From: a virus
Direction: 5' to 3' (one strand)
DNA: 64,000 nt
Virus record (IMG/VR): IMGVR_UViG_3300021091_000071
Location: 1-64,000 of that record
Shown one piece after another: positions 1 through 64,000 of the stretch. The first letter of the stretch is position 1, and every line of letters starts with the position of its first letter. The translations under genes were made by a program, and so were the position numbers. The notes beneath the pieces were generated by a model. That model had not been told where the DNA came from and ran no database searches. It was given only the letters and a program-made list of their open reading frames with translations.

Positions 1-300
1 AAAGCAAAGTGGGTGTCACGATTAATGATAGAAAAGAACAATTACAATGATTTATATAAAAAGAAAGACGAGGTTGTAAAGAGGGTTGTTGAGGAAATAA
101 GGGTGGAGTCTGGCGTAAGACTTACCGCACCAACCCTGGAGAGGGCTGCTGAAAAGCACCCAGATGTTATTAAAATAAATGAAGATATAGCGATACATAA
201 AAATGTAATTGATTTTCTTGAAAGAGTAGAAAAAACAATGCAAAGCATTGGGTTTGATATTAAGAACTTAATAGAGCTTATTAAGATGGAGACTTCTTAA
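1..300 (+). CDS. uvsY: UvsY recombination mediator, C-terminal part (cut by window edge)
   Basis: The frame is open to the left edge, reading K-A-K-W before the GTG at 13, so this is the 3' part of a longer gene. UvsY loads the UvsX recombinase onto gp32-coated single-stranded DNA. The preserved part has the family's helical C-terminal half: the AKW segment, a basic coiled region, an LERAAEKHPDVIKI stretch and a final helix ending near GFDIKNLIELIK, the same layout as the T4 UvsY C-terminus. It lies immediately 5' of uvsW (TAATG junction), and the uvsY-uvsW adjacency is also T4-like. Identity is from pattern and synteny. Confidence 0.75.
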   Translation, partial: KAKWVSRLMIEKNNYNDLYKKKDEVVKRVVEEIRVESGVRLTAPTLERAAEKHPDVIKINEDIAIHKNVIDFLERVEKTMQSIGFDIKNLIELIKMETS

Positions 301-1784
301 TGGTATATTTTGATATAGATAAAAACGGAAAGTACGGTACCCTAACCGGTGATCATTTTAATGATGTAAGAGAACACTTTTCTGTAAAGAACGAAGGCGC
401 GAGATTTGCTCGTTTGCGCGGAAGGTTTATACCATCTCGCACCTATGCGATTACACCTGGAGGGCGATTGGACCCGTGCATGTTTTTTGAGATATCTAAA
501 TTTCTACTTCAAAATAATTATTGTCCTAAGGACAGTATTAGAGCCTCAGCAGAATTCCTAAACTACATTTTACCTGGGCCAACAGCATATCAACATAATG
601 TACATTTTACGAATCAACCGTATGATAATCTTAATTTAAAATTGAGAGATTATCAAAAAGCCATTGTTACCAAATGTCTTGATGCTGGCAGAGGCACAGT
701 GGTGCTAGCAACAGCTGGTGGCAAGACTCTAATTATGGCTTCTCTTCTGTCTAATTTTTTTCATATGAAAAATAATTTTAAATGTTTGTTAATTGTACCG
801 GATCTGGGGTTGGTTGAGCAAACCTATAATGATTTTAGTAACTACGGGGTACCGTTTATCAGTCGCAAGTGGACAGGTAGCCACCCAATTGAAACTGATA
901 AAACAAACGCGTTTAATGTGATAATAGCCAATCTGGGTATTCTTCAATCAGAAAATTCTGATTTATCCTGGCTAGAAAATATAGATTTACTAGTTGTGGA
1001 TGAAGTGCATAAAGTACGCAGAGGCAACAAGGTAAACAACATCCTTAAGAATATTAAAACTAATGTTAGATTTGGATTCACTGGTACTTTACCAGAAGAT
1101 AAATTAGATCAATGGAATATTATCGGTAAGATAGGGCCTATTATCTATGAAAAAAATAGTTTTCAGCTACGCAATGAAAATTATATTTCTAATGTCACAG
1201 CAAATATTCTAGAACTACATTATAATTCACAACCACCTGTGCTAGAAGACCTAGTTAATCCTGCAGAAAAATATCGTACAGAATTAGAATTTTTATTTGA
1301 AAATTCTTTCAGGAACCGAACGATTGCATCGTTATGTAATAACGCCCCTAACAATGTATTAATATTAATTGATTATATTAAACATGGAGAGGCGCTACAT
1401 GATTGTCTTACAAAGAGTTGCAATAGAAAACAAGTATTTTTTATTAGGGGAGAAGTAGAGATACAGGACAGAGAAAAAGTAAAAGAATTAATGGAAAAAG
1501 ATAACAATATTGTATGTGTGGCCATAAGTAAAATATTCAGCACAGGTATTAATATTAAAAATGTACATTTCATTATTTTTGCGGGTGGAGGTAAAGCCAA
1601 GGTGAGAATAATACAAAGTATAGGCAGAGGGCTCAGGTTACATGAAAATAAGAGCAAACTTTACATTATAGATATAGCAGACCAATTTACATACGGTAAA
1701 AGGCATCAACTTAAAAGACAATCTCTCTATGATCAAGAACGCATACCATATCAAACTAAAAAGGTTATAGAACAAAATTTATGA
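300..1784 (+). CDS. uvsW: UvsW-type recombination DNA helicase
   Basis: Superfamily 2 helicase of 494 aa (T4 UvsW is about 500). UvsW unwinds branched DNA and R-loops and helps switch from origin- to recombination-dependent replication. Visible motifs: Walker A TAGGKT near residue 140, DEVH box VVDEVHK near 235, motif III FTGT near 260, and motif VI SIGRGLRL near 440. The N-terminal ~100 residues match the small double-stranded-DNA-binding domain region of UvsW. The ATG at 300 overlaps the uvsY stop as TAATG, and the 3' end overlaps gp55 as ATGA, so the three genes are probably translationally coupled. Confidence 0.93.
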   Translation: MVYFDIDKNGKYGTLTGDHFNDVREHFSVKNEGARFARLRGRFIPSRTYAITPGGRLDPCMFFEISKFLLQNNYCPKDSIRASAEFLNYILPGPTAYQHNVHFTNQPYDNLNLKLRDYQKAIVTKCLDAGRGTVVLATAGGKTLIMASLLSNFFHMKNNFKCLLIVPDLGLVEQTYNDFSNYGVPFISRKWTGSHPIETDKTNAFNVIIANLGILQSENSDLSWLENIDLLVVDEVHKVRRGNKVNNILKNIKTNVRFGFTGTLPEDKLDQWNIIGKIGPIIYEKNSFQLRNENYISNVTANILELHYNSQPPVLEDLVNPAEKYRTELEFLFENSFRNRTIASLCNNAPNNVLILIDYIKHGEALHDCLTKSCNRKQVFFIRGEVEIQDREKVKELMEKDNNIVCVAISKIFSTGINIKNVHFIIFAGGGKAKVRIIQSIGRGLRLHENKSKLYIIDIADQFTYGKRHQLKRQSLYDQERIPYQTKKVIEQNL

Positions 1785-2368
1785 AGAAAAAACAAAAAAA
1801 GAACACTATTAAGAAATCTAAGAGATCAGTATATTCTGATATTCCAGAGATATTAGATATTAGTACCGCGGTGGCTGTACTGACTGGTGAGAGCGTCATC
1901 AAAGGTAAGAAGCTCAAACCATCTGAAAAACCTCATTACGTTAATAGTAAGCAGTTTGAAGATGAAATCCGTCAATACTATAAAACCGATAAAATTACCG
2001 ATTATCTTGCTGAAGCCATAAGGCGTATTGCCTACGGACTATCTTTTGCCCCTAATTTTATTAACTATAGTTATAGGGATGAGATGATAGGAGATGCTGT
2101 AGTAAAAATGTACCAGGCACTGAAATATAAAAAGTTTAAACTAGACCATGGTTTTAGCCCGTTTAGCTATTTTACCACGATAGCATTTCACGCCTTTATT
2201 AGCCGTATTAAGAAGGAAAAGAAACACCATCAATTAATAACAGATTATAGAGAAAAGCATTATAGTGAGCTAATAAACCAAAACGAAGATGAGTCAGGCG
2301 TACGTGTTTATACTCAGGACGTTACTGGAATATTAGATAATAGTATCTATAATGAGAGTAATGCCTAA
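1781..2368 (+). CDS. gp55: gp55-type sigma factor for late transcription
   Basis: 195 aa (T4 gp55 is 185). gp55 replaces the host sigma factor on RNA polymerase and recognises the TATAAATA late promoter. The diagnostic region is residues ~70-150: YRDEMIGDAVVKMYQALK, then FSPFSYFTTIAFHAFISRIKKEKK, the sigma region-2-like block of the gp55 family. The first 30 residues are lysine-rich and variable. Its presence agrees with the many TATAAATA motifs found upstream of structural genes in this window. I do not see an obvious hydrophobic clamp-binding peptide at the C-terminus, where T4 gp55 has one. It starts with an ATGA overlap to uvsW. Confidence 0.88.
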   Translation: MKKKQKKNTIKKSKRSVYSDIPEILDISTAVAVLTGESVIKGKKLKPSEKPHYVNSKQFEDEIRQYYKTDKITDYLAEAIRRIAYGLSFAPNFINYSYRDEMIGDAVVKMYQALKYKKFKLDHGFSPFSYFTTIAFHAFISRIKKEKKHHQLITDYREKHYSELINQNEDESGVRVYTQDVTGILDNSIYNESNA

Positions 2369-3404
2369 CTCTAAAAAAGTTGCCGTAATATCTGATTTGC
2401 ATTTAGGGGTTCATGTCAATAGTCCTACTTGGCATGAGATATCCTACAACTGGGCTAAGTGGATTATTTCTGAATTAGAAGCAAAAAATATAACAGATAT
2501 AATTTTTTGCGGCGATTTTTTTCATAGTAGAAGCGAGATAACTGTGAACACTCTTCATCAAGCAAGTGTAATATTGAATTTGTTTAGCGGTTTTCATCTA
2601 TACATGCTTGCTGGTAATCACGATTCTTTTTATAAAAATAATTGTAGCGTTAACAGTATTAGGATTTTTAGCGGCAGACCTAATATTACAGTGCTTGATT
2701 CTCCTACAACCATGCAGTTCTGCGGAACAGAGTGCTTTTTTGCTCCTTGGGGAACCGAGATTAAAGATATTCCTCAATCAGATATAATATTTGGACACTT
2801 TGAAATTGAAAGCTTTAAGATGAATGCTCATAAAACTTGCGACCATGGCTTTAAAACAGATGATTTAATTGCCAAGGCCCCGCTTATTATTTCTGGGCAT
2901 TTTCATCTAAGAGAGGAAAGGAAATATAAAAAAGGCACTATTCTTTATGTAGGATCGCCGTTCCAGTTAGATTTTGGTGATGAAGGATCAACCAAGGGCT
3001 ATTATATTTTAGATATGTCTAATTCATCATACACATTTTACGAAAACAATATTTCACCTAAACACGTGAAAATATCTTTGACAGATTTAATCAAAATGAA
3101 GAATTTCAAGACTGAAGGTAAGCAGCTTATTAATAATAATATTATTAAATTAGAAATAGATAAAACTATATCTAATACTGATTTAGACAGACTATCTACA
3201 AAAATAAGTACCTACACACCTCTTAGCTATGTGGTAGATAATACTGCTAATTTTGATAAGTTCGGTGCAGGCAATCAAGAAGAAGTTGACTTGAGTGGTG
3301 TAGATATTACCCGAGCCATAACAGATTTTGTTGAGATGCTCGACATACAAAATAAAAAAGATGTAGTTGAATACACAATATCACTATACAACCAGTGTAA
3401 ATGA
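2361..3404 (+). CDS. gp47: gp47 recombination endonuclease subunit (SbcD/Mre11-like)
   Basis: Metallophosphoesterase of ~347 aa, the nuclease partner of gp46 in DNA end resection. Metal-binding motifs are in the family order: SDLHLG (D, H) at the N-terminus, GDFFH near residue 50, GNHD near 90, GHFE near 140 and SGHFH near 180. Two starts are possible, ATG 2352 and ATG 2361. I prefer 2361 because a GAGAG stretch lies just upstream and TATAAT lies 7 nt upstream; 2352 would add only three residues. It ends in an ATGA overlap with gp46, as expected for an SbcDC-type pair. Confidence 0.93.
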   Translation: MPNSKKVAVISDLHLGVHVNSPTWHEISYNWAKWIISELEAKNITDIIFCGDFFHSRSEITVNTLHQASVILNLFSGFHLYMLAGNHDSFYKNNCSVNSIRIFSGRPNITVLDSPTTMQFCGTECFFAPWGTEIKDIPQSDIIFGHFEIESFKMNAHKTCDHGFKTDDLIAKAPLIISGHFHLREERKYKKGTILYVGSPFQLDFGDEGSTKGYYILDMSNSSYTFYENNISPKHVKISLTDLIKMKNFKTEGKQLINNNIIKLEIDKTISNTDLDRLSTKISTYTPLSYVVDNTANFDKFGAGNQEEVDLSGVDITRAITDFVEMLDIQNKKDVVEYTISLYNQCK

Positions 3405-5206
3405 AGAAGATTATTTTTAAAAAATTATCCATTAAAAACTTCTTAAGTGTCGGGCACACGCCTGTAATTATTAATTTTAAGCCAGGGCTTCATGGCATTA
3501 CAGGCATTAACAGAGATCAGATAGACAGACGCAACGGAGTGGGTAAAAGCACTATACCTGACGCACTTCATTTTGCTTTGTTTGGCACTACTTTGCGTGA
3601 ATTAAAAAAAGAATTTGTTATTAATAACATCACAGGAAAGACATGTGAAGTTTCATTAAGTTTTAGTATACAAAGTAACAATGAAATTAATAATTACGAA
3701 ATAGTAAGAACACTCGAACCAAGTCGCTGTACCTTATACCAAAATGATCATGATATAACTAGAGATAGTATTGCTAATACTACTGAGTATGTGATGCAAA
3801 TACTTCAATGCACCCCTGAAATATTTCAGAACTGCGTTATTATGACTGTTAATAACACTGTGCCATTTATGGCAAAAAAGAAAGCAGAGAAGCGAAAATT
3901 TATTGAAGGTATATTTAATTTAGAAATTTTTAGTAAAATGCTCTCTCAACTTAGGGAAGAACAGTCTACTGTTAAAAAAGAATTTGATATTGAATCTACC
4001 AGGTCTGATGAAGTTTCTAACAGTATTAATACCACGCAGCAGCAACAGAAGACCTTGCATCTTGAATATGAAAATAGAAAAAAAACTCTTGAAAAAAGAC
4101 AAAAGGATAACACAGTAGAGTTGAGCCAACTAGAGGATCAAATCAGTGGTTATAAAGAAATTAATACTGAAGAAATATCTAAAAACCTCGTATTGTTAAA
4201 TGAAAAATTAGCCGAGTGTGATACAAAGATACAAGAGCTAGGTAAGCAAGTGGCAACTCTGGAAACTAAAAATGAAATAGTCTTTACAACTGTATCGAAG
4301 ATTGGAACAGACAAGGATGTATGCCCTACATGCTTGAAACCTATAGACAAAACGCATATTAACCATATTAAACAAAAGAAAGATGAATTTAAGATGGAGA
4401 TAAAGAGCAGGGAAGAAGAAATAAAAACCTTTGAGGCAAAAATATTTGAGCTTACTGGCCTGAAGACAAAAATACAAGATGCAATTAAAAAAGGTCAAAA
4501 TAATATTAATCAAAGCACTTTAGCAGTTCAGCAGTTAAAACATAATAGAGATAGAATAGAACAGCTCAAGCAATACAATAAACAAGTAGATCAGGACTTA
4601 CAGCATTTAACCGATACCAGCACAAGTCTTAACAAACTTCTTGATGATGCAAAAACTAAGCATGCAGATATCCTAAAAAAGATTGAAGGCTTAGAAAAGG
4701 CATTAAACCTGCTAGACACAGTCAAATTTGTTGTAAGTGAAGAAGGGGTAAAGAGTTTTATTGTAAAGAGAATTTTAACATTGTTTAACAGCAAGCTTTC
4801 ATACTATCTTAAAAAACTTAATTCCAATGCTGTAATAACTTTCAACGAATATTTTGAAGAACAAATTATTAACGATAAAGGTAAAATAACCACATATTTT
4901 AATTTTAGTGGGGCGGAAAGAAAAGTAATAGACTTGGCTATTATGTTCAGTTTTATTGATATGTTAAGTCTGCAAGGAAATATATTCTATAGCATACAGT
5001 TCTATGATGAGCTTCTGGATACGAGCTTGGACGAAACCGGTGTAGAGTTGGTTTTAAATTTACTCAATGAATTAGTTTCAAAAAATATGTTTGGCATTTA
5101 TGTGATATCTCATAGAAAAGAATGTGCTAAATTTGTGAACGGAGATCTTATTACACTAGAGAAAAATAACGGAATTACCACTCTCTCTTGCGCAGGTATA
5201 CGTTGA
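3401..5206 (+). CDS. gp46: gp46 recombination endonuclease subunit (SbcC/Rad50-like)
   Basis: 601 aa ABC-type SMC-like ATPase (T4 gp46 is 560). The N-terminal lobe has Walker A NGVGKST near residue 47. Long heptad-rich coiled coils (about 170-460) are interrupted by a zinc hook CPTC near residue 308. The C-terminal lobe has a signature-like FSGAERKVIDLA and Walker B FYDELLDTSLD near 550, followed by the H-loop region ISHR. It works with gp47 to resect DNA ends for recombination-dependent replication. The zinc hook cysteines are intact, unlike the zinc sites of gp32 and QueC in the same genome. Confidence 0.94.
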   Translation: MKKIIFKKLSIKNFLSVGHTPVIINFKPGLHGITGINRDQIDRRNGVGKSTIPDALHFALFGTTLRELKKEFVINNITGKTCEVSLSFSIQSNNEINNYEIVRTLEPSRCTLYQNDHDITRDSIANTTEYVMQILQCTPEIFQNCVIMTVNNTVPFMAKKKAEKRKFIEGIFNLEIFSKMLSQLREEQSTVKKEFDIESTRSDEVSNSINTTQQQQKTLHLEYENRKKTLEKRQKDNTVELSQLEDQISGYKEINTEEISKNLVLLNEKLAECDTKIQELGKQVATLETKNEIVFTTVSKIGTDKDVCPTCLKPIDKTHINHIKQKKDEFKMEIKSREEEIKTFEAKIFELTGLKTKIQDAIKKGQNNINQSTLAVQQLKHNRDRIEQLKQYNKQVDQDLQHLTDTSTSLNKLLDDAKTKHADILKKIEGLEKALNLLDTVKFVVSEEGVKSFIVKRILTLFNSKLSYYLKKLNSNAVITFNEYFEEQIINDKGKITTYFNFSGAERKVIDLAIMFSFIDMLSLQGNIFYSIQFYDELLDTSLDETGVELVLNLLNELVSKNMFGIYVISHRKECAKFVNGDLITLEKNNGITTLSCAGIR

Positions 5207-5237
5207 AATTCATATAAAATAGTCTATATATATAGAA
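5203..5237 (+). promoter_or_regulatory. Sigma70-like promoter, start codon at or near +1
   Basis: TTGAAA (5203-5208), 16-nt spacer, TATATA (5225-5230), then 7 nt to the ATG at 5238. The predicted transcript would have a leader of about one base. No Shine-Dalgarno is visible. Confidence 0.5.
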
Positions 5238-6479
5238 ATGTTTACCACCGGTATATACACCAATCCTCTTCTTCAACAAATCAACAGGCAATCACTTGCA
5301 GCACAAGAGCAACCTGCTCCTGTGCTAAAGCCAGACAATACACCGCCGCCTGATACAAATCTTCCTCGTGCCGTGCAGTATTATGCCGATTACTCTGGCT
5401 GTGGTTTCTGGAGAATGCTTTGGCCAGAACATCTTTTAAATGCATACAATAAAATGACTGTGCATGGTAGCACGGTCATGGTACTTGATCCCCGCTGGTA
5501 TGTGAATGTCAGAGCAGTGCGCGTACAAAGACAAGCAACGTCCTCCCAACTACAGTTTATCAAATTCCTTAAAGAGGTATCTGCTCAGATGTTAAAACAA
5601 ACTGGCAATGGATTTAGAATAATATATGAAATTGACGATGTGGTGTTTAGCGAAGATATTCCTGATTATAATAAATTTAAAACAGCTTTTGTAGATCCGG
5701 AGATTAGGAAAAATGCTCAAGAAATTATATCTCTATGTGACGAGGTAACTGTTACTTGTCAGTTTATGAAAGATTATTATGCTGAGAAGACAGGGCATAA
5801 GAATATTACAATAATACCTAACTATCCTCCAAAATTTTGGCTAGGAAGATTTTATGATGAAAAAAAGATAAGCTCGAATTATGACGCTTACAAACACAAA
5901 CCGCGAATTCTATATTCAGGGTCTGGTGCTCATTTTGATGTCGAGAACCGTGTAAATCAAAATGATGATTTTGCGCATGTCGTACGGGCCATCTATGAAA
6001 CATACAATGAGTTTCAGTGGGTATTTTTAGGTGCATTTCCTTTGCCAATCAGACCTTTGATTGATAAAGGCCTAGTTGAATTTCACCCATGGGTAAATCT
6101 CTACAATTATGGTGAGGCAATACAAAATTTGAGAATTAACATGATGGTTGCCCCTTTGCAGAATAATAATTTTAACAAAAGTAAATCTGATTTAAAATGG
6201 ATAGAAGCAAATTGCTTTGGGCTGCCTATTGCATGCCAAGATCTTTGCACATACAAAGATGCAGAGTTTAGGTTTAATACTGGTGAGGAAATGGTAGGGA
6301 TTATAAGAGAGGTTCTAAGTAAAAAAGGTAAATACATGAACATTTGCGCTAAAGCACGTAAGCAAGCTGATACCAGATGGTTAGAAGATGGGTCCAATTT
6401 AGACTGTTACTATGAATTGTTTAATCACCCATATGGTAGCCCTGAACGTAAAAAGCTTAATGCTATTAACGGTATTTAA
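5238..6479 (+). CDS. Glycosyltransferase, GT-B / family 4-like
   Basis: 413 aa. The middle and C-terminal parts resemble GT4 transferases: an IIYEIDDVVF segment near residue 130, VTVTCQFMKDYY near 170, a linker ITIIPNYPP near 190, then the C-terminal Rossmann half with RILYSGSGAHFD near 225 and a donor-site region MVAPLQ...FNKSKSDLKWIEANCFGLPI near 300-330, where the E of the 'E-x-x-x-xG' donor motif is visible. Substrate unknown; it could glycosylate virion protein, DNA or a host glycan. The first ~50 residues are proline-rich and low-complexity. It has its own promoter and converges with the membrane gene at TTAA. Confidence 0.75.
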   Translation: MFTTGIYTNPLLQQINRQSLAAQEQPAPVLKPDNTPPPDTNLPRAVQYYADYSGCGFWRMLWPEHLLNAYNKMTVHGSTVMVLDPRWYVNVRAVRVQRQATSSQLQFIKFLKEVSAQMLKQTGNGFRIIYEIDDVVFSEDIPDYNKFKTAFVDPEIRKNAQEIISLCDEVTVTCQFMKDYYAEKTGHKNITIIPNYPPKFWLGRFYDEKKISSNYDAYKHKPRILYSGSGAHFDVENRVNQNDDFAHVVRAIYETYNEFQWVFLGAFPLPIRPLIDKGLVEFHPWVNLYNYGEAIQNLRINMMVAPLQNNNFNKSKSDLKWIEANCFGLPIACQDLCTYKDAEFRFNTGEEMVGIIREVLSKKGKYMNICAKARKQADTRWLEDGSNLDCYYELFNHPYGSPERKKLNAINGI

Positions 6480-6796
6480 ATTTTAGCAATTGTTTTAAAA
6501 ATGTATGCCAGGCACGGGTAGGTAAAGAACGTTATTAGCGGCATGTACCAGGTACAGCTGAATAATAAAGTAAGTATTATACCTACAAATAATGAAAGCC
6601 AAAAGCTAAGACATATCCAACATGCAGTTAACTTACCAATAATTTTATTCTTCAGAAATAAAATATCATCAAACTCACCGGGCAACAATATATCTTTTCT
6701 AAAAAAAAGCTTCGCCAAAGTTATTTTTAATGGGCTAGCAAACCATAATAATAGCGTGCTACAGACAGCCAGGCAACCAACTATATATTCTGTCAT
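6476..6796 (-). CDS. Small membrane protein with CWICLSFW motif
   Basis: 106 aa with three likely hydrophobic segments (residues ~5-25, 58-82 and 85-105). The motif ACWICLSFWLSL near residue 58 resembles the C-x-x-C-x-S-F-W signature seen in phage DUF1360-like membrane proteins; function unknown. It overlaps the upstream minus-strand cysteine-rich gene by 4 nt (ATGA), so the two form a small operon. Its stop codon shares the tetranucleotide TTAA (6476-6479) with the convergent glycosyltransferase gene. Confidence 0.6.
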   Translation of the reverse strand: MTEYIVGCLAVCSTLLLWFASPLKITLAKLFFRKDILLPGEFDDILFLKNKIIGKLTACWICLSFWLSLFVGIILTLLFSCTWYMPLITFFTYPCLAYIFKTIAKI

Positions 6797-6987
6797 ACCT
6801 GCTTCAAATGCGACTGTAGCATTGCCATATATCGGTGTCTAAGTTGTTTTTCTATACATGTGCCGCACCCACCTCTCATTTTTAAATCATTCAAATCTCT
6901 TATAAATTGGGCTCTGTGCTGGTCACAATCAGTTATTTCTGGCGGGCACGGTTTGTTAAAGTCAAAAAATTGCATTATCTTATCCAT
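6793..6987 (-). CDS. Small cysteine-containing protein, unknown function
   Basis: 64 aa. Four cysteines occur as C-x6-C (CPPEITDC) and C-x2-C (CGTC), spaced by a basic helix, so a metal-binding fold is possible but unproven. It is the first gene of a two-gene minus-strand operon with the CWICLSFW membrane protein. A TATAAT (7000-6995 on the minus strand) ends 7 nt before the ATG, giving an almost leaderless start, divergent from the gp43 promoter. Function not recognised. Confidence 0.5.
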   Translation of the reverse strand: MDKIMQFFDFNKPCPPEITDCDQHRAQFIRDLNDLKMRGGCGTCIEKQLRHRYMAMLQSHLKQV

Positions 6988-7000
6988 GTATTATATTATA

Positions 7001-7034
7001 TGGCTTAAGGTATTTATTCCATTATAATTTGTAT
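7001..7034 (+). promoter_or_regulatory. Sigma70-like promoter of gp43, leaderless start
   Basis: TGGCTT (7001-7006), 16-nt spacer, TATAAT (7023-7028), exactly 6 nt, then ATG at 7035. This puts +1 on the A of the start codon and argues for ATG 7035 over TTG 7029. Confidence 0.6.
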
Positions 7035-9626
7035 ATGATTGGCTATAGAAACGTTGCATACGATCCTAGACAGGAGCTAATAAGACTTTTTACCTGGGAT
7101 CACGCCGGCAATAGAATTGCCATTGATTCAACTTATCATCCATATATCTTCTTAGAAAGCAATAACTCTAAGGATGCTATCAGTATATTCAATACACACT
7201 TAAAGAAAAAAAGCTTTAAAAATCAATTCGAAAAGTCCAAGTACTTGAGAGAAACAGGTACGACAAGAGTTTTTGAAAATCTATCCCCAGCCCAACAGTT
7301 TTTATTGGATAATTTCTGGGAGACCAACGAAACACCAGAGTTTGCTCAATTTCCTCTTAAGATTTTCTTTTTAGATATAGAGACATATTCTGTAGATGAT
7401 TTTCCTAATATAGAGACTGCAAACCACCCTATCAATATTATTACTATTTACGACACTCTAACTAAAAGGTTTATCACATGGGGGGTTAAGCCGTTTAAAA
7501 AAATTACAACAGATCAAGTTTTTATACACTGCAAAACAGAAAAAGAATTGTTAGAAAAATTTATTTCTCACATGGAGAAAGACTATCCTGATGTTATACT
7601 GGGGTGGAATTCCATTCTATTTGATTTGCCATATGTTATTAATCGTACAAGAGTTTTGTTTGATGATGAGACGGTTGCTAGACTAAGTCCAGTGGGCCGT
7701 GTTTATAGTAGAACACTCAAAGGACAGTTCGGCAAGGAGCAAATACGTTGGTATATAGACGGTATATCATGTCTTGACTACCTAGACATTTACAAAAGAT
7801 TTTGCCTTACACTACGCGAAAACTATAAGTTAAACAGTATTGCAAAAATAGAATTAAATGAACAAAAGGTTGATTACGGTGAGACAAACCTAAGTAGTTT
7901 GGCTGATACCGACTGGGAGACGTTTGTGGATTATAATGTTCAAGACGTTAGGTTGCTTGTTAAACTAGAAGAAAAGCTTCAATACTTTGAGTTATTGAGG
8001 ATGCTCAGCTATACAGGACTTACTACTATGGAAGCTGCAATGGGCAGCATGAGCGTTATTATTGGTGCATGTGCAATTAGAGCTAGGTACAAGCATAGAA
8101 GAATTCCTACGTTTGTACGGGCTGAGGACGATGGAAAACAAAACGAAGGCGCCTATGTTAGTGAACCAAAAAGAGGGTTTCAGAAAAATGTTGTAAGTTT
8201 TGATGCAAACAGTCTATACCCCTCTGTTATGGTCACCCTTAATCTTTCTCCAGAAACAAAAATGGGCGTAATTGAAAGTCAAAATGACAAAGAAGTAGTA
8301 ATACGAGATGTTAATGGAAAGACAGTGGCAGTACCGATCTCAAAATTTGCCCAGCTAGTCAAACAAGAAAAATTAAGCTTAAGCAAGGCTAAGGTTTTGT
8401 TTTCTCAAAAAAACAAGGGCATTATCCCAGAGATGGTAGATCAAAACTATAAGCTCAGAGTTCAAGTAAGAAAGGATCTTAAAAAGGCTAAAAAGCACCT
8501 ATCTAGTTTGCCAAAGACTGATCCAGACTATTCTAAATTAAAAGATGAAATAAGCAGACTCAATATCAAACAACATACAATTAAAATTTTCATTAATTCA
8601 GTATACGGCGCTTTAGGTAATAAAGTTTTTCCTCTAGGCGATGATGATCTTGCTAGAAGTATTACTTTAACAGGTCAGGCAGTTATTAAGCAAGGCAACT
8701 CCATATTAACAAAATATATTCAAGACAAGGCAGGGCTATCAGCAGAAGATATAGATAGAGATAACCCAATTATTTACAATGATACTGATTCAGTTTACAT
8801 AACATTGCATTCTTTATGCGAGAAGAGTGGTTTAAAATTTTTCGATGATAAAGGTAAAATCGCCCCTGAATTTTATGATGAGGTTCAAAATATTGAAACG
8901 CATTTAAATACCGAAATTAAGAAATGGTGTGAATCTGCTTTGAACAGTTATGATAGTAGAATTAATTTTAAACGCGAGGTAATTTGTGATGTAGGTGTAT
9001 TTTTGCAGAAAAAGCGTTATGTTATTCATGTTTTAGACGAAGAAGGTATTCACGCAAATAAATTTAAATACACAGGTGTAGAAATTGCTAGAACTACAAT
9101 GCCTGCTCCATTGAAACCTCACGCAAAGAAAATTGTCGAAACCATGCTTTTAACTCAAGATCAGCAAAAAACCAGCGAGATTGTTGCACAAACATACGAA
9201 CTATTTAAAACGTTGCCTGTAGGAGACATATCCTTTGTAACTGGTCTAAAAGGGTACGAAAAATATGCTAGTAGATGTGACGGGTTTAAAACTGTTAAAT
9301 CTATGCCATTACACGTTAAAGCCGCCTATATGCACAATATGTTGTTAAAAACTTTTAACATAGATAAAAAATATGAAAAAATAGGCAGTGGCGATAAGAT
9401 AAGATTTTTCTACGTCAAACAACCAAATAGGTTTGGCATTAGCGCAATAGCGTACAAATACTACTATCCAGAAGAATTTGCAAAAGTTTTTGAACCTGAT
9501 CATGATTTAATGTTTGACAAAATTATGTATAGTGCAGTCGAACGGTTTTATGAAGCAGTTGACTGGGCTCCGCAGAAGCCTGGTGAAGCTGTTCAATGTG
9601 ATCTTTTCTCCTTATTAAGTGCTTGA
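7035..9626 (+). CDS. gp43: gp43 replicative DNA polymerase, family B
   Basis: 863 aa from ATG 7035 (T4 gp43 is 898). The N-terminal proofreading domain has Exo I FFLDIETYS near residue 112, Exo II GWNSILFDLPY near 195 and Exo III YNVQDV near 300. The polymerase domain has motif A SFDANSLYPSVM near 390, motif B KIFINSVYGALGN near 520, motif C YNDTDSVY near 580 and the KKRY motif near 660. The last residues, QCDLFSLLSA, form a hydrophobic tail in the position of the T4 clamp-binding peptide. The start is fixed by the TATAAT-6-ATG promoter. The stop TGA lies inside the -35 of the next promoter. Confidence 0.97.
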   Translation: MIGYRNVAYDPRQELIRLFTWDHAGNRIAIDSTYHPYIFLESNNSKDAISIFNTHLKKKSFKNQFEKSKYLRETGTTRVFENLSPAQQFLLDNFWETNETPEFAQFPLKIFFLDIETYSVDDFPNIETANHPINIITIYDTLTKRFITWGVKPFKKITTDQVFIHCKTEKELLEKFISHMEKDYPDVILGWNSILFDLPYVINRTRVLFDDETVARLSPVGRVYSRTLKGQFGKEQIRWYIDGISCLDYLDIYKRFCLTLRENYKLNSIAKIELNEQKVDYGETNLSSLADTDWETFVDYNVQDVRLLVKLEEKLQYFELLRMLSYTGLTTMEAAMGSMSVIIGACAIRARYKHRRIPTFVRAEDDGKQNEGAYVSEPKRGFQKNVVSFDANSLYPSVMVTLNLSPETKMGVIESQNDKEVVIRDVNGKTVAVPISKFAQLVKQEKLSLSKAKVLFSQKNKGIIPEMVDQNYKLRVQVRKDLKKAKKHLSSLPKTDPDYSKLKDEISRLNIKQHTIKIFINSVYGALGNKVFPLGDDDLARSITLTGQAVIKQGNSILTKYIQDKAGLSAEDIDRDNPIIYNDTDSVYITLHSLCEKSGLKFFDDKGKIAPEFYDEVQNIETHLNTEIKKWCESALNSYDSRINFKREVICDVGVFLQKKRYVIHVLDEEGIHANKFKYTGVEIARTTMPAPLKPHAKKIVETMLLTQDQQKTSEIVAQTYELFKTLPVGDISFVTGLKGYEKYASRCDGFKTVKSMPLHVKAAYMHNMLLKTFNIDKKYEKIGSGDKIRFFYVKQPNRFGISAIAYKYYYPEEFAKVFEPDHDLMFDKIMYSAVERFYEAVDWAPQKPGEAVQCDLFSLLSA

Positions 9627-9656
9627 TTTTTTATTCGCATCATATATTATTATGTT
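9623..9656 (+). promoter_or_regulatory. Sigma70-like promoter, leaderless start
   Basis: TTGATT (9623-9628), 16-nt spacer, TATTAT (9645-9650), 6 nt, ATG 9657. The -35 element overlaps the gp43 stop codon (9624-9626). +1 is predicted on the start codon. Confidence 0.65.
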
Positions 9657-10019
9657 ATGAGTAACATTACAGTATTTGTAAATCACGTCGGTCAAACCAT
9701 TTTAACAGAGGTTCTTTCGGAAGATAAGAATACATTAAAAGCTAAAAACCCTGCGGTTTTATTTGTGCAGCCTAACCAGGCCAACCAATTGCAGGTTCAG
9801 CTTATTCCTGTCTTCTTTAGAGAATTTGTTAAGCAAGATAAGCGCAAGGACGGTGTAGTCTTTACTTATAATAAGGATTCTATCGTGACTTCGGAAATCG
9901 AGCTTGATGAGAAGATTGTTGAGCAATATGAGAGAATATTCTCTAATGCCCCTGCTCCTGCCTCTACTGCTAGCAACAAGGCGGAGAAGTCACCTGTTAT
10001 TAAGTTGTTTGACGACTAA
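9657..10019 (+). CDS. Conserved small phage protein between gp43 and uvsX
   Basis: 120 aa, predominantly beta-strand (V-F-V-N-H-V-G-Q-T-I-L start, LKAKNPAVLFVQP, LQVQLIPVFFREFV), then an alanine/proline-rich linker and a short acidic end SPVIKLFDD. The N-terminal 'GQxIxxEV ... LxxKNPAVL' pattern is reminiscent of an Sm-like barrel, but I cannot confirm this. The terminal IKLFDD resembles the hydrophobic-acidic clamp-binding peptides of T4 replication and transcription proteins. It is co-oriented with uvsX and ends 2 nt before it. Function unknown. Confidence 0.7.
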   Translation: MSNITVFVNHVGQTILTEVLSEDKNTLKAKNPAVLFVQPNQANQLQVQLIPVFFREFVKQDKRKDGVVFTYNKDSIVTSEIELDEKIVEQYERIFSNAPAPASTASNKAEKSPVIKLFDD

Positions 10020-10021
10020 TA

Positions 10022-11104
10022 ATGAAGCAAGACGAGCTCCTATCTAAAGCGTTCAAATCGCTTGATGCATTAAACCCAGAGGCTACCTTTCTCTCAGAGA
10101 ACGCTCTGTGTAACGTCGACACTTGGTACGACACTGGCTGTTATGCACTTAACGCCATTGTATCAGGTAAACTTAAAGACGGTGGCGTGCCTAAGGGCCG
10201 TATTGTTATATTTGCGGGACCATCACAGACAGGCAAGACACTTCTTGTCAATAAGATTCTCGGACTAGCGCAAAAGAAAGGTATAGTACCAGTTATCTTT
10301 GACACGGAGTTTGCAATTGACAAGACTACAACAGCAGGTGTTGGGCTGGACCCTGATAAGACCAAATATGTGCCAGTGTATACAATCGAGAATGCACGCA
10401 ATCAAATCAGTACATTTCTTGATAGTATTGTAGAGAACAATCTACAAGGAAAATTTATTATAAGCTTGGATAGCTTAGGTAACCTTGCTGGTAGTAAAGA
10501 AGTTAATGATGTGGAGAAGGATAAAAGCGCCGCTGATATGGGTACTCGTGCTAAAGGATTAAAGAGCATGTTGCGCTTGCTGACTTACAAAGCTGGCAGA
10601 GCCGGGGTTACTATTTTAATGACAAATCATACGTATAGTGATCCTGCATCACTATACCCCTCCTTAGTACAAAATCAAAGTGGTGGCAGCGGACCGCTAT
10701 ATATGGCTAGCGTTATTGTTCAGCTTGCTAAAAAGAACGAAAAGCAAGAGAGTGAAGACGAGGCCATTTTGCCAGAAGCAAAGAATTATAACGGTGTTAC
10801 CTTAAGAGCATTAACGGTAAAAAATCGATTTGTGCCGCCCTTTTTAGAAGCAAGTATAAATTTAAATTATTTAACTGGTCTCGATAAGTATAGTGGCTTG
10901 CTCGAGATGGCTGTTAACCATGGTCTAATTATTCAGACAGGTTCTACTTACACCAAACCAGACGGTACAAAGCTAGGATATGCCAAGAACTTTACTAAAG
11001 ACTCAAAGTTCTATGAGGAGCTTATTCCTTTACTAGATAAAAAGCTTGAAGCCGCGTACAAATATGGTAATGTATCTGGCGAAACTGTAAGTGAAAAAGC
11101 CTAA
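10022..11104 (+). CDS. uvsX: UvsX RecA-like recombinase
   Basis: 360 aa (T4 UvsX 391). Walker A GPSQTGKT near residue 65, an FDTE catalytic segment near 97, Walker B IISLDSLGN near 145, and an L2-like region around NQSGGSGPLYMASVIVQL near 220. It promotes homologous pairing and strand exchange with UvsY and gp32. It starts 2 nt after the stop of the small upstream gene and overlaps queC by 14 nt, so it is in one transcription unit with queC and the amidotransferase. Confidence 0.95.
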   Translation: MKQDELLSKAFKSLDALNPEATFLSENALCNVDTWYDTGCYALNAIVSGKLKDGGVPKGRIVIFAGPSQTGKTLLVNKILGLAQKKGIVPVIFDTEFAIDKTTTAGVGLDPDKTKYVPVYTIENARNQISTFLDSIVENNLQGKFIISLDSLGNLAGSKEVNDVEKDKSAADMGTRAKGLKSMLRLLTYKAGRAGVTILMTNHTYSDPASLYPSLVQNQSGGSGPLYMASVIVQLAKKNEKQESEDEAILPEAKNYNGVTLRALTVKNRFVPPFLEASINLNYLTGLDKYSGLLEMAVNHGLIIQTGSTYTKPDGTKLGYAKNFTKDSKFYEELIPLLDKKLEAAYKYGNVSGETVSEKA

Positions 11105-11834
11105 AATAGTAGTTCCATTCTCTGGTGGGATGGATAGTACAGTTATCCTACACCGCGCAATTAATGAGGTAGGCGCCGATAGTGTACATTGCTTAACTTA
11201 CGACTATAATCAAAGACATAAAAACGAGATATCTGCAGCCATGTGGTATGCACAACACATGAAAGTTGGTGAACTACTGGTAATAGACGTTTCTTTTATT
11301 AGGGATTTAGCCCCTGTAAGTAGCTTAACTAATGATGAAATTCCTACTCCTGATGTCAGACAAGTAGCAGGTGAAGCACAGCCTAAATCATATGTACCTA
11401 ACCGGAATATGATTTTTTTAAGTATTGCCGCATCTTATGCAGAATCTATAGGTGCAAACAAAGTTTACCACGGTGCTACAAAAGTAGATAGTTTGGCTGG
11501 GTATTGGGATGCTAGTCCAGAATTTTTACCCAGCATTAACGATGTGTTGGCGTTGAACCGAGAAACTAGAATAACAGTAGAAGCACCGTTAATCGAAATG
11601 GATAAAACAGATATTGTTAAAGAAGGTATAAAACTCGGCGTTTTGTTTAGTAAGACATATACTTGTTATTCTGGGGAAGAAAAAGCAGATGCAAACTCTG
11701 TGAGTAGTGCGTTAAGAATTAAAGGGTTTGCTAACGCTGGTTACATAGACCCTCAACCATATAAACAGGATTTATCTGACGTATGGAAAAAATATAAGTG
11801 TAGAAAAATTGAATACGATCAGTATAATGATTAA
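11091..11834 (+). CDS. queC: QueC-like 7-cyano-7-deazaguanine synthase family protein, zinc site degenerate
   Basis: 247 aa. N-type ATP pyrophosphatase PP-loop SGGMDST near residue 9, the TYDYNQRH motif near 38, and YVPNRNMIFLSIAASYAE near 100, all typical of QueC, which makes preQ0 from 7-carboxy-7-deazaguanine. The C-terminal zinc motif C-x8-C-G-x-C-x2-C is recognisable by exact spacing in TYTCYSGEEKADANSVSSALR, but only the first Cys remains; the other three positions are A, V and A. The gene begins with GTG inside uvsX and its stop directly abuts the ATG of a class II glutamine amidotransferase, the domain partner found in archaeal Gat-QueC. Possible roles are preQ0 synthesis or its amidation on DNA. 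Confidence 0.85.
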   Translation: MKKPKIVVPFSGGMDSTVILHRAINEVGADSVHCLTYDYNQRHKNEISAAMWYAQHMKVGELLVIDVSFIRDLAPVSSLTNDEIPTPDVRQVAGEAQPKSYVPNRNMIFLSIAASYAESIGANKVYHGATKVDSLAGYWDASPEFLPSINDVLALNRETRITVEAPLIEMDKTDIVKEGIKLGVLFSKTYTCYSGEEKADANSVSSALRIKGFANAGYIDPQPYKQDLSDVWKKYKCRKIEYDQYND

Positions 11835-12548
11835 ATGTGCGGTATATTTGGTGCAAAAGAGTTTGATCGCTATTTAAAATTTTACGACTTAAATAGAAAG
11901 AGAGGAAATTTTTCTACAGCATGTTGTGCTGTAACTGTTCAAGGAGACTTAATTATTCACAGATGGAGCGGATCTCCTGCATTAAAAGATGTTGAGAAAG
12001 AGATGAAGAATAGTTTTAAAATGGTTGAAGCTGAGACTAATATGCCCTGTACGCTAAAATATTTTCTCGGGCATACCCAAGCCCCAACATCAGCCAAGAG
12101 AAAATATTCTAAGGACACTGCCCATCCTTTTGTTTATGATAATTGGATTATAGCACACAATGGGGTGCTTACTAATTTTAAAGACGTAAAAGAACATTTT
12201 GATCCTAAATGGAAAAACCCTGTTGATTCAAGCATTATCCCGTACGTAGTTAAGTCTGCTGAAGAAATTTTAGTAGGTAAAACGGATAATATTGAAGTTG
12301 ATAGCATGTCACATGCTTTATCTTTATTAAAAGGTACATTTGGTTTATGGTTTTTTGAATCCAACACAAAAAATATCTATATAGCAAGATGTGGATCGAC
12401 AGTCTTTGCAAACGTACTTACAAATGAATTTAGTAGTATTGAATTTGAAAATTGTGAGCCAATTACTGAAGGTCATATCTATCAGTTAACAGCGGAAGGC
12501 ATAACCACCGTTGGATTGTTTGATTTTGATAGTCCGTTTTTTACTTAA
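11835..12548 (+). CDS. Class II glutamine amidotransferase (Ntn-type GATase)
   Basis: 237 aa, a stand-alone GATase domain. The nucleophile Cys2 follows the initiator Met (MCGIFGA), the AHNGVLTN motif (Asn-Gly oxyanion residues) is near residue 108, and an Asp (VDSSII) is near 133. The usual arginine of the H-T-R-W-A-T motif (glutamine carboxylate binding in GlmS) is Gln here: GHTQAPT near residue 76. No synthetase or isomerase domain follows, so ammonia must go to a partner. The gene begins at the base after the queC stop, which points to QueC as that partner. It converges with the next gene at TTAA (12545-12548). Confidence 0.85.
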   Translation: MCGIFGAKEFDRYLKFYDLNRKRGNFSTACCAVTVQGDLIIHRWSGSPALKDVEKEMKNSFKMVEAETNMPCTLKYFLGHTQAPTSAKRKYSKDTAHPFVYDNWIIAHNGVLTNFKDVKEHFDPKWKNPVDSSIIPYVVKSAEEILVGKTDNIEVDSMSHALSLLKGTFGLWFFESNTKNIYIARCGSTVFANVLTNEFSSIEFENCEPITEGHIYQLTAEGITTVGLFDFDSPFFT

Positions 12549-13408
12549 TCGTTAAAGCTGAAGCCGCCAGGATCAAATCCTCTACCGCGGCCTACCATTC
12601 CTAGCTCACGTGCAACAGAGCTTACATCATCACCTTCCGGGAAGTCCTCAATAGTTTCTACCTCACCGGTTCCTTCTCCTTCTTTAGTCTCAATTTCTTT
12701 TTTCTTTGGTACCATTACACCAGCAGCAACTAATTGATCCAACAAATCAAACGATCTAATTTTTAATTGGTCTGCTTTATCTCTGCCAGGGGCTTCATTG
12801 TACTCGCTTATAGCAGTTTTTACAGCACTTAAAACTTCATGCTCAGGAATATCTTCATCAGGTAAAGCTAGTACTATAGCTTTAATTTTTTTGTCAGCAA
12901 CTTTTGCAGCTTTATCAATTTCATATACTGTTTCTGTTTTAACGGTCTTGGGCTCTGTGGCTTTAGCTTGTTTTTGAGCTTTAACCTTTTCGGCATCCAT
13001 CTTCAATCCGCCAGAAATCTTTTTGGCATTTAATAGATATATTAAAATGTAATTTACTGTAAACCCTGCCATTGACGTGGGTATGTTGAACTTGTCCTTA
13101 AAAATGGGCGTTAATTCATTTATAAATGTTTTAGGGTCTCCTGGAAAAAAGTAAACTTCTTTACCATCAACAACTTTTCGTTCTTTGGTGTAATCTAAAA
13201 TTGTTTGTGCCATTTCTTTTGCGATTTCTGTTTCAGGCTTCCCTGTGGCTGCTGCTATTTTAGAAATAGCTCCCGCACCATACCCTTTGCCTTGACCTGG
13301 CAATGTTTTTGATGTAACAGGAGACACGTCAATATCTCCGCCCATTTCTACAGGTGCTTCTGTAATATGTTGATACGCTTCAAATATTAACTTGTTATCG
13401 CGGTCCAT
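12545..13408 (-). CDS. Late minus-strand protein, possible internal head/structural protein
   Basis: About 287 aa from ATG 13408, chosen because a TATAAATA late promoter lies 8 nt upstream and longer versions would run into the divergent gene. No known domain recognised. The N-terminus DNKLIFEAYQHITEAP is an amphipathic helix ending in I-T-E/A, matching the [L/I]-x-E site cut by T4 prohead protease gp21. Residues ~40-130 are helical and globular-looking, followed by a lysine-rich 140-200 stretch, a possible helical bundle, and an acidic, glycine-containing tail ending GRGFDPGGFSFND. The location among early genes on the opposite strand suggests a moved late gene. Confidence 0.6.
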   Translation of the reverse strand: MDRDNKLIFEAYQHITEAPVEMGGDIDVSPVTSKTLPGQGKGYGAGAISKIAAATGKPETEIAKEMAQTILDYTKERKVVDGKEVYFFPGDPKTFINELTPIFKDKFNIPTSMAGFTVNYILIYLLNAKKISGGLKMDAEKVKAQKQAKATEPKTVKTETVYEIDKAAKVADKKIKAIVLALPDEDIPEHEVLSAVKTAISEYNEAPGRDKADQLKIRSFDLLDQLVAAGVMVPKKKEIETKEGEGTGEVETIEDFPEGDDVSSVARELGMVGRGRGFDPGGFSFND

Positions 13409-13424
13409 ATCTTGATTATTTATA
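13409..13424 (-). promoter_or_regulatory. Late promoter TATAAATA (minus strand)
   Basis: TATAAATA at 13424-13417 (minus), 8 nt before ATG 13408. It lies within the -35/spacer of the divergent early promoter 13412-13439, so the two cannot be occupied together. Confidence 0.65.
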
Positions 13425-13445
13425 GAAGTGTAGTATAATTTTAAT
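13412..13445 (+). promoter_or_regulatory. Sigma70-like promoter, leaderless GTG start
   Basis: TTGATT (13412-13417), 16-nt spacer, TATAAT (13434-13439), 6 nt (TTTAAT), GTG 13446. This supports the rare GTG start at +1. Confidence 0.65.
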
Positions 13446-14102
13446 GTGAGTCCTATAGGTATTTTTTCGTTAAGTCCTTTAAAATCAGATTGTTTGTTAG
13501 AGAGAAGTCTTAAAGATGAGACCAACGTAGATCTAAACATTGTATACAACAATAAGAGTATCGGTCTTAGCGAATATTATAATAAAATTATCAATAATGA
13601 AGACAATAATTACAAGTATACTATACTGTGTCACCACGATATTTCTTTGAGGTATGCAAATCTTATTAATTGCCTAGAGGACGGTTTGAAACAATATGAT
13701 GTAATAGGGGTAGCAGGCGGTATAAATCCTGCTGTAAAAGAAAAAAATTTATGGCACTGGATGATGGACCGTGCTGACTATAGAGGTATTGCCGCTCACA
13801 AATACAACGAAGGTAGAATGTTTATATCTGCTTTTGGTTGTTTTCCGGACCGGGTGGCAGTTTTGGATGGCGTGTTTCTTGCGTTTGAAACAGAAAAAAT
13901 TCGCAACAGTGACGCTAGGTTTGACGAGAAATTTAAATGGCATCACTATGATATCGACTTCAGTCTTACATGTAATGTTAATAAATTAAAGTTAGGAGTA
14001 TGGCCAGTTTTTGTATACCATGAAAGCCCTGGATTAAAAGATATAAATGATATAGAATGGAATAAGAGCAATGAATACTTTAGACAAAAATGGAATAGTT
14101 AA
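13446..14102 (+). CDS. Glycosyltransferase, GT-A / family 2-like
   Basis: 218 aa. A short GT2-like protein: the N-terminal 'NIVYNNKSIGLSEYYNKII' segment, YTILCHHDISL near residue 60, VIGVAGG near 90, a donor/metal region VLDGVFLAFE near 140, and FKWHHYDIDFSLTCN near 165 are the landmarks of small phage/bacterial GT-A transferases (Glyco_tranf_2_5-like). Substrate unknown. The GTG start is supported by a promoter with TATAAT 6 nt upstream. It overlaps gp41 by 32 nt. Confidence 0.7.
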   Translation: MSPIGIFSLSPLKSDCLLERSLKDETNVDLNIVYNNKSIGLSEYYNKIINNEDNNYKYTILCHHDISLRYANLINCLEDGLKQYDVIGVAGGINPAVKEKNLWHWMMDRADYRGIAAHKYNEGRMFISAFGCFPDRVAVLDGVFLAFETEKIRNSDARFDEKFKWHHYDIDFSLTCNVNKLKLGVWPVFVYHESPGLKDINDIEWNKSNEYFRQKWNS

Positions 14103-15423
14103 AAAGCAATTAGATTTAGATTTCTATGAGACAGTTGTAATATACAACTGCCTCGTGGATTCAGTTTACCTTGCGTCAATTATAGATTTTCTCGAGCCAC
14201 GTTTTTTTAAGAACAAAGATATTAAAAATATTATTACTATTATAATAAAATTTTTTAAAGAACGAGGCACAGTACCTACTCATACAGAGCTAAAGGCCTA
14301 TCTCATAGATGACGACTTAAAGACCAGCTTCAAAACAGTAGTTAGCATGTTTACTGATATTGATAAGAAATTTGATAAAGTCGAACTGGCAGATAATACT
14401 GAACTTTTTTTGAGGGAAAAAGCTGTTTATAATACACTGCTTGATGCTGCTGAAAAATTGGATAGTAAAAATCTAAACACCACCGACTTACTGGTGAAAA
14501 TGGAAAAAGCTGTTGGTATAAATTTAACTCAGGATCTTGGATTAGAATTATTTAGCGAGGTAGATCTGTTTATTAAAGATTTGCACAGTGAAGAGCCGCA
14601 TATTAAGACTGGCTGGAAGTGGCTTGACAATAAGTTAGGTGGTGGTCTTTTAGAAAATGGTAGATCCCTCTATGTATTTGCTGGCGAAACAAACGTAGGT
14701 AAAAGTATTTTTTTGGGAAACGTAGCTTCAAATATTGCTCTTCAAGGCAAAACCGTTTTATTGATTTCTCTAGAAATGAGTGAAATGATGTATGCACGTA
14801 GATTGTCTTCTTCTATAACTAGCGTACCTCTTAGCCATCTCAAAGAAGAATCAGAAACAGTGCGCCAACTTATTAAGCAATTTGCCCAAGGCAATAAATC
14901 CAAAATCATTATTAAAGAATTTCCACCTTCGACATTAACAGCCCTCCAGCTTAAAGCATATGTAAAAAAACTTATACAAAAAGGCATAAAACCTGATTTG
15001 ATTGTTCTAGATTATTTAAATCTTTTAGCTAGTCCCATAGGCAATAACAGTTATGAGAGAGTGTTGTATAGTGCACAGCAAGTGAGAGCGTTGAGTTATG
15101 AATTAAATTGTCCTATTGTGTCTGCTACTCAGTTAAATAGAAGCGGCTACAATATAGACAACCCAGGTCTTGAAACTATTTCTGAGAGTATCGGTCTAGC
15201 TACTACCGCTGACGCTATTATTTCTATATGGCAAAAAGATGAAGACAAAGAGCTAGGTATGATTAATATTGGTATGACTAAAAATAGGTTTGGGCCTAAT
15301 TTTGGCAGTATAGCGCTTAAAATAGATTACCACACTCTGCAAATTACAGAAGACGAGACTGTTAATGAGAGTGACGAATCCAAGGAGTTTTCTAAAACGT
15401 TGACAGCATTGAGTGACAGTTAA
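14071..15423 (+). CDS. gp41: gp41 replicative DNA helicase (DnaB-like)
   Basis: 450 aa (T4 gp41 475). N-terminal helical domain (1-150), then a RecA-fold: Walker A AGETNVGKS near residue 207, the LLISLEMSE motif near 230, Walker B LIVLDYLNLL near 310, ATQLNRSG near 355 and the C-terminal KNRFGP near 410. It is the hexameric 5'-3' helicase of the primosome with gp61. The start overlaps the preceding glycosyltransferase by 32 nt, and no other ATG lies close downstream. Confidence 0.94.
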   Translation: MNTLDKNGIVKKQLDLDFYETVVIYNCLVDSVYLASIIDFLEPRFFKNKDIKNIITIIIKFFKERGTVPTHTELKAYLIDDDLKTSFKTVVSMFTDIDKKFDKVELADNTELFLREKAVYNTLLDAAEKLDSKNLNTTDLLVKMEKAVGINLTQDLGLELFSEVDLFIKDLHSEEPHIKTGWKWLDNKLGGGLLENGRSLYVFAGETNVGKSIFLGNVASNIALQGKTVLLISLEMSEMMYARRLSSSITSVPLSHLKEESETVRQLIKQFAQGNKSKIIIKEFPPSTLTALQLKAYVKKLIQKGIKPDLIVLDYLNLLASPIGNNSYERVLYSAQQVRALSYELNCPIVSATQLNRSGYNIDNPGLETISESIGLATTADAIISIWQKDEDKELGMINIGMTKNRFGPNFGSIALKIDYHTLQITEDETVNESDESKEFSKTLTALSDS

Positions 15424-15479
15424 TTACACCGGGATTTTGATTGTGTCATTAATAAATTTTAGTAAAGCGTTGCTATTGT

Positions 15480-15746
15480 ATGAACTTTCACAATATTTAC
15501 AGAGAAGAAACAGATCATCTTTTTAGATCGTTTTGTAGTTTTGTATGCATAGTCCTCAATAAAAAATATAATTTGGCTAATATTCTTCTACTCTATCTTC
15601 AGAACAAAAATGTAAAGAATTTGTTTAAATGTGTTCTTGATGTTGATAACGATGTAGCAGCAGTTAAAATTTTTCTTGAATTCGACCCTTCACTATGTAA
15701 GAGCAAATACATAATGAAGTATCTAAACGGTCGAAAAATAAAATGA
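15480..15746 (+). CDS. Small protein of unknown function
   Basis: 88 aa, hydrophobic and cysteine-containing (SFCSFVCIVLNKKYN), mainly helical by eye. I do not recognise it. It lies after gp41 and overlaps the next gene by 4 nt (ATGA), which supports translation. There is no Shine-Dalgarno, and no promoter at the leaderless distance, so its own initiation signal is unclear. Confidence 0.5.
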   Translation: MNFHNIYREETDHLFRSFCSFVCIVLNKKYNLANILLLYLQNKNVKNLFKCVLDVDNDVAAVKIFLEFDPSLCKSKYIMKYLNGRKIK

Positions 15747-16456
15747 CGGCAAGTTTAACCTTTACTTACGGAACAGAACGCGAAGACATCTACAAATTTA
15801 AGAGTAAAGATGTTGCTGATAGAGCTTTAAGAAATGCTTTAGATTTTAACCTGTACATGTTTCATAATTCTGAAACATCTTATATTAAAAAGGCAAAAGA
15901 GTACTTGAAGGGGTTTAATTTAACTTTAGCGGAAGGTTGTGGCACCTATCCTGCAGTTTTAGAGCAAGCATTAATTTTTCTGAAAGATAAAGGCGTAACC
16001 AAGCTAGTATTTTTGCAAGACGACGTATTTACGAATGCAGAAACTTGTAATGAAAAAATTATGCTCAATCTAGCCGACTTTATTAAAAAGACTGATATGC
16101 CTTATGTGAATCTAGAGATTACATGTGAAGATGCTTCGCGTAAGATTCTTGAAGACAGAGGAGACTTTAAAATATACGACACAGACACAGCCTATCACAA
16201 ACAAATACGTTGGTCTTTTGATGATAGCCCCTATTATGCTAAGATGGACTTTGTTATGAATACTATCTATGACAATATATATTACGGTTATCCAGATATA
16301 TGGTCTGCAGAATGGCATTTAAGACGTAAGTTCGATGCCTGCAATGTGCCCCGTTATGTTACAGACAGATGTTTTTTTCGTAGAGCCAATTTTGTTGGTA
16401 GACATAACCACAACAGGGAAAACGAATTAAAATATTTGAGAGAACATTTTTCATGA
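15743..16456 (+). CDS. Probable glycosyltransferase-like protein
   Basis: 237 aa. A DxD-like acidic motif in LVFLQDDVFTN near residue 92, preceded by a predicted Rossmann-type half (ADRALRNALDFN; TLAEGCGTYPAVLEQALIFLKDKG), suggests a GT-A fold. The C-terminal half has SAEWHLRRKFDACNVPRYV and an aromatic/basic end. The third transferase-like gene in 11 kb. Sequence-level support is weaker than for the other two, so the class is tentative. It overlaps both neighbours by 4 nt and is in an operon with gp59. Confidence 0.5.
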   Translation: MTASLTFTYGTEREDIYKFKSKDVADRALRNALDFNLYMFHNSETSYIKKAKEYLKGFNLTLAEGCGTYPAVLEQALIFLKDKGVTKLVFLQDDVFTNAETCNEKIMLNLADFIKKTDMPYVNLEITCEDASRKILEDRGDFKIYDTDTAYHKQIRWSFDDSPYYAKMDFVMNTIYDNIYYGYPDIWSAEWHLRRKFDACNVPRYVTDRCFFRRANFVGRHNHNRENELKYLREHFS

Positions 16457-17097
16457 TTTCGGAAAAATTTATCTATAATACTTTTTTACGCATATCTAGA
16501 TCACAGAGCGGGCTGCCGTTTAGATTAAGAAAGCAGTGGCATGGCTTTGAAGATACAGAATATTATCCATTAGTATTACGCCTCAAGAACTTCTTTAGTC
16601 GCAATCAAAGCGTGGATATGAATGAGTTTTTCGCCGCACCTTATACAGTATACCCCGGTGAGAGTGGGTTTGATTTAGCGTTTTATTCTTCACCAAAAGC
16701 TATTAAGGTATATACTATGTCGTTAAAGAAAAAAATGCTTTTACCACCTGACGATATGTATCATCTAGAGCACATATCTAGAGGGCTAAAATATATACAG
16801 CAATTTTGCTATACAAAGAAAATTCCTATAGAACAATACCTAAAGTATAAAGAGGGTGTACAGAGTGGTTTTGTTGTGCATTTAAAAAATAGAAAAATAA
16901 GCATTTATAATCTCTTTGCGTTTGCAGATTTTGACAAGTATTTAAAAGAAAATGACCCAGATTTGCTGAGATTCACTTTGGGCGAACTTTACGATCAAAT
17001 ACCAGTATTCAGAACAAAATATCTTGGCAGTATTAAGGCCAAAGTATTAGCTGCATACGGGTTAGACAAAATAAAAAATATTTTAAAAAGTAGTTGA
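16453..17097 (+). CDS. gp59: gp59-like helicase loader
   Basis: 214 aa (T4 gp59 217). The family loads gp41 onto gp32-coated forks. Similarity is in the C-terminal half: a helix LKYIQQFCYTKKIPIEQYL, then a VQSGFVVHLKNRKISIYNLFAFADF block that lines up with the T4 'VQSSYIFKLLQSNIISFETFILLDSF' block. The N-terminal half is basic and aromatic (RLRKQWHGFEDTEYYPLVLRLKNFFSR). Its position directly upstream of gp32 is the same as in T4 (59-32). Assignment is by pattern and synteny. Confidence 0.65.
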   Translation: MISEKFIYNTFLRISRSQSGLPFRLRKQWHGFEDTEYYPLVLRLKNFFSRNQSVDMNEFFAAPYTVYPGESGFDLAFYSSPKAIKVYTMSLKKKMLLPPDDMYHLEHISRGLKYIQQFCYTKKIPIEQYLKYKEGVQSGFVVHLKNRKISIYNLFAFADFDKYLKENDPDLLRFTLGELYDQIPVFRTKYLGSIKAKVLAAYGLDKIKNILKSS

Positions 17098-17128
17098 TTT
17101 ACTTAAAAATCCCATTAGTATTATATCT
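17094..17128 (+). promoter_or_regulatory. Sigma70-like promoter of gp32
   Basis: TTGATT (17094-17099, overlapping the gp59 stop), 16-nt spacer, TAGTAT (17116-17121), 7 nt, ATG 17129. Near-leaderless start. The overlapping TATTAT is an alternative -10. Confidence 0.5.
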
Positions 17129-17950
17129 ATGAGTACCATTACGACGTCGATGTTTGATAGCATAAAATCAGCCCTCTCCAAGGGGCCAGCGCAATCCCGA
17201 AACAAAGATATTCTCAAGGCAGAAGTAGGTAACACCTATACTGTTAGATTAATTCCTAATCTGGCGAATCCTTCCAAGACATTCTTTCACTACTATACAT
17301 TTGGTTGGACGAGTTTTAGTACAGGTCAGTATGTTTCTGCAGTTAGCCCTTCCACCTTTGGTGCTAGGGACCCTATTGCAGAGTTTAGATATAAGGTATT
17401 GAAAACAGGTACAGAAGAGGAAAAGGCAAAAGCCCGCGCAATATTGCGCAGTGAAAAATGGCTTGTTAACGCATACATTGTAAATGATCCTACCAATGAA
17501 GAAAACAACGGTAAGATTATGGTGGTTCGTTATGGTAAGCAGCTCCATAAAATCATTATGGATGCAATTGAAGGCGATGAAGCTGAGGACCTCGGCCCTC
17601 GTATTTTTGACCTTACTGACAAGGGCTGCAGCCTAAAGATCAAAGTTGAGCAGCAAGGTGATTACCCAACATATGTAAGCAGCAAGTTCGCATCGCCAAA
17701 GGCAATAGAAGGGCTTGACAAAGCTAAAATTGATGATATCCATAAGAATATTATTGATCTAGAGTCAGTATTTACAGTTAAGAGCTATGACGAACTTAAG
17801 ACTCTTCTCGATGAACACTATTTTTGTAATTCTGGTGAAAGCTCTGTAGCTGAAAAACCTGCAAAACAAGTTGTAAAAACTGTTGAACCGACTGAAGATG
17901 TTCTGGAGGATGACACCGTGAAGCAGCTCCTTAAAGGATTGGATAGCTAA
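17129..17950 (+). CDS. gp32: gp32 single-stranded DNA-binding protein, zinc-ligand cysteines absent
   Basis: 273 aa (T4 gp32 301). The N-terminal cooperativity segment (MFDSIKSALSKG) is followed by the OB-fold core: YTVRLIPN near residue 31, FFHYYTFGW near 50, then a linker and ILRSEKWLVNAYIVNDP near 110, IFDLT near 155, and an acidic C-terminal tail (EPTEDVLEDD). In T4 three cysteines and a histidine bind zinc. Here the corresponding block reads SPSTFGARDPIAEF, with S, D and A where C-x9-C-x2-C would be, so the zinc site is lost although the histidine in FFH remains. A 1-nt stop/start overlap (TAATG) joins it to the next gene. Confidence 0.88.
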   Translation: MSTITTSMFDSIKSALSKGPAQSRNKDILKAEVGNTYTVRLIPNLANPSKTFFHYYTFGWTSFSTGQYVSAVSPSTFGARDPIAEFRYKVLKTGTEEEKAKARAILRSEKWLVNAYIVNDPTNEENNGKIMVVRYGKQLHKIIMDAIEGDEAEDLGPRIFDLTDKGCSLKIKVEQQGDYPTYVSSKFASPKAIEGLDKAKIDDIHKNIIDLESVFTVKSYDELKTLLDEHYFCNSGESSVAEKPAKQVVKTVEPTEDVLEDDTVKQLLKGLDS

Positions 17951-18300
17951 TGGACGGTGATTTTTTCCGTCAAGTAGATCCAAGGTCTAGAGAGGCCCAG
18001 GAAGCACTGCGTGCCTTGCTTGGTACAACACTAGCGCAGCTAAATGAAATTGACAAGAATGTCGTTGGCAGCACTACAAATATCCGTGCTGTAAAGACAG
18101 ATCTGAAGAATGTTCTTCAAAATATACAAACAGTGCAGCCGTCAGCACCGGAACCAGCACCTGCTCAGATACCAGCTCCTGCTCCAATCCCTGAGGCCAG
18201 ATTTATTCAGCATGTAGCAAACCCTGCTATTAATGAAGATAAAATTGATAAGATAATCGGTTTGCTAGAAGAAATAAAGAGCCTTCTCAAGAAGAGCTAA
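17950..18300 (+). CDS. Small proline-linker protein cotranscribed with gp32
   Basis: 116 aa. Helical N-terminus (SREAQEALRALLGTTLAQLNEIDKN), a P/A-rich linker (residues ~58-85, PSAPEPAPAQIPAPAPIPE), and a C-terminal helix DKIDKIIGLLEEIKSLLKKS. The two-helix, flexible-linker layout suggests a bridging or oligomerising factor. It starts on the last base of the gp32 stop codon (TAATG), so translation is probably coupled to gp32. I do not recognise a family. Confidence 0.6.
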   Translation: MDGDFFRQVDPRSREAQEALRALLGTTLAQLNEIDKNVVGSTTNIRAVKTDLKNVLQNIQTVQPSAPEPAPAQIPAPAPIPEARFIQHVANPAINEDKIDKIIGLLEEIKSLLKKS

Positions 18301-18334
18301 TTGCTTTTTAGCAACACCATTCTATAATGTTGTT
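18301..18334 (+). promoter_or_regulatory. Sigma70-like promoter of gp45, leaderless GTG
   Basis: TTGCTT (18301-18306), 16-nt spacer, TATAAT (18323-18328), 6 nt (GTTGTT), GTG 18335. The -35 region also forms a short TTGC/GCAA inverted repeat. Confidence 0.68.
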
Positions 18335-19063
18335 GTGAAGATAACGATACCAGATAAAAAAATATTTTTAAACAGTTTTCTATCACCAATCAATAAAATT
18401 AGCGATAGCTGTATAATTACAGTTTCAGATAATGGACTATCATGCATTGCTCATACTGCGGACGCGGCTATTATACTACATACAAATTACAAGCTTGATC
18501 TAGATATTGATAAGCCGTTTAATCTTAATGTAGCTGATGTTAAGAAAATTTATAAAGCGTTTGATTGTATTGGTAGTGATAGTTTTGTTTTTGAAGTAGA
18601 TAATAACAGTTTAAATTATTCTGGAACAGAAATAAAGTTTAAATATCATTTGCTAGAAGACGGTATTATTACCAAACCTAAAATTAATATAGAAAAAATT
18701 AATAGCTTGGACTTTCCAATAACATTTACTATTCAGTATAAATCTCTGGTTGAACTCTTAAGAGGCAGCACATTTACCACTGAGAGTAACAAACTGTATA
18801 TCTATTCTGATAAAGGAAAGGTGTTTGGTGATTTAACTGACAAAGCAAGACATAATGTCGACAGCATGTCAATTCCATTGTGTGATTACCAAGGGCAAGA
18901 ATTACCCCCTATATGCTTGAACTTTGAACTAATTAGAATAATTAGCGGTGTGAGGGTGAAGCAGTTAGAGTGCCGTATTAATCCGAAAATTGGAATTATT
19001 GTATTCCAAATAGCGGATAATGTTGTCAATACTCAATATATAGCTTCTTCTTTAGTACGATGA
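18335..19063 (+). CDS. gp45: gp45 DNA polymerase sliding clamp
   Basis: 242 aa (T4 gp45 228). The beta-alpha-beta clamp fold is suggested by FLSPINKISDSCIITVSDNGLSCIAHTADAAIILHTNY (residues ~14-50, split here), the DVKKIYKAFDCIG helix near 68, and a second repeat with FTIQYKSLVELLRGSTF near 130 and LNFELIRIISG near 195. It tethers gp43, and in T4-type phages also activates late transcription with gp55/gp33. The GTG start is supported by the promoter. It overlaps the next gene as ATGA. Confidence 0.85.
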   Translation: MKITIPDKKIFLNSFLSPINKISDSCIITVSDNGLSCIAHTADAAIILHTNYKLDLDIDKPFNLNVADVKKIYKAFDCIGSDSFVFEVDNNSLNYSGTEIKFKYHLLEDGIITKPKINIEKINSLDFPITFTIQYKSLVELLRGSTFTTESNKLYIYSDKGKVFGDLTDKARHNVDSMSIPLCDYQGQELPPICLNFELIRIISGVRVKQLECRINPKIGIIVFQIADNVVNTQYIASSLVR

Positions 19064-19425
19064 ATCCAAAAAATAAAATCAAGACACCTGGCTATTTTAT
19101 AAAGAGACTCAAGGATAATGGGTTTATTGTTCTCAAGGTTTTTCAAAACTATGGATCGCATGACCCTAGACGTTGGACGGTATTAGTTGACCCGGGCGTT
19201 GCTTCAATTTTTATTACTTGCTTTACTAACAAGAGTTTTAATGGCGAGATTATGTTTGAACTTAACGATGGTGGTATTTTGTTCAACAGAAACTATAGTA
19301 TTAAAACAGATAGTATTGAAGTGATAATAGATTATCTAATACAAAGAGGTGTTAATAACAACCCACGAGTAAGCCCTTACTACACAGATAGGCCTAAATA
19401 TAATAGTGAAGCGGCCAAACAATGA
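19060..19425 (+). CDS. Conserved small protein downstream of gp45
   Basis: 121 aa. A compact alpha/beta protein beginning KTPGYFIKRLKDNGFIVLKVF, with HDPRRWTVLVDPG near 35 and FELNDGG near 65. I recall similar uncharacterised proteins in marine T4-like phages with a strongly conserved HDPRRWTV segment; no function is known to me. It overlaps gp45 by 4 nt (ATGA) and is probably expressed with it. Confidence 0.65.
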   Translation: MNPKNKIKTPGYFIKRLKDNGFIVLKVFQNYGSHDPRRWTVLVDPGVASIFITCFTNKSFNGEIMFELNDGGILFNRNYSIKTDSIEVIIDYLIQRGVNNNPRVSPYYTDRPKYNSEAAKQ

Positions 19426-19429
19426 TGGT

Positions 19430-19744
19430 ATGAATGCACCTGAGGATAGTAAACTTCAAAAGCTTGTCAAAATGGACAAAAAGCAAATAGAAGGCTTGCT
19501 AAAATCTGCAATGCAGGATTATCTTGTAGCACAATCCAATGTAAAAGCTGAGAAAGCCAAAAATATTAATGCTTTAGGAACTATTGTTTCTGAATATTTA
19601 AAAGCATTTATTGTCATAGGCTATTCAGTGAACGGTGAGCCTGTTAACTTTGTGCATGCTACCAATCAGATGGACGCTGATGCCCTATCAGCAGCAGTTA
19701 ATAAGTTTATACTTCATTCTATTAATTCTGCCGAGGGTAAATGA
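19430..19744 (+). CDS. Small helical protein, unknown
   Basis: About 104 aa from ATG 19430, 4 nt after the previous stop. A GTG at 19406 would overlap the upstream gene by 20 nt and add 8 residues. The sequence is mainly helical (LKSAMQDYLVAQSNVKAEKAKNINALGTIVSEYLKAFIVIGYS), followed by HATNQMDADALSAAVNKFI. It overlaps the following reductase gene by 4 nt (ATGA). No recognised family. Confidence 0.55.
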   Translation: MNAPEDSKLQKLVKMDKKQIEGLLKSAMQDYLVAQSNVKAEKAKNINALGTIVSEYLKAFIVIGYSVNGEPVNFVHATNQMDADALSAAVNKFILHSINSAEGK

Positions 19745-20601
19745 AAAAGACTATTTTAATTTTAGGTCGAGGATTTGTAGGTAAGGGACTGGAAGAATTT
19801 TTAAAAGGCAGAGGCGTACCAGTTGAAGCATATTCTCGAGCGGCTCTGGATTATACAAGCCCTCATATATTTCAAAAATTTTTGATGGATAATCCTGATA
19901 AATATGAGACTGTAATTAATTGCTCTGGGTATACAGGTATTCCCAATGTTGATGGGTGTGAGTCAAACAAACAAGAATGTTGGTTTTGGAATGTAATAGT
20001 ACCAAGAAACATAGTGCTGTCGGCTAACGGCGTGGGCATTCCAGTGGCTCAAATTAATAGCGGCTGCATTTATACAGGAGCAGACAAAGAGTTTACTGAA
20101 GACGATGAGCCAAACTTTGGACTGTATAACAATAGTAGTAGCTTTTATTCCAAGTGTAAGCATGCTTGTGAAACAATATTAACTAACTGCTATGCCCATA
20201 GTTTGAGAATAAGAATGCCGTTTGATGGTACAACAAACAGAAAAAATTATCTTAACAAAATATACAAGTACAATGATTTAATTAGCTTTAATAATAGTTT
20301 AACTAGCATGGAAGACTTTAATAATTTTATGTTAAAATTTATCTTTTTTCAGAAGACAATACCACCTGGCCCTTTAAATGTGGTCAATACAGGGAGTGCC
20401 GATGCAAAAACTATTACTGATATAATGAAAAAATATAACGTTAATAACCCCAATTGGAATTTTGTTGAAAATATTAACACCGCCGCTCAAAGAAGTAATT
20501 GCGTGTTGAATGTAGATAGAATTCGTTCATATGGCATGGAGCTGCCTTCTGTTTATGAATCCCTTGAAAGGGATATATCAAAATTTGCTACTAGCATTTA
20601 A
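19741..20601 (+). CDS. RmlD-like NAD(P)-dependent sugar-nucleotide reductase/epimerase
   Basis: 286 aa short-chain dehydrogenase/reductase of the RmlD/epimerase class. Rossmann glycine motif GRGFVG near residue 8, a conserved VINCSGYTG near 60, a Ser/Tyr/Lys active site suggested by the SGCIYTGA region near 100 and YSKCKHACE near 140 (YxxxK). It may make or trim a deoxysugar nucleotide for one of the glycosyltransferases. It is in the same plus-strand operon as gp45. The 3' end overlaps the N-terminal open frame of the next gene. Confidence 0.75.
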   Translation: MKKTILILGRGFVGKGLEEFLKGRGVPVEAYSRAALDYTSPHIFQKFLMDNPDKYETVINCSGYTGIPNVDGCESNKQECWFWNVIVPRNIVLSANGVGIPVAQINSGCIYTGADKEFTEDDEPNFGLYNNSSSFYSKCKHACETILTNCYAHSLRIRMPFDGTTNRKNYLNKIYKYNDLISFNNSLTSMEDFNNFMLKFIFFQKTIPPGPLNVVNTGSADAKTITDIMKKYNVNNPNWNFVENINTAAQRSNCVLNVDRIRSYGMELPSVYESLERDISKFATSI

Positions 20602-20629
20602 TAATATATCTCGCCCAACCGAGCGAGGT

Positions 20630-20881
20630 ATGTATGCAGTAAATAGAGGGGATTTTGCCGGCGAATTTTTTGTTTTCATAAAAGTTAATGACAATTACAA
20701 TTATGAGTTTCTTAGTCTGCCTAAAATGTTACTACGAACTGTACCAATCAGTGCTTTTCAAAACGGCGTTAAACATAAAATTATATCTTTTATTGAAAAA
20801 CTACCCAAACAGGTTTTTAGTGTGTGTATAGCACAATATTATAAGTGTAAAAAGCAACCGTTGATTAGTGGTGCTAGATAA
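20630..20881 (+). CDS. Conserved phage hypothetical protein (MYAVNRGDFAGEFFVF)
   Basis: About 83 aa from ATG 20630. The pattern 'RGMY..NRGDFAGEFFVFI' then 'FLSLPKMLLRTVP', 'KIISFIEKLPKQVF' and a basic 'AQYYKCKK' end recurs in T4-type phage hypothetical proteins. Family resemblance seems to start slightly before this ATG (ISRPTERG), so initiation at TTG 20585 or another site is possible. No function known. Confidence 0.5.
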   Translation: MYAVNRGDFAGEFFVFIKVNDNYNYEFLSLPKMLLRTVPISAFQNGVKHKIISFIEKLPKQVFSVCIAQYYKCKKQPLISGAR

Positions 20882-20891
20882 TAAATATAGT
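20880..20891 (+). promoter_or_regulatory. Possible late-type promoter AATAAATA
   Basis: AATAAATA (20880-20887), 4 nt, ATG 20892. It has the same sequence and spacing as the motif before the tail gene at 28136, inside an otherwise early operon. Confidence 0.4.
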
Positions 20892-21089
20892 ATGGACCTA
20901 GTAAGACCAGTCAAAATAACCAGCCCGATTAGTGGTCAGCCAGTTGCACCCAGAATAATAGAACGTATTGTTGGTAACAAGCTCTATAAAGAAGCACATT
21001 GGATTGATCCATCCAGTGGTACCTTTATTCGCAAAGGTGTAGTTAGCATTGAAGATATTGCACCTTCGACAGAAGAAAAGCAAGGTTGA
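20892..21089 (+). CDS. Small conserved hypothetical protein
   Basis: 65 aa from ATG 20892. MDLVRPVKITSPISGQPVAPRI followed by EAHWIDPSSGTFIRKGVVSIEDI. Proline/glycine-rich and compact, it looks like the small 'AHWIDP...FIRKGVVS' protein of marine T4-like phages. A GTG at 20868 would overlap the upstream gene by 14 nt; the ATG is preferred because AATAAATA lies 4 nt upstream. Its stop TGA falls inside the -35 of the gp61 promoter. Confidence 0.5.
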   Translation: MDLVRPVKITSPISGQPVAPRIIERIVGNKLYKEAHWIDPSSGTFIRKGVVSIEDIAPSTEEKQG

Positions 21090-21119
21090 TTAACTGTATT
21101 CTTTCTTTATACTATACGT
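21086..21119 (+). promoter_or_regulatory. Sigma70-like promoter of gp61, leaderless
   Basis: TTGATT (21086-21091), 16-nt spacer, TATACT (21108-21113), 6 nt (ATACGT), ATG 21120. Confidence 0.68.
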
Positions 21120-22142
21120 ATGCTTCTTAACGAAGATTATGTTGTATCTAAGTTTTATCAACACGCAGGTTTTCCTAGATACAATAGATTATCCAAATCA
21201 TACAACGGATGTTGCCCAACATGTCGAGAAGGTAATTCATGGGGTAAGAAGCGAAGACTGTATTATATACCAAGAAAAAACTTAATATTTTGTCATAATT
21301 GTGGTCTCAGTGTCCGACCAGTTAAGTGGGTACAATTGGTGAGCAACATGACTTACATTGAAGTAATGAAGGAAAATGGTAATTTTGCTAGGGTTGAAAT
21401 AGATCTTGAACCAGAGGATACAACAGAATCTAATACTACCGTTGAAATATTGCCTAGAGATTCTATTAATCTTTTCGATAAGCAGCAAATTAGTTTTTAT
21501 AAAGATAATTTCTATGTCAATAAAGCTCTGGAGGTAATTAAGAATAGAAGGCTTGATACCGCAGACAATAAACCCAAAACTTTTTGGATAAGTTTGACTG
21601 ACCCGGTTCATAAAAATAGATTAGTTATACCTTTTTATGATACAGATGATAATATAGTGCATTATCAATCCCGTACATTAGTTGAAAGAAAAGGTAAGAC
21701 ATTTCCTAAATATCTTTCAAAACAAAACAGTGAAAAAACATTGTTTGGAATCAACAATATAGACAATCAAACTAAGTATATTTTCATAACTGAAGGACCG
21801 TTAGATGCATGTTTTCTTAAAAATGGGCTAGCAGTAGCAGGTATTAATGAGAGCAAGGGCACGGCTTTTACCAAAAAGCAACAAGATCAAATTGCTAAGT
21901 TTCCTCTGCACGAGGTGATATGGGTATTGGATAATCAACGCATTGACACCGCAAGTAAAAAGAAAACCTCCATGTTAGCTAAATCCGGTTACAAAGTGTT
22001 CTTATGGCCAGACGAGCTAAAAAAATTTAAAGACCTTAACGAGGTTTGTATTGCTGCACACACAAATGTGATACCAGAAAAGTTTATATTAAAACATACC
22101 TATTCAGGTATTAAGGCTAATTTAATACTTTCGAAATATTAA
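21120..22142 (+). CDS. gp61: gp61 DNA primase
   Basis: 340 aa (T4 gp61 342). The N-terminal zinc finger is intact: CCPTC near residue 31 and FCHNCG near 57. The central catalytic part has a TOPRIM-like domain with ITEGPLDACFLKN near 225 and the acidic motif VIWVLDNQRID near 270, then DLNEVC near 310. It makes RNA primers in a complex with gp41. The start has a perfect-spacing leaderless promoter. The stop TAA overlaps the convergent gene in TTAA (22139-22142). Confidence 0.9.
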   Translation: MLLNEDYVVSKFYQHAGFPRYNRLSKSYNGCCPTCREGNSWGKKRRLYYIPRKNLIFCHNCGLSVRPVKWVQLVSNMTYIEVMKENGNFARVEIDLEPEDTTESNTTVEILPRDSINLFDKQQISFYKDNFYVNKALEVIKNRRLDTADNKPKTFWISLTDPVHKNRLVIPFYDTDDNIVHYQSRTLVERKGKTFPKYLSKQNSEKTLFGINNIDNQTKYIFITEGPLDACFLKNGLAVAGINESKGTAFTKKQQDQIAKFPLHEVIWVLDNQRIDTASKKKTSMLAKSGYKVFLWPDELKKFKDLNEVCIAAHTNVIPEKFILKHTYSGIKANLILSKY

Positions 22143-22546
22143 CCGTTATCGTTAGAAATTAAGTAACCCTTTAATGACTCGTTTAATGAACTTAGTTCCA
22201 TAGCTACCCGTGCAATTCTTTTCTTTTCGCTAGAAGCAATTTTTTCAAACAACGAATCGCATCCGGCTCCAGCCAGTTGGGATTGTACGCTGTTGCTTTC
22301 AACACCATTAAGAAAATTGACAAACTCTGCAATTTTACCTATCCATCCATTAAGAGCTTTCTTTTGTGCAGCGGTGTGCGCACCTTTTGCCGCCTCCACA
22401 TCAGGTGGAGGGGTCTGTGCATCAAGAGCAGCAGGGTCTGTGCCTGGGTCTAATTGGGCTTGCATAGCGGCGGCATCATCTGCAGGGGCTTCTTGTTCGT
22501 CAGCCTCTAATATAGATGTAAAGTAGTTTTTAAATAAGTCGCTCAT
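22139..22546 (-). CDS. Late minus-strand small protein with head-targeting-like N-terminus
   Basis: 135 aa. The N-terminal helix MSDLFKNYFTSILEADEQ ends in I-L-E/A, as in T4 capsid-targeting sequences cut by gp21. A disordered Asp/Ala/Pro segment (~18-50) follows, then a helical domain with a single Cys near 97. A TATAAATA late promoter sits exactly 5 nt upstream of the ATG. I infer an internal or prohead-core protein; no family match is known to me. It converges with gp61 at TTAA. Confidence 0.6.
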   Translation of the reverse strand: MSDLFKNYFTSILEADEQEAPADDAAAMQAQLDPGTDPAALDAQTPPPDVEAAKGAHTAAQKKALNGWIGKIAEFVNFLNGVESNSVQSQLAGAGCDSLFEKIASSEKKRIARVAMELSSLNESLKGYLISNDNG

Positions 22547-22559
22547 AAAGATATTTATA
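22547..22559 (-). promoter_or_regulatory. Late promoter TATAAATA, leaderless
   Basis: TATAAATA (minus, 22559-22552), 5 nt, ATG 22546. In the T4 late-promoter geometry this puts +1 on the A of ATG. Confidence 0.72.
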
Positions 22560-22583
22560 CCTATATATTTATTAATTCGAGAT

Positions 22584-22596
22584 ATTAAATATATAG
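22584..22596 (+). promoter_or_regulatory. Late-type promoter ATTAAATA
   Basis: ATTAAATA (22584-22591), 5 nt (TATAG), ATG 22597. Same sequence and spacing as the motif before gp21. Confidence 0.5.
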
Positions 22597-22968
22597 ATGA
22601 AGAAAAAGCCTATGGTAATAAGCGAAGATTCGACAATGCTTTATAATAAATGGGTTACAGGTATTGCTAAAAGAGATTTACAGCCTGAAGTCATAACAGT
22701 AAATGATATTATTAATAGATTTCGTAATAGAAACGATGCATCCCCTATACTGCCATACCCATTAGACAGAATGCTTGATTTCCTTGGTGATATGTTTGTT
22801 AAGTGTGCAGATTTTAGACGCACCCTGGCCAAAAGTGTCAGCAATCCTTTAATAGGGCAATCCAGGGCCAAAATACAAGCAGTTAGATCATTAAATGAAA
22901 AAATTCAAAAATTGCAAGAACAACTTTTCAGTTGTACGGAAGAACTAAACAAATTAGTTGAAAAATAA
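22597..22968 (+). CDS. Small protein with C-terminal coiled coil, unknown
   Basis: 123 aa. N-terminal region KPMVISEDSTMLYNKWVTGIAKR, a helical middle (DRMLDFLGDMFVKCADFRRTLAKS), and a C-terminal coiled coil (IQAVRSLNEKIQKLQEQLF...ELNKLVEK). No recognised domain. The upstream motif ATTAAATA-5-ATG suggests late expression, divergent from the minus-strand gene at 22546. Confidence 0.6.
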   Translation: MKKKPMVISEDSTMLYNKWVTGIAKRDLQPEVITVNDIINRFRNRNDASPILPYPLDRMLDFLGDMFVKCADFRRTLAKSVSNPLIGQSRAKIQAVRSLNEKIQKLQEQLFSCTEELNKLVEK

Positions 22969-22993
22969 CTAGTTATATATTAAAATCATATAT

Positions 22994-23410
22994 ATGTTTA
23001 AAAGGATAGCTAGGAGCTTGGCCTTGACATTATCTGTAGCCGGCGTGTGTGCTTGGCCATTGACTTACCTAGGCGTAGGTTTTATAAGCTCTTTTTTCTT
23101 TTTTATTGCAGCGCAATTTGTAGGTTTTTATTTTTATAGCGAATTTATTAAAAGAAAGCTTCTTAGAGAAGAACGTGAATTTATTCTTGCACAAGAAGCA
23201 GAATTATCCAAACAAGGGGCAGAAGTGATATGCCCGTGTGATAGAAATGTAAAATGTTTTGTACCTATTATATTGAACGAATACAACACTTATAATTGTC
23301 CTGGATGTAAAAAGGACATACATGTAATGGTAAATTACAAGACAGCGCTTGTCACAACTCCTGTTGTTGAAGATCCTGAGGCAGTTATTAAGCAGTCTTT
23401 GAAAGGGTAA
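22994..23410 (+). CDS. Membrane protein with zinc-ribbon-like domain
   Basis: 138 aa. Two N-terminal transmembrane segments (residues ~8-27 and 30-50, FISSFFFFIAAQFVGFYFY), a charged helix (FIKRKLLREEREFILAQEAELSKQ), then a C-terminal ribbon with CPC near 77 and C-P-G-C near 101 (CPCDRNVKC ... YNCPGCKKDI), possibly binding zinc. The topology suggests a cytoplasmic ribbon anchored in the host inner membrane. A similar uncharacterised arrangement is familiar from marine T4-like phages. Function unknown. Confidence 0.65.
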   Translation: MFKRIARSLALTLSVAGVCAWPLTYLGVGFISSFFFFIAAQFVGFYFYSEFIKRKLLREEREFILAQEAELSKQGAEVICPCDRNVKCFVPIILNEYNTYNCPGCKKDIHVMVNYKTALVTTPVVEDPEAVIKQSLKG

Positions 23411-23411
23411 C

Positions 23412-23798
23412 ATGGAATACAGCGAAATTCAAGCTAGTCAAATTATGCCTGTCTCGGCCTTAAATGTTCCGTTAGTATCAGTAGAACAAGCAAAAAAAGC
23501 TGTAGAGACTTTCTTCTTCTCTCAAGGCCCGCTTGCTTATAAAATATATAAAAATGCCTATACACAATGCTTAAGATTCAGCTCTCTTGAAACTTTTGTC
23601 GATGATTTTTTTGATGTATTGGAAGTATCATTAAAAATGCAGCTTAAAGAGTCTAATCTTGAAGGCTCTGTTGCGGTAAAGGAAGCATTTGAAATTCTTA
23701 GAAACACTTTTAAACTACTAGCCAAATCCAATGTGAAGTTCGACCCTACTGTTTTCTTTGGCACAGTGTTGGCTTTTATTCTAACCCGGTTAAAATAG
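23412..23798 (+). CDS. Small helical protein, unknown
   Basis: 128 aa, all-helical by eye: EQAKKAVETFFFSQGPLAYKIYKNAY, LETFVDDFFDVLEVSLKMQL, VKEAFEILRNTFKLLAKSNVKFDPTVFFGTVLAFILTRLK. Start ATG 2 nt after the previous stop, so cotranscribed. I do not recognise a family. Confidence 0.6.
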   Translation: MEYSEIQASQIMPVSALNVPLVSVEQAKKAVETFFFSQGPLAYKIYKNAYTQCLRFSSLETFVDDFFDVLEVSLKMQLKESNLEGSVAVKEAFEILRNTFKLLAKSNVKFDPTVFFGTVLAFILTRLK

Positions 23799-23801
23799 TT
23801 C

Positions 23802-23836
23802 TTGACATGATTTAAAAAATCATGTATTATTTTAAA
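23802..23836 (+). promoter_or_regulatory. Near-consensus sigma70 promoter with palindromic spacer, leaderless
   Basis: TTGACA (23802-23807), 17-nt spacer, TATTAT (23825-23830), 6 nt (TTTAAA), ATG 23837. The only perfect TTGACA promoter seen. The spacer is almost entirely an inverted repeat (see 23806-23824). Confidence 0.75.
23806..23824. promoter_or_regulatory. Candidate operator palindrome
   Basis: CATGATTT-AAA-AAATCATG: perfect 8-bp arms with a 3-bp centre. It overlaps the last two bases of the -35 and fills the spacer up to the -10. A dimeric repressor bound here would block the strongest promoter in the region. Confidence 0.5.
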
Positions 23837-24202
23837 ATGAATACTAATTTTATAACAGTGCATAGTAAAACAAAAGAACATAAGCTTTCAAAGATCGAAT
23901 ATGCTCGCTGGCTTTGTTTGATTGAAGCCATCGATCTTATTGAGCGAAAAGCACAAGATCTTAAGTCTGATATGATATCTGATGACTTTTGGATTAAGCC
24001 ACTAGCTTTTCAAAAGTACATTGACCAGAGGTTAGAGACCATGATATTAGACGTAGATAGAGAAGAATTTAATATTAGCATTGATGCTTCTATAACTAAT
24101 AATAAACATCTGTTTAAGCCTGTAATTGAAGAGGTTGCAACAGCACCTGAGGAAGATGAGCCTGTAGAAATTGAACCTTCTTTTGAAGAAATAGCAGCTT
24201 AA
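23837..24202 (+). CDS. Small protein with acidic tail, unknown
   Basis: About 121 aa from ATG 23837, fixed by the promoter. A globular N-terminal part (TVHSKTKEHKLSKIEYARWLCLIEAIDLIERKAQDL, split across this text) and a helical middle (KYIDQRLETMILDVDREEF) are followed by an acidic tail EEDEPVEIEPSFEEIAA. Acidic tails of this type occur in DNA mimics and protein-interaction partners, but nothing further can be inferred. It is the only gene of its transcription unit and converges with gp14 at TTAA (24199-24202). Confidence 0.65.
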   Translation: MNTNFITVHSKTKEHKLSKIEYARWLCLIEAIDLIERKAQDLKSDMISDDFWIKPLAFQKYIDQRLETMILDVDREEFNISIDASITNNKHLFKPVIEEVATAPEEDEPVEIEPSFEEIAA

Positions 24203-24957
24203 TAATAGCCACCGTATATTTCTGTATTATTAACAGACATGTCAAAGACTTGAGTTTGACTGGCTGTATTTGCATCACCAGGGTATGAAGACGGTCTCAT
24301 ACTGTATGTTGTATCATTTGGTATAACAGTTTCAATTGTACCGTAACGTGTATCATCATGCACTTGGCTGCTACCTCTCTCAGGTGTAATGTTTGGCTCA
24401 AAAGAAAAATCAAATCGCTTGGCTTGCAGTCGCCACACATAATGACCCATTAAAGGGTTCATTTCTGAATTATCTTGATCTATTCTTTCTGTAACTTCAA
24501 ACAATCTCCCGTTGCGTTCTCCTGGTCTATCGCTGCCATATTCTGTTAATTGAAAAACATCACCTGATTTTGGCTCAGCATCAGGTGGGTAGACAGCATA
24601 GAAGGAGCTTATATGCATGTAAGCAGTACATTGTTCATCACTTTGATATCCAAACTTACTAAGAATTAAAGCGTTTTCGGCAAGTTTAACTAACATAATA
24701 ACAGGCCGCGGGTCATCAAATCTGGCGGTTGTATGCTCCCCATAAACATTGTCAGCGGATAAGGTGTTATAAGAATTTCTGTAGTACAATGCTTTTTGCC
24801 CAAACATATCAATTTGCTCTCGCCAGTAATTACTAAACATTAATCGTTCAGCTGCGTTGTTTTCTTTATCACTAAATCTTAGAGCACTAGCTGTGTATTG
24901 CTGTTGTGGGTAAAGTTTTATACAGTTTGAACCTGTATATTTGTCCATCGTGTTCAT
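24199..24957 (-). CDS. gp14: gp14 neck protein
   Basis: 252 aa (T4 gp14 256). The body matches the T4 gp14 layout: a helix RLMFSNYWREQIDMFGQKALYYRNSY, a YGE motif near residue 72 (VYGEH), KFGYQSDEQCTAYMHISSF near 103, EPKSGDVFQLTEYG near 130 and LFEVTERIDQDNSEMNPLMGHYVWRLQAKRF (split) near 150. gp14 with gp13 forms the neck that joins head and tail. Here it lies on the opposite strand from gp13 and 37 kb away. The ATG overlaps the upstream minus-strand gene by 4 nt. Confidence 0.85.
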   Translation of the reverse strand: MNTMDKYTGSNCIKLYPQQQYTASALRFSDKENNAAERLMFSNYWREQIDMFGQKALYYRNSYNTLSADNVYGEHTTARFDDPRPVIMLVKLAENALILSKFGYQSDEQCTAYMHISSFYAVYPPDAEPKSGDVFQLTEYGSDRPGERNGRLFEVTERIDQDNSEMNPLMGHYVWRLQAKRFDFSFEPNITPERGSSQVHDDTRYGTIETVIPNDTTYSMRPSSYPGDANTASQTQVFDMSVNNTEIYGGYY

Positions 24958-25358
24958 TTTTCTAATATATACCCATTTAGTTGTGGATCAAATTTTAAAA
25001 TAATACCTGTATTACCTAGACTTTTGGGTGTAGACGGGTCCATTCTTACCAAATGAAACATACTAATAACTTTTTGAAGTTCTGTAGGGGTAAGAGACTT
25101 ACGACCTGTTGCGGATGTTTTTAAATCTTCTAATGCTTGAATAGATCTAGGATCGCCCTTGTGCATATCAGGAACTGTCTGAGTATGTTTTCTAAACCCA
25201 GGGTCTTTAATAATCTTTCTATGACGCTCAGTTGGTTGACTTGGATCTTTAAATCCAATATTGGGCGTTAGTAGGCCCGAATTCCACGTGGACATTTCTT
25301 TTAAAGAAAGTAGTTCCTCTTCTAGTAATTTACTAAAAATAGAAGAAAATAGTGTCAC
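24954..25358 (-). CDS. Small late protein upstream of gp14
   Basis: About 134 aa from GTG 25358. That start is chosen because TATAAATA lies exactly 5 nt upstream; an earlier TTG at 25388 falls in the terminator hairpin. The N-terminal amphipathic helix MTLFSSIFSKLLEEELLSL is followed by a basic, proline-containing middle (QPTERHRKIIKDPGFRKHTQT) and a C-terminal GNTGIILKFDPQLNGYILEK. The N-terminus resembles those of other minus-strand late proteins here (LLE could be a protease site). Function unknown; possibly a head or neck component, by its neighbour gp14. Confidence 0.55.
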   Translation of the reverse strand: MTLFSSIFSKLLEEELLSLKEMSTWNSGLLTPNIGFKDPSQPTERHRKIIKDPGFRKHTQTVPDMHKGDPRSIQALEDLKTSATGRKSLTPTELQKVISMFHLVRMDPSTPKSLGNTGIILKFDPQLNGYILEK

Positions 25359-25371
25359 ACTATTATTTATA
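25359..25371 (-). promoter_or_regulatory. Late promoter TATAAATA, leaderless GTG
   Basis: TATAAATA (minus, 25371-25364), 5 nt (ATAGT), GTG 25358. It starts immediately after the oligo-U tract of the preceding terminator. Confidence 0.72.
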
Positions 25372-25395
25372 AAAAAAAAGCCGCCCAAAGGCGGC
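25371..25395 (-). terminator. Intrinsic terminator after the acidic-protein gene
   Basis: On the minus strand: GCCGCC-TTTG-GGCGGC followed by nine T. A short TTTT on the other side could also work weakly for plus-strand transcripts. It is the clearest intrinsic terminator in the window. Confidence 0.85.
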
Positions 25396-25420
25396 TTTTA
25401 AAAATTATGATATTAAATTT

Positions 25421-26035
25421 TTATTTAAAAAAGTCACCGACTTTGTAGCCACCAGCATTGACCTTATTGTTCTTACCTGTCAAGGAAAGGCCTTTGCTAT
25501 CAGCGAGAGCTGTTGGCGTTGGCTCTACCTTTGTGCTGGGAGCGGCAGAAGAAGCCTTAGACTTGCTAACATGGCTAAGCTTGCCTGGCACCTTATTGTT
25601 CTTACCAGTCAAGGAATGGCCTTTGCTGTCGGATAATTCTTTAGGAGCAGGCTCAGAAACAATAGCTTCTTTGGCTACTTCTTGATTATCTTCATCTTTT
25701 TCTTCTTCTTTATCCTCATCCTTCTTGGCTTTGTGCTGCTCGTCTTCATCATAATCTTTGTGCTGCTCGTCTTCATCTTTGAGCTCACCGCCAAGATCTT
25801 CACCTTCACCACCAACGTCTTCGCCTTCACCTTCACCGCCGAGAACACCCACTAGAACGTCGTGTAATTTTTGAGCAAGATCACGAGACAATGTAATGGT
25901 TACTTCATCAGATTCACCTCCAACATCAGCAGCAGCATCACCTGCTTCACCCTCTGGACCAGCTTGGATACCAAGATCCAATGCATCATCCTTCATTACA
26001 TCTTCATATAGTTTATCAAATATTGACTTGCTCAT
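25421..26035 (-). CDS. Acidic late protein, short form from internal start
   Basis: In-frame ATG at 26035, with TATAAATA (26048-26041) exactly 5 nt upstream, the geometry of the other late promoters here. It would give a 204-aa acidic protein (MSKSIFDKLYEDVMKDD...) without the basic N-terminal region. The N-terminal peptide resembles the starts of other minus-strand late genes (YE followed by a hydrophobic residue), which supports a genuine start. The transcript would end at the same terminator (25371-25395). Confidence 0.6.
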   Translation of the reverse strand: MSKSIFDKLYEDVMKDDALDLGIQAGPEGEAGDAAADVGGESDEVTITLSRDLAQKLHDVLVGVLGGEGEGEDVGGEGEDLGGELKDEDEQHKDYDEDEQHKAKKDEDKEEEKDEDNQEVAKEAIVSEPAPKELSDSKGHSLTGKNNKVPGKLSHVSKSKASSAAPSTKVEPTPTALADSKGLSLTGKNNKVNAGGYKVGDFFK

Positions 26036-26383
26036 ATTATTATTTATATTCTGCTGCTCATTTTTTTCAAGAGCTGTAGAAAATTTTTGCGGCTCATAGT
26101 GATTTTCCTTTTTAGAATTTTTAGGTTCAATTACATTCTTGTTAAATCCTTCAGCGGCCTCAGGGCCTGAGTTCTTGTGAAAAAAAGCTTTCTTGTCAGA
26201 TCCCTTGGCAATAATTTTTTTGACATTTACTTTTTTGTCTGTTGCCTTAGGAAATGTGTCTAGCTTTTTAACTACTTTCTCTTCAACTACTTCTGCTTGC
26301 GGGGCTTGAGCATTCTCTACTCTATTTTTTTGCATAGTCTCGTAAACTAGCCCTATATCGCTTATACTTTTTACTCTTGTCAT
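25421..26383 (-). CDS. Acidic, low-complexity late protein (long form), probable prohead/structural
   Basis: 320 aa. The N-terminal 116 residues are basic (DIGLVYETMQKN helix, then many Lys/Asn). Residues 117-320 form an acidic protein: SIFDKLYEDVMKDD helix, TITLSRDLAQKLHDVLVGVLGG helix, then an Asp/Glu/Lys-rich tract and two copies of DSKGxSLTGKNNKV (near 262 and 300) ending GGYKVGDFFK. Extreme charge and helices fit scaffold or head-core proteins. GATAAATA lies 5 nt before this ATG and a second TATAAATA lies 5 nt before the internal ATG 26035, so two products are likely. It may be a fusion of two former genes. Confidence 0.6.
   Translation of the reverse strand: MTRVKSISDIGLVYETMQKNRVENAQAPQAEVVEEKVVKKLDTFPKATDKKVNVKKIIAKGSDKKAFFHKNSGPEAAEGFNKNVIEPKNSKKENHYEPQKFSTALEKNEQQNINNNMSKSIFDKLYEDVMKDDALDLGIQAGPEGEAGDAAADVGGESDEVTITLSRDLAQKLHDVLVGVLGGEGEGEDVGGEGEDLGGELKDEDEQHKDYDEDEQHKAKKDEDKEEEKDEDNQEVAKEAIVSEPAPKELSDSKGHSLTGKNNKVPGKLSHVSKSKASSAAPSTKVEPTPTALADSKGLSLTGKNNKVNAGGYKVGDFFK
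26036..26048 (-). promoter_or_regulatory. Internal late promoter TATAAATA
   Basis: TATAAATA (minus, 26048-26041), 5 nt (ATAAT), ATG 26035, inside the coding sequence of the long acidic protein. Confidence 0.65.
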
Positions 26384-26396
26384 ATAGGTATTTATC
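26384..26396 (-). promoter_or_regulatory. Late promoter GATAAATA
   Basis: GATAAATA (minus, 26396-26389), 5 nt, ATG 26383. Divergent from the gp17 promoter 20 bp away. Confidence 0.65.
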
Positions 26397-26415
26397 TTTA
26401 CGTATTAAAATTTTC

Positions 26416-26433
26416 TATAAATAATACAAATAT
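26416..26433 (+). promoter_or_regulatory. Late promoter of gp17
   Basis: TATAAATA (26416-26423), 10 nt to ATG 26434, predicting a leader of about five bases and no Shine-Dalgarno. Confidence 0.65.
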
Positions 26434-28128
26434 ATGCCTGACAAAGAAAAATATTATCTGGGGAATCAAAATTTACCAACTGTTGATACCAAGCATGAAT
26501 ATACCCCTGAGATGATTAATGAATTAAAGAAATGTAAAAAAAACCTCTTACATTTTGCTGAAAATCATTTCACCATTATTAACTTGGACCGTGGTAAAGA
26601 AAAAATAAAATTATTTTCTTGTCAAAAGAGAGTGTTGAGAAGCCTGAGGGATGAACGCTTTGTGATATTACTTTCAAGCCGCCAGAGCGGGAAAACAACA
26701 ATGATGACGATATATTGCTTGTGGAATGCTTGTTTTAGTGAAGATCAGAGAATATTAATTGTAGCAAACAAAGAACAAACTGCAAAAAATATTTTTAAAA
26801 GAGTTAGACTTGCTTATGAACAATTGCCCAATTATTTAAAACCGGGGGTAGTAGAGTATGGTCAAACAAGCATGACCCTTACTAACGGAAGTAGCATAGG
26901 CATAAGCACAACCAGCAGTGACGCAGGAAGAGGTGAATCAGTCAACGTAACAATTCTTGATGAGTTAGCATTTATTGACAATCATATTGTGGAAAAATTC
27001 TGGGAATCTGTATACCCTATTATTTCAAGTTCAAAAAAATCTAAAATTTTTATCGCAAGCACACCTAACGGTACAGATAATCTTTTTTACAGACTATATC
27101 AAGGAGCACTGCAAAAGTATAATAACTGGAGAGCAGAACGAATTGATTGGTGGGAAATACCTGGTAGAGACGAAAAATGGAAACAAGATACAATTAATAC
27201 TCTTGGAAGTACAGATATATTTGCTCAGGAATTTGGAAATGAATTCATTCAAGGTGGTGAAAGTACCATTGATGAGCAATTAGCTAGTAAGCTAGAAAAG
27301 GGTATTCGAGAACCTGAGTATGTTTTTGATGAGGGCAAATACAAGGTATTTGAAGATCCAAAAGAAGGTAGAATCTATACTGTAGGGGTTGATATAAGCG
27401 AGGGTGTAGGGGAAGCTGCCAGTGTTATTCAGATTTTAGATATAACTGATCTCACCAATATTGAACAGGTTGCAGTATATCATACAAGAAATACAATACC
27501 ATTTCAATTTACCTCTAAGCTACTAGAAATTTTAAATCAGTGGGGTAGACCACCAGTTTGTATAGAGAGAAATAGCATAGGCGCTCAAGTAGTAGAGCAG
27601 CTCAAGTTTACTCACAACTATGAAAATGTAGTATCGTGGGGCGCTAAAGCAGGTGACAAAACAGAATTTAAAAGAGTTGGAATTTTATCTCACACCAATA
27701 CAAAGTACAGAGGTATAATGAACATGAGGTACTGGATGAATGAATTAAAGGCAGTAACTTTGAGAGATAATTACACATTTCATGAGTTTAAAAATTTTAT
27801 AAGATATCCCAACAATACATGGGGTGCACGCCCAGGCATAGACAGCTGGGATGATAGAGTCATGGCTTTGGTGTGGGCATTATTAATTTTAGAAAATGAA
27901 ATCTGTGTAAGGTATTATGACATAGTAAAACTAGATGAGTGTGAGCGACCTCTCATAATAAAGCCTTTGGATTATGGTTTGAGAGGTGTTGTTAACCCGC
28001 TAGGGCTTTATGCCAATGAAAAGGTGGGGGAAGCCCCTACTGCGTTGCCCACTATTTTTGAAACCGATGAGCCTGTAGATGATATTTCTGATCTAAAATC
28101 GCAAGGTTGGAAATTTCCTTTTGAATAA
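26434..28128 (+). CDS. gp17: gp17 terminase large subunit
   Basis: 564 aa (T4 gp17 610). ATPase domain: Walker A SSRQSGKTT near residue 85, Walker B ILDELAF near 175, coupling motif IASTPNG near 205. RNase H-like nuclease domain: GVDISEG near 315, CIERNSIG near 380 and DDRVMALVWAL near 470 supply the acidic catalytic residues. It packages DNA into the prohead with gp16, which here is on the opposite strand 11 kb away. Its stop codon lies inside the next late promoter (AATAAATA). Confidence 0.95.
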   Translation: MPDKEKYYLGNQNLPTVDTKHEYTPEMINELKKCKKNLLHFAENHFTIINLDRGKEKIKLFSCQKRVLRSLRDERFVILLSSRQSGKTTMMTIYCLWNACFSEDQRILIVANKEQTAKNIFKRVRLAYEQLPNYLKPGVVEYGQTSMTLTNGSSIGISTTSSDAGRGESVNVTILDELAFIDNHIVEKFWESVYPIISSSKKSKIFIASTPNGTDNLFYRLYQGALQKYNNWRAERIDWWEIPGRDEKWKQDTINTLGSTDIFAQEFGNEFIQGGESTIDEQLASKLEKGIREPEYVFDEGKYKVFEDPKEGRIYTVGVDISEGVGEAASVIQILDITDLTNIEQVAVYHTRNTIPFQFTSKLLEILNQWGRPPVCIERNSIGAQVVEQLKFTHNYENVVSWGAKAGDKTEFKRVGILSHTNTKYRGIMNMRYWMNELKAVTLRDNYTFHEFKNFIRYPNNTWGARPGIDSWDDRVMALVWALLILENEICVRYYDIVKLDECERPLIIKPLDYGLRGVVNPLGLYANEKVGEAPTALPTIFETDEPVDDISDLKSQGWKFPFE

Positions 28129-28135
28129 ATAACAT
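28124..28135 (+). promoter_or_regulatory. Late promoter AATAAATA overlapping gp17 stop
   Basis: AATAAATA (28124-28131), 4 nt (ACAT), ATG 28136. The gp17 stop TAA is 28126-28128. Confidence 0.55.
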
Positions 28136-28720
28136 ATGTCAACACCAGTTAATAAACAGCCAATTTTTCAAAGCCCTTTTAATAAACAGCGTAAAGACAA
28201 ATTTATTTGTGTTTTGACTATACCCAATATTTTAAAGGATCAAGTAAGAGATATTCAGAGACGCAACACATCAGTAAACTTTGAAGCATTACAGTTTAGT
28301 ATATTTGGTGCAATTGCACCGCCTATAGAAATTCCCCCTGTCATGGTACCTTACAGCGGGCAAACTATGAAAGTAACATCCTATGTTAGACCTTCTTACC
28401 CACATTTGAAGATAGACTTCACTGTAGATAATCAGTTTAATAACTACTGGGTAATATTTAAATGGTTAGAAATTTTTAATAATATTACAGACAGTACATT
28501 CGACCCTAATAAACCCGTGGCAGATTCGTTTGCAGATCAGTATATGACCAACATAAGTGTGTTTGGTTTAGACGAATACAACAACCGAACAGTGCGATTT
28601 GACTATATTAGAGCATTTCCTATATCACTAGAGGGCATAAATTATAATGATAGAGATGCTGGTGAGATGGAATGTAGTTTTCAATTTGCATATCATCAAC
28701 TAAAGATGACTCTATTATAA
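28136..28720 (+). CDS. Tail-tube-fold protein between gp17 and gp18
   Basis: 194 aa. KFICVLTIPNILKDQ start, IAPPIEIPPVMVPYSGQTM near 65, TVDNQFNNYWVIFKWLEIFNN near 100, and RAFPISLEGINYNDRDAGEMECSFQFAYHQL at the end (split). The 'FP.SL..I.Y..RD...EC...F.Y' C-terminus is the signature of tail-tube (gp19-like) folds, where it forms the inner barrel. Distinct from the gp19 at 31262. It could be a tube paralogue or a tube-terminating protein. Short unit with its own late promoter. Confidence 0.6.
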   Translation: MSTPVNKQPIFQSPFNKQRKDKFICVLTIPNILKDQVRDIQRRNTSVNFEALQFSIFGAIAPPIEIPPVMVPYSGQTMKVTSYVRPSYPHLKIDFTVDNQFNNYWVIFKWLEIFNNITDSTFDPNKPVADSFADQYMTNISVFGLDEYNNRTVRFDYIRAFPISLEGINYNDRDAGEMECSFQFAYHQLKMTLL

Positions 28721-28757
28721 AAAAGAAATTTTTTTGCTAAAAGTTGGTCGGGACGGA

Positions 28758-28773
28758 TATAAATATAAACGAT
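28758..28773 (+). promoter_or_regulatory. Late promoter upstream of gp18 leader
   Basis: TATAAATA (28758-28765), 8 nt to the ATG of an 11-codon reading frame (28774). gp18 itself starts 45 nt downstream of the motif. Confidence 0.68.
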
Positions 28774-28809
28774 ATGAGTTACAAAATCCCTGCTGGAGGT
28801 TCCAAATAA
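28774..28809 (+). CDS. Putative 11-aa leader peptide MSYKIPAGGSK upstream of gp18
   Basis: ATG 28774, 11 codons, TAA 28807-28809, one base before the gp18 ATG. It lies 8 nt after TATAAATA, as other leaderless starts do here. Its Gly-Gly codons (GGA GGT) are also the gp18 Shine-Dalgarno. Translation of the peptide would bring the ribosome to the gp18 start. Too short to judge by codon use. Confidence 0.45.
   Translation: MSYKIPAGGSK
28795..28799 (+). promoter_or_regulatory. Shine-Dalgarno GGAGG for gp18
   Basis: GGAGG, 11 nt upstream of ATG 28811. Strong Shine-Dalgarno sites are rare in this window, so this marks the sheath gene as specially expressed. Confidence 0.65.
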
Positions 28810-28810
28810 A

Positions 28811-31234
28811 ATGGCAAGAACTATTCAAAGTCCCGGAGTTGAGATTAGAGAGGTTGATCTTACCCTTAGACCTGTTGTAAATCAAGGTACATGTGTATTT
28901 GTTGCTGGGTTTTCAAATCAAGGCCCTGTAGATGAAATTTTAGAACCTACAAGCATTAGTGATTTCGAACAAATATATGGTACGCCAACAAATGCTGCGG
29001 AAAGATATTTTTATCACACAGTTAAAGCAGCACTACAGTCCCCAGTTCAGCTAAAAGTAACACGTTTACCATATGGTGAAGCCAAGGGTGAAGGGTTTGA
29101 TGCATGGAGATATAGTGCGCTCGTGTATCCTGTTATTGGTGTATCAACTGATACTAATAAGCTGAGCTCTTCTTTTGCTTATTCACTTTCTGGCTCTCAT
29201 TCTTATTTCTTTGGAAGCCCAACACATTTGGAATTAGATTTGGAACAATATCAAGAATTACTAAACAATAATATTGAATGGAGTAACAACCCCACTTTAA
29301 CTGGGTCTTCAATTGCCAATAGAACATTCTCTTACAGCATATTAGGTGATGCTGGTATTATTGTTCTTAACAGAGCACAAACCACAGTTAATAATAAGTT
29401 TGAAGGTTATTATATTGGTCTAACAGACAACAACAACAATAACCCTGCAACAAATTTTGATGGTGTGCTCGGTGTTAACGCTATTGGTAGTACCGCTACT
29501 TCAATTGTAAATTACATTGACGTACCAAGAACAAGACTAAACTTCACACTTAGCGCAAGCAAGTTTGGTGACGGCGCTAGCGTCAGTGAAGTAATGGAAA
29601 ACGTTAGCAACTATGATTTAGGAAACGCTACATACAATGATACCCTTTCCTTAGGAGTATTCAAGCTGCGTCAGAGTGTATTCTCTCCTGATGTAATCGC
29701 TCTTGACTACAGTGTTGTTGAAACGTATGCTGGTTCCCTTGACTATCATCGTCAGGTTGCCTCTAATCAAGGTGGTCCTGCCATAAGCTTCTTCTTAGGC
29801 GGCAATGTTAATAGTACATCTCCTAACTTGCGCATCATGGTAAATCCATTTATCAGCAATCAATATTCTGATACATGGCTTGGTAATGATGGTGTACCTT
29901 CCAAGAAAGCAAGAATGCTTTCGAATAATCTTGCAAAACCTTTTAATGTGCCTGGTTTTGTTGATACACATGTTTCCTATGTAACACGTGTAGGTGCAGC
30001 TTCTGCGTTTGTTGCAACGCTTGTTAGTCAGATTGGTGAAACTTCACAGCTATACCCGGTTGGCATTTACACCAATACTGTTACGTCTAATAAAAATATT
30101 GGCGATCTGCCTAAGAAGCTAGAGAGAGCTTTTGAGTTAGTAGAAAATCCTGATTTATATCCTATTGATATTGCTTGCGAAGCAGGCTTAGGTACTATAT
30201 TTGTTAATGCTGCGGAAGAAGCAAACGCTCTAAACAAGCCTGTTTCTGCATGCGGTCCATTCGTTGAGTCAACTCCTATCAATACATTGAGCGGGTTCTT
30301 TACAACTAATTCTGAGCTACTAGATAGTGATGCATTGAGAATACGCGCGAATTATACTGCAGTAGCAAGTATATTTGTTGATCAAGCGCAAAATCAACGA
30401 AAAGATTTCTTAGTAATCTTAGACCCTCTAAGAAACATTTTTGTACAAGGCGAAAATAGCAAGGTTATTAACACTAAGAAGCTATGGAGCCCTAACGCCG
30501 GTAATAACCCTGATCCATATGCTCCGGGATATACAAATACTAATTTCAGCCAACACATCTACTGGCCTCTACGGCATCAATTTAGCTTAATTAATACTAG
30601 CTATGCTACTGCATATGCCAATTGTGCTCAAGTTCTTGATACTGTTACTAATCGTCAAACATGGGTACCATTCTCAGGATTTGCAGCTGCATCTATGGGC
30701 AACACTGATGCAAACTTCCAACCATGGTTTGCACCAGCGGGCTTCTCGCGAGGGGTATTAGTTGGTGTTAACGATCTAGCAATCTATCCCAAACAAAAGC
30801 AAAGGGACCAGCTTTACAAGATAAGTCTCAATCCTGTAGCGTTCTTCCCGGTTGAAGGGTTTGTAATCTTCGGGCAAAAAACCTTATTAAAGAAGCCCAG
30901 CGCTTTTGATAGAGTTAATGTTCGTAGACTCTTCCTAAAGCTCGAGATAGCCACTAGAAACACTGTTAAATACTTTATATTTGAGCCTAATACATTGTTT
31001 ACGCGCACCCAAGTCGTGAATGTACTCACACCTATATTCGACAACGCTAAGAATACTGAAGGATTATATGATTATCTGATTATTTGTGATGAGCGTAACA
31101 ATACACCTGACGTTATAGATAACAATGAAATGAAAGTTGATATCTATATCAAGCCTGTACGTGCAGCAGAGTTTATATTGGTAAGTTTCTATGCTACCCG
31201 TACAAGTCAAAATTTCCAAGAATTGGTAGCGTAA
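28811..31234 (+). CDS. gp18: gp18 tail sheath protein
   Basis: 807 aa (T4 gp18 659, so an enlarged version). The N-terminus MARTIQSPGVEIREVDLT is the classic sheath start (linker strand), followed by VFVAGFSNQGPVDEI near 30 and FEQIYGTP near 60. The C-terminal sheath domain has RRLFLKLEIATRNTVKYFIFEPN near 720, FTRTQVVNVLTPIF near 745, and MKVDIYIKPVRAAEFILVSFYAT near 780. Residues ~100-330 are the extra, probably surface-exposed, insertion. The only gene here with a strong Shine-Dalgarno and a leader peptide, consistent with a very abundant product. Confidence 0.93.
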   Translation: MARTIQSPGVEIREVDLTLRPVVNQGTCVFVAGFSNQGPVDEILEPTSISDFEQIYGTPTNAAERYFYHTVKAALQSPVQLKVTRLPYGEAKGEGFDAWRYSALVYPVIGVSTDTNKLSSSFAYSLSGSHSYFFGSPTHLELDLEQYQELLNNNIEWSNNPTLTGSSIANRTFSYSILGDAGIIVLNRAQTTVNNKFEGYYIGLTDNNNNNPATNFDGVLGVNAIGSTATSIVNYIDVPRTRLNFTLSASKFGDGASVSEVMENVSNYDLGNATYNDTLSLGVFKLRQSVFSPDVIALDYSVVETYAGSLDYHRQVASNQGGPAISFFLGGNVNSTSPNLRIMVNPFISNQYSDTWLGNDGVPSKKARMLSNNLAKPFNVPGFVDTHVSYVTRVGAASAFVATLVSQIGETSQLYPVGIYTNTVTSNKNIGDLPKKLERAFELVENPDLYPIDIACEAGLGTIFVNAAEEANALNKPVSACGPFVESTPINTLSGFFTTNSELLDSDALRIRANYTAVASIFVDQAQNQRKDFLVILDPLRNIFVQGENSKVINTKKLWSPNAGNNPDPYAPGYTNTNFSQHIYWPLRHQFSLINTSYATAYANCAQVLDTVTNRQTWVPFSGFAAASMGNTDANFQPWFAPAGFSRGVLVGVNDLAIYPKQKQRDQLYKISLNPVAFFPVEGFVIFGQKTLLKKPSAFDRVNVRRLFLKLEIATRNTVKYFIFEPNTLFTRTQVVNVLTPIFDNAKNTEGLYDYLIICDERNNTPDVIDNNEMKVDIYIKPVRAAEFILVSFYATRTSQNFQELVA

Positions 31235-31246
31235 AAAACTATGGAG

Positions 31247-31261
31247 AATAAATAACATACC
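31247..31261 (+). promoter_or_regulatory. Late promoter AATAAATA of gp19
   Basis: AATAAATA (31247-31254), 7 nt, ATG 31262. Confidence 0.55.
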
Positions 31262-31816
31262 ATGGCCGACGTAAAACAATTAATATCCGACTTTTATAGA
31301 GTAGCAGCTGCGCGTGATTTTCAACGCGATATTCAATTTCGCGTACTAAGTATTACACCCGCAGGCACAACAGTAACGTTCGACGAGAACGATCTTGTGT
31401 ATGCAAAAGCTGCTAAATTACCTGCAAGAGCCATAGAAAATGTTGCCGCAAAATATATGGGATTACAGTTTAATATTCCTGGTATTGTTACCTATCCAAG
31501 CAGTGAAAACTACACATTAGAATTTTACAACGACGCCAGAAACAATCTCCGTCAAAAATTTGAAGATTGGTCTCGTGATACATTTAACGATGCAAATAGC
31601 ACAGGCAATTATTTTACACCCAGTCAGTCGAGCACAATCGACTTAGTTCAATTAGATGCACAGATGAACAGAGTAGCTCAATATCAATTAGTGGGCGTGA
31701 GCATTCGTAACGTTGGTGAAATTGAGTATAAGATGGGTGAAGGCCGCGGCGATATTGTAAGCTTCCCGGTGGGTATGGCTTACCATTACTTTACAAGAAA
31801 ACAGCTCGCCTCATAA
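31262..31816 (+). CDS. gp19: gp19 tail tube protein
   Basis: 184 aa (T4 gp19 163). The start MADVKQLISDFYRVAAARDFQRDIQFRV matches the gp19 N-terminus, followed by VYAKAAKLPARAIENVAAKYMGLQFNIPG near 42 (the loop joining tube subunits), EFYNDARNNLRQKFEDW near 85 (the T4 'NDEAHDARQKFVDW' equivalent), and YQLVGVSIRNVGEIEYKMG near 140. Located right after gp18 as in T4. It forms the inner tube around which gp18 assembles. Confidence 0.88.
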   Translation: MADVKQLISDFYRVAAARDFQRDIQFRVLSITPAGTTVTFDENDLVYAKAAKLPARAIENVAAKYMGLQFNIPGIVTYPSSENYTLEFYNDARNNLRQKFEDWSRDTFNDANSTGNYFTPSQSSTIDLVQLDAQMNRVAQYQLVGVSIRNVGEIEYKMGEGRGDIVSFPVGMAYHYFTRKQLAS

Positions 31817-31827
31817 TAAACTAAACT

Positions 31828-31840
31828 TATAAATAACTAG
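31828..31840 (+). promoter_or_regulatory. Late promoter TATAAATA, leaderless
   Basis: TATAAATA (31828-31835), 5 nt (ACTAG), ATG 31841. Confidence 0.72.
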
Positions 31841-32782
31841 ATGGCAGGTCTAGCTAATCCTCTGGTTGACGCTTTTCAAGGCCTTACAAGTAATGTTGTA
31901 GGCGTTGGACGGGGAACTAACCCGTTAAGTCAACCTCAAATTACTGAGCTACTCGGGTTTAATATACCAGGTGTACCGTTAATAAGTACCCGGGACTATT
32001 TTTTACTTCAATTACAAAGCTGGCTTACTTCTATACCGCTACAAACACAATGGATTGCTGTTATTGATAGTTTTCCTTATGCATTAAGAACAGATATTAT
32101 TCAAGGTCTCGAACGAACAGATGCTGGCAAAAAAGGATTTGATATAAGCCAGGCAAAAACTCTGCTAGCTAGCTACCCTTTTCAAAAAGTTATTGGTTGT
32201 GTATTTGCACAGGGAGCTCAAATACCCGGTGAATCTTATGGTGCGGTTGATATGCCTATAGAAAATAACAGAGGGTTCATTCCTGGTATAATTTCAACAG
32301 ATAGGGCTGGGTATTCTAATACCCCTTTAAGATTAAGTTTTCTTGAAACTAACACTAGTATAGTAGATTTTGTATTTCGACCCTGGGCTATTCTTGCAAG
32401 TCATTACGGGTATGTTGCAAGACCTGGTGACCAGCCCGGTAGCAAAGATTTTTTTAATATGAAATCCAACATAACTATTTTGTGTTATACGAGAAGCTAT
32501 CAAAATGTTAGTCAAATACCCAGAAAGGTATTCACTTATTACAATGTTGTTCCGACATTAGTTACTCCCATTCAATTAGACTACAGCGGTGAACCTAATC
32601 AAGCTACATCGTATCAAGTAGATTTTACCTATACTAATTACACTGTACAAAATAGTATGTACTTTCCGTTGGCTAATATTATTCAGACTGTTAGTAATGC
32701 GGTTAATGGCAGCTATTCGCCAGTGATTTCACCTTTGCAAAATAGCAACAATTATCCACAGAACGTGGCTGGTTTCTTTTAA
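31841..32782 (+). CDS. Tail-tube-like protein, possible gp54 tube initiator
   Basis: 313 aa. Glycine-containing N-terminus (GLANPLVDAFQGLTSN), then a tube-like domain: YFLLQLQSWLTSIPLQTQWIAVIDSFP near 48, AIPGESYG-type loop near 128, LSFLETNTSIVDFVFRPWAILASHYGY near 165, and a final SYQVDFTYTNYTVQN near 265. The end strand pattern 'SYQVDFTYTNY' matches the tube fold shared by gp19, gp48 and gp54. T4 gp54 is 320 aa, so length fits gp54, but order differs (it follows gp19, not gp48). Own leaderless late promoter. Confidence 0.5.
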   Translation: MAGLANPLVDAFQGLTSNVVGVGRGTNPLSQPQITELLGFNIPGVPLISTRDYFLLQLQSWLTSIPLQTQWIAVIDSFPYALRTDIIQGLERTDAGKKGFDISQAKTLLASYPFQKVIGCVFAQGAQIPGESYGAVDMPIENNRGFIPGIISTDRAGYSNTPLRLSFLETNTSIVDFVFRPWAILASHYGYVARPGDQPGSKDFFNMKSNITILCYTRSYQNVSQIPRKVFTYYNVVPTLVTPIQLDYSGEPNQATSYQVDFTYTNYTVQNSMYFPLANIIQTVSNAVNGSYSPVISPLQNSNNYPQNVAGFF

Positions 32783-32801
32783 AAAAAATAGTAATTAATG
32801 T

Positions 32802-33632
32802 ATGAGATTTGCTTTGAGGTGTTGGATACCAAGTTTACAAGATTTTTGTAGTATACAAGAATTGCGCATGGAGCAGCTGTCAGTGCTTTCCAAGTATATT
32901 TTAAATGAAGATCATAGCGGCACAAATGACAGTTTCAATGAAATTATTTTAGAAAATTTAGAAAATAAAAACATTTTTTCCAAACTTACAATTTTTGATA
33001 AGTGGTTTGTATTAACGTTTCTAAGAGCAGTTAATGTATCTTCCTTAGTGTACATTCAAACTACAACAACATCTCAGGCTCCATGCAATGTGGAGGTAGA
33101 CCTTTTTGGGTTACTAACTGAGTTTTCTGAATTAAAGCTACCTTATAATTTAACTACTGAGATTGAAGGAATAAAATTTAACTTAGAAATGCCAAAACAG
33201 CTGTATTGTGATAATGTAATTAGTACTATGTTAAAGAGTATAGAAATAGAAGGCAAAACAGTAGATGTATCTGCAGAAAATTTTAATAATATCTTCAAGG
33301 ACATTCCGGTTTATACAAAAGTTTTAAACAATTTTCTGGTAGCTCAAGATCTTCAATTTAAAAATTTTTTTCTGTTAAAAAAAGAAGAAAATATAAAACT
33401 ACAAAGTGTACCTTTAAAATTATATGATAAAACATTATTCTTTTTCTTAAGGTCGATATATCTACCGTTTTGCAAATCTATCTTTAGTAAAAAATACAAG
33501 CTGCTTAAACATATTGGATTGTCCTACAGCGATATAGATAAACTAACATTTTCAGAATGTGAAATCTTTATTAATCAATATGTTGCCGAAGAAAACGATA
33601 AGAAAGCCAAACAAAATACAAGCGGTCGTTAA
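32802..33632 (+). CDS. Possible gp26-like baseplate hub/assembly protein
   Basis: 276 aa. An N-terminal motif with MRFALRCWIPSLQDFCSIQELRMEQLSVLSKYI and KLTIFDKWFVLTFLRAVNVSS near 70 has the arrangement of the phage hub-assembly family (gp26-like; a cap of L-R-[A/S] near a D-x-F helix), and the C-terminus is helical with KLKHIGLSYSDIDKLTF-like segments. Weak resemblance. It could instead be a chaperone for the tail tube. It follows the gp54-like gene by 20 nt with a degenerate late-type motif upstream. Confidence 0.4.
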   Translation: MRFALRCWIPSLQDFCSIQELRMEQLSVLSKYILNEDHSGTNDSFNEIILENLENKNIFSKLTIFDKWFVLTFLRAVNVSSLVYIQTTTTSQAPCNVEVDLFGLLTEFSELKLPYNLTTEIEGIKFNLEMPKQLYCDNVISTMLKSIEIEGKTVDVSAENFNNIFKDIPVYTKVLNNFLVAQDLQFKNFFLLKKEENIKLQSVPLKLYDKTLFFFLRSIYLPFCKSIFSKKYKLLKHIGLSYSDIDKLTFSECEIFINQYVAEENDKKAKQNTSGR

Positions 33633-33643
33633 TTATATTCCTT

Positions 33644-33657
33644 TATAAATATAACAT
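33644..33657 (+). promoter_or_regulatory. Late promoter TATAAATA
   Basis: TATAAATA (33644-33651), 6 nt (TAACAT), ATG 33658. Confidence 0.68.
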
Positions 33658-35007
33658 ATGGCCGATGATAAAACCCCGGAATTTACCAATACCGATTTGA
33701 GGACTATTGATGAATTGGCTTTTAGGTTAAGAGCTGCCGATAAATCTGCACAAGCTATTAATACGCAACTTGAAAGATTTATAACTGACAATTATAGGGC
33801 ATCGCAAGAGACAGATAAAAAGCTATCGGAACAAAATACACTTCTTAAGCAACAACAAAAAACTAATCAAACACCAGCGGCTGAAGAAGCTAAACCTATT
33901 CAACCAATTAATGTAAGTAAAGAAGAGGATTTATTTACTGAAGAACCAGCAATCGAGCCTACTGCCAGTATCCCAGAGACCAATACCACAGCTTTACCCG
34001 CGCCGCCTCCTGCAACAGTTACTCAGATTGTACAGGAATTGCCTGAAAAATCTGAACCAGCTTTTGAAGTTGACCCTGAGCCTGCAAAAGAAGTTAAAGA
34101 GTTAGAATCAAGTATTACAAACGTTGAGAATAATACCTATTCTGTAATGCCTACTACTGTAGAAAAAGTAGAAAAAGTTATTGAAAAAAATAATTTAAGC
34201 GAGCCCCAAATTATAGAATCACCCGCGCAGCCGCCTCAAATAATAGAAAAAACCATACCTGTTGTCAACACAGTAAAAGAAATAGAAAAAAGTATTGTAA
34301 GTGAGCCTAGTGAATCTCAATCGCAGCCTACTGTGATTGAAAAAACAGTACCAGTAAATAAAGAACCTGTAACCCCCGCAGTTAAACAAGAGGCACCTCA
34401 AATCCCAGTTACTTTACCTCCACAGTCTGCGCCTGTAGTTAATGTTAACGTTGAAGAGACACCGACAAGTATGCCCGCGCCTGTTGTACCAGAAGTTAAT
34501 ATTCCGCCTGTTGCAGCGACTCCTCCAGCGCCTGTTCCTGAATCATCTTTTGAACCTGTACAACCGCCTGTTAATATTCCCGAAATTGCAGCACCTCTAC
34601 CATCCCCGGTGCCTGAGTTCACAGCAACAACCACCCCACCGCCTGCAGAAATACCGTCTGTTATTGCGGAGCCTGAAGCCAAAAAACCTGAAATGGGGTT
34701 AAATTTAGCGGATGAAAGCCTGGTAGGTTTAAATAGGGGAATTGAGAAAATAACTGCTATATTAACACAAAATCAATCTAAATTAATCGCATCAATAGAT
34801 TCCCTTAATAACAGTGTTGGTGAAATATTAAAGATGCTACCCTCGTTGCAGCAGCAATCGAGTGAACCGTCTGCGCGCCCTAGCCAGGGCAAGAATAACA
34901 GAATTGATTCATCTAGTATCATATCCAATTACAGACAAAATCTAGGATTAACTACTAAATCATTTACTAGTAACACAGTATTCCCAGGAGGCAACAGCAT
35001 TACATGA
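33658..35007 (+). CDS. Proline/valine-rich coiled-coil structural protein
   Basis: 449 aa. An N-terminal coiled coil (residues ~10-75, IDELAFRLRAADKSAQAINTQ and following) and a C-terminal helix (GIEKITAILTQNQSKLIASIDSLNNSVGEILKM) flank a ~270-residue low-complexity region rich in Pro, Glu, Val and Thr with repeating 'xIxEKTxPVxxxVKEIEKS'-like units. It precedes gp48 and overlaps it as ATGA, the place of tail-length or hub genes in T4. It could be a tape-measure-type or hub-connecting protein, but I do not recognise the family. No hydrophobic segment typical of tape measures is seen. Confidence 0.55.
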   Translation: MADDKTPEFTNTDLRTIDELAFRLRAADKSAQAINTQLERFITDNYRASQETDKKLSEQNTLLKQQQKTNQTPAAEEAKPIQPINVSKEEDLFTEEPAIEPTASIPETNTTALPAPPPATVTQIVQELPEKSEPAFEVDPEPAKEVKELESSITNVENNTYSVMPTTVEKVEKVIEKNNLSEPQIIESPAQPPQIIEKTIPVVNTVKEIEKSIVSEPSESQSQPTVIEKTVPVNKEPVTPAVKQEAPQIPVTLPPQSAPVVNVNVEETPTSMPAPVVPEVNIPPVAATPPAPVPESSFEPVQPPVNIPEIAAPLPSPVPEFTATTTPPPAEIPSVIAEPEAKKPEMGLNLADESLVGLNRGIEKITAILTQNQSKLIASIDSLNNSVGEILKMLPSLQQQSSEPSARPSQGKNNRIDSSSIISNYRQNLGLTTKSFTSNTVFPGGNSIT

Positions 35008-36455
35008 ACTTATACACTTTTAAAAATTTCTCTGAACCATTCCCTCAGTTACAGGGTGCGCCTAGAATTATACCAGTAGGACCAGTTGCAGGTCCAGGTG
35101 CAAATTATCTTGCTTCAGATAGCCCGGGGTATCAACTGGTCGATGTAATTAATGAGTTTCAATGGACAACAACCCCTAAAAATGGAAGGCAAGAAGTACC
35201 AGCATTATTTTTAAAAGAAAAAAGATTAAAAACAAATGCAATGATAGCTCAAGGTATATATTACTCTTTAGCTCTTGGCAATGTAGCTGCAGGGGCATTA
35301 GGTGGTTTGTCTAATTTGCCTCCAGGCGTTCAAAATGCTGTTCTAGGCGCTGTAGCAGGTGTAGGTGCATTTAAAGCCGGTCAACTGCTAGGTACAGGTG
35401 TTCAAAATGTAGCTGGTGCTTTAGCTTCATTATTTACAAGAAACCCTGGCGCCGCTGCAGCATTACAGTCTGTGGGTAGCGCTGCCAATGGAGTAATTTC
35501 CACGGCAGCAGGCATAGCTGGGTTTTCACTAGGCTATAATGTAGAGCCTAATTCTTTAACATCGGGGTTAAACTACTTGGTAAATAATTTAGGTACACTA
35601 GGTAAAAATTTACCTCAACAATTTAACATAGATAGTCTTGGTAGCTCAGTTTTGAGCCCATACGAGGGCCTGTACATAACTGAAGATACAAAGTTTTTAT
35701 ATAATTTTCCTTATTTTAGCAACGAACAAAATACCATTAATAATATGTTTGGTGATCAAGATGAGGTCTTTACTAATATAGATCCATTAAATTTAAATGC
35801 TTTAGCAGGCGGTATTAGAGGAATGGCCAGTTATATTTCTGGTATGGCAAATTTTGACGCGCCTGGTATTTACATTGAAAAGCCTAAGTTCTTTAATTTT
35901 GCCCATGAAGGCGAGACTCTTAGATTCACTTTTCCATTAATTAATACTGGTTGGTCCAATTTTACCGATGTTTCTAGAAACTGGCAGTTATTATTTTTAT
36001 TAACATACCAGAATAGACCAAATAGACGTAGCCGTGATTTGATTGACCCGGCGGTGATTTACGAAATTACTATTCCAGGCGTACGATATTATCCTTACGC
36101 ATACATATCAGAGATGAGAATTAGTTTTGCCGGTGCACGTAGAAGAATGAATATTCCGGTTCCTCTTGGGGGTGGCACAACAACAATTAATACTATTGTA
36201 CCTGATGCTTATGTTGTGGACATAACATTGAGAACACTGGTAACTGAAACTCAAAACTTCTTATACTCTGTATTAAGAGATAGACAAAACTTAATAACCG
36301 TAACGGACAATAATGATTTCTTGACCATAGCCGCAAGAGAGATGGCTAGGTCGTACAACCAAGTAAATTTAACAACACAATTAAACAGCTCAGATTCAAC
36401 TAAGCAATCTGGAGCTCAATTTATAGGCAATCAAGTTGGGAGATTGTTTCAATGA
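35004..36455 (+). CDS. gp48: gp48-like baseplate tail-tube cap
   Basis: 483 aa (T4 gp48 364). N-terminal 80 residues, then a Gly/Ala-rich hydrophobic region (about 80-180, GAVAGVGAFKAGQLLGTG and neighbours) absent in T4 gp48, then a C-terminal tube-like domain: PGIYIEKPKFFNFAHEG near 285, YEITIPGVRYYPYAYISEMRISFAGARR near 350 and VPDAYVVDITLRTLVTETQNFLY near 400. It is followed by gp53 and a hub-like gene, so it belongs to the baseplate hub/tube junction. The hydrophobic insertion could insert in membrane or line a channel. Confidence 0.65.
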   Translation: MNLYTFKNFSEPFPQLQGAPRIIPVGPVAGPGANYLASDSPGYQLVDVINEFQWTTTPKNGRQEVPALFLKEKRLKTNAMIAQGIYYSLALGNVAAGALGGLSNLPPGVQNAVLGAVAGVGAFKAGQLLGTGVQNVAGALASLFTRNPGAAAALQSVGSAANGVISTAAGIAGFSLGYNVEPNSLTSGLNYLVNNLGTLGKNLPQQFNIDSLGSSVLSPYEGLYITEDTKFLYNFPYFSNEQNTINNMFGDQDEVFTNIDPLNLNALAGGIRGMASYISGMANFDAPGIYIEKPKFFNFAHEGETLRFTFPLINTGWSNFTDVSRNWQLLFLLTYQNRPNRRSRDLIDPAVIYEITIPGVRYYPYAYISEMRISFAGARRRMNIPVPLGGGTTTINTIVPDAYVVDITLRTLVTETQNFLYSVLRDRQNLITVTDNNDFLTIAAREMARSYNQVNLTTQLNSSDSTKQSGAQFIGNQVGRLFQ

Positions 36456-36844
36456 GAAGTTTAAGCGCGGTTGGACCTTTTAGAAAAGATGTGGCTATAT
36501 TAGGTGAAAACCCTGAAATAAGTTACGAAAACATCTTTAGAGTGTACAGTACAGAAGGTTATGAAGATGGTAACTTTTTGTATTACAATTTGGTTAACAG
36601 TGTTTACCTGTCTGATAATTTACAGCCTAACAGCTACTATACAATAACAATTAATAGAATCATGCCATGGACAGCCATCAGCTACAATGAATACAGAACT
36701 ATAGACTTGTGGTGGTTAATAGCTCTAGCAAACGGCATTAATAATCCTGTGAAATATCCAGCACCAGGAACACAGCTTAAAATAATCAAGCCAGAATTCG
36801 TACCATCAATATTAAACGATATACAATTTAAACTATCGTTATGA
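36452..36844 (+). CDS. gp53: gp53-like baseplate wedge protein
   Basis: 130 aa (T4 gp53 196). LysM-like C-terminus with the conserved YRTIDLWWLIALANGINNP (near residue 80) and PGTQLKIIKP, and an N-terminal YYNLVNSVYLSDN segment. gp53 clamps neighbouring wedges in the baseplate. It overlaps the flanking genes by 4 nt (ATGA both sides), in a tightly coupled operon with gp48 and the hub-like gene. Confidence 0.8.
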   Translation: MRSLSAVGPFRKDVAILGENPEISYENIFRVYSTEGYEDGNFLYYNLVNSVYLSDNLQPNSYYTITINRIMPWTAISYNEYRTIDLWWLIALANGINNPVKYPAPGTQLKIIKPEFVPSILNDIQFKLSL

Positions 36845-38445
36845 ATGAAGTTGTAAATAATCTGTCGTTTAGTAATCAGTCTGAAAAAGCACATATAGGC
36901 GATAATAACTATGATTTTAATGTTCAATTAATTAATAGTGATGGCGACAATGTCGGTATTAAATTTGGAAGCATTGTCGAGATGGGAATTACAGATGATT
37001 TAGCATCTTTTTATCAGAATGGTTATATTATTTTTAATAATAATATGGATGCGCTAGAAAGCGCCGAGAGTATTTCTACAGATGTTAGAGGTATGCCTGA
37101 AAAGGCTTTCCAACCTTACCGATTTAGAGGCGATGGTAGAGATTTAATATGTATTAATATTAAGCCATCGGTGGATATAGAAGACGGAGATCCTATTAGT
37201 AAATCCAGAACTGCTGGATTAGATAATACCTTTACTTTAAACGGTATTTTTTCTGTATACGACACTGAAGATATTTTATCTGATCAAAACAAAGATATAA
37301 AATTAAAAAAGCTTTATTTTCATGATCAGTCCTATCAAATATTAAACTCAAAAAATATCTACTTCTCAACAACAAAAATAGCTTCAAAAGATCAATCATC
37401 TTCTCAACAAGGTAATCAAAGTAATAAACGACTTATAGGCAACACTGAAAGAAGTATTGATACTGGTACCGCTATTAAAGAACTATTAAAGCTTGCCCTG
37501 GAAGACGAACAGCAAAAAATTTCTTTTAATTCAAGTTGGGATAAAGGTAAAAGCAAAATTTTTTACAGTAGCCCTGCAAATAATAGAGCAATTAATGATT
37601 TATATTATTTGCTGGACTACCATGTTAGTGATAGCGACCCGAGTAACCCCCCAGCATTATTGAGAAAAGATAGAAATAATGCTTGGAATTTAATACCTGT
37701 TACCGCGTTATTTCAAACTTCATATTACAAAGGCAATCAATCTTTAGGAGATTTAGGTGGGCCAAATTTAACTGAAAACTTTATTATTGTTAAGCCTAAT
37801 GCGGGCGACGGTCCTGTGACGACAGGTCCTCAGCGAAACCCACAATTATCTGTGAATACAAATAATCTGCCGGATTATTCTTATGCAGAAAATTTTGAAA
37901 CAGCAGGCATGCAAGCAGATGTTAGTAATTTTGGCATTGTAACTCATGCGGTTCATAATTATGATCCAGCAACTGGTGTTTTTTCTGTTGATATGGAAAA
38001 AAATAATGTAGAGTCGACTCTAAAAGGGTTTAACAAAAATATAGTTCAAACCCAAAGAGGCATATCTGGTAAATCACCCGCGGGTAATATCACTCTATCA
38101 CAGGATAGGTCCAGCAATCAATCTATTATACATTCCTTTAATCCAAATCCTGATCAAAACGCTCGTATTAATTCTGGTAGTAATAAAATAATTTTAAATA
38201 GCATTTTTAATAACACCACAGTAGCATTTAGGAGTCGCGGCAATACAGCCAGGCAAGCCGGTAAGTTTATTACTCTAAAACGACAAAATTTTCAGAATGA
38301 TTCTAGTTTTGATAATAAAATTATGGGTACTTACCTGGTCGTAAAAGTTGATCATGTATTTAAAAACGATCAGTACTTTAATTACATGGTATGTACTAAA
38401 CCTTATAATGCGGAATCAAGCGGTTTATCCAATAAAGCCATATGA
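36841..38445 (+). CDS. Baseplate hub-like protein (gp27-type?)
   Basis: 534 aa. An N-terminal region with FGSIVEMGITDDLASFYQNGYIIFNNN near 42, then helical AIKELLKLALEDEQQKISF near 225, a proline-rich loop, and a C-terminal beta end AFRSRGNTARQAGKFITLKRQN near 455 with GTYLVVKVDHVFKNDQYFNYMVCTKPYN near 500. The last block resembles the C-terminal barrel of contractile-tail hub proteins (gpD/gp27 family). Position after gp53 supports a hub. T4 gp27 is 391 aa, so this form is larger. Confidence 0.5.
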   Translation: MNEVVNNLSFSNQSEKAHIGDNNYDFNVQLINSDGDNVGIKFGSIVEMGITDDLASFYQNGYIIFNNNMDALESAESISTDVRGMPEKAFQPYRFRGDGRDLICINIKPSVDIEDGDPISKSRTAGLDNTFTLNGIFSVYDTEDILSDQNKDIKLKKLYFHDQSYQILNSKNIYFSTTKIASKDQSSSQQGNQSNKRLIGNTERSIDTGTAIKELLKLALEDEQQKISFNSSWDKGKSKIFYSSPANNRAINDLYYLLDYHVSDSDPSNPPALLRKDRNNAWNLIPVTALFQTSYYKGNQSLGDLGGPNLTENFIIVKPNAGDGPVTTGPQRNPQLSVNTNNLPDYSYAENFETAGMQADVSNFGIVTHAVHNYDPATGVFSVDMEKNNVESTLKGFNKNIVQTQRGISGKSPAGNITLSQDRSSNQSIIHSFNPNPDQNARINSGSNKIILNSIFNNTTVAFRSRGNTARQAGKFITLKRQNFQNDSSFDNKIMGTYLVVKVDHVFKNDQYFNYMVCTKPYNAESSGLSNKAI

Positions 38446-39287
38446 ATTTTACCACTACTACAGATCCTCAATTAACACGTGTAAATCTTTTTTACAAAAA
38501 GGATTTTTACCAAAGCGCTTCTAACTATCTTGGAGCCATTCAAAATTATTCAAACGAATTGGAGACAGGCATAGAATATAATCTTACTAAAGTTTCAAAT
38601 GACCCAATAACGTCCCAGGCTAAATTTTTTTCTAGTTTAGACAGCAAAATGAAAGGGATGCAACCACAGTTCGCAGCCCAATGGATTAATACCTTTAATA
38701 CCAGCCTACAAGCCGTGCAAAATGAAGTTAGAATAGAAATAGGAGAAGGAACGTTCTACAAGCCTTTTAGCGATAGTATAGGATCCCTCGCGAGAATAGA
38801 AAATTATTTTGATGACAGCATGCAGCTTGTTAGTGATGTTGAAGGGTCACAGATGGCCTCCCCATTAAGATATGGCTCTTCTTTGTCTAATAAACTACAC
38901 CCCGCAGTTACTTTGCTTCATGGTGAAATGAGTAAAAAAACTAATCTAGTTTTTAGAAAAAACTTAAGTAACATTCAATCTAAAGTATCTTCCAGTACAA
39001 AAGCACATGGTGACAATTTAATACCCGATACGCAGCATTTTCAGCGAATGAAGAGTGCCATACCTACTATTAATCAAAAAATACAAAGTACTTTTAAGGA
39101 GCTAAATAATATTATTCAATATTATTGCAATTATAATTCTAGATCTGGCACTAATAATGTTCAGTATGTGCCTAACTATAACATTACTGTCGATGTTGAA
39201 GGCACGCCAGTAAATCAAGACCTGCTTCAAAATCAAGTCCAAGATGTAGAGAGCAAGCTTACGACCCTGAAAGTGCTAGGTGTGTAA
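38442..39287 (+). CDS. Helical structural protein, unknown
   Basis: 281 aa. Mostly alpha-helical, rich in Gln/Asn/Ser (YQSASNYLGAIQNYSNELETG; MQPQFAAQWINTFNTSLQAVQNEVRIE; NQKIQSTFKELNNIIQYYC). It ends with a heptad helix LLQNQVQDVESKLTTLKVL. No recognised family. It is the last gene of the plus-strand hub operon (ATGA overlap) and converges with gp16, overlapping its 3' end by 29 nt. Confidence 0.6.
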   Translation: MNFTTTTDPQLTRVNLFYKKDFYQSASNYLGAIQNYSNELETGIEYNLTKVSNDPITSQAKFFSSLDSKMKGMQPQFAAQWINTFNTSLQAVQNEVRIEIGEGTFYKPFSDSIGSLARIENYFDDSMQLVSDVEGSQMASPLRYGSSLSNKLHPAVTLLHGEMSKKTNLVFRKNLSNIQSKVSSSTKAHGDNLIPDTQHFQRMKSAIPTINQKIQSTFKELNNIIQYYCNYNSRSGTNNVQYVPNYNITVDVEGTPVNQDLLQNQVQDVESKLTTLKVLGV

Positions 39288-39735
39288 CAGTTATAGCTTC
39301 GGTTTCAATTACCTTAGCTTCTTCCATTATTTTTTTAAAAATTTCATCTCTACTCATCAAAAATTTTGCTTGATTGTCTGCATCTTTTAGGTTCTTTCTC
39401 GATTCTATCTCCATAATTTTTAGGTCTTTTGCGCTTTCTTTTCTAACTTGAGCAATATGAATGTCTTTTATTACTGTCAACGCGCTAGCTACCGCTTTTA
39501 ATGCTTCAGACAAAGCTTCTACCTCTCTGCTTTCTGGGTTATTCATGACATACTCTTTCACACCTTCTACTATTTCTAATCCTTGTGTAACCAGCTTGCC
39601 TGTACTGTTTAATACAAAATCTTCTAATTTTTCTTTTGACAAGTTAAAATCTTGTTTTGCTAGATTTTTATTTTCTTTAGTTGAAATTTGTAGTTGCTCA
39701 ATAAGATCATTTACGCTAAATTCTTTTTCTGCCAT
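39259..39735 (-). CDS. gp16: Terminase small subunit, gp16-like
   Basis: 158 aa (T4 gp16 164). A central helical hairpin fits the gp16 family: a long helix with TGKLVTQGLEIVEGVKEYVM, then NPESREVEALSEALKAVASALTVIKDIHIAQVRKE (split), the equivalent of T4 '[30 protein letters not shown]'. It forms rings that regulate gp17 and bind packaging-initiation DNA. Position is unusual: in T4 it is adjacent to gp17, here it is 11 kb away on the other strand. A GATAAATA motif lies 4 nt upstream. Confidence 0.65.
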   Translation of the reverse strand: MAEKEFSVNDLIEQLQISTKENKNLAKQDFNLSKEKLEDFVLNSTGKLVTQGLEIVEGVKEYVMNNPESREVEALSEALKAVASALTVIKDIHIAQVRKESAKDLKIMEIESRKNLKDADNQAKFLMSRDEIFKKIMEEAKVIETEAITVTHLALSGS

Positions 39736-39747
39736 ACATTATTTATC
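39736..39747 (-). promoter_or_regulatory. Late promoter GATAAATA
   Basis: GATAAATA (minus, 39747-39740), 4 nt, ATG 39735. It lies 3 bp from the divergent dUTPase promoter. Confidence 0.6.
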
Positions 39748-39749
39748 TA

Positions 39750-39782
39750 TTGATATTACTAAGCAATGTGTTATATTATGGT
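39750..39782 (+). promoter_or_regulatory. Sigma70-like promoter of dUTPase
   Basis: TTGATA (39750-39755), 16-nt spacer, TATATT (39772-39777), 5 nt, ATG 39783. Confidence 0.6.
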
Positions 39783-40229
39783 ATGGAAACGCTACCCTCA
39801 TTTATGCCACAAATACGATTTGAGAAAACACATCCAGACGCGCAGTTGCCCAAGAAAAATTTTGAGTCTGACTCAGGCTGGGATTTAGTTGCAATAGAGG
39901 CTACAGCCATTCCACCTAAAAATAGAGCTGTTGTACCAGTAGGCCTTAAGCTTGCATTTCTAGAACCTGGGTATTGGATTAGTGTTGAGTCTAGATCTGG
40001 GCTAAGCTTTAAAAACGGTATTCTTGCACACCCTGGTGTAATAGACCAAAATTACCGAGGCGACCTAGGAGTATTACTATACAATCACAGTGATAAGTTT
40101 TACAATGTAGAGAAAGGTGATAGAATTGCCCAGTTGGTAGTACATTACAATATTCACATGCAGGTTGGCTGGGGTAGTGTCCAAGCTACAGACAGAGGCG
40201 AAAAGGGGTTTGGAAGCAGCGGTAAATAA
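39783..40229 (+). CDS. dut: dUTPase, trimeric type
   Basis: About 148 aa from ATG 39783 (supported by its promoter; longer reading frames start inside the promoter). All five motifs: DSGWDL near residue 32, SRSGLS near 73, GVIDQNYRGDLGV near 87, GDRIAQLVV near 118 and the C-terminal DRGEKGFGSSG. It hydrolyses dUTP to dUMP and limits uracil incorporation. It is placed with gp44 inside a late region, as an early island. Confidence 0.93.
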   Translation: METLPSFMPQIRFEKTHPDAQLPKKNFESDSGWDLVAIEATAIPPKNRAVVPVGLKLAFLEPGYWISVESRSGLSFKNGILAHPGVIDQNYRGDLGVLLYNHSDKFYNVEKGDRIAQLVVHYNIHMQVGWGSVQATDRGEKGFGSSGK

Positions 40230-40230
40230 A

Positions 40231-41163
40231 ATGGATGTAAATAAAGTTTGGACAGAAAAGTACAGACCTCAAACATTAGAAGATATAGTTGTATCAGATG
40301 ATACTAGAAAAATCCTCCAATCGTTTGTCAAGGATGAAGAAGTGCCCAATCTACTGTTTTGTGGACATGCTGGAATAGGCAAGACAACCACCTCAAAAGT
40401 ATTAATAAAACTTCTAGACGCTGAAAATATATATCAAAATTGTTCAGAGGTAGGTATAGATGCTGTTAGAAATGTTATTACAGGGTTTAGTAGAACAAAA
40501 AGCTTTAACGGTAAAAAGAAGATTGTATTACTTGACGAGGTGGACGGCATGGCTTCTATCGAAGCACAGAGATCATTAAGAAATGTTTTAGAGGAGTACA
40601 CATCCCATTGCAGATTTATTTTAACATGTAACTACAAGCATAGAGTTATAACACCGTTGCAAAGTAGATGCCAATCCATAGACATAGACCCAAAGCTACA
40701 AGACGTTCTAAAAAGGTGTTACTCTATTCTTAAAATAGAAGGCATAGGAATTGCTGAAGAAGAAAAAACAAAGCTAGTAAGTTTAGTCAGAAAATACTTT
40801 CCAGATATTAGAAAATGTATCAATGAAATGCAAAAGTACAGTTGCACAGGATCTTTATTGATTCCTAGTTTGAGTGTAAAAGATGATTTTATAGAAAAAG
40901 TAATTCAACATATTGTAAGTAAAAAAGTTCTCCATGCAAGAAAATTAATAATAGAAAATGAAACTACCTTTAATGGTGATTACCCCTTACTAATGAAAGG
41001 GCTATTTGATTGTGTTTATAGTGGTAATTATTCTTTAACAGACAGTCAAAAAAAGATGTGGTTGGCTGCTATAGGTGAGTTTTTGTACAGATCAGCATTT
41101 GTGCTTGATCAAGAGATTAATTTCTACTGTTTAATGCTTAGTTTATCAGAAATTAACGGCTAG
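40231..41163 (+). CDS. gp44: gp44 clamp loader large subunit
   Basis: About 310 aa (T4 gp44 319). It starts at ATG 40231, two bases after the dUTPase stop; the frame is open further upstream inside dut. AAA+ motifs: WTEKYRPQ near 8, Walker A GHAGIGKTTT near 46, Walker B IVLLDEVDG near 100, the sensor-1 region ILTCNYKHRV near 135 and SRCQS near 150. It loads the gp45 clamp. No gp62 partner is recognised next to it or elsewhere in the window. It converges with the next minus-strand gene, overlapping by 11 nt. Confidence 0.92.
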   Translation: MDVNKVWTEKYRPQTLEDIVVSDDTRKILQSFVKDEEVPNLLFCGHAGIGKTTTSKVLIKLLDAENIYQNCSEVGIDAVRNVITGFSRTKSFNGKKKIVLLDEVDGMASIEAQRSLRNVLEEYTSHCRFILTCNYKHRVITPLQSRCQSIDIDPKLQDVLKRCYSILKIEGIGIAEEEKTKLVSLVRKYFPDIRKCINEMQKYSCTGSLLIPSLSVKDDFIEKVIQHIVSKKVLHARKLIIENETTFNGDYPLLMKGLFDCVYSGNYSLTDSQKKMWLAAIGEFLYRSAFVLDQEINFYCLMLSLSEING

Positions 41164-41755
41164 GCAAATACCTGGCTGTGCCTTTTTCTACCGCGGGGCT
41201 TTTTTCCCCTACTGCTGGAGAACTTGGAATAGTTACATTAGTATTGTTAAGTTTATTTTCTGTTTCTGTATCTTTGTTGTTCCCTCTGTCTGTAGTGTTT
41301 GTTTGACGCTGAGGCGACATCATTTGTTCTTGCTGAGTGGGTAATTCAACTTCTTTAGGTCCTATATTAACATTACCTGTGCGTTTTAAGCTGTCAGGTA
41401 CTGGTGCTAGGTTGGGATATGTATCATGAGGTTGAATAACATGTGCTGGTACTGTAATAAAATCCTTGTATAGCCCGGGTGCTAACTCCAATGTTAGATC
41501 TACTAAGAAGCTACTAGCTTCATTTTGAACATTGCCAGGTTGTGTAGAAGGTCTAACCGGCTTTACAGCACTCACTCTAATATTTAAACCACTGTCGATG
41601 AACTGTTTAAGCTTATCAACATAGTTTGGCGCTTGATCTTTGAAAAATTCATCTCTTGTTGCACCATCTACAAATTTTACCAAATCACCTGTTAAAAAGC
41701 CACCACGGGTATATCGAGAAATAGCCGACTCGTACAATTTGACGAATTTGTTCAT
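41153..41755 (-). CDS. Late minus-strand protein, possible structural
   Basis: 200 aa. The N-terminus MNKFVKLYESAISRY resembles the helix of other minus-strand late proteins (YE plus hydrophobic), then GGFLTGDLVKFVDGATRDEF near 20, a beta-rich middle (SSFLVDLTLELAPGLYKDFITVPAHVI), and a disordered Thr/Asn/Gln C-terminus. I recall similar 'RY..GGF..GD.VKF' proteins in marine T4-like phages, function unknown. A degenerate CATAAGTA-like motif lies about 5 nt upstream. It overlaps gp44 at the 3' end. Confidence 0.55.
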   Translation of the reverse strand: MNKFVKLYESAISRYTRGGFLTGDLVKFVDGATRDEFFKDQAPNYVDKLKQFIDSGLNIRVSAVKPVRPSTQPGNVQNEASSFLVDLTLELAPGLYKDFITVPAHVIQPHDTYPNLAPVPDSLKRTGNVNIGPKEVELPTQQEQMMSPQRQTNTTDRGNNKDTETENKLNNTNVTIPSSPAVGEKSPAVEKGTARYLPSR

Positions 41756-41801
41756 ATTAATACTTATGTTCTCACATCTTATTTTAGAACAATTATCTTG
41801 T

Positions 41802-41814
41802 TATAAATAATTTC
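41802..41814 (+). promoter_or_regulatory. Late promoter TATAAATA of the gp25-gp6 operon
   Basis: TATAAATA (41802-41809), 5 nt (ATTTC), ATG 41815. Leaderless start at the head of a very long tail operon. Confidence 0.72.
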
Positions 41815-42282
41815 ATGGCTGCTATTGTGTTGAATACTATAAGCTTACCAGCATCTGGTGCTCTATACAAAGACTTGTTATTGGATTTAAAAACTAATTA
41901 TACTCAAAATACACAGTTACAAAAAAAACGCGAAATTAAAGATTTGCAGGTTTCACAAGATATAGGCGCAATAAAAAATAGTCTTTTTAACTTGTTCACA
42001 ACTATGCCTGGACAAAAAATTCTTAATCCTATCTTTGGGTTAAATCTGACACAATATTTGTTTGTGCCAATATCTGTTACGCAGGCCAGAATTATAGGTG
42101 AATCCATATTCACAGGTGTAAAAAAATTTGAGCCAAGAGTACAAATACGTAACATAAATGTTGAAACTGACTATGATAATAATCAATATAGTATATTCAT
42201 GACACTTGATGTGCCTAGTTTAAATGTTCAAAACTTAAGCCTGAAGGGAGTACTCAGCGAGTCTGGGTATTATTTTGATTAA
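41815..42282 (+). CDS. gp25: gp25 baseplate wedge protein
   Basis: 155 aa (T4 gp25 132). LysM-less lysozyme-like wedge family: LYKDLLLDLKTNYTQN near 16, QDIGAIKNSLFNLFTTMPGQKILNPIFGLNLTQYLF (split) near 45-80 with the conserved 'R/K-P..G..I..LF' type junction, and RNINVETDYDNNQYSIFMTLDV near 115. It is the most conserved baseplate component, shared with type VI secretion TssE. It is followed after 2 nt by gp6. Confidence 0.9.
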   Translation: MAAIVLNTISLPASGALYKDLLLDLKTNYTQNTQLQKKREIKDLQVSQDIGAIKNSLFNLFTTMPGQKILNPIFGLNLTQYLFVPISVTQARIIGESIFTGVKKFEPRVQIRNINVETDYDNNQYSIFMTLDVPSLNVQNLSLKGVLSESGYYFD

Positions 42283-42284
42283 TT

Positions 42285-44156
42285 ATGGCAAACAACGTTA
42301 CAAACAATCCGTTTAGTTTGCCGTTAAATGCATATGCGGCGTTTGATGCTGCAAATTTAAAATCACTAATGATACAACGGCTAACTGAAGGCGGTGTTTT
42401 TACAGATCAAATTTACGAGGGAAGTAATTTTAACAGCTTACTTGACGTTATTGCGTACAGCTATAATGTCTTGCTGTTCTATTTGAACAAATCTGCTAGT
42501 GAGAGTAGTTTTTCTCAAGCTCAAATTTACGAAAATATGAACCGCATAGTAAAAATTCTTAATTACAACCCTGTTGGTTATCAGACAAGTGTTTTGTCTT
42601 TTGAAGCCACTGCGCCAGGTACTTTACCAACCGGTGTGTATACCATACCTAGGTATTCATATTTTACAATTAATGGGGTAAACTATTCCTTCGCAAAAGA
42701 TGCAACGTTTATAAAAACAACCGATAATGAAGAAATATTGACTCAGTTTAATAATTCAACGTTGCTATATCAAGGCTCTTTTGTACCTTATTCCCCGTAT
42801 GTCGCAAACGGCTCTCCGTTTGAAGAGTTTTCATTAGCTGTAACAGGAGAAAACGGCGGTGTAGAAATTATAGATCATTCAAATGTTCATGTGTATGTAT
42901 TGGATGAAACAGGAAAATACACCGAATGGAAAAGAACTAATACCTTGTATTTGGAAGAGGCTAATAGCAAAGTCTTTGAGTGTCGTTTGAACGAAAACCA
43001 GAGATATTCTTTAAAATTTGGTAATAATGTAAACGGTAAACAACTTCAACCAGGTAATATAGTATCTGTTTTTTATCTTAAAAGTGATAGTGTAGCAGGG
43101 GAGATCGGTAGCAATGTTTTAAACGGTAACAAGCTATTTTTATATAATGCACCTACCTTTACCCAAATTTTTAATGATGTAAAAGAGCAATTAACGTATG
43201 TAACAGCCTCGCAGGCAGGTACATTAGAATTTATTAATCCCGCGGCTAGTACTTTCTTTTCTGATTTAGAAGACGTCAACAGCATACGATCGAATGCAGC
43301 TAATACATTTAAAACACAATTCAGACTTGTTACAACGTCTGATTTTGATACCTATTTAAAAAATAATTATAGCAATTTAATCTTAGATGCTAAAACAGTA
43401 AACAACTGGGAATACTTAGCAGAACACGTGAGGTATCTGTACAATCTTGGATTAAAATCACCAAATAGCGATAGTAGAGTATTGTTTAACCAAATTACTT
43501 TTGCGGATAGCTGTGATTTTAATAACGTTTACGTATACATTGTACCAAAGTTGCAGCTTTCTCCTAATGGTAATATTCGTAACAATTATGCTAGTACAGG
43601 GTTGAAAGACAAGATTATTAATGAACTGCAAAATATTAAACTCACCACCGCTGAAATAGTTATGATGGATCCAGTATATATTGCAACGGGGCTAGGCATA
43701 GCCAGTAATGAAGAGATTAACAACCTACTTTTAACACCAGAAATAATAAATGAAACCAAATTAATTATCGGCCGGGCGCCGAATAGCGTTCTATCTGAAA
43801 ATGAAATTAAAAATTTAGCAGCAAAAGTTATTCAAAATTATTTTAATGTTGAAAATGTCACGCTAGGACAGGTAATTGATTTAGATGAAATATCAGCACA
43901 AATTTTGAAAATACCAGGCGCGACTTCTATAGCTACAACGCGCACATCCAATGGTGTTACAATTCAAAGAAGTGGAATTGTACTCCTAATGTTTAATCCA
44001 GTTTACAGCGACCCAGGTGAGGATATTCAAATAATTAACCAAACCGTTAAGCTGCCATATTTTAAAATACCCTACCTGTACAACAGTAATAATATAACAA
44101 ACAATATTGAAGTAATAACACCGGACGCCCAAGGCGCAAGTTTAAGGGAATATTAA
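42285..44156 (+). CDS. gp6: gp6 baseplate wedge protein
   Basis: 623 aa (T4 gp6 660). N-terminal wedge helices with FNSLLDVIAYSYNVLLFYLNKSASESSF near 50 (the conserved 'DVxAY..N..Y.N...E..F' pattern), then beta regions, and a C-terminal domain with LGQVIDLDEISAQILKIPGATSI near 525, similar to J/gp6 baseplate proteins. It forms the dimeric wedge ring around the hub. It is 2 nt after gp25 and 3 nt before the next gene, in one operon. Confidence 0.9.
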   Translation: MANNVTNNPFSLPLNAYAAFDAANLKSLMIQRLTEGGVFTDQIYEGSNFNSLLDVIAYSYNVLLFYLNKSASESSFSQAQIYENMNRIVKILNYNPVGYQTSVLSFEATAPGTLPTGVYTIPRYSYFTINGVNYSFAKDATFIKTTDNEEILTQFNNSTLLYQGSFVPYSPYVANGSPFEEFSLAVTGENGGVEIIDHSNVHVYVLDETGKYTEWKRTNTLYLEEANSKVFECRLNENQRYSLKFGNNVNGKQLQPGNIVSVFYLKSDSVAGEIGSNVLNGNKLFLYNAPTFTQIFNDVKEQLTYVTASQAGTLEFINPAASTFFSDLEDVNSIRSNAANTFKTQFRLVTTSDFDTYLKNNYSNLILDAKTVNNWEYLAEHVRYLYNLGLKSPNSDSRVLFNQITFADSCDFNNVYVYIVPKLQLSPNGNIRNNYASTGLKDKIINELQNIKLTTAEIVMMDPVYIATGLGIASNEEINNLLLTPEIINETKLIIGRAPNSVLSENEIKNLAAKVIQNYFNVENVTLGQVIDLDEISAQILKIPGATSIATTRTSNGVTIQRSGIVLLMFNPVYSDPGEDIQIINQTVKLPYFKIPYLYNSNNITNNIEVITPDAQGASLREY

Positions 44157-44159
44157 TCC

Positions 44160-47100
44160 ATGTTACCTCTTAGTGCGGTACTAATAAGATGCACCGTTAT
44201 TGATGATGATGCTTCAATTAATGTATACAGTAGCTACACATTACCAGGTACACCTTTTTATTTAAAACCCGTTTGGTTTGATACACAGCAACAAATTAAC
44301 TACAGCCAATTTCAGATAATTTGGGATTTAGGTGATGGTACTGTAATGACTGGTCCAAGCGCACAGTATTACTACAAATACCCAGGCATATACAATGTTA
44401 CAGCAACATTGTACGATAGAAACGGAATACCACATTTAGTAACGTCCTCGTTAGACTCCACTACTGCTTATCAAGTTCCTGTTTCACTTACAGCCATAAA
44501 TGTATTGCCAGATTTGATCGTTTTTGAACCTTTTAAACCAACTAAAAACTCTGGCGTATACTTGTTACCTGCGGGTAAAAAGAGCGAGCCACTAAGAATA
44601 CACAGATACAATAGTTGGCAAAACGACAGATTTTTAAAAGAAAATAACTATACTATAAACTTGTACGCATCAGGTAGTAGTAGTGATTTTCTTTCTGTGG
44701 CGGACTACTACAAAGACAAATATGCTCATTTACGCAAATATTTTGGGTTTGTTGATACAGTTGTAAATAAAGACGGGATTGCAGAATCTAAATTAGTTGA
44801 TTCGACCACTACAAATGCGGTTAGTGTATATGCTAGGCCTTCTAAGCGGGATGGCCGGTGGGATCAAGAGTTAACATTTTACTCCTCTCCTCTGCCTGGT
44901 ACTTATTTTGCCGGTACAACAGGCACTACGTTAGACAACCATTTTACAAGTTATATTGATCAAACACCTGGCAGAACACAATCTACTGGTTTAATTTTTA
45001 TTTTTGCTCACCCTGATACTTCTTATTTTAATGATAAAGAAACTATTTTTAACGACTATTACCCATCATTACAATTTCCGGTCTATGGATATCAAAATTA
45101 TCCTAGATGGAAAGTGCAATATTTGCGATCTATTTTTAATCCAGCAACAGAAATAGAAATAACCAGTAATGGAATTACAGCAGAAGGTACGCAACAAACG
45201 CTGGGCTCATTAAGCGGTCAACAACTGCACTCTTTCAACATATACCCTATAAAGTGGACCGATTCTGAGATTTCTTTTTGCTGTACGTTTAAAGATTCTG
45301 ATTACTTTACTACAAAATGTTACCCCCCTATTTCTGGTTTTATTACTGATGGTACAGACCCAACACAACTCAATACTATAAGCCTAGGTGTTTACCAGCT
45401 TAATGATTTAGATCCTTTTACACCAGTATCACCTGTTAGCTCAACATTAGTATCACAAGCCGTTTTTAAGCGCAACCCCTCTGTACCTGTATTCAACAAG
45501 CATGGTAGTTACTTTTGTGGTACTGTTTCTGTTCCTGTGGAGTGTAAAGTAGCGGTGTTATGTGCCTCAGCTCTCATAGTTGATGAGCCGCCCATAAGCC
45601 TTGGTATACCTTATGGATATGCTGGCCAGCCAGGTATTGGCAGTGTGAAGCGCTTTACCAAACGACCTATATTTAGCAATTGTGAAGGTGAAGAAATAAG
45701 CTTTAAGTATAGAGGTGAATATGCCACGTACAATACCCCAGCCAATGCTAATCTAATAATTACATATGCACCACTTGGTACTCATGGAAAAGGACAAGAT
45801 AGAGTTATAATAGCAGATGCAGACACTGATACTATATTTTTCTATTCATCAAGCGGAAATATTTTAAATAGCATATCTCTGGATAATGTACCTGTATACA
45901 GGCAGTTTGAGTCTCCACGTGTTGAAAATTTTAAAGGTACACTGAATAGTGCAAGCCCTTCAAATATTGCTACAGACAGCAAAGGAAATGTGTGGGTGTC
46001 TCTTTTTGATGCTGTATCGTGCATAAAGATAGATTACAGCACATTAACTGTTACAGCCTGCGCAGTACCTACCGAAAGAAACGTTGAATACATTAACTCG
46101 CCTCTGTATTATTCTTTAAAAACTTTTTTAAGCGGATATACTGGGGAGAACTCCTTACTGCCTACTTGTGTTGACACGGATTTAAATGATAATATTTTTG
46201 TAGGGTACAGCCACCCTGTAAGCGGTTTTATTTTTAAATATAGTTCTACAGGAAGAGTCTTAACCGCTATTCCTGTTAATCCGTTGTTGTCCATTCAAGA
46301 AATATTAGTAGATAGAACTAATAGCGTATGGGCTGTAGCAAAGACGTTGAACAGTGGGCACGCAACTAACCCGTTTAATGTTCAAGATATGGTATACAAA
46401 TGGGATAATAATTTGACTTTACAGCCTGGGTTTCCTATAATTGGGTTAAAAAATATTGGAAATATAACTATTGATTTGCAGCAAAATTTATGGCTCAATA
46501 CAGGATTTTCTGAGTTAACTCGTATAACCCCTGCTGGTGCTACAACTACAATTGAGCTGGGTAGTCAATATAACAGTACAGAATATTATCAACCGATTGG
46601 CGGGATTGCATGCGACACTGACGGTTTTGTATGGGTTATACACAATTACAACGCTAGAATGTATTTCTACCCGTCTACAATAGATACAACCCCCGCGACG
46701 GTTTCGCTATCTGGTTTATACTATTCTGATTTACCAGAAATATATTTGACTACGCCTGATGGTTCTAGAGCCTTTTACGGGGTGTTTGGTGACTGGACGG
46801 GTATACGATGGTTTAACAAGTATGTAGTTAAATCAGACCCACTGCCACGCATTGTACGAGGCAATAGCAATCTATTTCAAATATTGCAAAAATCTCCAGT
46901 AATTAATAAAATAAATGAAGATTTTGATCAAACTAGTACTTTGAAAAGCTACATTCTTCAAGAGGGGTTGTTTGATAAAAAAGCATTATTAGATGACTTT
47001 GTAGGTCAAATTGTTGGAAACGTTGATAGCTCGCCTGAGACATTAGGAAAAACAGTATATGAAAAAATTGCTAATTTTGTAGGCAATATTTCTGATGTAG

Positions 47101-47708
47101 ATACGTGCAATGTTGATGCATTAAAAAATATTTTTTCCCAAACAGGTTTAGAGATAGCTGATTTTGTCTCTGAATATCCACCTGGTTTGAAGAGAGCTGT
47201 AGATCTTTTATCGATCAAACAAAGTAAGCTGTTTGGATCACCTAATATTAATACCTATAGTTTTGAGCCTAGCGGTAGTAAAGACAATAATAATTTAGGA
47301 GATGAAATTCCGATTGATATTGGTAAATTTACAGTAGGTGAACCTATTGTTATCTATGAGCTTTTCAGTGAAAAATATGAAATTGTATATAATACCGTAG
47401 TACCAGAAACAAACGGGGTACCTGTTATTGCGGGTCAACCTTACCCTTTGAGTGGCATTAATTATGACTGGGGATGGGGGTTAGTAACCGGTACAAATAG
47501 TCAGACAGGTATGGACATAGCACCTTACTATAAGTTTTATAAATTTAAACAAGGACATTCAAAAAACATGGTCGGGGGCATAATAGACTTTAAAAACCCG
47601 TTGACAACCATTACGCCAACGGAGAGCAGCTATAGTGACTGGATAGGTTTTGCAGGTGGTATGGAAACTGTTCTATCTCGCGCTATGTATAATGGGTTAA
47701 AATTATGA
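44160..47708 (+). CDS. Large baseplate/tail protein with PKD and beta-propeller domains
   Basis: 1182 aa, at the position of T4 gp7 but not evidently homologous. N-terminal PKD-like domain (IIWDLGDGTVMTG near 60, then YYYKYPGIYNVTATLYDR near 78). Residues ~540-900 form a beta-propeller with NHL/SMP-30-like blades: IATDSKGNVWVSL near 605, CVDTDLNDNIFVG near 675, ILVDRTNSVWAVA near 715, NITIDLQQNLWLN near 770, GIACDTDGFVWVI near 815. A C-terminal helical region (VGQIVGNVDSSPETLGKTVYEKIANF) resembles linkers in wedge proteins. Cysteines are scattered. Probably a large wedge or fibre-anchoring protein. Confidence 0.6.
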   Translation: MLPLSAVLIRCTVIDDDASINVYSSYTLPGTPFYLKPVWFDTQQQINYSQFQIIWDLGDGTVMTGPSAQYYYKYPGIYNVTATLYDRNGIPHLVTSSLDSTTAYQVPVSLTAINVLPDLIVFEPFKPTKNSGVYLLPAGKKSEPLRIHRYNSWQNDRFLKENNYTINLYASGSSSDFLSVADYYKDKYAHLRKYFGFVDTVVNKDGIAESKLVDSTTTNAVSVYARPSKRDGRWDQELTFYSSPLPGTYFAGTTGTTLDNHFTSYIDQTPGRTQSTGLIFIFAHPDTSYFNDKETIFNDYYPSLQFPVYGYQNYPRWKVQYLRSIFNPATEIEITSNGITAEGTQQTLGSLSGQQLHSFNIYPIKWTDSEISFCCTFKDSDYFTTKCYPPISGFITDGTDPTQLNTISLGVYQLNDLDPFTPVSPVSSTLVSQAVFKRNPSVPVFNKHGSYFCGTVSVPVECKVAVLCASALIVDEPPISLGIPYGYAGQPGIGSVKRFTKRPIFSNCEGEEISFKYRGEYATYNTPANANLIITYAPLGTHGKGQDRVIIADADTDTIFFYSSSGNILNSISLDNVPVYRQFESPRVENFKGTLNSASPSNIATDSKGNVWVSLFDAVSCIKIDYSTLTVTACAVPTERNVEYINSPLYYSLKTFLSGYTGENSLLPTCVDTDLNDNIFVGYSHPVSGFIFKYSSTGRVLTAIPVNPLLSIQEILVDRTNSVWAVAKTLNSGHATNPFNVQDMVYKWDNNLTLQPGFPIIGLKNIGNITIDLQQNLWLNTGFSELTRITPAGATTTIELGSQYNSTEYYQPIGGIACDTDGFVWVIHNYNARMYFYPSTIDTTPATVSLSGLYYSDLPEIYLTTPDGSRAFYGVFGDWTGIRWFNKYVVKSDPLPRIVRGNSNLFQILQKSPVINKINEDFDQTSTLKSYILQEGLFDKKALLDDFVGQIVGNVDSSPETLGKTVYEKIANFVGNISDVDTCNVDALKNIFSQTGLEIADFVSEYPPGLKRAVDLLSIKQSKLFGSPNINTYSFEPSGSKDNNNLGDEIPIDIGKFTVGEPIVIYELFSEKYEIVYNTVVPETNGVPVIAGQPYPLSGINYDWGWGLVTGTNSQTGMDIAPYYKFYKFKQGHSKNMVGGIIDFKNPLTTITPTESSYSDWIGFAGGMETVLSRAMYNGLKL

Positions 47709-50700
47709 TGCTAGAATCCTATTCTTTTCAAAACAGCATCTTGGCCGATAAGCTTGATGCTCTAGATGTTTATTCACCAGTAACATTTTTGACTTGGCTT
47801 AGTCAAAAACAATTTTCCTCTGTTAATGTTGAAGAGCTATTTAAACAGTACAGAACATATATTATTGAGTGGGGTAGAAAAAAGAAAGTTTCTAAGCAGC
47901 AATCTGCAGCCACTGTAAGAGATGCATATGTTCAAGTCTTACGCGAACTAGTAATTAATTTTAGTACAGAAGAAGAAAAAAGATTTATAAGCAACTGTAA
48001 TTTAAGTGATCCATCAGATTTAGATATTGTGCTTCCATTTTTCTTAGAAAAATTAAAACAGGTATGTATTTTTTACAGTGTATCCAGAGAAGAGCCCAAA
48101 ACCGCACACATACAACATTCACTAAGAGGCACCAACAAAGGGCTAGAAAAACTTATTAAAAAGTTAGTTTTTGATTCTGCGCAGATAGATCTTATAGTCC
48201 CTACTGCAATTCCCTGTGTATTTCCCCCACTCTCAGCACTAGCTCGTGATTTCAGCGTTTATGTAGAAGAGCTATATGATTTAGAGGATGCATATTTTAA
48301 TGTACCCAATAATACAGCGTTTGCCCCTACATCCTCTCTTAGAGCTACCTTAAGTTCTGCTAATATTAACATAGTTTCTTCCAATTTATATTTGAACTTC
48401 AAACAAGCAGTTGTTGATGCTATTAACCAGTATCCGTTCTTTCTTCAGTCTTTGGGCACTAATAATTTTATTGTTAATCCTGTATTATCTGGTACAGAAT
48501 ATCAATATTTAAAAAGTAGAGATTTTATTACATACTTAAGCGGTGGCACAGATGATTTAAAAATTAAACTTTCAAAATATCTTGCGCCGAAATATCTTGG
48601 AAATAATTTTTATTATCTAAGTACTGGTTCAACAATAACTAATTTTGTTTCTGGTCTTTTGTTTTCAGTTAAGCCACTCTCTGGCGCAGCAACATTAAAC
48701 TTACTCAATAGACACTACCCATCAACCGCTACTGTGCCTAGTTTAGACACACTGTATACACAGTATCAATTAGGCGGGTTTTTTCTGCCTCAACATCAAG
48801 GTCTTCTAATACACAATACACCTTCAAAATATTTTCAAGTTGATAGAGCTGCACTTACCCCTAATACTGTGTATGCGTTTGCCGATCCCTATGTTGCTGG
48901 TGGAAGCCCTGATGCTCCAATAACATACATTGTTGATGTTTCTTGGAATAAAAGACCCCGTAGCGATCAATTTGCTTTTGGTGATGTGTTGTCCAACAGT
49001 TACAACTCACTATATTACGGGTATGAGAGCCGTGAGCAAGATTTGCAAGTAGATGTTACTGGGCTTTGCAAAACATATGATAATATTCAGTTCTGGGAAG
49101 GTCTAAAACAGGAAATATGGTCTGATAGTAAGGTGTGGCCAGGCATTGATCAGGTTGATTTTTACCCATTAGACAGTAGACAATCCTCTTTGCTAGTGAA
49201 TGATATGACGCCCACTTATTGGGGAAGCGATGTGTATGGTAATGAATATGGCCTTTTAAAGAAAACCAACGCATTTAAGTCTATGTCATCAGTAGCTTAC
49301 GATGGTAGTATGCTAGACAATAGTGAATCCCTCTTAGCAGCAACACCTAATGTTGTACAAAAGAGCATTTTTGATAAAAAGTACACTACACCTGGCATAC
49401 TTTATTTTAGAAATAATGTAACTGGTTTAGTGTCTCCGGCCAGTGCAGCCCTTAGTGCAGTATTTTTTAAATACCCTTCATATGTAAAACAGGAACTAAA
49501 TAGCTCTTTATATTATTTTGGCGTATATTTCGATACATTTATAGCAGAAACAGATAATTATGTAGTAATTGATACTGTAACTTTTGACTTTAAAACTGAT
49601 GCTGTTGTTATTAATAGCAACCCTGGCACCTTTATAAAGAGATGGACGTTTGATAAAAAATTAGAAAAATTTGCCGGTGAATGGTATTCTGAATCAGAAC
49701 AAGCTTTGTATTTGTGCTTCCTAACGCTAGATTCAGTTTTATCTGGTTCTAACTATCGACGTCTTTATCCTAAAATATTTAAAACAAAGCTTGCAGATAT
49801 TAAGCTAACCCAGGTATATCCAAACCCGTCTTCAGATTTAGGTAAAACGTATTCACTAAGCGCTAATTTTAATGACCCGCCTCAAATTGACATGTTTAAA
49901 ATTGAAGGTGTTAGTTTTAGTAGACTAGAAAAAACTAATTTATTCAATTTGACATATCTTGGGAAAAATCTTAATAGTATTCCCCTGTTCGTCAACGAAC
50001 AAATACAAAAAAATGACCCGTATTATGATTCTTATGAGCCTGAGTTATTTAAGCCTTACTATTTCAGTTATGATAATAACTATGGTAACCCTTACCTGCC
50101 ATTTTTCGTAAAGTATGCAGCATCATCCTCTGGTGTCGCAGGGGTTCATTTACCTCAAAGTTTAACTTTTGAAGTAGGTCAACAAAACAAAACTGGTACA
50201 ACTTATCTTTACTGTGATGGTGTAAAACCTATTCAAATAAATGACATTGGCAAATATATTATACAATTTGATTGGGAATCTTATAACGAGGTAGGGATAT
50301 TCATAGGGTGTAACTATTACAAAATAAGAAACATTGGTAATGACTTAGTATGGAACGCAGCTTCTCCAAATGCCATAATTCTAGATCAATACGATGAAAA
50401 ACTACTGGCTACAACATTTGAATTGTTTAGTAGTTTTAGCTTTGAGACATCTGGTGTAGATATATCATACACGGTTAACGCTGGTCACCTTACTCAACCT
50501 GTTTCCATAGGCGACACCTCAATTTATGTTGCTTTAGACCTGACCCCTAGCTTGACTGCAGGTAGGCTTAGCGAAAGCGATATTGCCCGGGGTGTACCAT
50601 ATCCGCAAAGATTTGTACCTCCTTCTTCTAACTTTGTCTTAAAAATAGGTAATGTGCTCAACAGTCAAACTCTTTTAATAGAAAGCTTTACCAACAGTAC

Positions 50701-52531
50701 AACGGCCATTGTTACCTTAAGTGCAACATCAGCTTCATTATCTTCGTATGATGTAAATAGTCCTGTTTATTTCTTTAATAATTTTGATACGTTAGTAGAT
50801 ATTGAGTTTCAAAATTTTAGAGGTACAGTTAGTGCCGTGGTAAGCAGACCGGTATACCCCGATCCAAGCATTCTAGCGTTTAACATTACAACAGATATTC
50901 CAACGTTTACTGGCATAATTTGCGAGACCGAAGACGCTCTTTACAGAACAATACAAATTATAAAAACAGGACCAGGCAATGGTGTTGTTTTTTCTGACCC
51001 GTATTGCATCGATTGTGGAGAAATTTGCGAGGTACCCATTGGTTTTGGCACTGAACTTGCTTTAATAGCCAGTGCCTCTTATTTTAGCGTGTTTGACAGA
51101 TGGGAAGGGACAATTTGTGGTGATTTTGGTGCAAGTGATTGTATTTTTACAGTCACATCTAGCGCAAGTATAACCGCAGTATTTAACAGAGCAGAAATTG
51201 GAACTGTATTAATTACAACACCCGCTAGCAGAGTAGTTGCCACTGATTACAGTCTAGATGTGGTGGGACCTGCTGTAGAAATAGGTGGAAACTACCGTGC
51301 CAGTACTATATTAACCTTGTCAGTTCAGGTACCAGTCTCAGGGTGGGAGTGGAGAAAGTGGAGACGTGGCCCTTGTGCAGGGTTTGAACCACCTTGGTGG
51401 CAGCCAGATTATCTCTGTACATTTAGAGTGGGCGGCGGGACTCAGTTAATTGAACCTGGTTTTGAGAGATACTTTGATTATCAAGTTTATACTGCAGCTA
51501 TTCCCGTTTCATCTTCCATTTGGTCTGTGGGAGAAATAGGCTACATTATATCTAATGGTAGCGGTGGAATTGGAAATAAAACAGGGCCTATTAACTGCCC
51601 ATCCACATGTTATGCAACGTTCACAGGCACACGCGTATTGTCTGCAGGTGGTTCATTTGTATCGCTAACTGCAGTGCCAGATAGGGGATACAGGCTAGTA
51701 AAATGGATCGGATCACCCTGTGAAGATAGCGCCGAAAATACTGCCATAGTTGTACCTCAAGGCGGGAAAACAGCCGCCACAAATCCTTGCTCGTTTATTA
51801 TAACAAACGATGTGAGCGTGTCTGGTTATTTTGATATAGGATACTATACACTAACATTACTTGTGTCAGGCAATGGTGCTGGCAGAATCTATTCAGATCA
51901 AAACAGTTTAATTAATTATGAAAATGGTTCTCCGGGCAGTATTTCTGTGTATAACATTCTTAGCGGTACATCCCTAACTATTAGGGCATCTGGCTATTAT
52001 GGTAATGAAGTGCTTGGAGTTTCCAGCCAATTCTGTGAGCCTAATTTTGCTATAGATTATTGTGATATTACAATAAATGAAGATGTTACTGTAATTGTTG
52101 AGCTATCTGTGGCAAGATATTACGATTTATTTGTTAATTTTGATGCTACATGTAACCTTGGTGTATATAGCTCGCCTCAAGGCGTACTCGGAGGTATTAA
52201 TTGCAGCAATACGTCTTATGCGTGTTCAGCAACATTTGGTGGCGGATCACTGGTTAGATTGTCCGAGTTTAACAACACTGATACTTGCAAAGTTATAGCG
52301 TTTGTGGGTGATGGTGTGATATACAGATACACTCAAGGACCTGGCATATTAATTAATACAACCACAGTTCAAATGATAACTGGTGATCAATTGGCCATAA
52401 TAGATGGTAGTTTAATTCTTACGCCCGAAGGTGCACCGTACTACGGAGGCACAGGGATAACAGTATCACCGTCAGATGCTTTGGTATCAATGACGGACAA
52501 CCGGTCGGTTTCGGCCATAACTATAGGATAA
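47705..52531 (+). CDS. Giant tail protein with divergent InlB-type cysteine repeats
   Basis: 1608 aa, the largest gene here. N-terminal helical region (FLTWLSQKQFSSVNVEELFKQY near 20; AATVRDAYVQVLRELVINF near 65) and several beta domains up to ~1080, then four to five repeats of the divergent InlB B-repeat type (~1087-1570). Typical features are 'GxGxGxVxS' starts, paired Cys and a 'W.G..C ... C.F.V ... V.A.F' end, clearest in ICEVPIGFGTELALIASASY...WEGTICGDFG (1100-1140) and in CPSTCYATFTGT (near 1298). The end PYYGGTGITVSP is shared with other tail proteins. Probably a baseplate-attached adhesin or fibre scaffold. ATGA overlap at its start. Confidence 0.6.
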   Translation: MMLESYSFQNSILADKLDALDVYSPVTFLTWLSQKQFSSVNVEELFKQYRTYIIEWGRKKKVSKQQSAATVRDAYVQVLRELVINFSTEEEKRFISNCNLSDPSDLDIVLPFFLEKLKQVCIFYSVSREEPKTAHIQHSLRGTNKGLEKLIKKLVFDSAQIDLIVPTAIPCVFPPLSALARDFSVYVEELYDLEDAYFNVPNNTAFAPTSSLRATLSSANINIVSSNLYLNFKQAVVDAINQYPFFLQSLGTNNFIVNPVLSGTEYQYLKSRDFITYLSGGTDDLKIKLSKYLAPKYLGNNFYYLSTGSTITNFVSGLLFSVKPLSGAATLNLLNRHYPSTATVPSLDTLYTQYQLGGFFLPQHQGLLIHNTPSKYFQVDRAALTPNTVYAFADPYVAGGSPDAPITYIVDVSWNKRPRSDQFAFGDVLSNSYNSLYYGYESREQDLQVDVTGLCKTYDNIQFWEGLKQEIWSDSKVWPGIDQVDFYPLDSRQSSLLVNDMTPTYWGSDVYGNEYGLLKKTNAFKSMSSVAYDGSMLDNSESLLAATPNVVQKSIFDKKYTTPGILYFRNNVTGLVSPASAALSAVFFKYPSYVKQELNSSLYYFGVYFDTFIAETDNYVVIDTVTFDFKTDAVVINSNPGTFIKRWTFDKKLEKFAGEWYSESEQALYLCFLTLDSVLSGSNYRRLYPKIFKTKLADIKLTQVYPNPSSDLGKTYSLSANFNDPPQIDMFKIEGVSFSRLEKTNLFNLTYLGKNLNSIPLFVNEQIQKNDPYYDSYEPELFKPYYFSYDNNYGNPYLPFFVKYAASSSGVAGVHLPQSLTFEVGQQNKTGTTYLYCDGVKPIQINDIGKYIIQFDWESYNEVGIFIGCNYYKIRNIGNDLVWNAASPNAIILDQYDEKLLATTFELFSSFSFETSGVDISYTVNAGHLTQPVSIGDTSIYVALDLTPSLTAGRLSESDIARGVPYPQRFVPPSSNFVLKIGNVLNSQTLLIESFTNSTTAIVTLSATSASLSSYDVNSPVYFFNNFDTLVDIEFQNFRGTVSAVVSRPVYPDPSILAFNITTDIPTFTGIICETEDALYRTIQIIKTGPGNGVVFSDPYCIDCGEICEVPIGFGTELALIASASYFSVFDRWEGTICGDFGASDCIFTVTSSASITAVFNRAEIGTVLITTPASRVVATDYSLDVVGPAVEIGGNYRASTILTLSVQVPVSGWEWRKWRRGPCAGFEPPWWQPDYLCTFRVGGGTQLIEPGFERYFDYQVYTAAIPVSSSIWSVGEIGYIISNGSGGIGNKTGPINCPSTCYATFTGTRVLSAGGSFVSLTAVPDRGYRLVKWIGSPCEDSAENTAIVVPQGGKTAATNPCSFIITNDVSVSGYFDIGYYTLTLLVSGNGAGRIYSDQNSLINYENGSPGSISVYNILSGTSLTIRASGYYGNEVLGVSSQFCEPNFAIDYCDITINEDVTVIVELSVARYYDLFVNFDATCNLGVYSSPQGVLGGINCSNTSYACSATFGGGSLVRLSEFNNTDTCKVIAFVGDGVIYRYTQGPGILINTTTVQMITGDQLAIIDGSLILTPEGAPYYGGTGITVSPSDALVSMTDNRSVSAITIG

Positions 52532-52532
52532 T

Positions 52533-54524
52533 ATGAACACTCCTTTTGATGATAAAAATATTGTAATATGGAATGACCAGCCTTTGGACACATGGAGGGA
52601 TATTATTGTTAGTTTTGAATATTCAAGATATAATGTAGGTAATTTACCTACTGGCGGATTTGCTGTGGTGTTTTTTGATAGTATAGTAAATCAACCTAGA
52701 TACGGCGGTCGGGATTACAGTTTAGGGTATGCGCCTAATAGCATTACTGATTATTGCATAAGAGGTGGTTATTTTGGACTAGAAGCCGCGTTCTTGGCTG
52801 TTGGATTTGATAATTATGGATATTTTAATCTTAAGCAAACGTACATGGCCGGTATACCTGCATCTGCACACAATATTGAGCCAGCAATAGGCATTCGAGG
52901 CGGTGTGATAGAAAGTTACAATTTGCTGCATTCCCAATCACTTACAAAAACAACATCTGCAATAGAAGGAGCAAAAGAATTTACTATTGCGCAAAATGTA
53001 TCTAACCCGAATCAGATACAAGAAAGAGCTGTTAGAATAATTTTAAGTAAACATGCAACGGAAATAAAGGTACAGGTAAAGGATAAGCTTTCCAATGATG
53101 ACTTTGTTACTATACTTACATACACCCTACCAGAAAAAGAAAGAACTGCACTGAAAATAGGTCTAACACACACTACAGCTGAAGGCGGAACTATGTTCAA
53201 TGTAAAGAATATAAATGTTGCTGGATACCCAGGGGAACCTACTCAAAGAAGATTGGCAGCATGTACTCAAACAATTACTAAACCTACCTTGGCCGCACCC
53301 AGCATTTTGTCCATGGGTGACGAATATATTACCACGGTAGAACCAGGTAGAATTTTAACTTATACTTCAAATACATATGAGTACTCACTAAAAAATACTT
53401 TGTTCAGCGGTGGTGGTATCACTCTTCTTGGTGATGACGGTAAAAATATAATTGCCAAGTATGATGGTAGCTCTACCGTGGCAGTGTTTACCTATCTGGG
53501 AGAAAAATTGTACAGAACAGCAAAATTTGTTACTGAGGATAATTCAGAAGCTATTAGCGGGGATATTAAAGATGATACCCTTGTTGTATGTACTGCAGCT
53601 TTATCAGGTCGTTCATACATTTACAACTACAGTTTAGATGTAGACAATGTGCCTAGATATGGTACTTGGAGCCTTTATCAAACTATTAACCGTGAAGATA
53701 TATCACCTATTACGCGTATTAACAGAGGCTACTTAGGTAACAGTGTTCAAATTTCAGATAAACATTTGCTTATAGGTGACAACAACAACAGAGTACATGC
53801 ATTCTTAAAAAATGAGTTCACTGGCAATTGGACTTACATACAGACACTAACATCGTCACTCTCTGCAGCAACTGCGCCTACAACAGACTTTGGAGCTGCC
53901 CTAGCAATAGATGGCAATGATCTGATAATTGGTGCTCCTAATTCAATTAAAGCACAATACATCCAGCCAGGTCAAGGCGAGTGCTACCACTACATCTACG
54001 AAGATTCCGCAAAGCAATGGAGATTAATAATGGCACTAGGTAGTTTTTATAACTTGGATACCCCGGGTGGTAATTTTGGTACGTCTGTAAAATTATCCAA
54101 CAATACATGCGTAATAGGTTCTCCTGGAGAAATATATGTAGTAAATCCTACTATACCTCAGCAATTAATGAATGTAGGAAAAGTTTATGTCTTTCGTAAG
54201 ACACCCAAGGGGTTGTTTTCACAGGCTGCAGCTATTGTACCTTCAGACAATATAAGAGAAGCAAATATGTATTTTGGGACTGAAGTGAATTTTAAAAATA
54301 ATGTTATAGCGGTTCTATCGCCCTACGGGTATCCTAATGAAAAATCACGATTACATTTGTTTAGGGCAGATTGCGAATTTGTAGTACCGCCGGTGCAATT
54401 GCCAGTACCACCTTGCGCGTTGGTGCTTATCGATGGTACTGGATTTGTTATAGACCTTGTAAACAATAATTATATGGTATCTTATAGTTGTATTTTAGGG
54501 TATCCTTTAGGAGATGGCCCATGA
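52533..54524 (+). CDS. Tail protein with lectin-like and FG-GAP-like propeller domains
   Basis: 663 aa. Residues ~1-230 look like a legume-lectin-type beta-sandwich (IIVSFEYSRYNVGNLPTGGFAVVFFDSI near 20; LKIGLTHTTAEGGTMFNVKNINVAG near 208). Residues ~260-620 contain integrin FG-GAP-like propeller blades: GNSVQISDKHLLIGD near 405, FGAALAIDGNDLIIGAPNS near 450, FGTSVKLSNNTCVIGSPGE near 510, and YFGTEVNFKNNVIAVLSPYG near 585. Such combinations are common in surface carbohydrate binding. Starts one base after the previous stop and ends in ATGA. Confidence 0.6.
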   Translation: MNTPFDDKNIVIWNDQPLDTWRDIIVSFEYSRYNVGNLPTGGFAVVFFDSIVNQPRYGGRDYSLGYAPNSITDYCIRGGYFGLEAAFLAVGFDNYGYFNLKQTYMAGIPASAHNIEPAIGIRGGVIESYNLLHSQSLTKTTSAIEGAKEFTIAQNVSNPNQIQERAVRIILSKHATEIKVQVKDKLSNDDFVTILTYTLPEKERTALKIGLTHTTAEGGTMFNVKNINVAGYPGEPTQRRLAACTQTITKPTLAAPSILSMGDEYITTVEPGRILTYTSNTYEYSLKNTLFSGGGITLLGDDGKNIIAKYDGSSTVAVFTYLGEKLYRTAKFVTEDNSEAISGDIKDDTLVVCTAALSGRSYIYNYSLDVDNVPRYGTWSLYQTINREDISPITRINRGYLGNSVQISDKHLLIGDNNNRVHAFLKNEFTGNWTYIQTLTSSLSAATAPTTDFGAALAIDGNDLIIGAPNSIKAQYIQPGQGECYHYIYEDSAKQWRLIMALGSFYNLDTPGGNFGTSVKLSNNTCVIGSPGEIYVVNPTIPQQLMNVGKVYVFRKTPKGLFSQAAAIVPSDNIREANMYFGTEVNFKNNVIAVLSPYGYPNEKSRLHLFRADCEFVVPPVQLPVPPCALVLIDGTGFVIDLVNNNYMVSYSCILGYPLGDGP

Positions 54525-55498
54525 GTACCTATTTAAGTGAATTTTTAGTACCTTCAAACGTACAGGAGCTATCAACATATGGTTTTTGCACCTGGTTAGA
54601 CCATCATATTTTTAAAGATACAAGTCTAAGTCCTACTGGTTACGATTTTACATATCCTCTTACAGCTTATGGTGGCCCTCTTTCCGCCGCATTCATGGAG
54701 TATGGTACAGTATCAGGCATACCAAACGTATTTGTTTCAGGCGGTCCGTTGTACGAGATATGTTATCAAGATTTTTGCTACAGAAGCACAGAGGTGCAAG
54801 GGCAGTCATTGTTTTGTGTAAGTACAGTTACATTTATATTGACTGCTCTTGACGAAACTGTATCTGAGATTATAAAAATTATGTATGATTTTGGTGATGG
54901 CAGCCAAACAGTTATCAACAGCTACGAATTTACAAATCCAACTGCTCCATCGCCTAAAGACTTAATCGTATCACATGAATATTATCCAACAGAAAAAACA
55001 ATAACTACATATATTGCTTCAGTGAGCGTTTTGTATAACAATTGCTGCATCAATACATACAATTCTAGAATTTCATCTTACAGATGTGGTATATTGGAAA
55101 TGTACGAGAATGTGAAATTGCTTGATGCAACACAAACAAAAGACTCTTTTAACATCTTAATGGTAATGGAAGATGCAGGTCGAAAACAAATATTTGACAC
55201 ACTACTAGATCTTGACGAACCGATGCCTTACTTATCGGCAATACCAGGAATTATTGAACCTGTGCCAGTTGCGGAACGCGCGGTAGCTAAGAGAACGATT
55301 GCACCAAGGTTAAGAAAGAGCCCGGTACGTCCACCTAAACCTTTCTTCTTTTATAGAGCTGGGCCAGGTGTTACCCTTGGCGTAGAGATAGCACAATTAG
55401 ATTTAGATGAAGCTTTCATACCATTACCTGGTATAAGTCTAGAAGGTGGCTTAGGTGCCCCGTATCTTGGAGGAGACGGAATTACAATCCGAGCTTAA
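54521..55498 (+). CDS. Tail protein with PKD-like domain and GGxGIT C-terminus
   Basis: 325 aa from ATG 54521 (ATGA overlap and GGAG upstream; an open frame further upstream is inside the preceding gene). A PKD-like unit lies at ~120-190 (IMYDFGDGSQTV, VSHEYYPTEKTITTYIASVSVLYNNC). The C-terminus has a basic segment (RAVAKRTIAPRLRKSPVRPPKP near 260) and the end GAPYLGGDGITIRA, similar to the ends of the proteins at 47705 and 61372. Probably a tail fibre or fibre-connecting part. Confidence 0.55.
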   Translation: MSTYLSEFLVPSNVQELSTYGFCTWLDHHIFKDTSLSPTGYDFTYPLTAYGGPLSAAFMEYGTVSGIPNVFVSGGPLYEICYQDFCYRSTEVQGQSLFCVSTVTFILTALDETVSEIIKIMYDFGDGSQTVINSYEFTNPTAPSPKDLIVSHEYYPTEKTITTYIASVSVLYNNCCINTYNSRISSYRCGILEMYENVKLLDATQTKDSFNILMVMEDAGRKQIFDTLLDLDEPMPYLSAIPGIIEPVPVAERAVAKRTIAPRLRKSPVRPPKPFFFYRAGPGVTLGVEIAQLDLDEAFIPLPGISLEGGLGAPYLGGDGITIRA

Positions 55499-55505
55499 AT
55501 ATTTT

Positions 55506-58500
55506 ATGTTTACTAGCTATTTGACACCCAAGAATTACATTAGCTTGAGTGCGTCATATGTCTATGACAATCAAATAGATTTTCTCACTAAGAGAATATC
55601 CGTAGATGGTTATCTAACTACAAGTCACTCACCTGCTTTATCCGGTATTAATGATTTTACTAAAAACAATTATAGCTTGTTGTACGTTACACCGCAAATA
55701 AACTTTGACGCTGTAACAAACTTTAGTAGACCCCAGCAAAATAGTAAGAATTATTTCTGCAATTTATATAACAAAGTTAGCGGGGGAGACACAGTTTACT
55801 TTACATTTAGTGAAGATGTTGATGACAGTTTACTAAACACCGTAATATTCGATCAATTATTCAATACAACACTTTCTGCTTTGAATGATTTAAATTATTT
55901 TAATTTTGATATTACAGATCCGTTTGTTTGTACTGTTTCACACACCCTAGGCAATGATGAGTTTTACTTAGCATTCAATCCTGCTAGTCTGAATATAAAT
56001 TTTGCTATATTGTCTAGTTTTACAGGCACAACAGATTACAATAGAAAATTCTATTACACATACAATCCTAAAGACCAGTCTATATCTCTACAAGTAAGGA
56101 TCGCCGGTCAAGCCTACCAGGTAATAAGGGACACAAACACAACAAGATTGACACTATGTACTGTCGATTCAATAGCCTACACTGATACAAGAGGAATTTT
56201 CTACCTTACCGCTTTCTATGATCCATCTTTACCAGAAGTAACTATTGACTGGGGTAGTTATGTAAAAACTTTCAACCAAAATAATATTGATATTGATACT
56301 AGTAAGAGCTTTTTTAATGTAAAGAATAATTTTCTTTTGCATGCAGAATATTTCAATGTTGCAAAAGAACAAGCAGGCATTACAACAAATATATTACCTT
56401 TAAAAACTCAATTGAACATTAGCAATCAACAGGGACGACAGAATGTATTTTTAAATGAAACACCAGTAAACTATAGAAATTATGTGTCTATTTTTAGCGG
56501 CAATCGTCAAGAAAAAGGATATGAAAAATTACACTTACAGTACGAATCGTATTCTTATCCATATACATTCATGTCAGGAAAAACTACTTGGTTTCATATG
56601 CCTCAAAACATGTACCCATACACAAGGCTTAACATTTCAACGTCTAAATTGGTCGAAGCGGGGGCCGTGGGGGGTGATCACCCTTTAAGAAGTGAAAGGT
56701 TATTTAAAAAACTTGGTGAATACCGCTATACTAGCAATCAAGGCGATACAACAGGCGAGACTACCGGACAATGGCTTTGTGCGTGGCTATCAGCTGGTCC
56801 AGATATAACCAAAAGACCTGTTTGGATAGATAGGTACTATAATCCTATAGTGTCAACCCCATTTCAAGCTATGGAGGCTGCAGAAGGCAACGTCACATAC
56901 ATACCTTCATATACCTGCTACAATTTGGAATTAGGGGTAGTAGATATACCATCTAGTCTTACATTTGAGCCTGGTGGGTTGTATGCATATTCCCACATTG
57001 GAAAGACTGATGCAAATCAAAATATAAAACTTTTGGAGCGATACCAACAGCAAAAAGATTTTGATAGTTATCAGCGGTATGACGGCTTAAAGCTTGATCC
57101 ACAGAAAGATAGAGATATGTTTAATACATATGAATATGATGGTAGTAGGTTTAGCACCATCGATGTTAGTAATTTCAAATTGGATTTAAACAATTTTACT
57201 ATAAGCTTCTGGGCCAGTCGAACAGACTGGACCAAGCCTGCTGGGTATCAGTTAGGCGGCAATTATAACGAATATGGCTTAGGAATTTTTAACTACAAGC
57301 TTGTAACTCCATTTTTATTCTACTTAAATGGTAGCATAGTAACAGCATTAAACCGAGAATTAGAAATTATTAATAAATTTGATAATTTAAAACCTTTTAA
57401 TCAAAAACCGCAATTTTTGCTTGTAAGAGATCCATTGAATGCATTTCATGCAATAACTGACTCTTTAACGTTGGGTGAAATTAATTTGCAAGAAACACTT
57501 GTAGATGCAGTTACGTCAATGTTTACGGTACCAGTAAAAGATGCTTCCAACGATCAAGAAAATGCGTATGTTTTATTTACCGACAACAGTTTGTCTGGTG
57601 TAAATTTGGCATCTAATTTGCCTTTTAACATAGCAATAGATAATATAATTTCTGAAACAGGTGCTTACAGTCAGATTAAAAAAATAGCCAATAAACTGGT
57701 CTTAATTGACGGTTCTCAATCGACAGTAAGAAATACAGGTGTGTTTTTCTTGAGCTCAGGCGTCGTGCGTAGGTGGGATACCATCACACAAACTATTACA
57801 TCCATAGTTGGTTCAAAAACCAATCAAATTGAAGCGTTTAATATAGACAAATTTAATAACACATGGACATCGAGCGGAAATAAGATTACTGTGTATGGGG
57901 AATTTCAAAAACAATTACTTACCACAACCCTTACAGCGGGTAATAATTTTACATCTACACCACTAAAAATTCTGGGCATTACATTTATGGAAAATTTTAT
58001 AAATGGTGATTTGTATACTGATGTTATTGTATCAGCGAGCGGCTCTCAATTCAATAAATTGATTGTTAGTAGATTAAACTACAGTGGCATACAGAACAAA
58101 ACTGTGATGATTGATACCAACATTAATTTTAATCAAAATCTAGATCCATCTAATCATAGCTTTAATTATGGATACGTGTATGACAAGATTAACGGCAATA
58201 ATAACTATTCATTTAAAATAAGATTGTATAATCAGTTTGATACCGAAGACATAGAAATTCCCGAGCCCACTGTTAAAGTGCAGGATTTAAATCCTGGGTA
58301 CCATCATTTTTCTATTGCTGTAAATACCGTCAACGGTTGTGTAAAGTTGTATCTAGATGGTGAATTATACCAAACCGTACAATTTACTCCTAAAAAATAT
58401 AGCTTCATACCTCTTGTGATAGACACCGTGGTGGTGGGTGCATGCCCATTTTATAGTGGTTTGACCTTATCTAACTTTGTTAAGAAGTCAGCATTAAACA

Positions 58501-58913
58501 CTTATTATTATGTGAAGGATTTAGCTATTCAAAATCTTTATTGGCATAACAAGGAATTAAATTATTTCGACATAGGTATGCTCTACAAGGAAAAACTGCC
58601 CCCATCAAGCTTAAGATGGGATGTGCCCGCTGGAAGAAGAAATTATCTAGAGACAGTTTCTAGGTATTTTACACAACACGTTCCTGGCGCCAAGAGTGTA
58701 CTTTACAACATATATCTTAATGATAACATCATGGATAGCAGTTGCAGAGATTATTTAAAGACGGCTATAATTAAGAAGCTAAAAGATATTACACCAGCAT
58801 ATACTAAATTAAATAATTTAGCATGGGTTACCAATTTGCCTGCACAGAGCGCGGAATATTTGCAACCGTATTTCGCTGGCAACACATTAACTGATGGAGC
58901 ATTTGATCGATGA
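55506..58913 (+). CDS. Large tail protein with LamG-like domain, unknown
   Basis: About 1135 aa from ATG 55506; upstream reading overlaps the previous gene, so the later ATG (after a CTTAAATA motif, 4 nt) is chosen. Residues ~555-950 include a split LamG/concanavalin-like domain (DLNNFTISFWASRTDW near 560; PGYHHFSIAVNTVNGCVKLYLDGELYQTV near 930), typical of sugar binding. The C-terminal 150 residues are helical (NNIMDSSCRDYLKTAIIKKLKDITPAYTK-like). No T4 homologue is evident. Likely a baseplate wedge or fibre base. Ends in ATGA. Confidence 0.55.
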   Translation: MFTSYLTPKNYISLSASYVYDNQIDFLTKRISVDGYLTTSHSPALSGINDFTKNNYSLLYVTPQINFDAVTNFSRPQQNSKNYFCNLYNKVSGGDTVYFTFSEDVDDSLLNTVIFDQLFNTTLSALNDLNYFNFDITDPFVCTVSHTLGNDEFYLAFNPASLNINFAILSSFTGTTDYNRKFYYTYNPKDQSISLQVRIAGQAYQVIRDTNTTRLTLCTVDSIAYTDTRGIFYLTAFYDPSLPEVTIDWGSYVKTFNQNNIDIDTSKSFFNVKNNFLLHAEYFNVAKEQAGITTNILPLKTQLNISNQQGRQNVFLNETPVNYRNYVSIFSGNRQEKGYEKLHLQYESYSYPYTFMSGKTTWFHMPQNMYPYTRLNISTSKLVEAGAVGGDHPLRSERLFKKLGEYRYTSNQGDTTGETTGQWLCAWLSAGPDITKRPVWIDRYYNPIVSTPFQAMEAAEGNVTYIPSYTCYNLELGVVDIPSSLTFEPGGLYAYSHIGKTDANQNIKLLERYQQQKDFDSYQRYDGLKLDPQKDRDMFNTYEYDGSRFSTIDVSNFKLDLNNFTISFWASRTDWTKPAGYQLGGNYNEYGLGIFNYKLVTPFLFYLNGSIVTALNRELEIINKFDNLKPFNQKPQFLLVRDPLNAFHAITDSLTLGEINLQETLVDAVTSMFTVPVKDASNDQENAYVLFTDNSLSGVNLASNLPFNIAIDNIISETGAYSQIKKIANKLVLIDGSQSTVRNTGVFFLSSGVVRRWDTITQTITSIVGSKTNQIEAFNIDKFNNTWTSSGNKITVYGEFQKQLLTTTLTAGNNFTSTPLKILGITFMENFINGDLYTDVIVSASGSQFNKLIVSRLNYSGIQNKTVMIDTNINFNQNLDPSNHSFNYGYVYDKINGNNNYSFKIRLYNQFDTEDIEIPEPTVKVQDLNPGYHHFSIAVNTVNGCVKLYLDGELYQTVQFTPKKYSFIPLVIDTVVVGACPFYSGLTLSNFVKKSALNTYYYVKDLAIQNLYWHNKELNYFDIGMLYKEKLPPSSLRWDVPAGRRNYLETVSRYFTQHVPGAKSVLYNIYLNDNIMDSSCRDYLKTAIIKKLKDITPAYTKLNNLAWVTNLPAQSAEYLQPYFAGNTLTDGAFDR

Positions 58914-60571
58914 CAACCTTAGAAAATCTTTTTGATAGATCCCGGTTTGTATACGATAGAATGGTCACAGATAATTTTGCACTACCTAATACGTATGAAC
59001 AAATTAAAATACAACCTAATGAATTTGCTACAGCCAAAACTTTCAATCAAAAAATAGAAAAGCTATTTGATAATTTAATATATCTGTATGGGCTGTGTAA
59101 AGTAGCCAGCTTTAATGTGCCTAAAACGTATGAGGGGTGGATAGGGTATGCTTTTGGAGACATAGAAAATATATTTTTCTATGGGTCTGATTTTACCACC
59201 TCATTTGCTAATTCTGTTTTATCTTCTACTTTTTATCAGAGCGAGAGAGGCATTTCATTCTACTCTACAGTTGCTCCAAATACTAATAATATTATTTACA
59301 CCACAAGAGATTTTATTAGTATACTGTCACTAGATACTCAATATGAAATAACTACAATTATACAGCAAACTAATATTGATCCTCTTTCTGGTTCTTTATG
59401 CTTCTCTCAAATAGGAAGCATTGCTGCGTACAAAGATGATATTCTTTATGTTAGCGATACAGTATACAACAATATTTATAGTTACAAATTAAAAGACGTT
59501 ATCAGCCCTGATTACGTAAAAGCTCAAAAGTTGTTTTTATTATACAACATAGGCGGCATTGGTACGAGTAAAGACAAATTAAAATTTAGTACTATTGGTA
59601 AAATGTTAGTAGCCCGGGACAATTTAATTGTTGAGGATCGAGATAATAAATGTTTTAAAGTTTATGACAAAGATTTAAACTGGGTCAATACTTCTGTTGC
59701 TACAACATTTTTTAATGCCATTTCCACTATCAACTGCATGGCTTACAGTGAAAAAGATAAAAAGCTATATGCATGTAACAACAGGCAACTTTACTTGCTC
59801 GATGTCAACACAGATTTTAGTATAGTATCTTCTGCTCAGTATGAATTAGATGAAATAGCCCCTACGGATAAAGTGATAGATATTAAATTCGCTCATTACG
59901 ATAAGAATGTATTCTATGTTTTAACACAGAAAACTTTAATTAAAAAATGGATTACTAAGCCAGAAAAAAATATTGGAATTCTACCTTCAGACGGCAATAT
60001 ATTTGGTGGAGATATTTTTCAATGGTTTACTGTTAGTGAGACCACTGATAAAAAATCTGACATTATTGTTACAACATTAAAGTCGACCGACAATTTGCAT
60101 TATTATGGAGCAGTGTTTAAGGATGATTTAAATCTAGTAACACTATTTAAAAATAAAGCGGAAGTTAACTATTATGATATAGACGATGTAAAAATAAATC
60201 CGAATGAGTATAACTCTGCTTGGATTTATAATAAAAGCATAAAAAAGTTTCTTTATAACATGAGTTTATTTGTTAATAACATTGGCTATAGATTTCACTC
60301 TGGCGAAAATGTAGTGGGTACCCCTGTCTATTTGTACAAAGGATATAATGATTTTTTTAGAACTAACACGGTGTTCGACACCAACACATTTTCAAATATT
60401 TTTATTAATGAAAATTTTCAGGCTGAAACAATTAATAGGTGTTTTAAACTAATTTACGACTATCAGCAGCAAGTCTTGACAGAAATCATTAGCAATGACC
60501 CTGTTTTTGTTGATCTGTCTCCAAGAAAACTACCAGGCTTTGAATACAAGTTCTATACAGGAGGTTATTAA
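58910..60571 (+). CDS. Baseplate/tail protein with beta-propeller-like body
   Basis: 553 aa. Helical N-terminus (TYEQIKIQPNEFATAKTFNQKIEKLFDNLIYLYG, split here) followed by a beta-rich body with repeated 'ILYVSDTVYNNIYSYKL', 'LYACNNRQLYLLDVNTDF', 'VFYVLTQKTLIKKW' strand pairs (~190-340) that suggest propeller blades, and a C-terminal domain. No specific family recognised. The N-terminal segment resembles anchors that attach fibres to the baseplate. Start overlaps the previous gene by ATGA. Confidence 0.5.
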   Translation: MTTLENLFDRSRFVYDRMVTDNFALPNTYEQIKIQPNEFATAKTFNQKIEKLFDNLIYLYGLCKVASFNVPKTYEGWIGYAFGDIENIFFYGSDFTTSFANSVLSSTFYQSERGISFYSTVAPNTNNIIYTTRDFISILSLDTQYEITTIIQQTNIDPLSGSLCFSQIGSIAAYKDDILYVSDTVYNNIYSYKLKDVISPDYVKAQKLFLLYNIGGIGTSKDKLKFSTIGKMLVARDNLIVEDRDNKCFKVYDKDLNWVNTSVATTFFNAISTINCMAYSEKDKKLYACNNRQLYLLDVNTDFSIVSSAQYELDEIAPTDKVIDIKFAHYDKNVFYVLTQKTLIKKWITKPEKNIGILPSDGNIFGGDIFQWFTVSETTDKKSDIIVTTLKSTDNLHYYGAVFKDDLNLVTLFKNKAEVNYYDIDDVKINPNEYNSAWIYNKSIKKFLYNMSLFVNNIGYRFHSGENVVGTPVYLYKGYNDFFRTNTVFDTNTFSNIFINENFQAETINRCFKLIYDYQQQVLTEIISNDPVFVDLSPRKLPGFEYKFYTGGY

Positions 60572-60582
60572 AGCTTATTTTG

Positions 60583-60595
60583 AATAATTATATAT
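60583..60595 (+). promoter_or_regulatory. Late-like promoter AATAATTA
   Basis: AATAATTA (60583-60590), 5 nt (TATAT), ATG 60596. Degenerate, but spacing matches. Confidence 0.4.
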
Positions 60596-61372
60596 ATGGC
60601 CGGTAACTTCACATTTCATAGCAAGCTTCATAGAGCTAGCCATCATACAGCATCTGGCACTGGATTACCGGATGCTGGGATAGATCCTATTGCATCAGAA
60701 GGACAACCATTTCAAGGAATATTTTTTACATTATTGCCTGATACTAATGGCTTTTTAACTATTAAGTCTAATAGTTATCAGTGGTGGTCAGTTTTTACAA
60801 CTGTAAGCTCTGTCTCTAGTATTTGGGCTCCTACTCTTTCATTATATAATACAGTTAATTCTTTATCAGATAACTGGAATTTAGGATACAACTCCTATTT
60901 AAATTACAGCGCTGTAAGTGGGTTTTACTATTCTGCATATACCACAGTTTGTGGGTTTAGTGCCCAATGGAGTTCCCCTGATATTATGTATCTTAGTATT
61001 GCACAGGAATATACTGGTACAAAAACGTTTTCTGGCACAACGTTAAGATATACTCAAAATGCAGCAACATATGAAACAGCGACTTACCCAGCAGTAGATT
61101 GGGACTTGGATGTAAATCAAGTTACCTTTGTAACCTTAACAGCAAATACTATTTTTAACAATCCATTAAACCAACGTCGCGGGGGGCTGTATACTCTTAA
61201 TATAATTCAAAGTGCAGGCGGTGACTGCGATGCTTTGTTTAGATCTGCGTATCGGTTTAACAGTACAATAGCACTAACAGGTGTAATAAGTCTGTCCGCA
61301 AACTCGAGAACCATTATACATTTTGTCTCTGATGGATATTTGATGTACGGGGACAGAACTTTTTACACATAA
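60596..61372 (+). CDS. Tail fibre-like protein with HHxxxH N-terminus, copy 1
   Basis: 258 aa. The N-terminus FTFHSKLHRASHHTASG has five histidines in 14 residues, followed by DAGIDPIASEGQPFQGIFF. Repeating 'SLSDNWNLGYNSYLNYSAVSG' Tyr/Ser-rich segments (residues ~75-110), then a C-terminal domain RRGGLYTLNIIQ near 195 and FVSDGYLMYGD at the end. It is paralogous to the next gene. Tyr/Ser-rich repeats with a compact C-terminal domain fit a short fibre or its base. Confidence 0.6.
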   Translation: MAGNFTFHSKLHRASHHTASGTGLPDAGIDPIASEGQPFQGIFFTLLPDTNGFLTIKSNSYQWWSVFTTVSSVSSIWAPTLSLYNTVNSLSDNWNLGYNSYLNYSAVSGFYYSAYTTVCGFSAQWSSPDIMYLSIAQEYTGTKTFSGTTLRYTQNAATYETATYPAVDWDLDVNQVTFVTLTANTIFNNPLNQRRGGLYTLNIIQSAGGDCDALFRSAYRFNSTIALTGVISLSANSRTIIHFVSDGYLMYGDRTFYT

Positions 61373-62439
61373 TGAGCAATTTTTTATTCCACAATAAATT
61401 TCACAGATCAAACCATCACACGGTTTCTTCTTTTGATTATACTGATAGTGCTATTGACCCTATTGCATCACAAAATGAACCTTTCAGAGGTATTTTTTAT
61501 GACGTTAATCGTTTTGATACTACAAGATTAGAAATAGATGTTCGGTATATTCAAACTTTTGCCGGGTTAGATATAACCACATTTAATGGGGCTTCAGCTG
61601 TAACTATTGATAGTATTTTCTTACAGCTTACCGGTTCTAATTTAACAAACAGTTATCAATGGTGGTCCACTTATACATATGTGAGACCAAATAGCTCTAG
61701 CTTTGGACTGTATCCAACAACATACAATACAACTAACGCGTTAAGCTCTAGCTGGAATTTAGCTTATGATACCTACACAAATAGTAATGCAAATAGTTCC
61801 ACGTTCAACTCTTATTCAATAACAACCAGCGCGTTAAGTGCTAGCTGGCCATTCTTAAACAGTGCACTTCGCATCCCACATTCTCAGTCAAATACTAGGG
61901 CAAAAGTATTTACATGTACTAATTTAAATTTTGTATCTAACTCTGCGTATTGGAGCTTAAGTTCAATGCAAGTCGCTTTTGCATACATTACAGGAGGCAC
62001 AATAGTAAAAAATATTGAGCCTGTAGAAGATAAAAAACGTGGAGGTATTTACACTCTAATTTTACAGCAAGACGGTTTTGGTAGCCACTGGGTAGAGTTT
62101 GAAGGCGATTATGTGTTTGCTGTACCACTATCAGCAAGCGCACTAGACACAGATACAGAGATTGTATCTTTGACAGCACTCAGTGTTACAGTTATTAGAT
62201 TTGTATGTGATGGTGATAAACTTTACGGTAAACCATCACAATATTTTTATCAAAGAGATGCTATACATACATATTTTCAGGGTGATGGTATTCGTATTAG
62301 TCCAAACCCTGCAGAATTGTATATACAAGAACAGTTTACACCTGTTGGCGGCATAGCTGTACAAGGGTTTGTACTGCCACTGGTACCATATACGGAAGGT
62401 GTTGGAATCACAATATTATCAGGAGTCCCAGGGACTTAA
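61372..62439 (+). CDS. Tail fibre-like protein with HHxxxH N-terminus, copy 2
   Basis: 355 aa, paralogue of the preceding gene: FLFHNKFHRSNHHTVSS and DSAIDPIASQNEPFRGIFY match its N-terminus, and KRGGIYTLILQQ...VCDGDKLYGK matches its C-terminal domain. It is longer by ~85 residues, which carry an extra terminal segment with YFQGDGIRISPNPAEL and GVGITILSG, the GxGI motif seen at the ends of the 47705 and 54521 proteins. It starts on the last base of the upstream stop (TAATG). Confidence 0.6.
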   Translation: MSNFLFHNKFHRSNHHTVSSFDYTDSAIDPIASQNEPFRGIFYDVNRFDTTRLEIDVRYIQTFAGLDITTFNGASAVTIDSIFLQLTGSNLTNSYQWWSTYTYVRPNSSSFGLYPTTYNTTNALSSSWNLAYDTYTNSNANSSTFNSYSITTSALSASWPFLNSALRIPHSQSNTRAKVFTCTNLNFVSNSAYWSLSSMQVAFAYITGGTIVKNIEPVEDKKRGGIYTLILQQDGFGSHWVEFEGDYVFAVPLSASALDTDTEIVSLTALSVTVIRFVCDGDKLYGKPSQYFYQRDAIHTYFQGDGIRISPNPAELYIQEQFTPVGGIAVQGFVLPLVPYTEGVGITILSGVPGT

Positions 62440-62440
62440 G

Positions 62441-62454
62441 AATAACTATATTAT
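62441..62454 (+). promoter_or_regulatory. Late-like promoter AATAACTA
   Basis: AATAACTA (62441-62448), 6 nt, ATG 62455 (followed directly by a second ATG). Degenerate. Confidence 0.35.
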
Positions 62455-63447
62455 ATGATGGTATGTAGTGATGTTGAACCGGTGAGTGCTTTTTATAGCA
62501 CCAATTTGCAATCTAAAATACAAAGTTATGAAAGATTAGGTCAACGCATTTGTAGGGCGTTAGGGGCTCCGTTAGTTAACATTGAAGTTCATTCTGATCA
62601 ATTAAACGAATTTATAGGTATAGCATGTGAAATGTTTACAAAGTTTGCTGGCTACACACAAGAATATCTCGTATTTGATAGCGATTTGTACGAGAAAGAA
62701 AAAGGAGGTTTGCGATTGGATGTTTTGTTTAGTCTCACCAAGGATTTTAACTTTAGATCAAAATTTAAAAATGTTTCAAAATCAATAAAGGACTTATATT
62801 CTATAGGCAAAATGGTAATAGGAGAGACAGACAGCCCTTACTTATTTCAAGTCATAGATCAAACCCAGCCGGACACTTTAGAGCTGTTGAATAGTTATGA
62901 TTATCTGATAGGTGACTACAGACGCGTCATAGATGTAATTGATTTTGAAGAAGGCAGTTCTGATGGTATTAATACTCTTTTCACAATTGAACAATCACTT
63001 GCACAGCAAACATATTTTAGCTACTCACTTGGTAATTATGGTTTTGATTTGATTAGCTGGTACACTTTAAAAAATTGGCTTGATACACGTGAAAAGGTTT
63101 TAGCGTTAAGACGGGATGTTCGGTTTGATCCAAGATCTCAATACATGCAAATGTTTCCTGCCCCAAGTAATACACATTTTTATGGAATTGTAACGTGTTA
63201 TGTTGAGCGCCCGTTGGTTGATATTATCAAAGAGCCTTGGGTTTATCAGTATGCATTAGCACTGACAAAAATAGCCATTGGGCAAGTTCGTGGCAAGTAT
63301 GCAGGTACACAGCTTTTTGGCGGTGGTACAATAAATGCTTCTATTTTAGAAGATGGCAAAACCGAAAAAGCTGAACTGGAGAAAAAATTGTACGAGAGTG
63401 CTCCTGGACTTGGTGATGCAGCACCTCCAGAATTTTTTGTTGGCTGA
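62455..63447 (+). CDS. gp13: gp13-like neck protein
   Basis: 330 aa (T4 gp13 309). The N-terminal LGQRICRALGAPLVNIEVHSDQLNEFIGIACEMF near 30 is the gp13 signature ('L..LG.P...IE...E.......A...F'), and the C-terminal part has FDPRSQYMQMFPAPS near 225 and a FYGIVTCYVERPLVDIIKEPWVYQYALALTKIAIGQVRGKY segment (split) near 240-280, typical of the neck proteins. With gp14 it closes the packaged head and accepts the tail. It is 37 kb from gp14 on the opposite strand. Confidence 0.75.
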   Translation: MMVCSDVEPVSAFYSTNLQSKIQSYERLGQRICRALGAPLVNIEVHSDQLNEFIGIACEMFTKFAGYTQEYLVFDSDLYEKEKGGLRLDVLFSLTKDFNFRSKFKNVSKSIKDLYSIGKMVIGETDSPYLFQVIDQTQPDTLELLNSYDYLIGDYRRVIDVIDFEEGSSDGINTLFTIEQSLAQQTYFSYSLGNYGFDLISWYTLKNWLDTREKVLALRRDVRFDPRSQYMQMFPAPSNTHFYGIVTCYVERPLVDIIKEPWVYQYALALTKIAIGQVRGKYAGTQLFGGGTINASILEDGKTEKAELEKKLYESAPGLGDAAPPEFFVG

Positions 63448-63902
63448 TGAAGTTGCAGCTTAAGAATAGTAAATTTGTACAAGGCATTTTCAAACCCACA
63501 CATACTGAAAAGTATAAGGGTCATGATTTACCAAGATATTTGAGCAGTTGGGAATTAAAATTGTTTAGATGGTGTGATACCAATCCAAACGTATTAGAGT
63601 GGGGGAGTGAAAATGTTGTAATAAATTACACAAGTCCTATTGATAACAAACCTCACAAATATATTGTCGACGCCTATGTCAAATTAAAGACAGCCACTGG
63701 TGTAAAAAAGTTCTTAGTTGAAATAAAACCGTACAAACAAACAGTTGCGCCTGAACAAACCAGTAATAAACATAAAAAGACTATGGTGTACGAACAACTT
63801 ACATACATACAGAACATGGCAAAATGGGAAGCTGCAAAAAAATGGTGCAAAGAGAGAGGTATTGAATTTACTATTATAACCGAGAAAGAACTAAGAAAAT
63901 AG
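63447..63902 (+). CDS. gp4: gp4 head completion nuclease
   Basis: 151 aa (T4 gp4 150). Restriction-endonuclease-like fold: LPRYLSSWELKLFRWCDTN near 28, the VLEWGSENVVINYTSP block near 48, an acidic Asp in YIVDAYVKLK near 72, and the catalytic E-x-K in LVEIKPYKQ near 92. gp4 (gp50/65 family in T4 nomenclature) acts on the packaged head before neck and tail addition. Starts on the last base of the gp13 stop (TGATG). The end of the gene is complete. Confidence 0.9.
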   Translation: MKLQLKNSKFVQGIFKPTHTEKYKGHDLPRYLSSWELKLFRWCDTNPNVLEWGSENVVINYTSPIDNKPHKYIVDAYVKLKTATGVKKFLVEIKPYKQTVAPEQTSNKHKKTMVYEQLTYIQNMAKWEAAKKWCKERGIEFTIITEKELRK

Positions 63903-63913
63903 CTTCTAAATCT

Positions 63914-63926
63914 ATTAAATAATAAT
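63914..63926 (+). promoter_or_regulatory. Late-type promoter ATTAAATA of gp21
   Basis: ATTAAATA (63914-63921), 5 nt (ATAAT), ATG 63927. Confidence 0.5.
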
Positions 63927-64000
63927 ATGGCATTACGTCTATTAGTTGAAACCCCTGCATCGGATGATCAGTTTGAATACGTTGTGGAGGAAAAAAGCGG
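63927..64000 (+). CDS. gp21: Probable gp21 prohead core protease, 5' end only
   Basis: The 24 codons up to the window end read MALRLLVETPASDDQF...VVEEKSG. 'L-L-x-E-T' followed by an Asp/Glu-rich turn and 'x-x-V-E-E-K-x-G' is how the prohead protease/gp21 proteins of marine T4-like phages begin. The catalytic part lies outside the window. A protease immediately here would explain the E-containing cleavage-like sites in the minus-strand late proteins. The start is supported by the ATTAAATA-5-ATG promoter. Confidence 0.55.
   Translation, partial: MALRLLVETPASDDQFEYVVEEKS

Follow-up and report, generated by a model that had tools for sequence, protein, structure and literature searches.

The QueC gene, the class II glutaminase gene directly behind it and the glycosyltransferase gene that follows most likely form a trio that helps a phage to build an unusual guanine for its own DNA. 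They were found in the window, that is, the whole stretch of 64,000 nucleotides analysed here, which belongs to a virus fragment of 64,187 bases (IMG/VR record IMGVR_UViG_3300021091_000071) carrying T4-like replication, baseplate and terminase genes. The complete reading, a glutamine-dependent QueC feeding a DpdA-independent route to 7-deazaguanine DNA that is possibly glycosylated, is predicted from sequence and held with moderate confidence. The glycosyltransferase partner, the constrained loss of the QueC zinc site and the DpdA-free gene set are its new parts. The genes concerned are listed below, branch B being the group of related loci to which the window belongs.

10022..11104, plus strand: UvsX/RecA-like recombinase, directly upstream of the trio (context).
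11091..11834, plus strand: QueC-family ATP-pyrophosphatase, 247 aa (PF06508, TIGR00364, motifs).
11835..12548, plus strand: stand-alone class II glutamine amidotransferase with Cys2, 237 aa (PF13522, invariant catalytic residues).
12545..13552, minus strand: open reading frame between the glutaminase and glycosyltransferase genes, seen at 32 of the 66 branch-B loci and hence no core part (context).
13446..14102, plus strand: GT-A fold glycosyltransferase of about 218 aa, start codon uncertain (PF13712, fold model, linkage).
14071..15423, plus strand: DnaB-like replicative helicase, directly downstream of the trio (context).

A first-pass annotation had described a zinc-degenerate QueC abutting a stand-alone class II glutaminase, and both proved to be real genes. 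QueC starts with GTG, overlaps the end of uvsX by 14 nt and matches PF06508 with E=4.6e-54. Compared with the QueC family, a check that the annotation had proposed, it scores 175.3 bits against the NCBIfam QueC equivalog TIGR00364, above the cut-off of 150.3. Its closest solved structures are the QueC proteins of E. coli and B. subtilis, and it is nearer to the QueC of KVP40 than to that of 9g. The SGGMDS, YxQxHxxE and VPxRN motifs (defined in PMC13329287) are retained, as are the equivalents of Y35, R99, Y131 and Y189, the four residues essential for preQ0 synthesis by E. coli QueC (PMC13329287), including the Tyr of the zinc loop. The YPDC motif reads YWDA, its essential Tyr and its Asp being retained and Pro and Cys replaced. 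The zinc degeneracy was confirmed as well: one of the four Cys of the C(x)8CxxCxxC site is left (Cys192), and the other positions are D200, S203 and S206. These three residues are invariant across 18 close relatives, and in the wider group of zinc-less QueC proteins the lost ligand positions hold D or S, S or T, and S. Since the lost Cys are replaced by conserved residues, the zinc-less QueC is, judged by its conservation, constrained and not decaying. In a tree, loss of the zinc Cys maps to one event nested inside the glycosyltransferase-bearing branch B (UFBoot 100), a result independent of the long-branch rows (9g, CP220) whose placement is unsure; 14 of 34 branch-B representatives have the zinc Cys intact. 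Canonical QueC (PF06508 cluster 1) is a preQ0 synthase acting on 7-carboxy-7-deazaguanine (CDG); for the window enzyme this conversion is a prediction.

The glutaminase matches PF13522 (E=2.4e-6), and in a 22-row family alignment the class II residues C2, R23, G24, H108-N109-G110 and D131 are invariant, in agreement with the assignment as a Cys2 enzyme; a point against the glutamine-fed reading is that Arg73 of GlmS, which binds glutamine, corresponds to Gln82 in most glutaminases of the window's family. GlmS is the top solved-structure match of the family profile (7e-17). The TAA stop of QueC is followed directly by the ATG of the glutaminase (11834/11835), and this zero-gap junction is found in all close relatives of the window, with TAA, TAG or TGA as stop, which fits termination-reinitiation coupling. 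Read-through of the stop to give a QueC-glutaminase fusion was ruled out, because the identity of the stop varies while the zero gap persists; moreover, a Cys2 enzyme requires its own N-terminus, which argues against such a fusion. An AlphaFold model of the read-through fusion (pTM 0.54, mean pLDDT 72.6) was too poor for an interface. The glutaminase is the likely, predicted ammonia source for QueC.

The pair is kept in about 75 viral loci examined. IMG/VR holds many relatives, nearly every QueC relative has a glutaminase adjacent or nearby, and this adjacency persists across deep divergence. KVP40, nt-1 and the Vibrio phages 2.275.O and 6E35.1a have the same unfused pair; annotations there call the second gene hypothetical or 'nucleophile aminohydrolase'. 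With tblastn at 1e-5, a window-like glutaminase was detected in only four phage records; the nt-1 glutaminase is matched by 51.

Two branches can be told apart. In Schizotequatrovirus and relatives (KVP40.0124/0125, nt-1 VPFG_00172/00173, 6E35.1a p0049/p0048), as in the window, a canonical-type QueC is followed by a stand-alone class II glutaminase, which is about 24-26% identical to that of the window. This KVP40-like branch A retains the zinc Cys and has combinations of FolE, QueE, QueF and DpdA2 adjoining the pair, and the genomes of KVP40, nt-1 and 6E35.1a also carry FolE and QueD. Unlike the window, these three have intact zinc Cys and DpdA2 but neither the glycosyltransferase nor the kinase found beside QueE in branch B; KVP40 and 6E35.1a additionally have QueF. 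In branch B, no FolE, QueE, QueF or DpdA2 was found within 10 kb of the pair except in L054, which carries QueE and a P-loop kinase at that distance. Each of the 19 records searched contains one QueC, bar a weak second match in KVP40; this QueC-domain match (NC_005083, 133726-134019, 36 bits) lies away from the queC cluster.

Family profiles detected no FolE, QueD, QueE or P-loop kinase homologue in the 64-kb window, so that for the first three the annotation was right. Their absence is expected, since the record is a fragment and the window starts 11 kb upstream of QueC; in its closest large relatives FolE, QueD and QueE are encoded about 18-25 kb upstream of QueC. Whole branch-B records contain FolE in 12, QueD in 15 and QueE in 15 of 20 cases. 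Because these genes are present together with a single QueC per record, the branch-B QueC must act on CDG, and the pair very probably belongs to the 7-deazaguanine pathway. In one relative (G015, L113 10072-13198), QueD lies between uvsX and dnaB, the slot taken by QueC, glutaminase and glycosyltransferase in the window; this position seems to gain and lose genes of the pathway.

The earlier expectation that the remainder of the pathway would be encoded elsewhere held for FolE, QueD and QueE; it did not hold for the base-exchange enzyme, as neither DpdA, DpdA2 nor TGT was found in the relatives. The TGT and DpdA2 profiles matched none of 20 branch-B records, the sole DpdA2 match among 22 records being the DpdA2 phage G022, and the DpdA1 profile matched none of 13 uncultivated records. 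The positive controls 9g, CAjan and G022 were recovered by the TGT and DpdA profiles; the search covered the relatives' records, which are fragments, and the known DpdA classes, so a novel class would escape it. A nucleoside deoxyribosyltransferase as a base-to-nucleotide enzyme was found in none of 21 records. The relatives appear to install the modified base without the insertion enzyme of other phages.

Two other genes are candidates for this step. A P-loop kinase family of the QueE neighbourhood (for example L111 14065-14760; CP220 gp006/gp057) was found in all 12 branch-B records searched, and also in G021 (a branch-A record lacking DpdA2) and CP220; it is absent from the DpdA2 phages nt-1, G022, G023 and G024, and the KVP40 match reached only 6e-4. 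In 16 of 16 loci of its close relatives, gathered with a single protein as query, FolE, QueD and QueE lie within 8 kb, and among phage records it has relatives only in 13 from Campylobacter phages (Firehammervirus). A purine-type phosphoribosyltransferase (L124-L127 among others) is present in 7 of 18 branch-B records, four of which exceed 220 kb; the other 11, one of them 196 kb long, gave no match, and none of the DpdA2 phages has the gene. Two branch-B phosphoribosyltransferases match that of CP220 itself, and in L126 (G010 C1, ~100.5 kb) a phosphoribosyltransferase related to that of CP220 lies near the gene for the ribonucleotide reductase large subunit. This gene content suggests that the base is converted to a nucleotide and incorporated as a dNTP, rather than exchanged in DNA. 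Incorporation at the nucleotide level is on balance the expected route, although the kinase and the phosphoribosyltransferase could instead be general nucleotide-salvage enzymes.

The dADG pathway of Firehammervirus CP220 resembles branch B in having FolE, QueD, QueE, QueC, the P-loop kinase and the phosphoribosyltransferase but no DpdA, and for this Campylobacter phage group PMC10273834 and PMC8713573 describe complete replacement of dG by a 7-deazaguanine. CP220 differs from branch B in that neither a glutaminase nor a partner glycosyltransferase was found and the zinc site of its QueC is intact. The replacing nucleoside in Firehammervirus is reportedly dADG, and the Campylobacter study is said not to have detected dADG phosphates, an argument against a simple nucleotide route in these phages. 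The common gene set would also suit a zinc-less QueC that halts at the amide, acting as a glutamine-dependent CDG to ADG synthase that leads to dADG in DNA as in Firehammervirus; the essential Tyr of the zinc loop lies near the active site, and a change of the loop may alter the second ATP step. We regard this alternative as possible but doubtful, since CP220 lacks a glutaminase homologue, its QueC keeps all zinc Cys, and branch B itself includes the zinc-retaining representatives mentioned above. Since the CP220 enzyme has these Cys, the idea that zinc loss marks dADG was rejected.

The bases measured in phages with an unfused pair bear on what the pair produces. The DNA of nt-1 contains mainly dPreQ0 and traces of dADG and dG+, the latter at 44 per million nt (PMC6884629). 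In 6E35.1a, where the gene order is dpdA2-queF-queC-glutaminase, about 15% of dG is modified, with a mass consistent with dPreQ1 (PMC12028318). These two products indicate that the branch-A pair delivers preQ0, and its glutaminase is best explained as the ammonia source of QueC. By analogy the same may apply to branch B, where the product would be the amide or the nitrile.

The first-pass annotation had taken the two genes for a split Gat-QueC acting on a 7-deazaguanine in phage DNA. The link to 7-deazaguanine was strengthened by the conservation of the pair and by FolE, QueD and QueE in larger relatives; the split archaeosine synthase, which would convert preQ0 to the amidine G+ and yield dG+ in phage DNA, was not supported. 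Gat-QueC (9g; archaea) likewise couples a class II glutaminase to a QueC domain and gives a 7-deazaguanine product. The domain types are identical to those of 9g Gat-QueC, which makes dG+ (PMC6884629), the 9g Gat domain is matched by the glutaminase profile, and the dG+ traces of nt-1 would be in line with such an activity. However, the profile gives GlmS 65 bits against 45 bits for the 9g Gat domain, and the window QueC lies above the equivalog cut-off and nearer to KVP40. Gat-QueC is one fused chain with the Gat domain N-terminal, keeps its zinc Cys (as in 9g), needs DpdA and makes dG+, whereas the window has two open reading frames in the reverse order, QueC then glutaminase, with a stop between them. 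As the main base is dPreQ0 in nt-1 and dPreQ1 in 6E35.1a, which combines the pair with QueF, a split archaeosine synthase is improbable.

The third gene of the trio matches PF13712 (1.8e-8), and its structure model (pLDDT 96.7) has a GT-A fold. In Foldseek the nearest fold is majastridin (E=4e-12 to 2nxv; 2qgi is the entry with UDP), and the DxD-type metal motif, H63xD65, is invariant. Majastridin and PF13712 glycosyltransferases thus share the GT-A fold with the window protein, one structure containing UDP, but majastridin has no link to QueC, and we know of no established function for it. Neighbour clustering placed the glycosyltransferase family at 62 of the 66 branch-B loci and at none of those of branch A. 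Reciprocally, upstream DNA of 4 kb or more was available for 46 viral copies. QueC and glutaminase precede 41 of them; four of the remaining five have only a glutaminase-like gene there and one has neither, and the glutaminase-like genes in the two loci inspected (L167, L170) lack Cys2. A tblastn search of 50,697 phage records detected no homologue, and the whole records of CP220, 9g, CAjan and branch A contained none either. The linkage was seen both beside uvsX/dnaB and in another genomic setting, and with the genes in either of two orders (QueC-glutaminase-glycosyltransferase and QueC-glycosyltransferase-glutaminase). By gene neighbourhood, the glycosyltransferase is a near-obligate partner of the pair.

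Several further observations concern the trio and its surroundings. In the sub-branch L167/L170 the glycosyltransferase is retained, the glutaminase homologue lacks Cys2 (L167 2779-3417; L170 8539-9192) and an AAA ATPase takes the QueC slot (L167 1503-2777; L170 7284-8552). A UDP-galactopyranose mutase lies between QueC and glutaminase in L190 (7284-8273, minus strand), and a nucleotide-sugar epimerase occupies the glycosyltransferase slot in L041 (3910-4974); both are in keeping with sugar transfer and give hints to the identity of the sugar donor. Open reading frames between or beside the trio genes share an N-terminal 'LIFEAYK/IFESYR' motif and differ in the remainder (window 12545-13552, minus strand; L041 2632-3198; L170 9193-9858; L172 6707-7156; L190 8316-9206); they may be virion proteins that share a targeting peptide. 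The window also encodes a second, unrelated glycosyltransferase (5238-6479, phrog_7162), whose gene directly precedes that of the DNA polymerase and is conserved in ~30 related loci.

Bacterial relatives of the trio glycosyltransferase are common, with no QueC and glutaminase nearby apart from one case on a 9-kb MAG stretch. Because these relatives occur without QueC, homology does not tell which molecule accepts the sugar. Most likely the enzyme adds a sugar to the modified base, a nucleotide or DNA; for the base or DNA in particular, the prediction is tentative and falls just short of an even chance. QueC and glutaminase might alternatively amidate a sugar or protein, with the glycosyltransferase building a glycan of the virion or host surface. 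WbpG-type enzymes of O-antigens are a precedent, and the QueC-free bacterial relatives as well as the mutase or epimerase within some trios point in the same direction. This function unrelated to DNA is nevertheless quite unlikely, as QueC retains the CDG-pocket motifs and CDG, with FolE, QueD and QueE present and no second QueC, would otherwise be left without a consumer. That the phage makes preQ0 for queuosine in host tRNA would agree with the absence of DpdA from branch-B records but is very improbable, since a dedicated glutaminase, kinase and glycosyltransferase are not needed for it and relatives with the pair and DpdA2 place the base in DNA (PMC6884629, PMC12028318).

In the preferred reading, a glutamine-dependent QueC in a DpdA-independent pathway, CDG would be supplied by FolE, QueD and QueE encoded outside the window fragment. 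The glutaminase would hydrolyse glutamine and pass ammonia to the adjacent QueC, which would adenylate CDG and convert it to ADG, the amide, and probably further to preQ0, the nitrile. A base swap by DpdA is probably not used in branch B; the phosphoribosyltransferase and the QueE-side kinase would make a 7-deazaguanine nucleotide for the polymerase, and the modified base, its nucleotide or the DNA would most likely receive a sugar from the glycosyltransferase. The full sequence of events, in which zinc-free glutamine-fed QueC, phosphoribosyltransferase and kinase replace guanine at the nucleotide level without DpdA and the trio glycosyltransferase then glycosylates it, is a speculative and rather unlikely combination. 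No description of sugar-bearing 7-deazaguanine DNA was found in the literature examined.

Among phages that lack DpdA, the known case of 7-deazaguanine DNA is Firehammervirus, in which dG is completely replaced. Two candidate genes for the entry of the base into DNA can now be named: the QueE-side kinase, which among phage records is shared only with Firehammervirus, and the phosphoribosyltransferase. With the near-obligate glycosyltransferase, the range of 7-deazaguanine DNA would come to include forms that bear a sugar, to which the glycosylated queuosines of animal tRNA are a parallel. Finally, KVP40, nt-1 and dozens of Vibrio phages encode the glutaminase under the label 'hypothetical', and for this protein there is now a predicted function that can be assayed.
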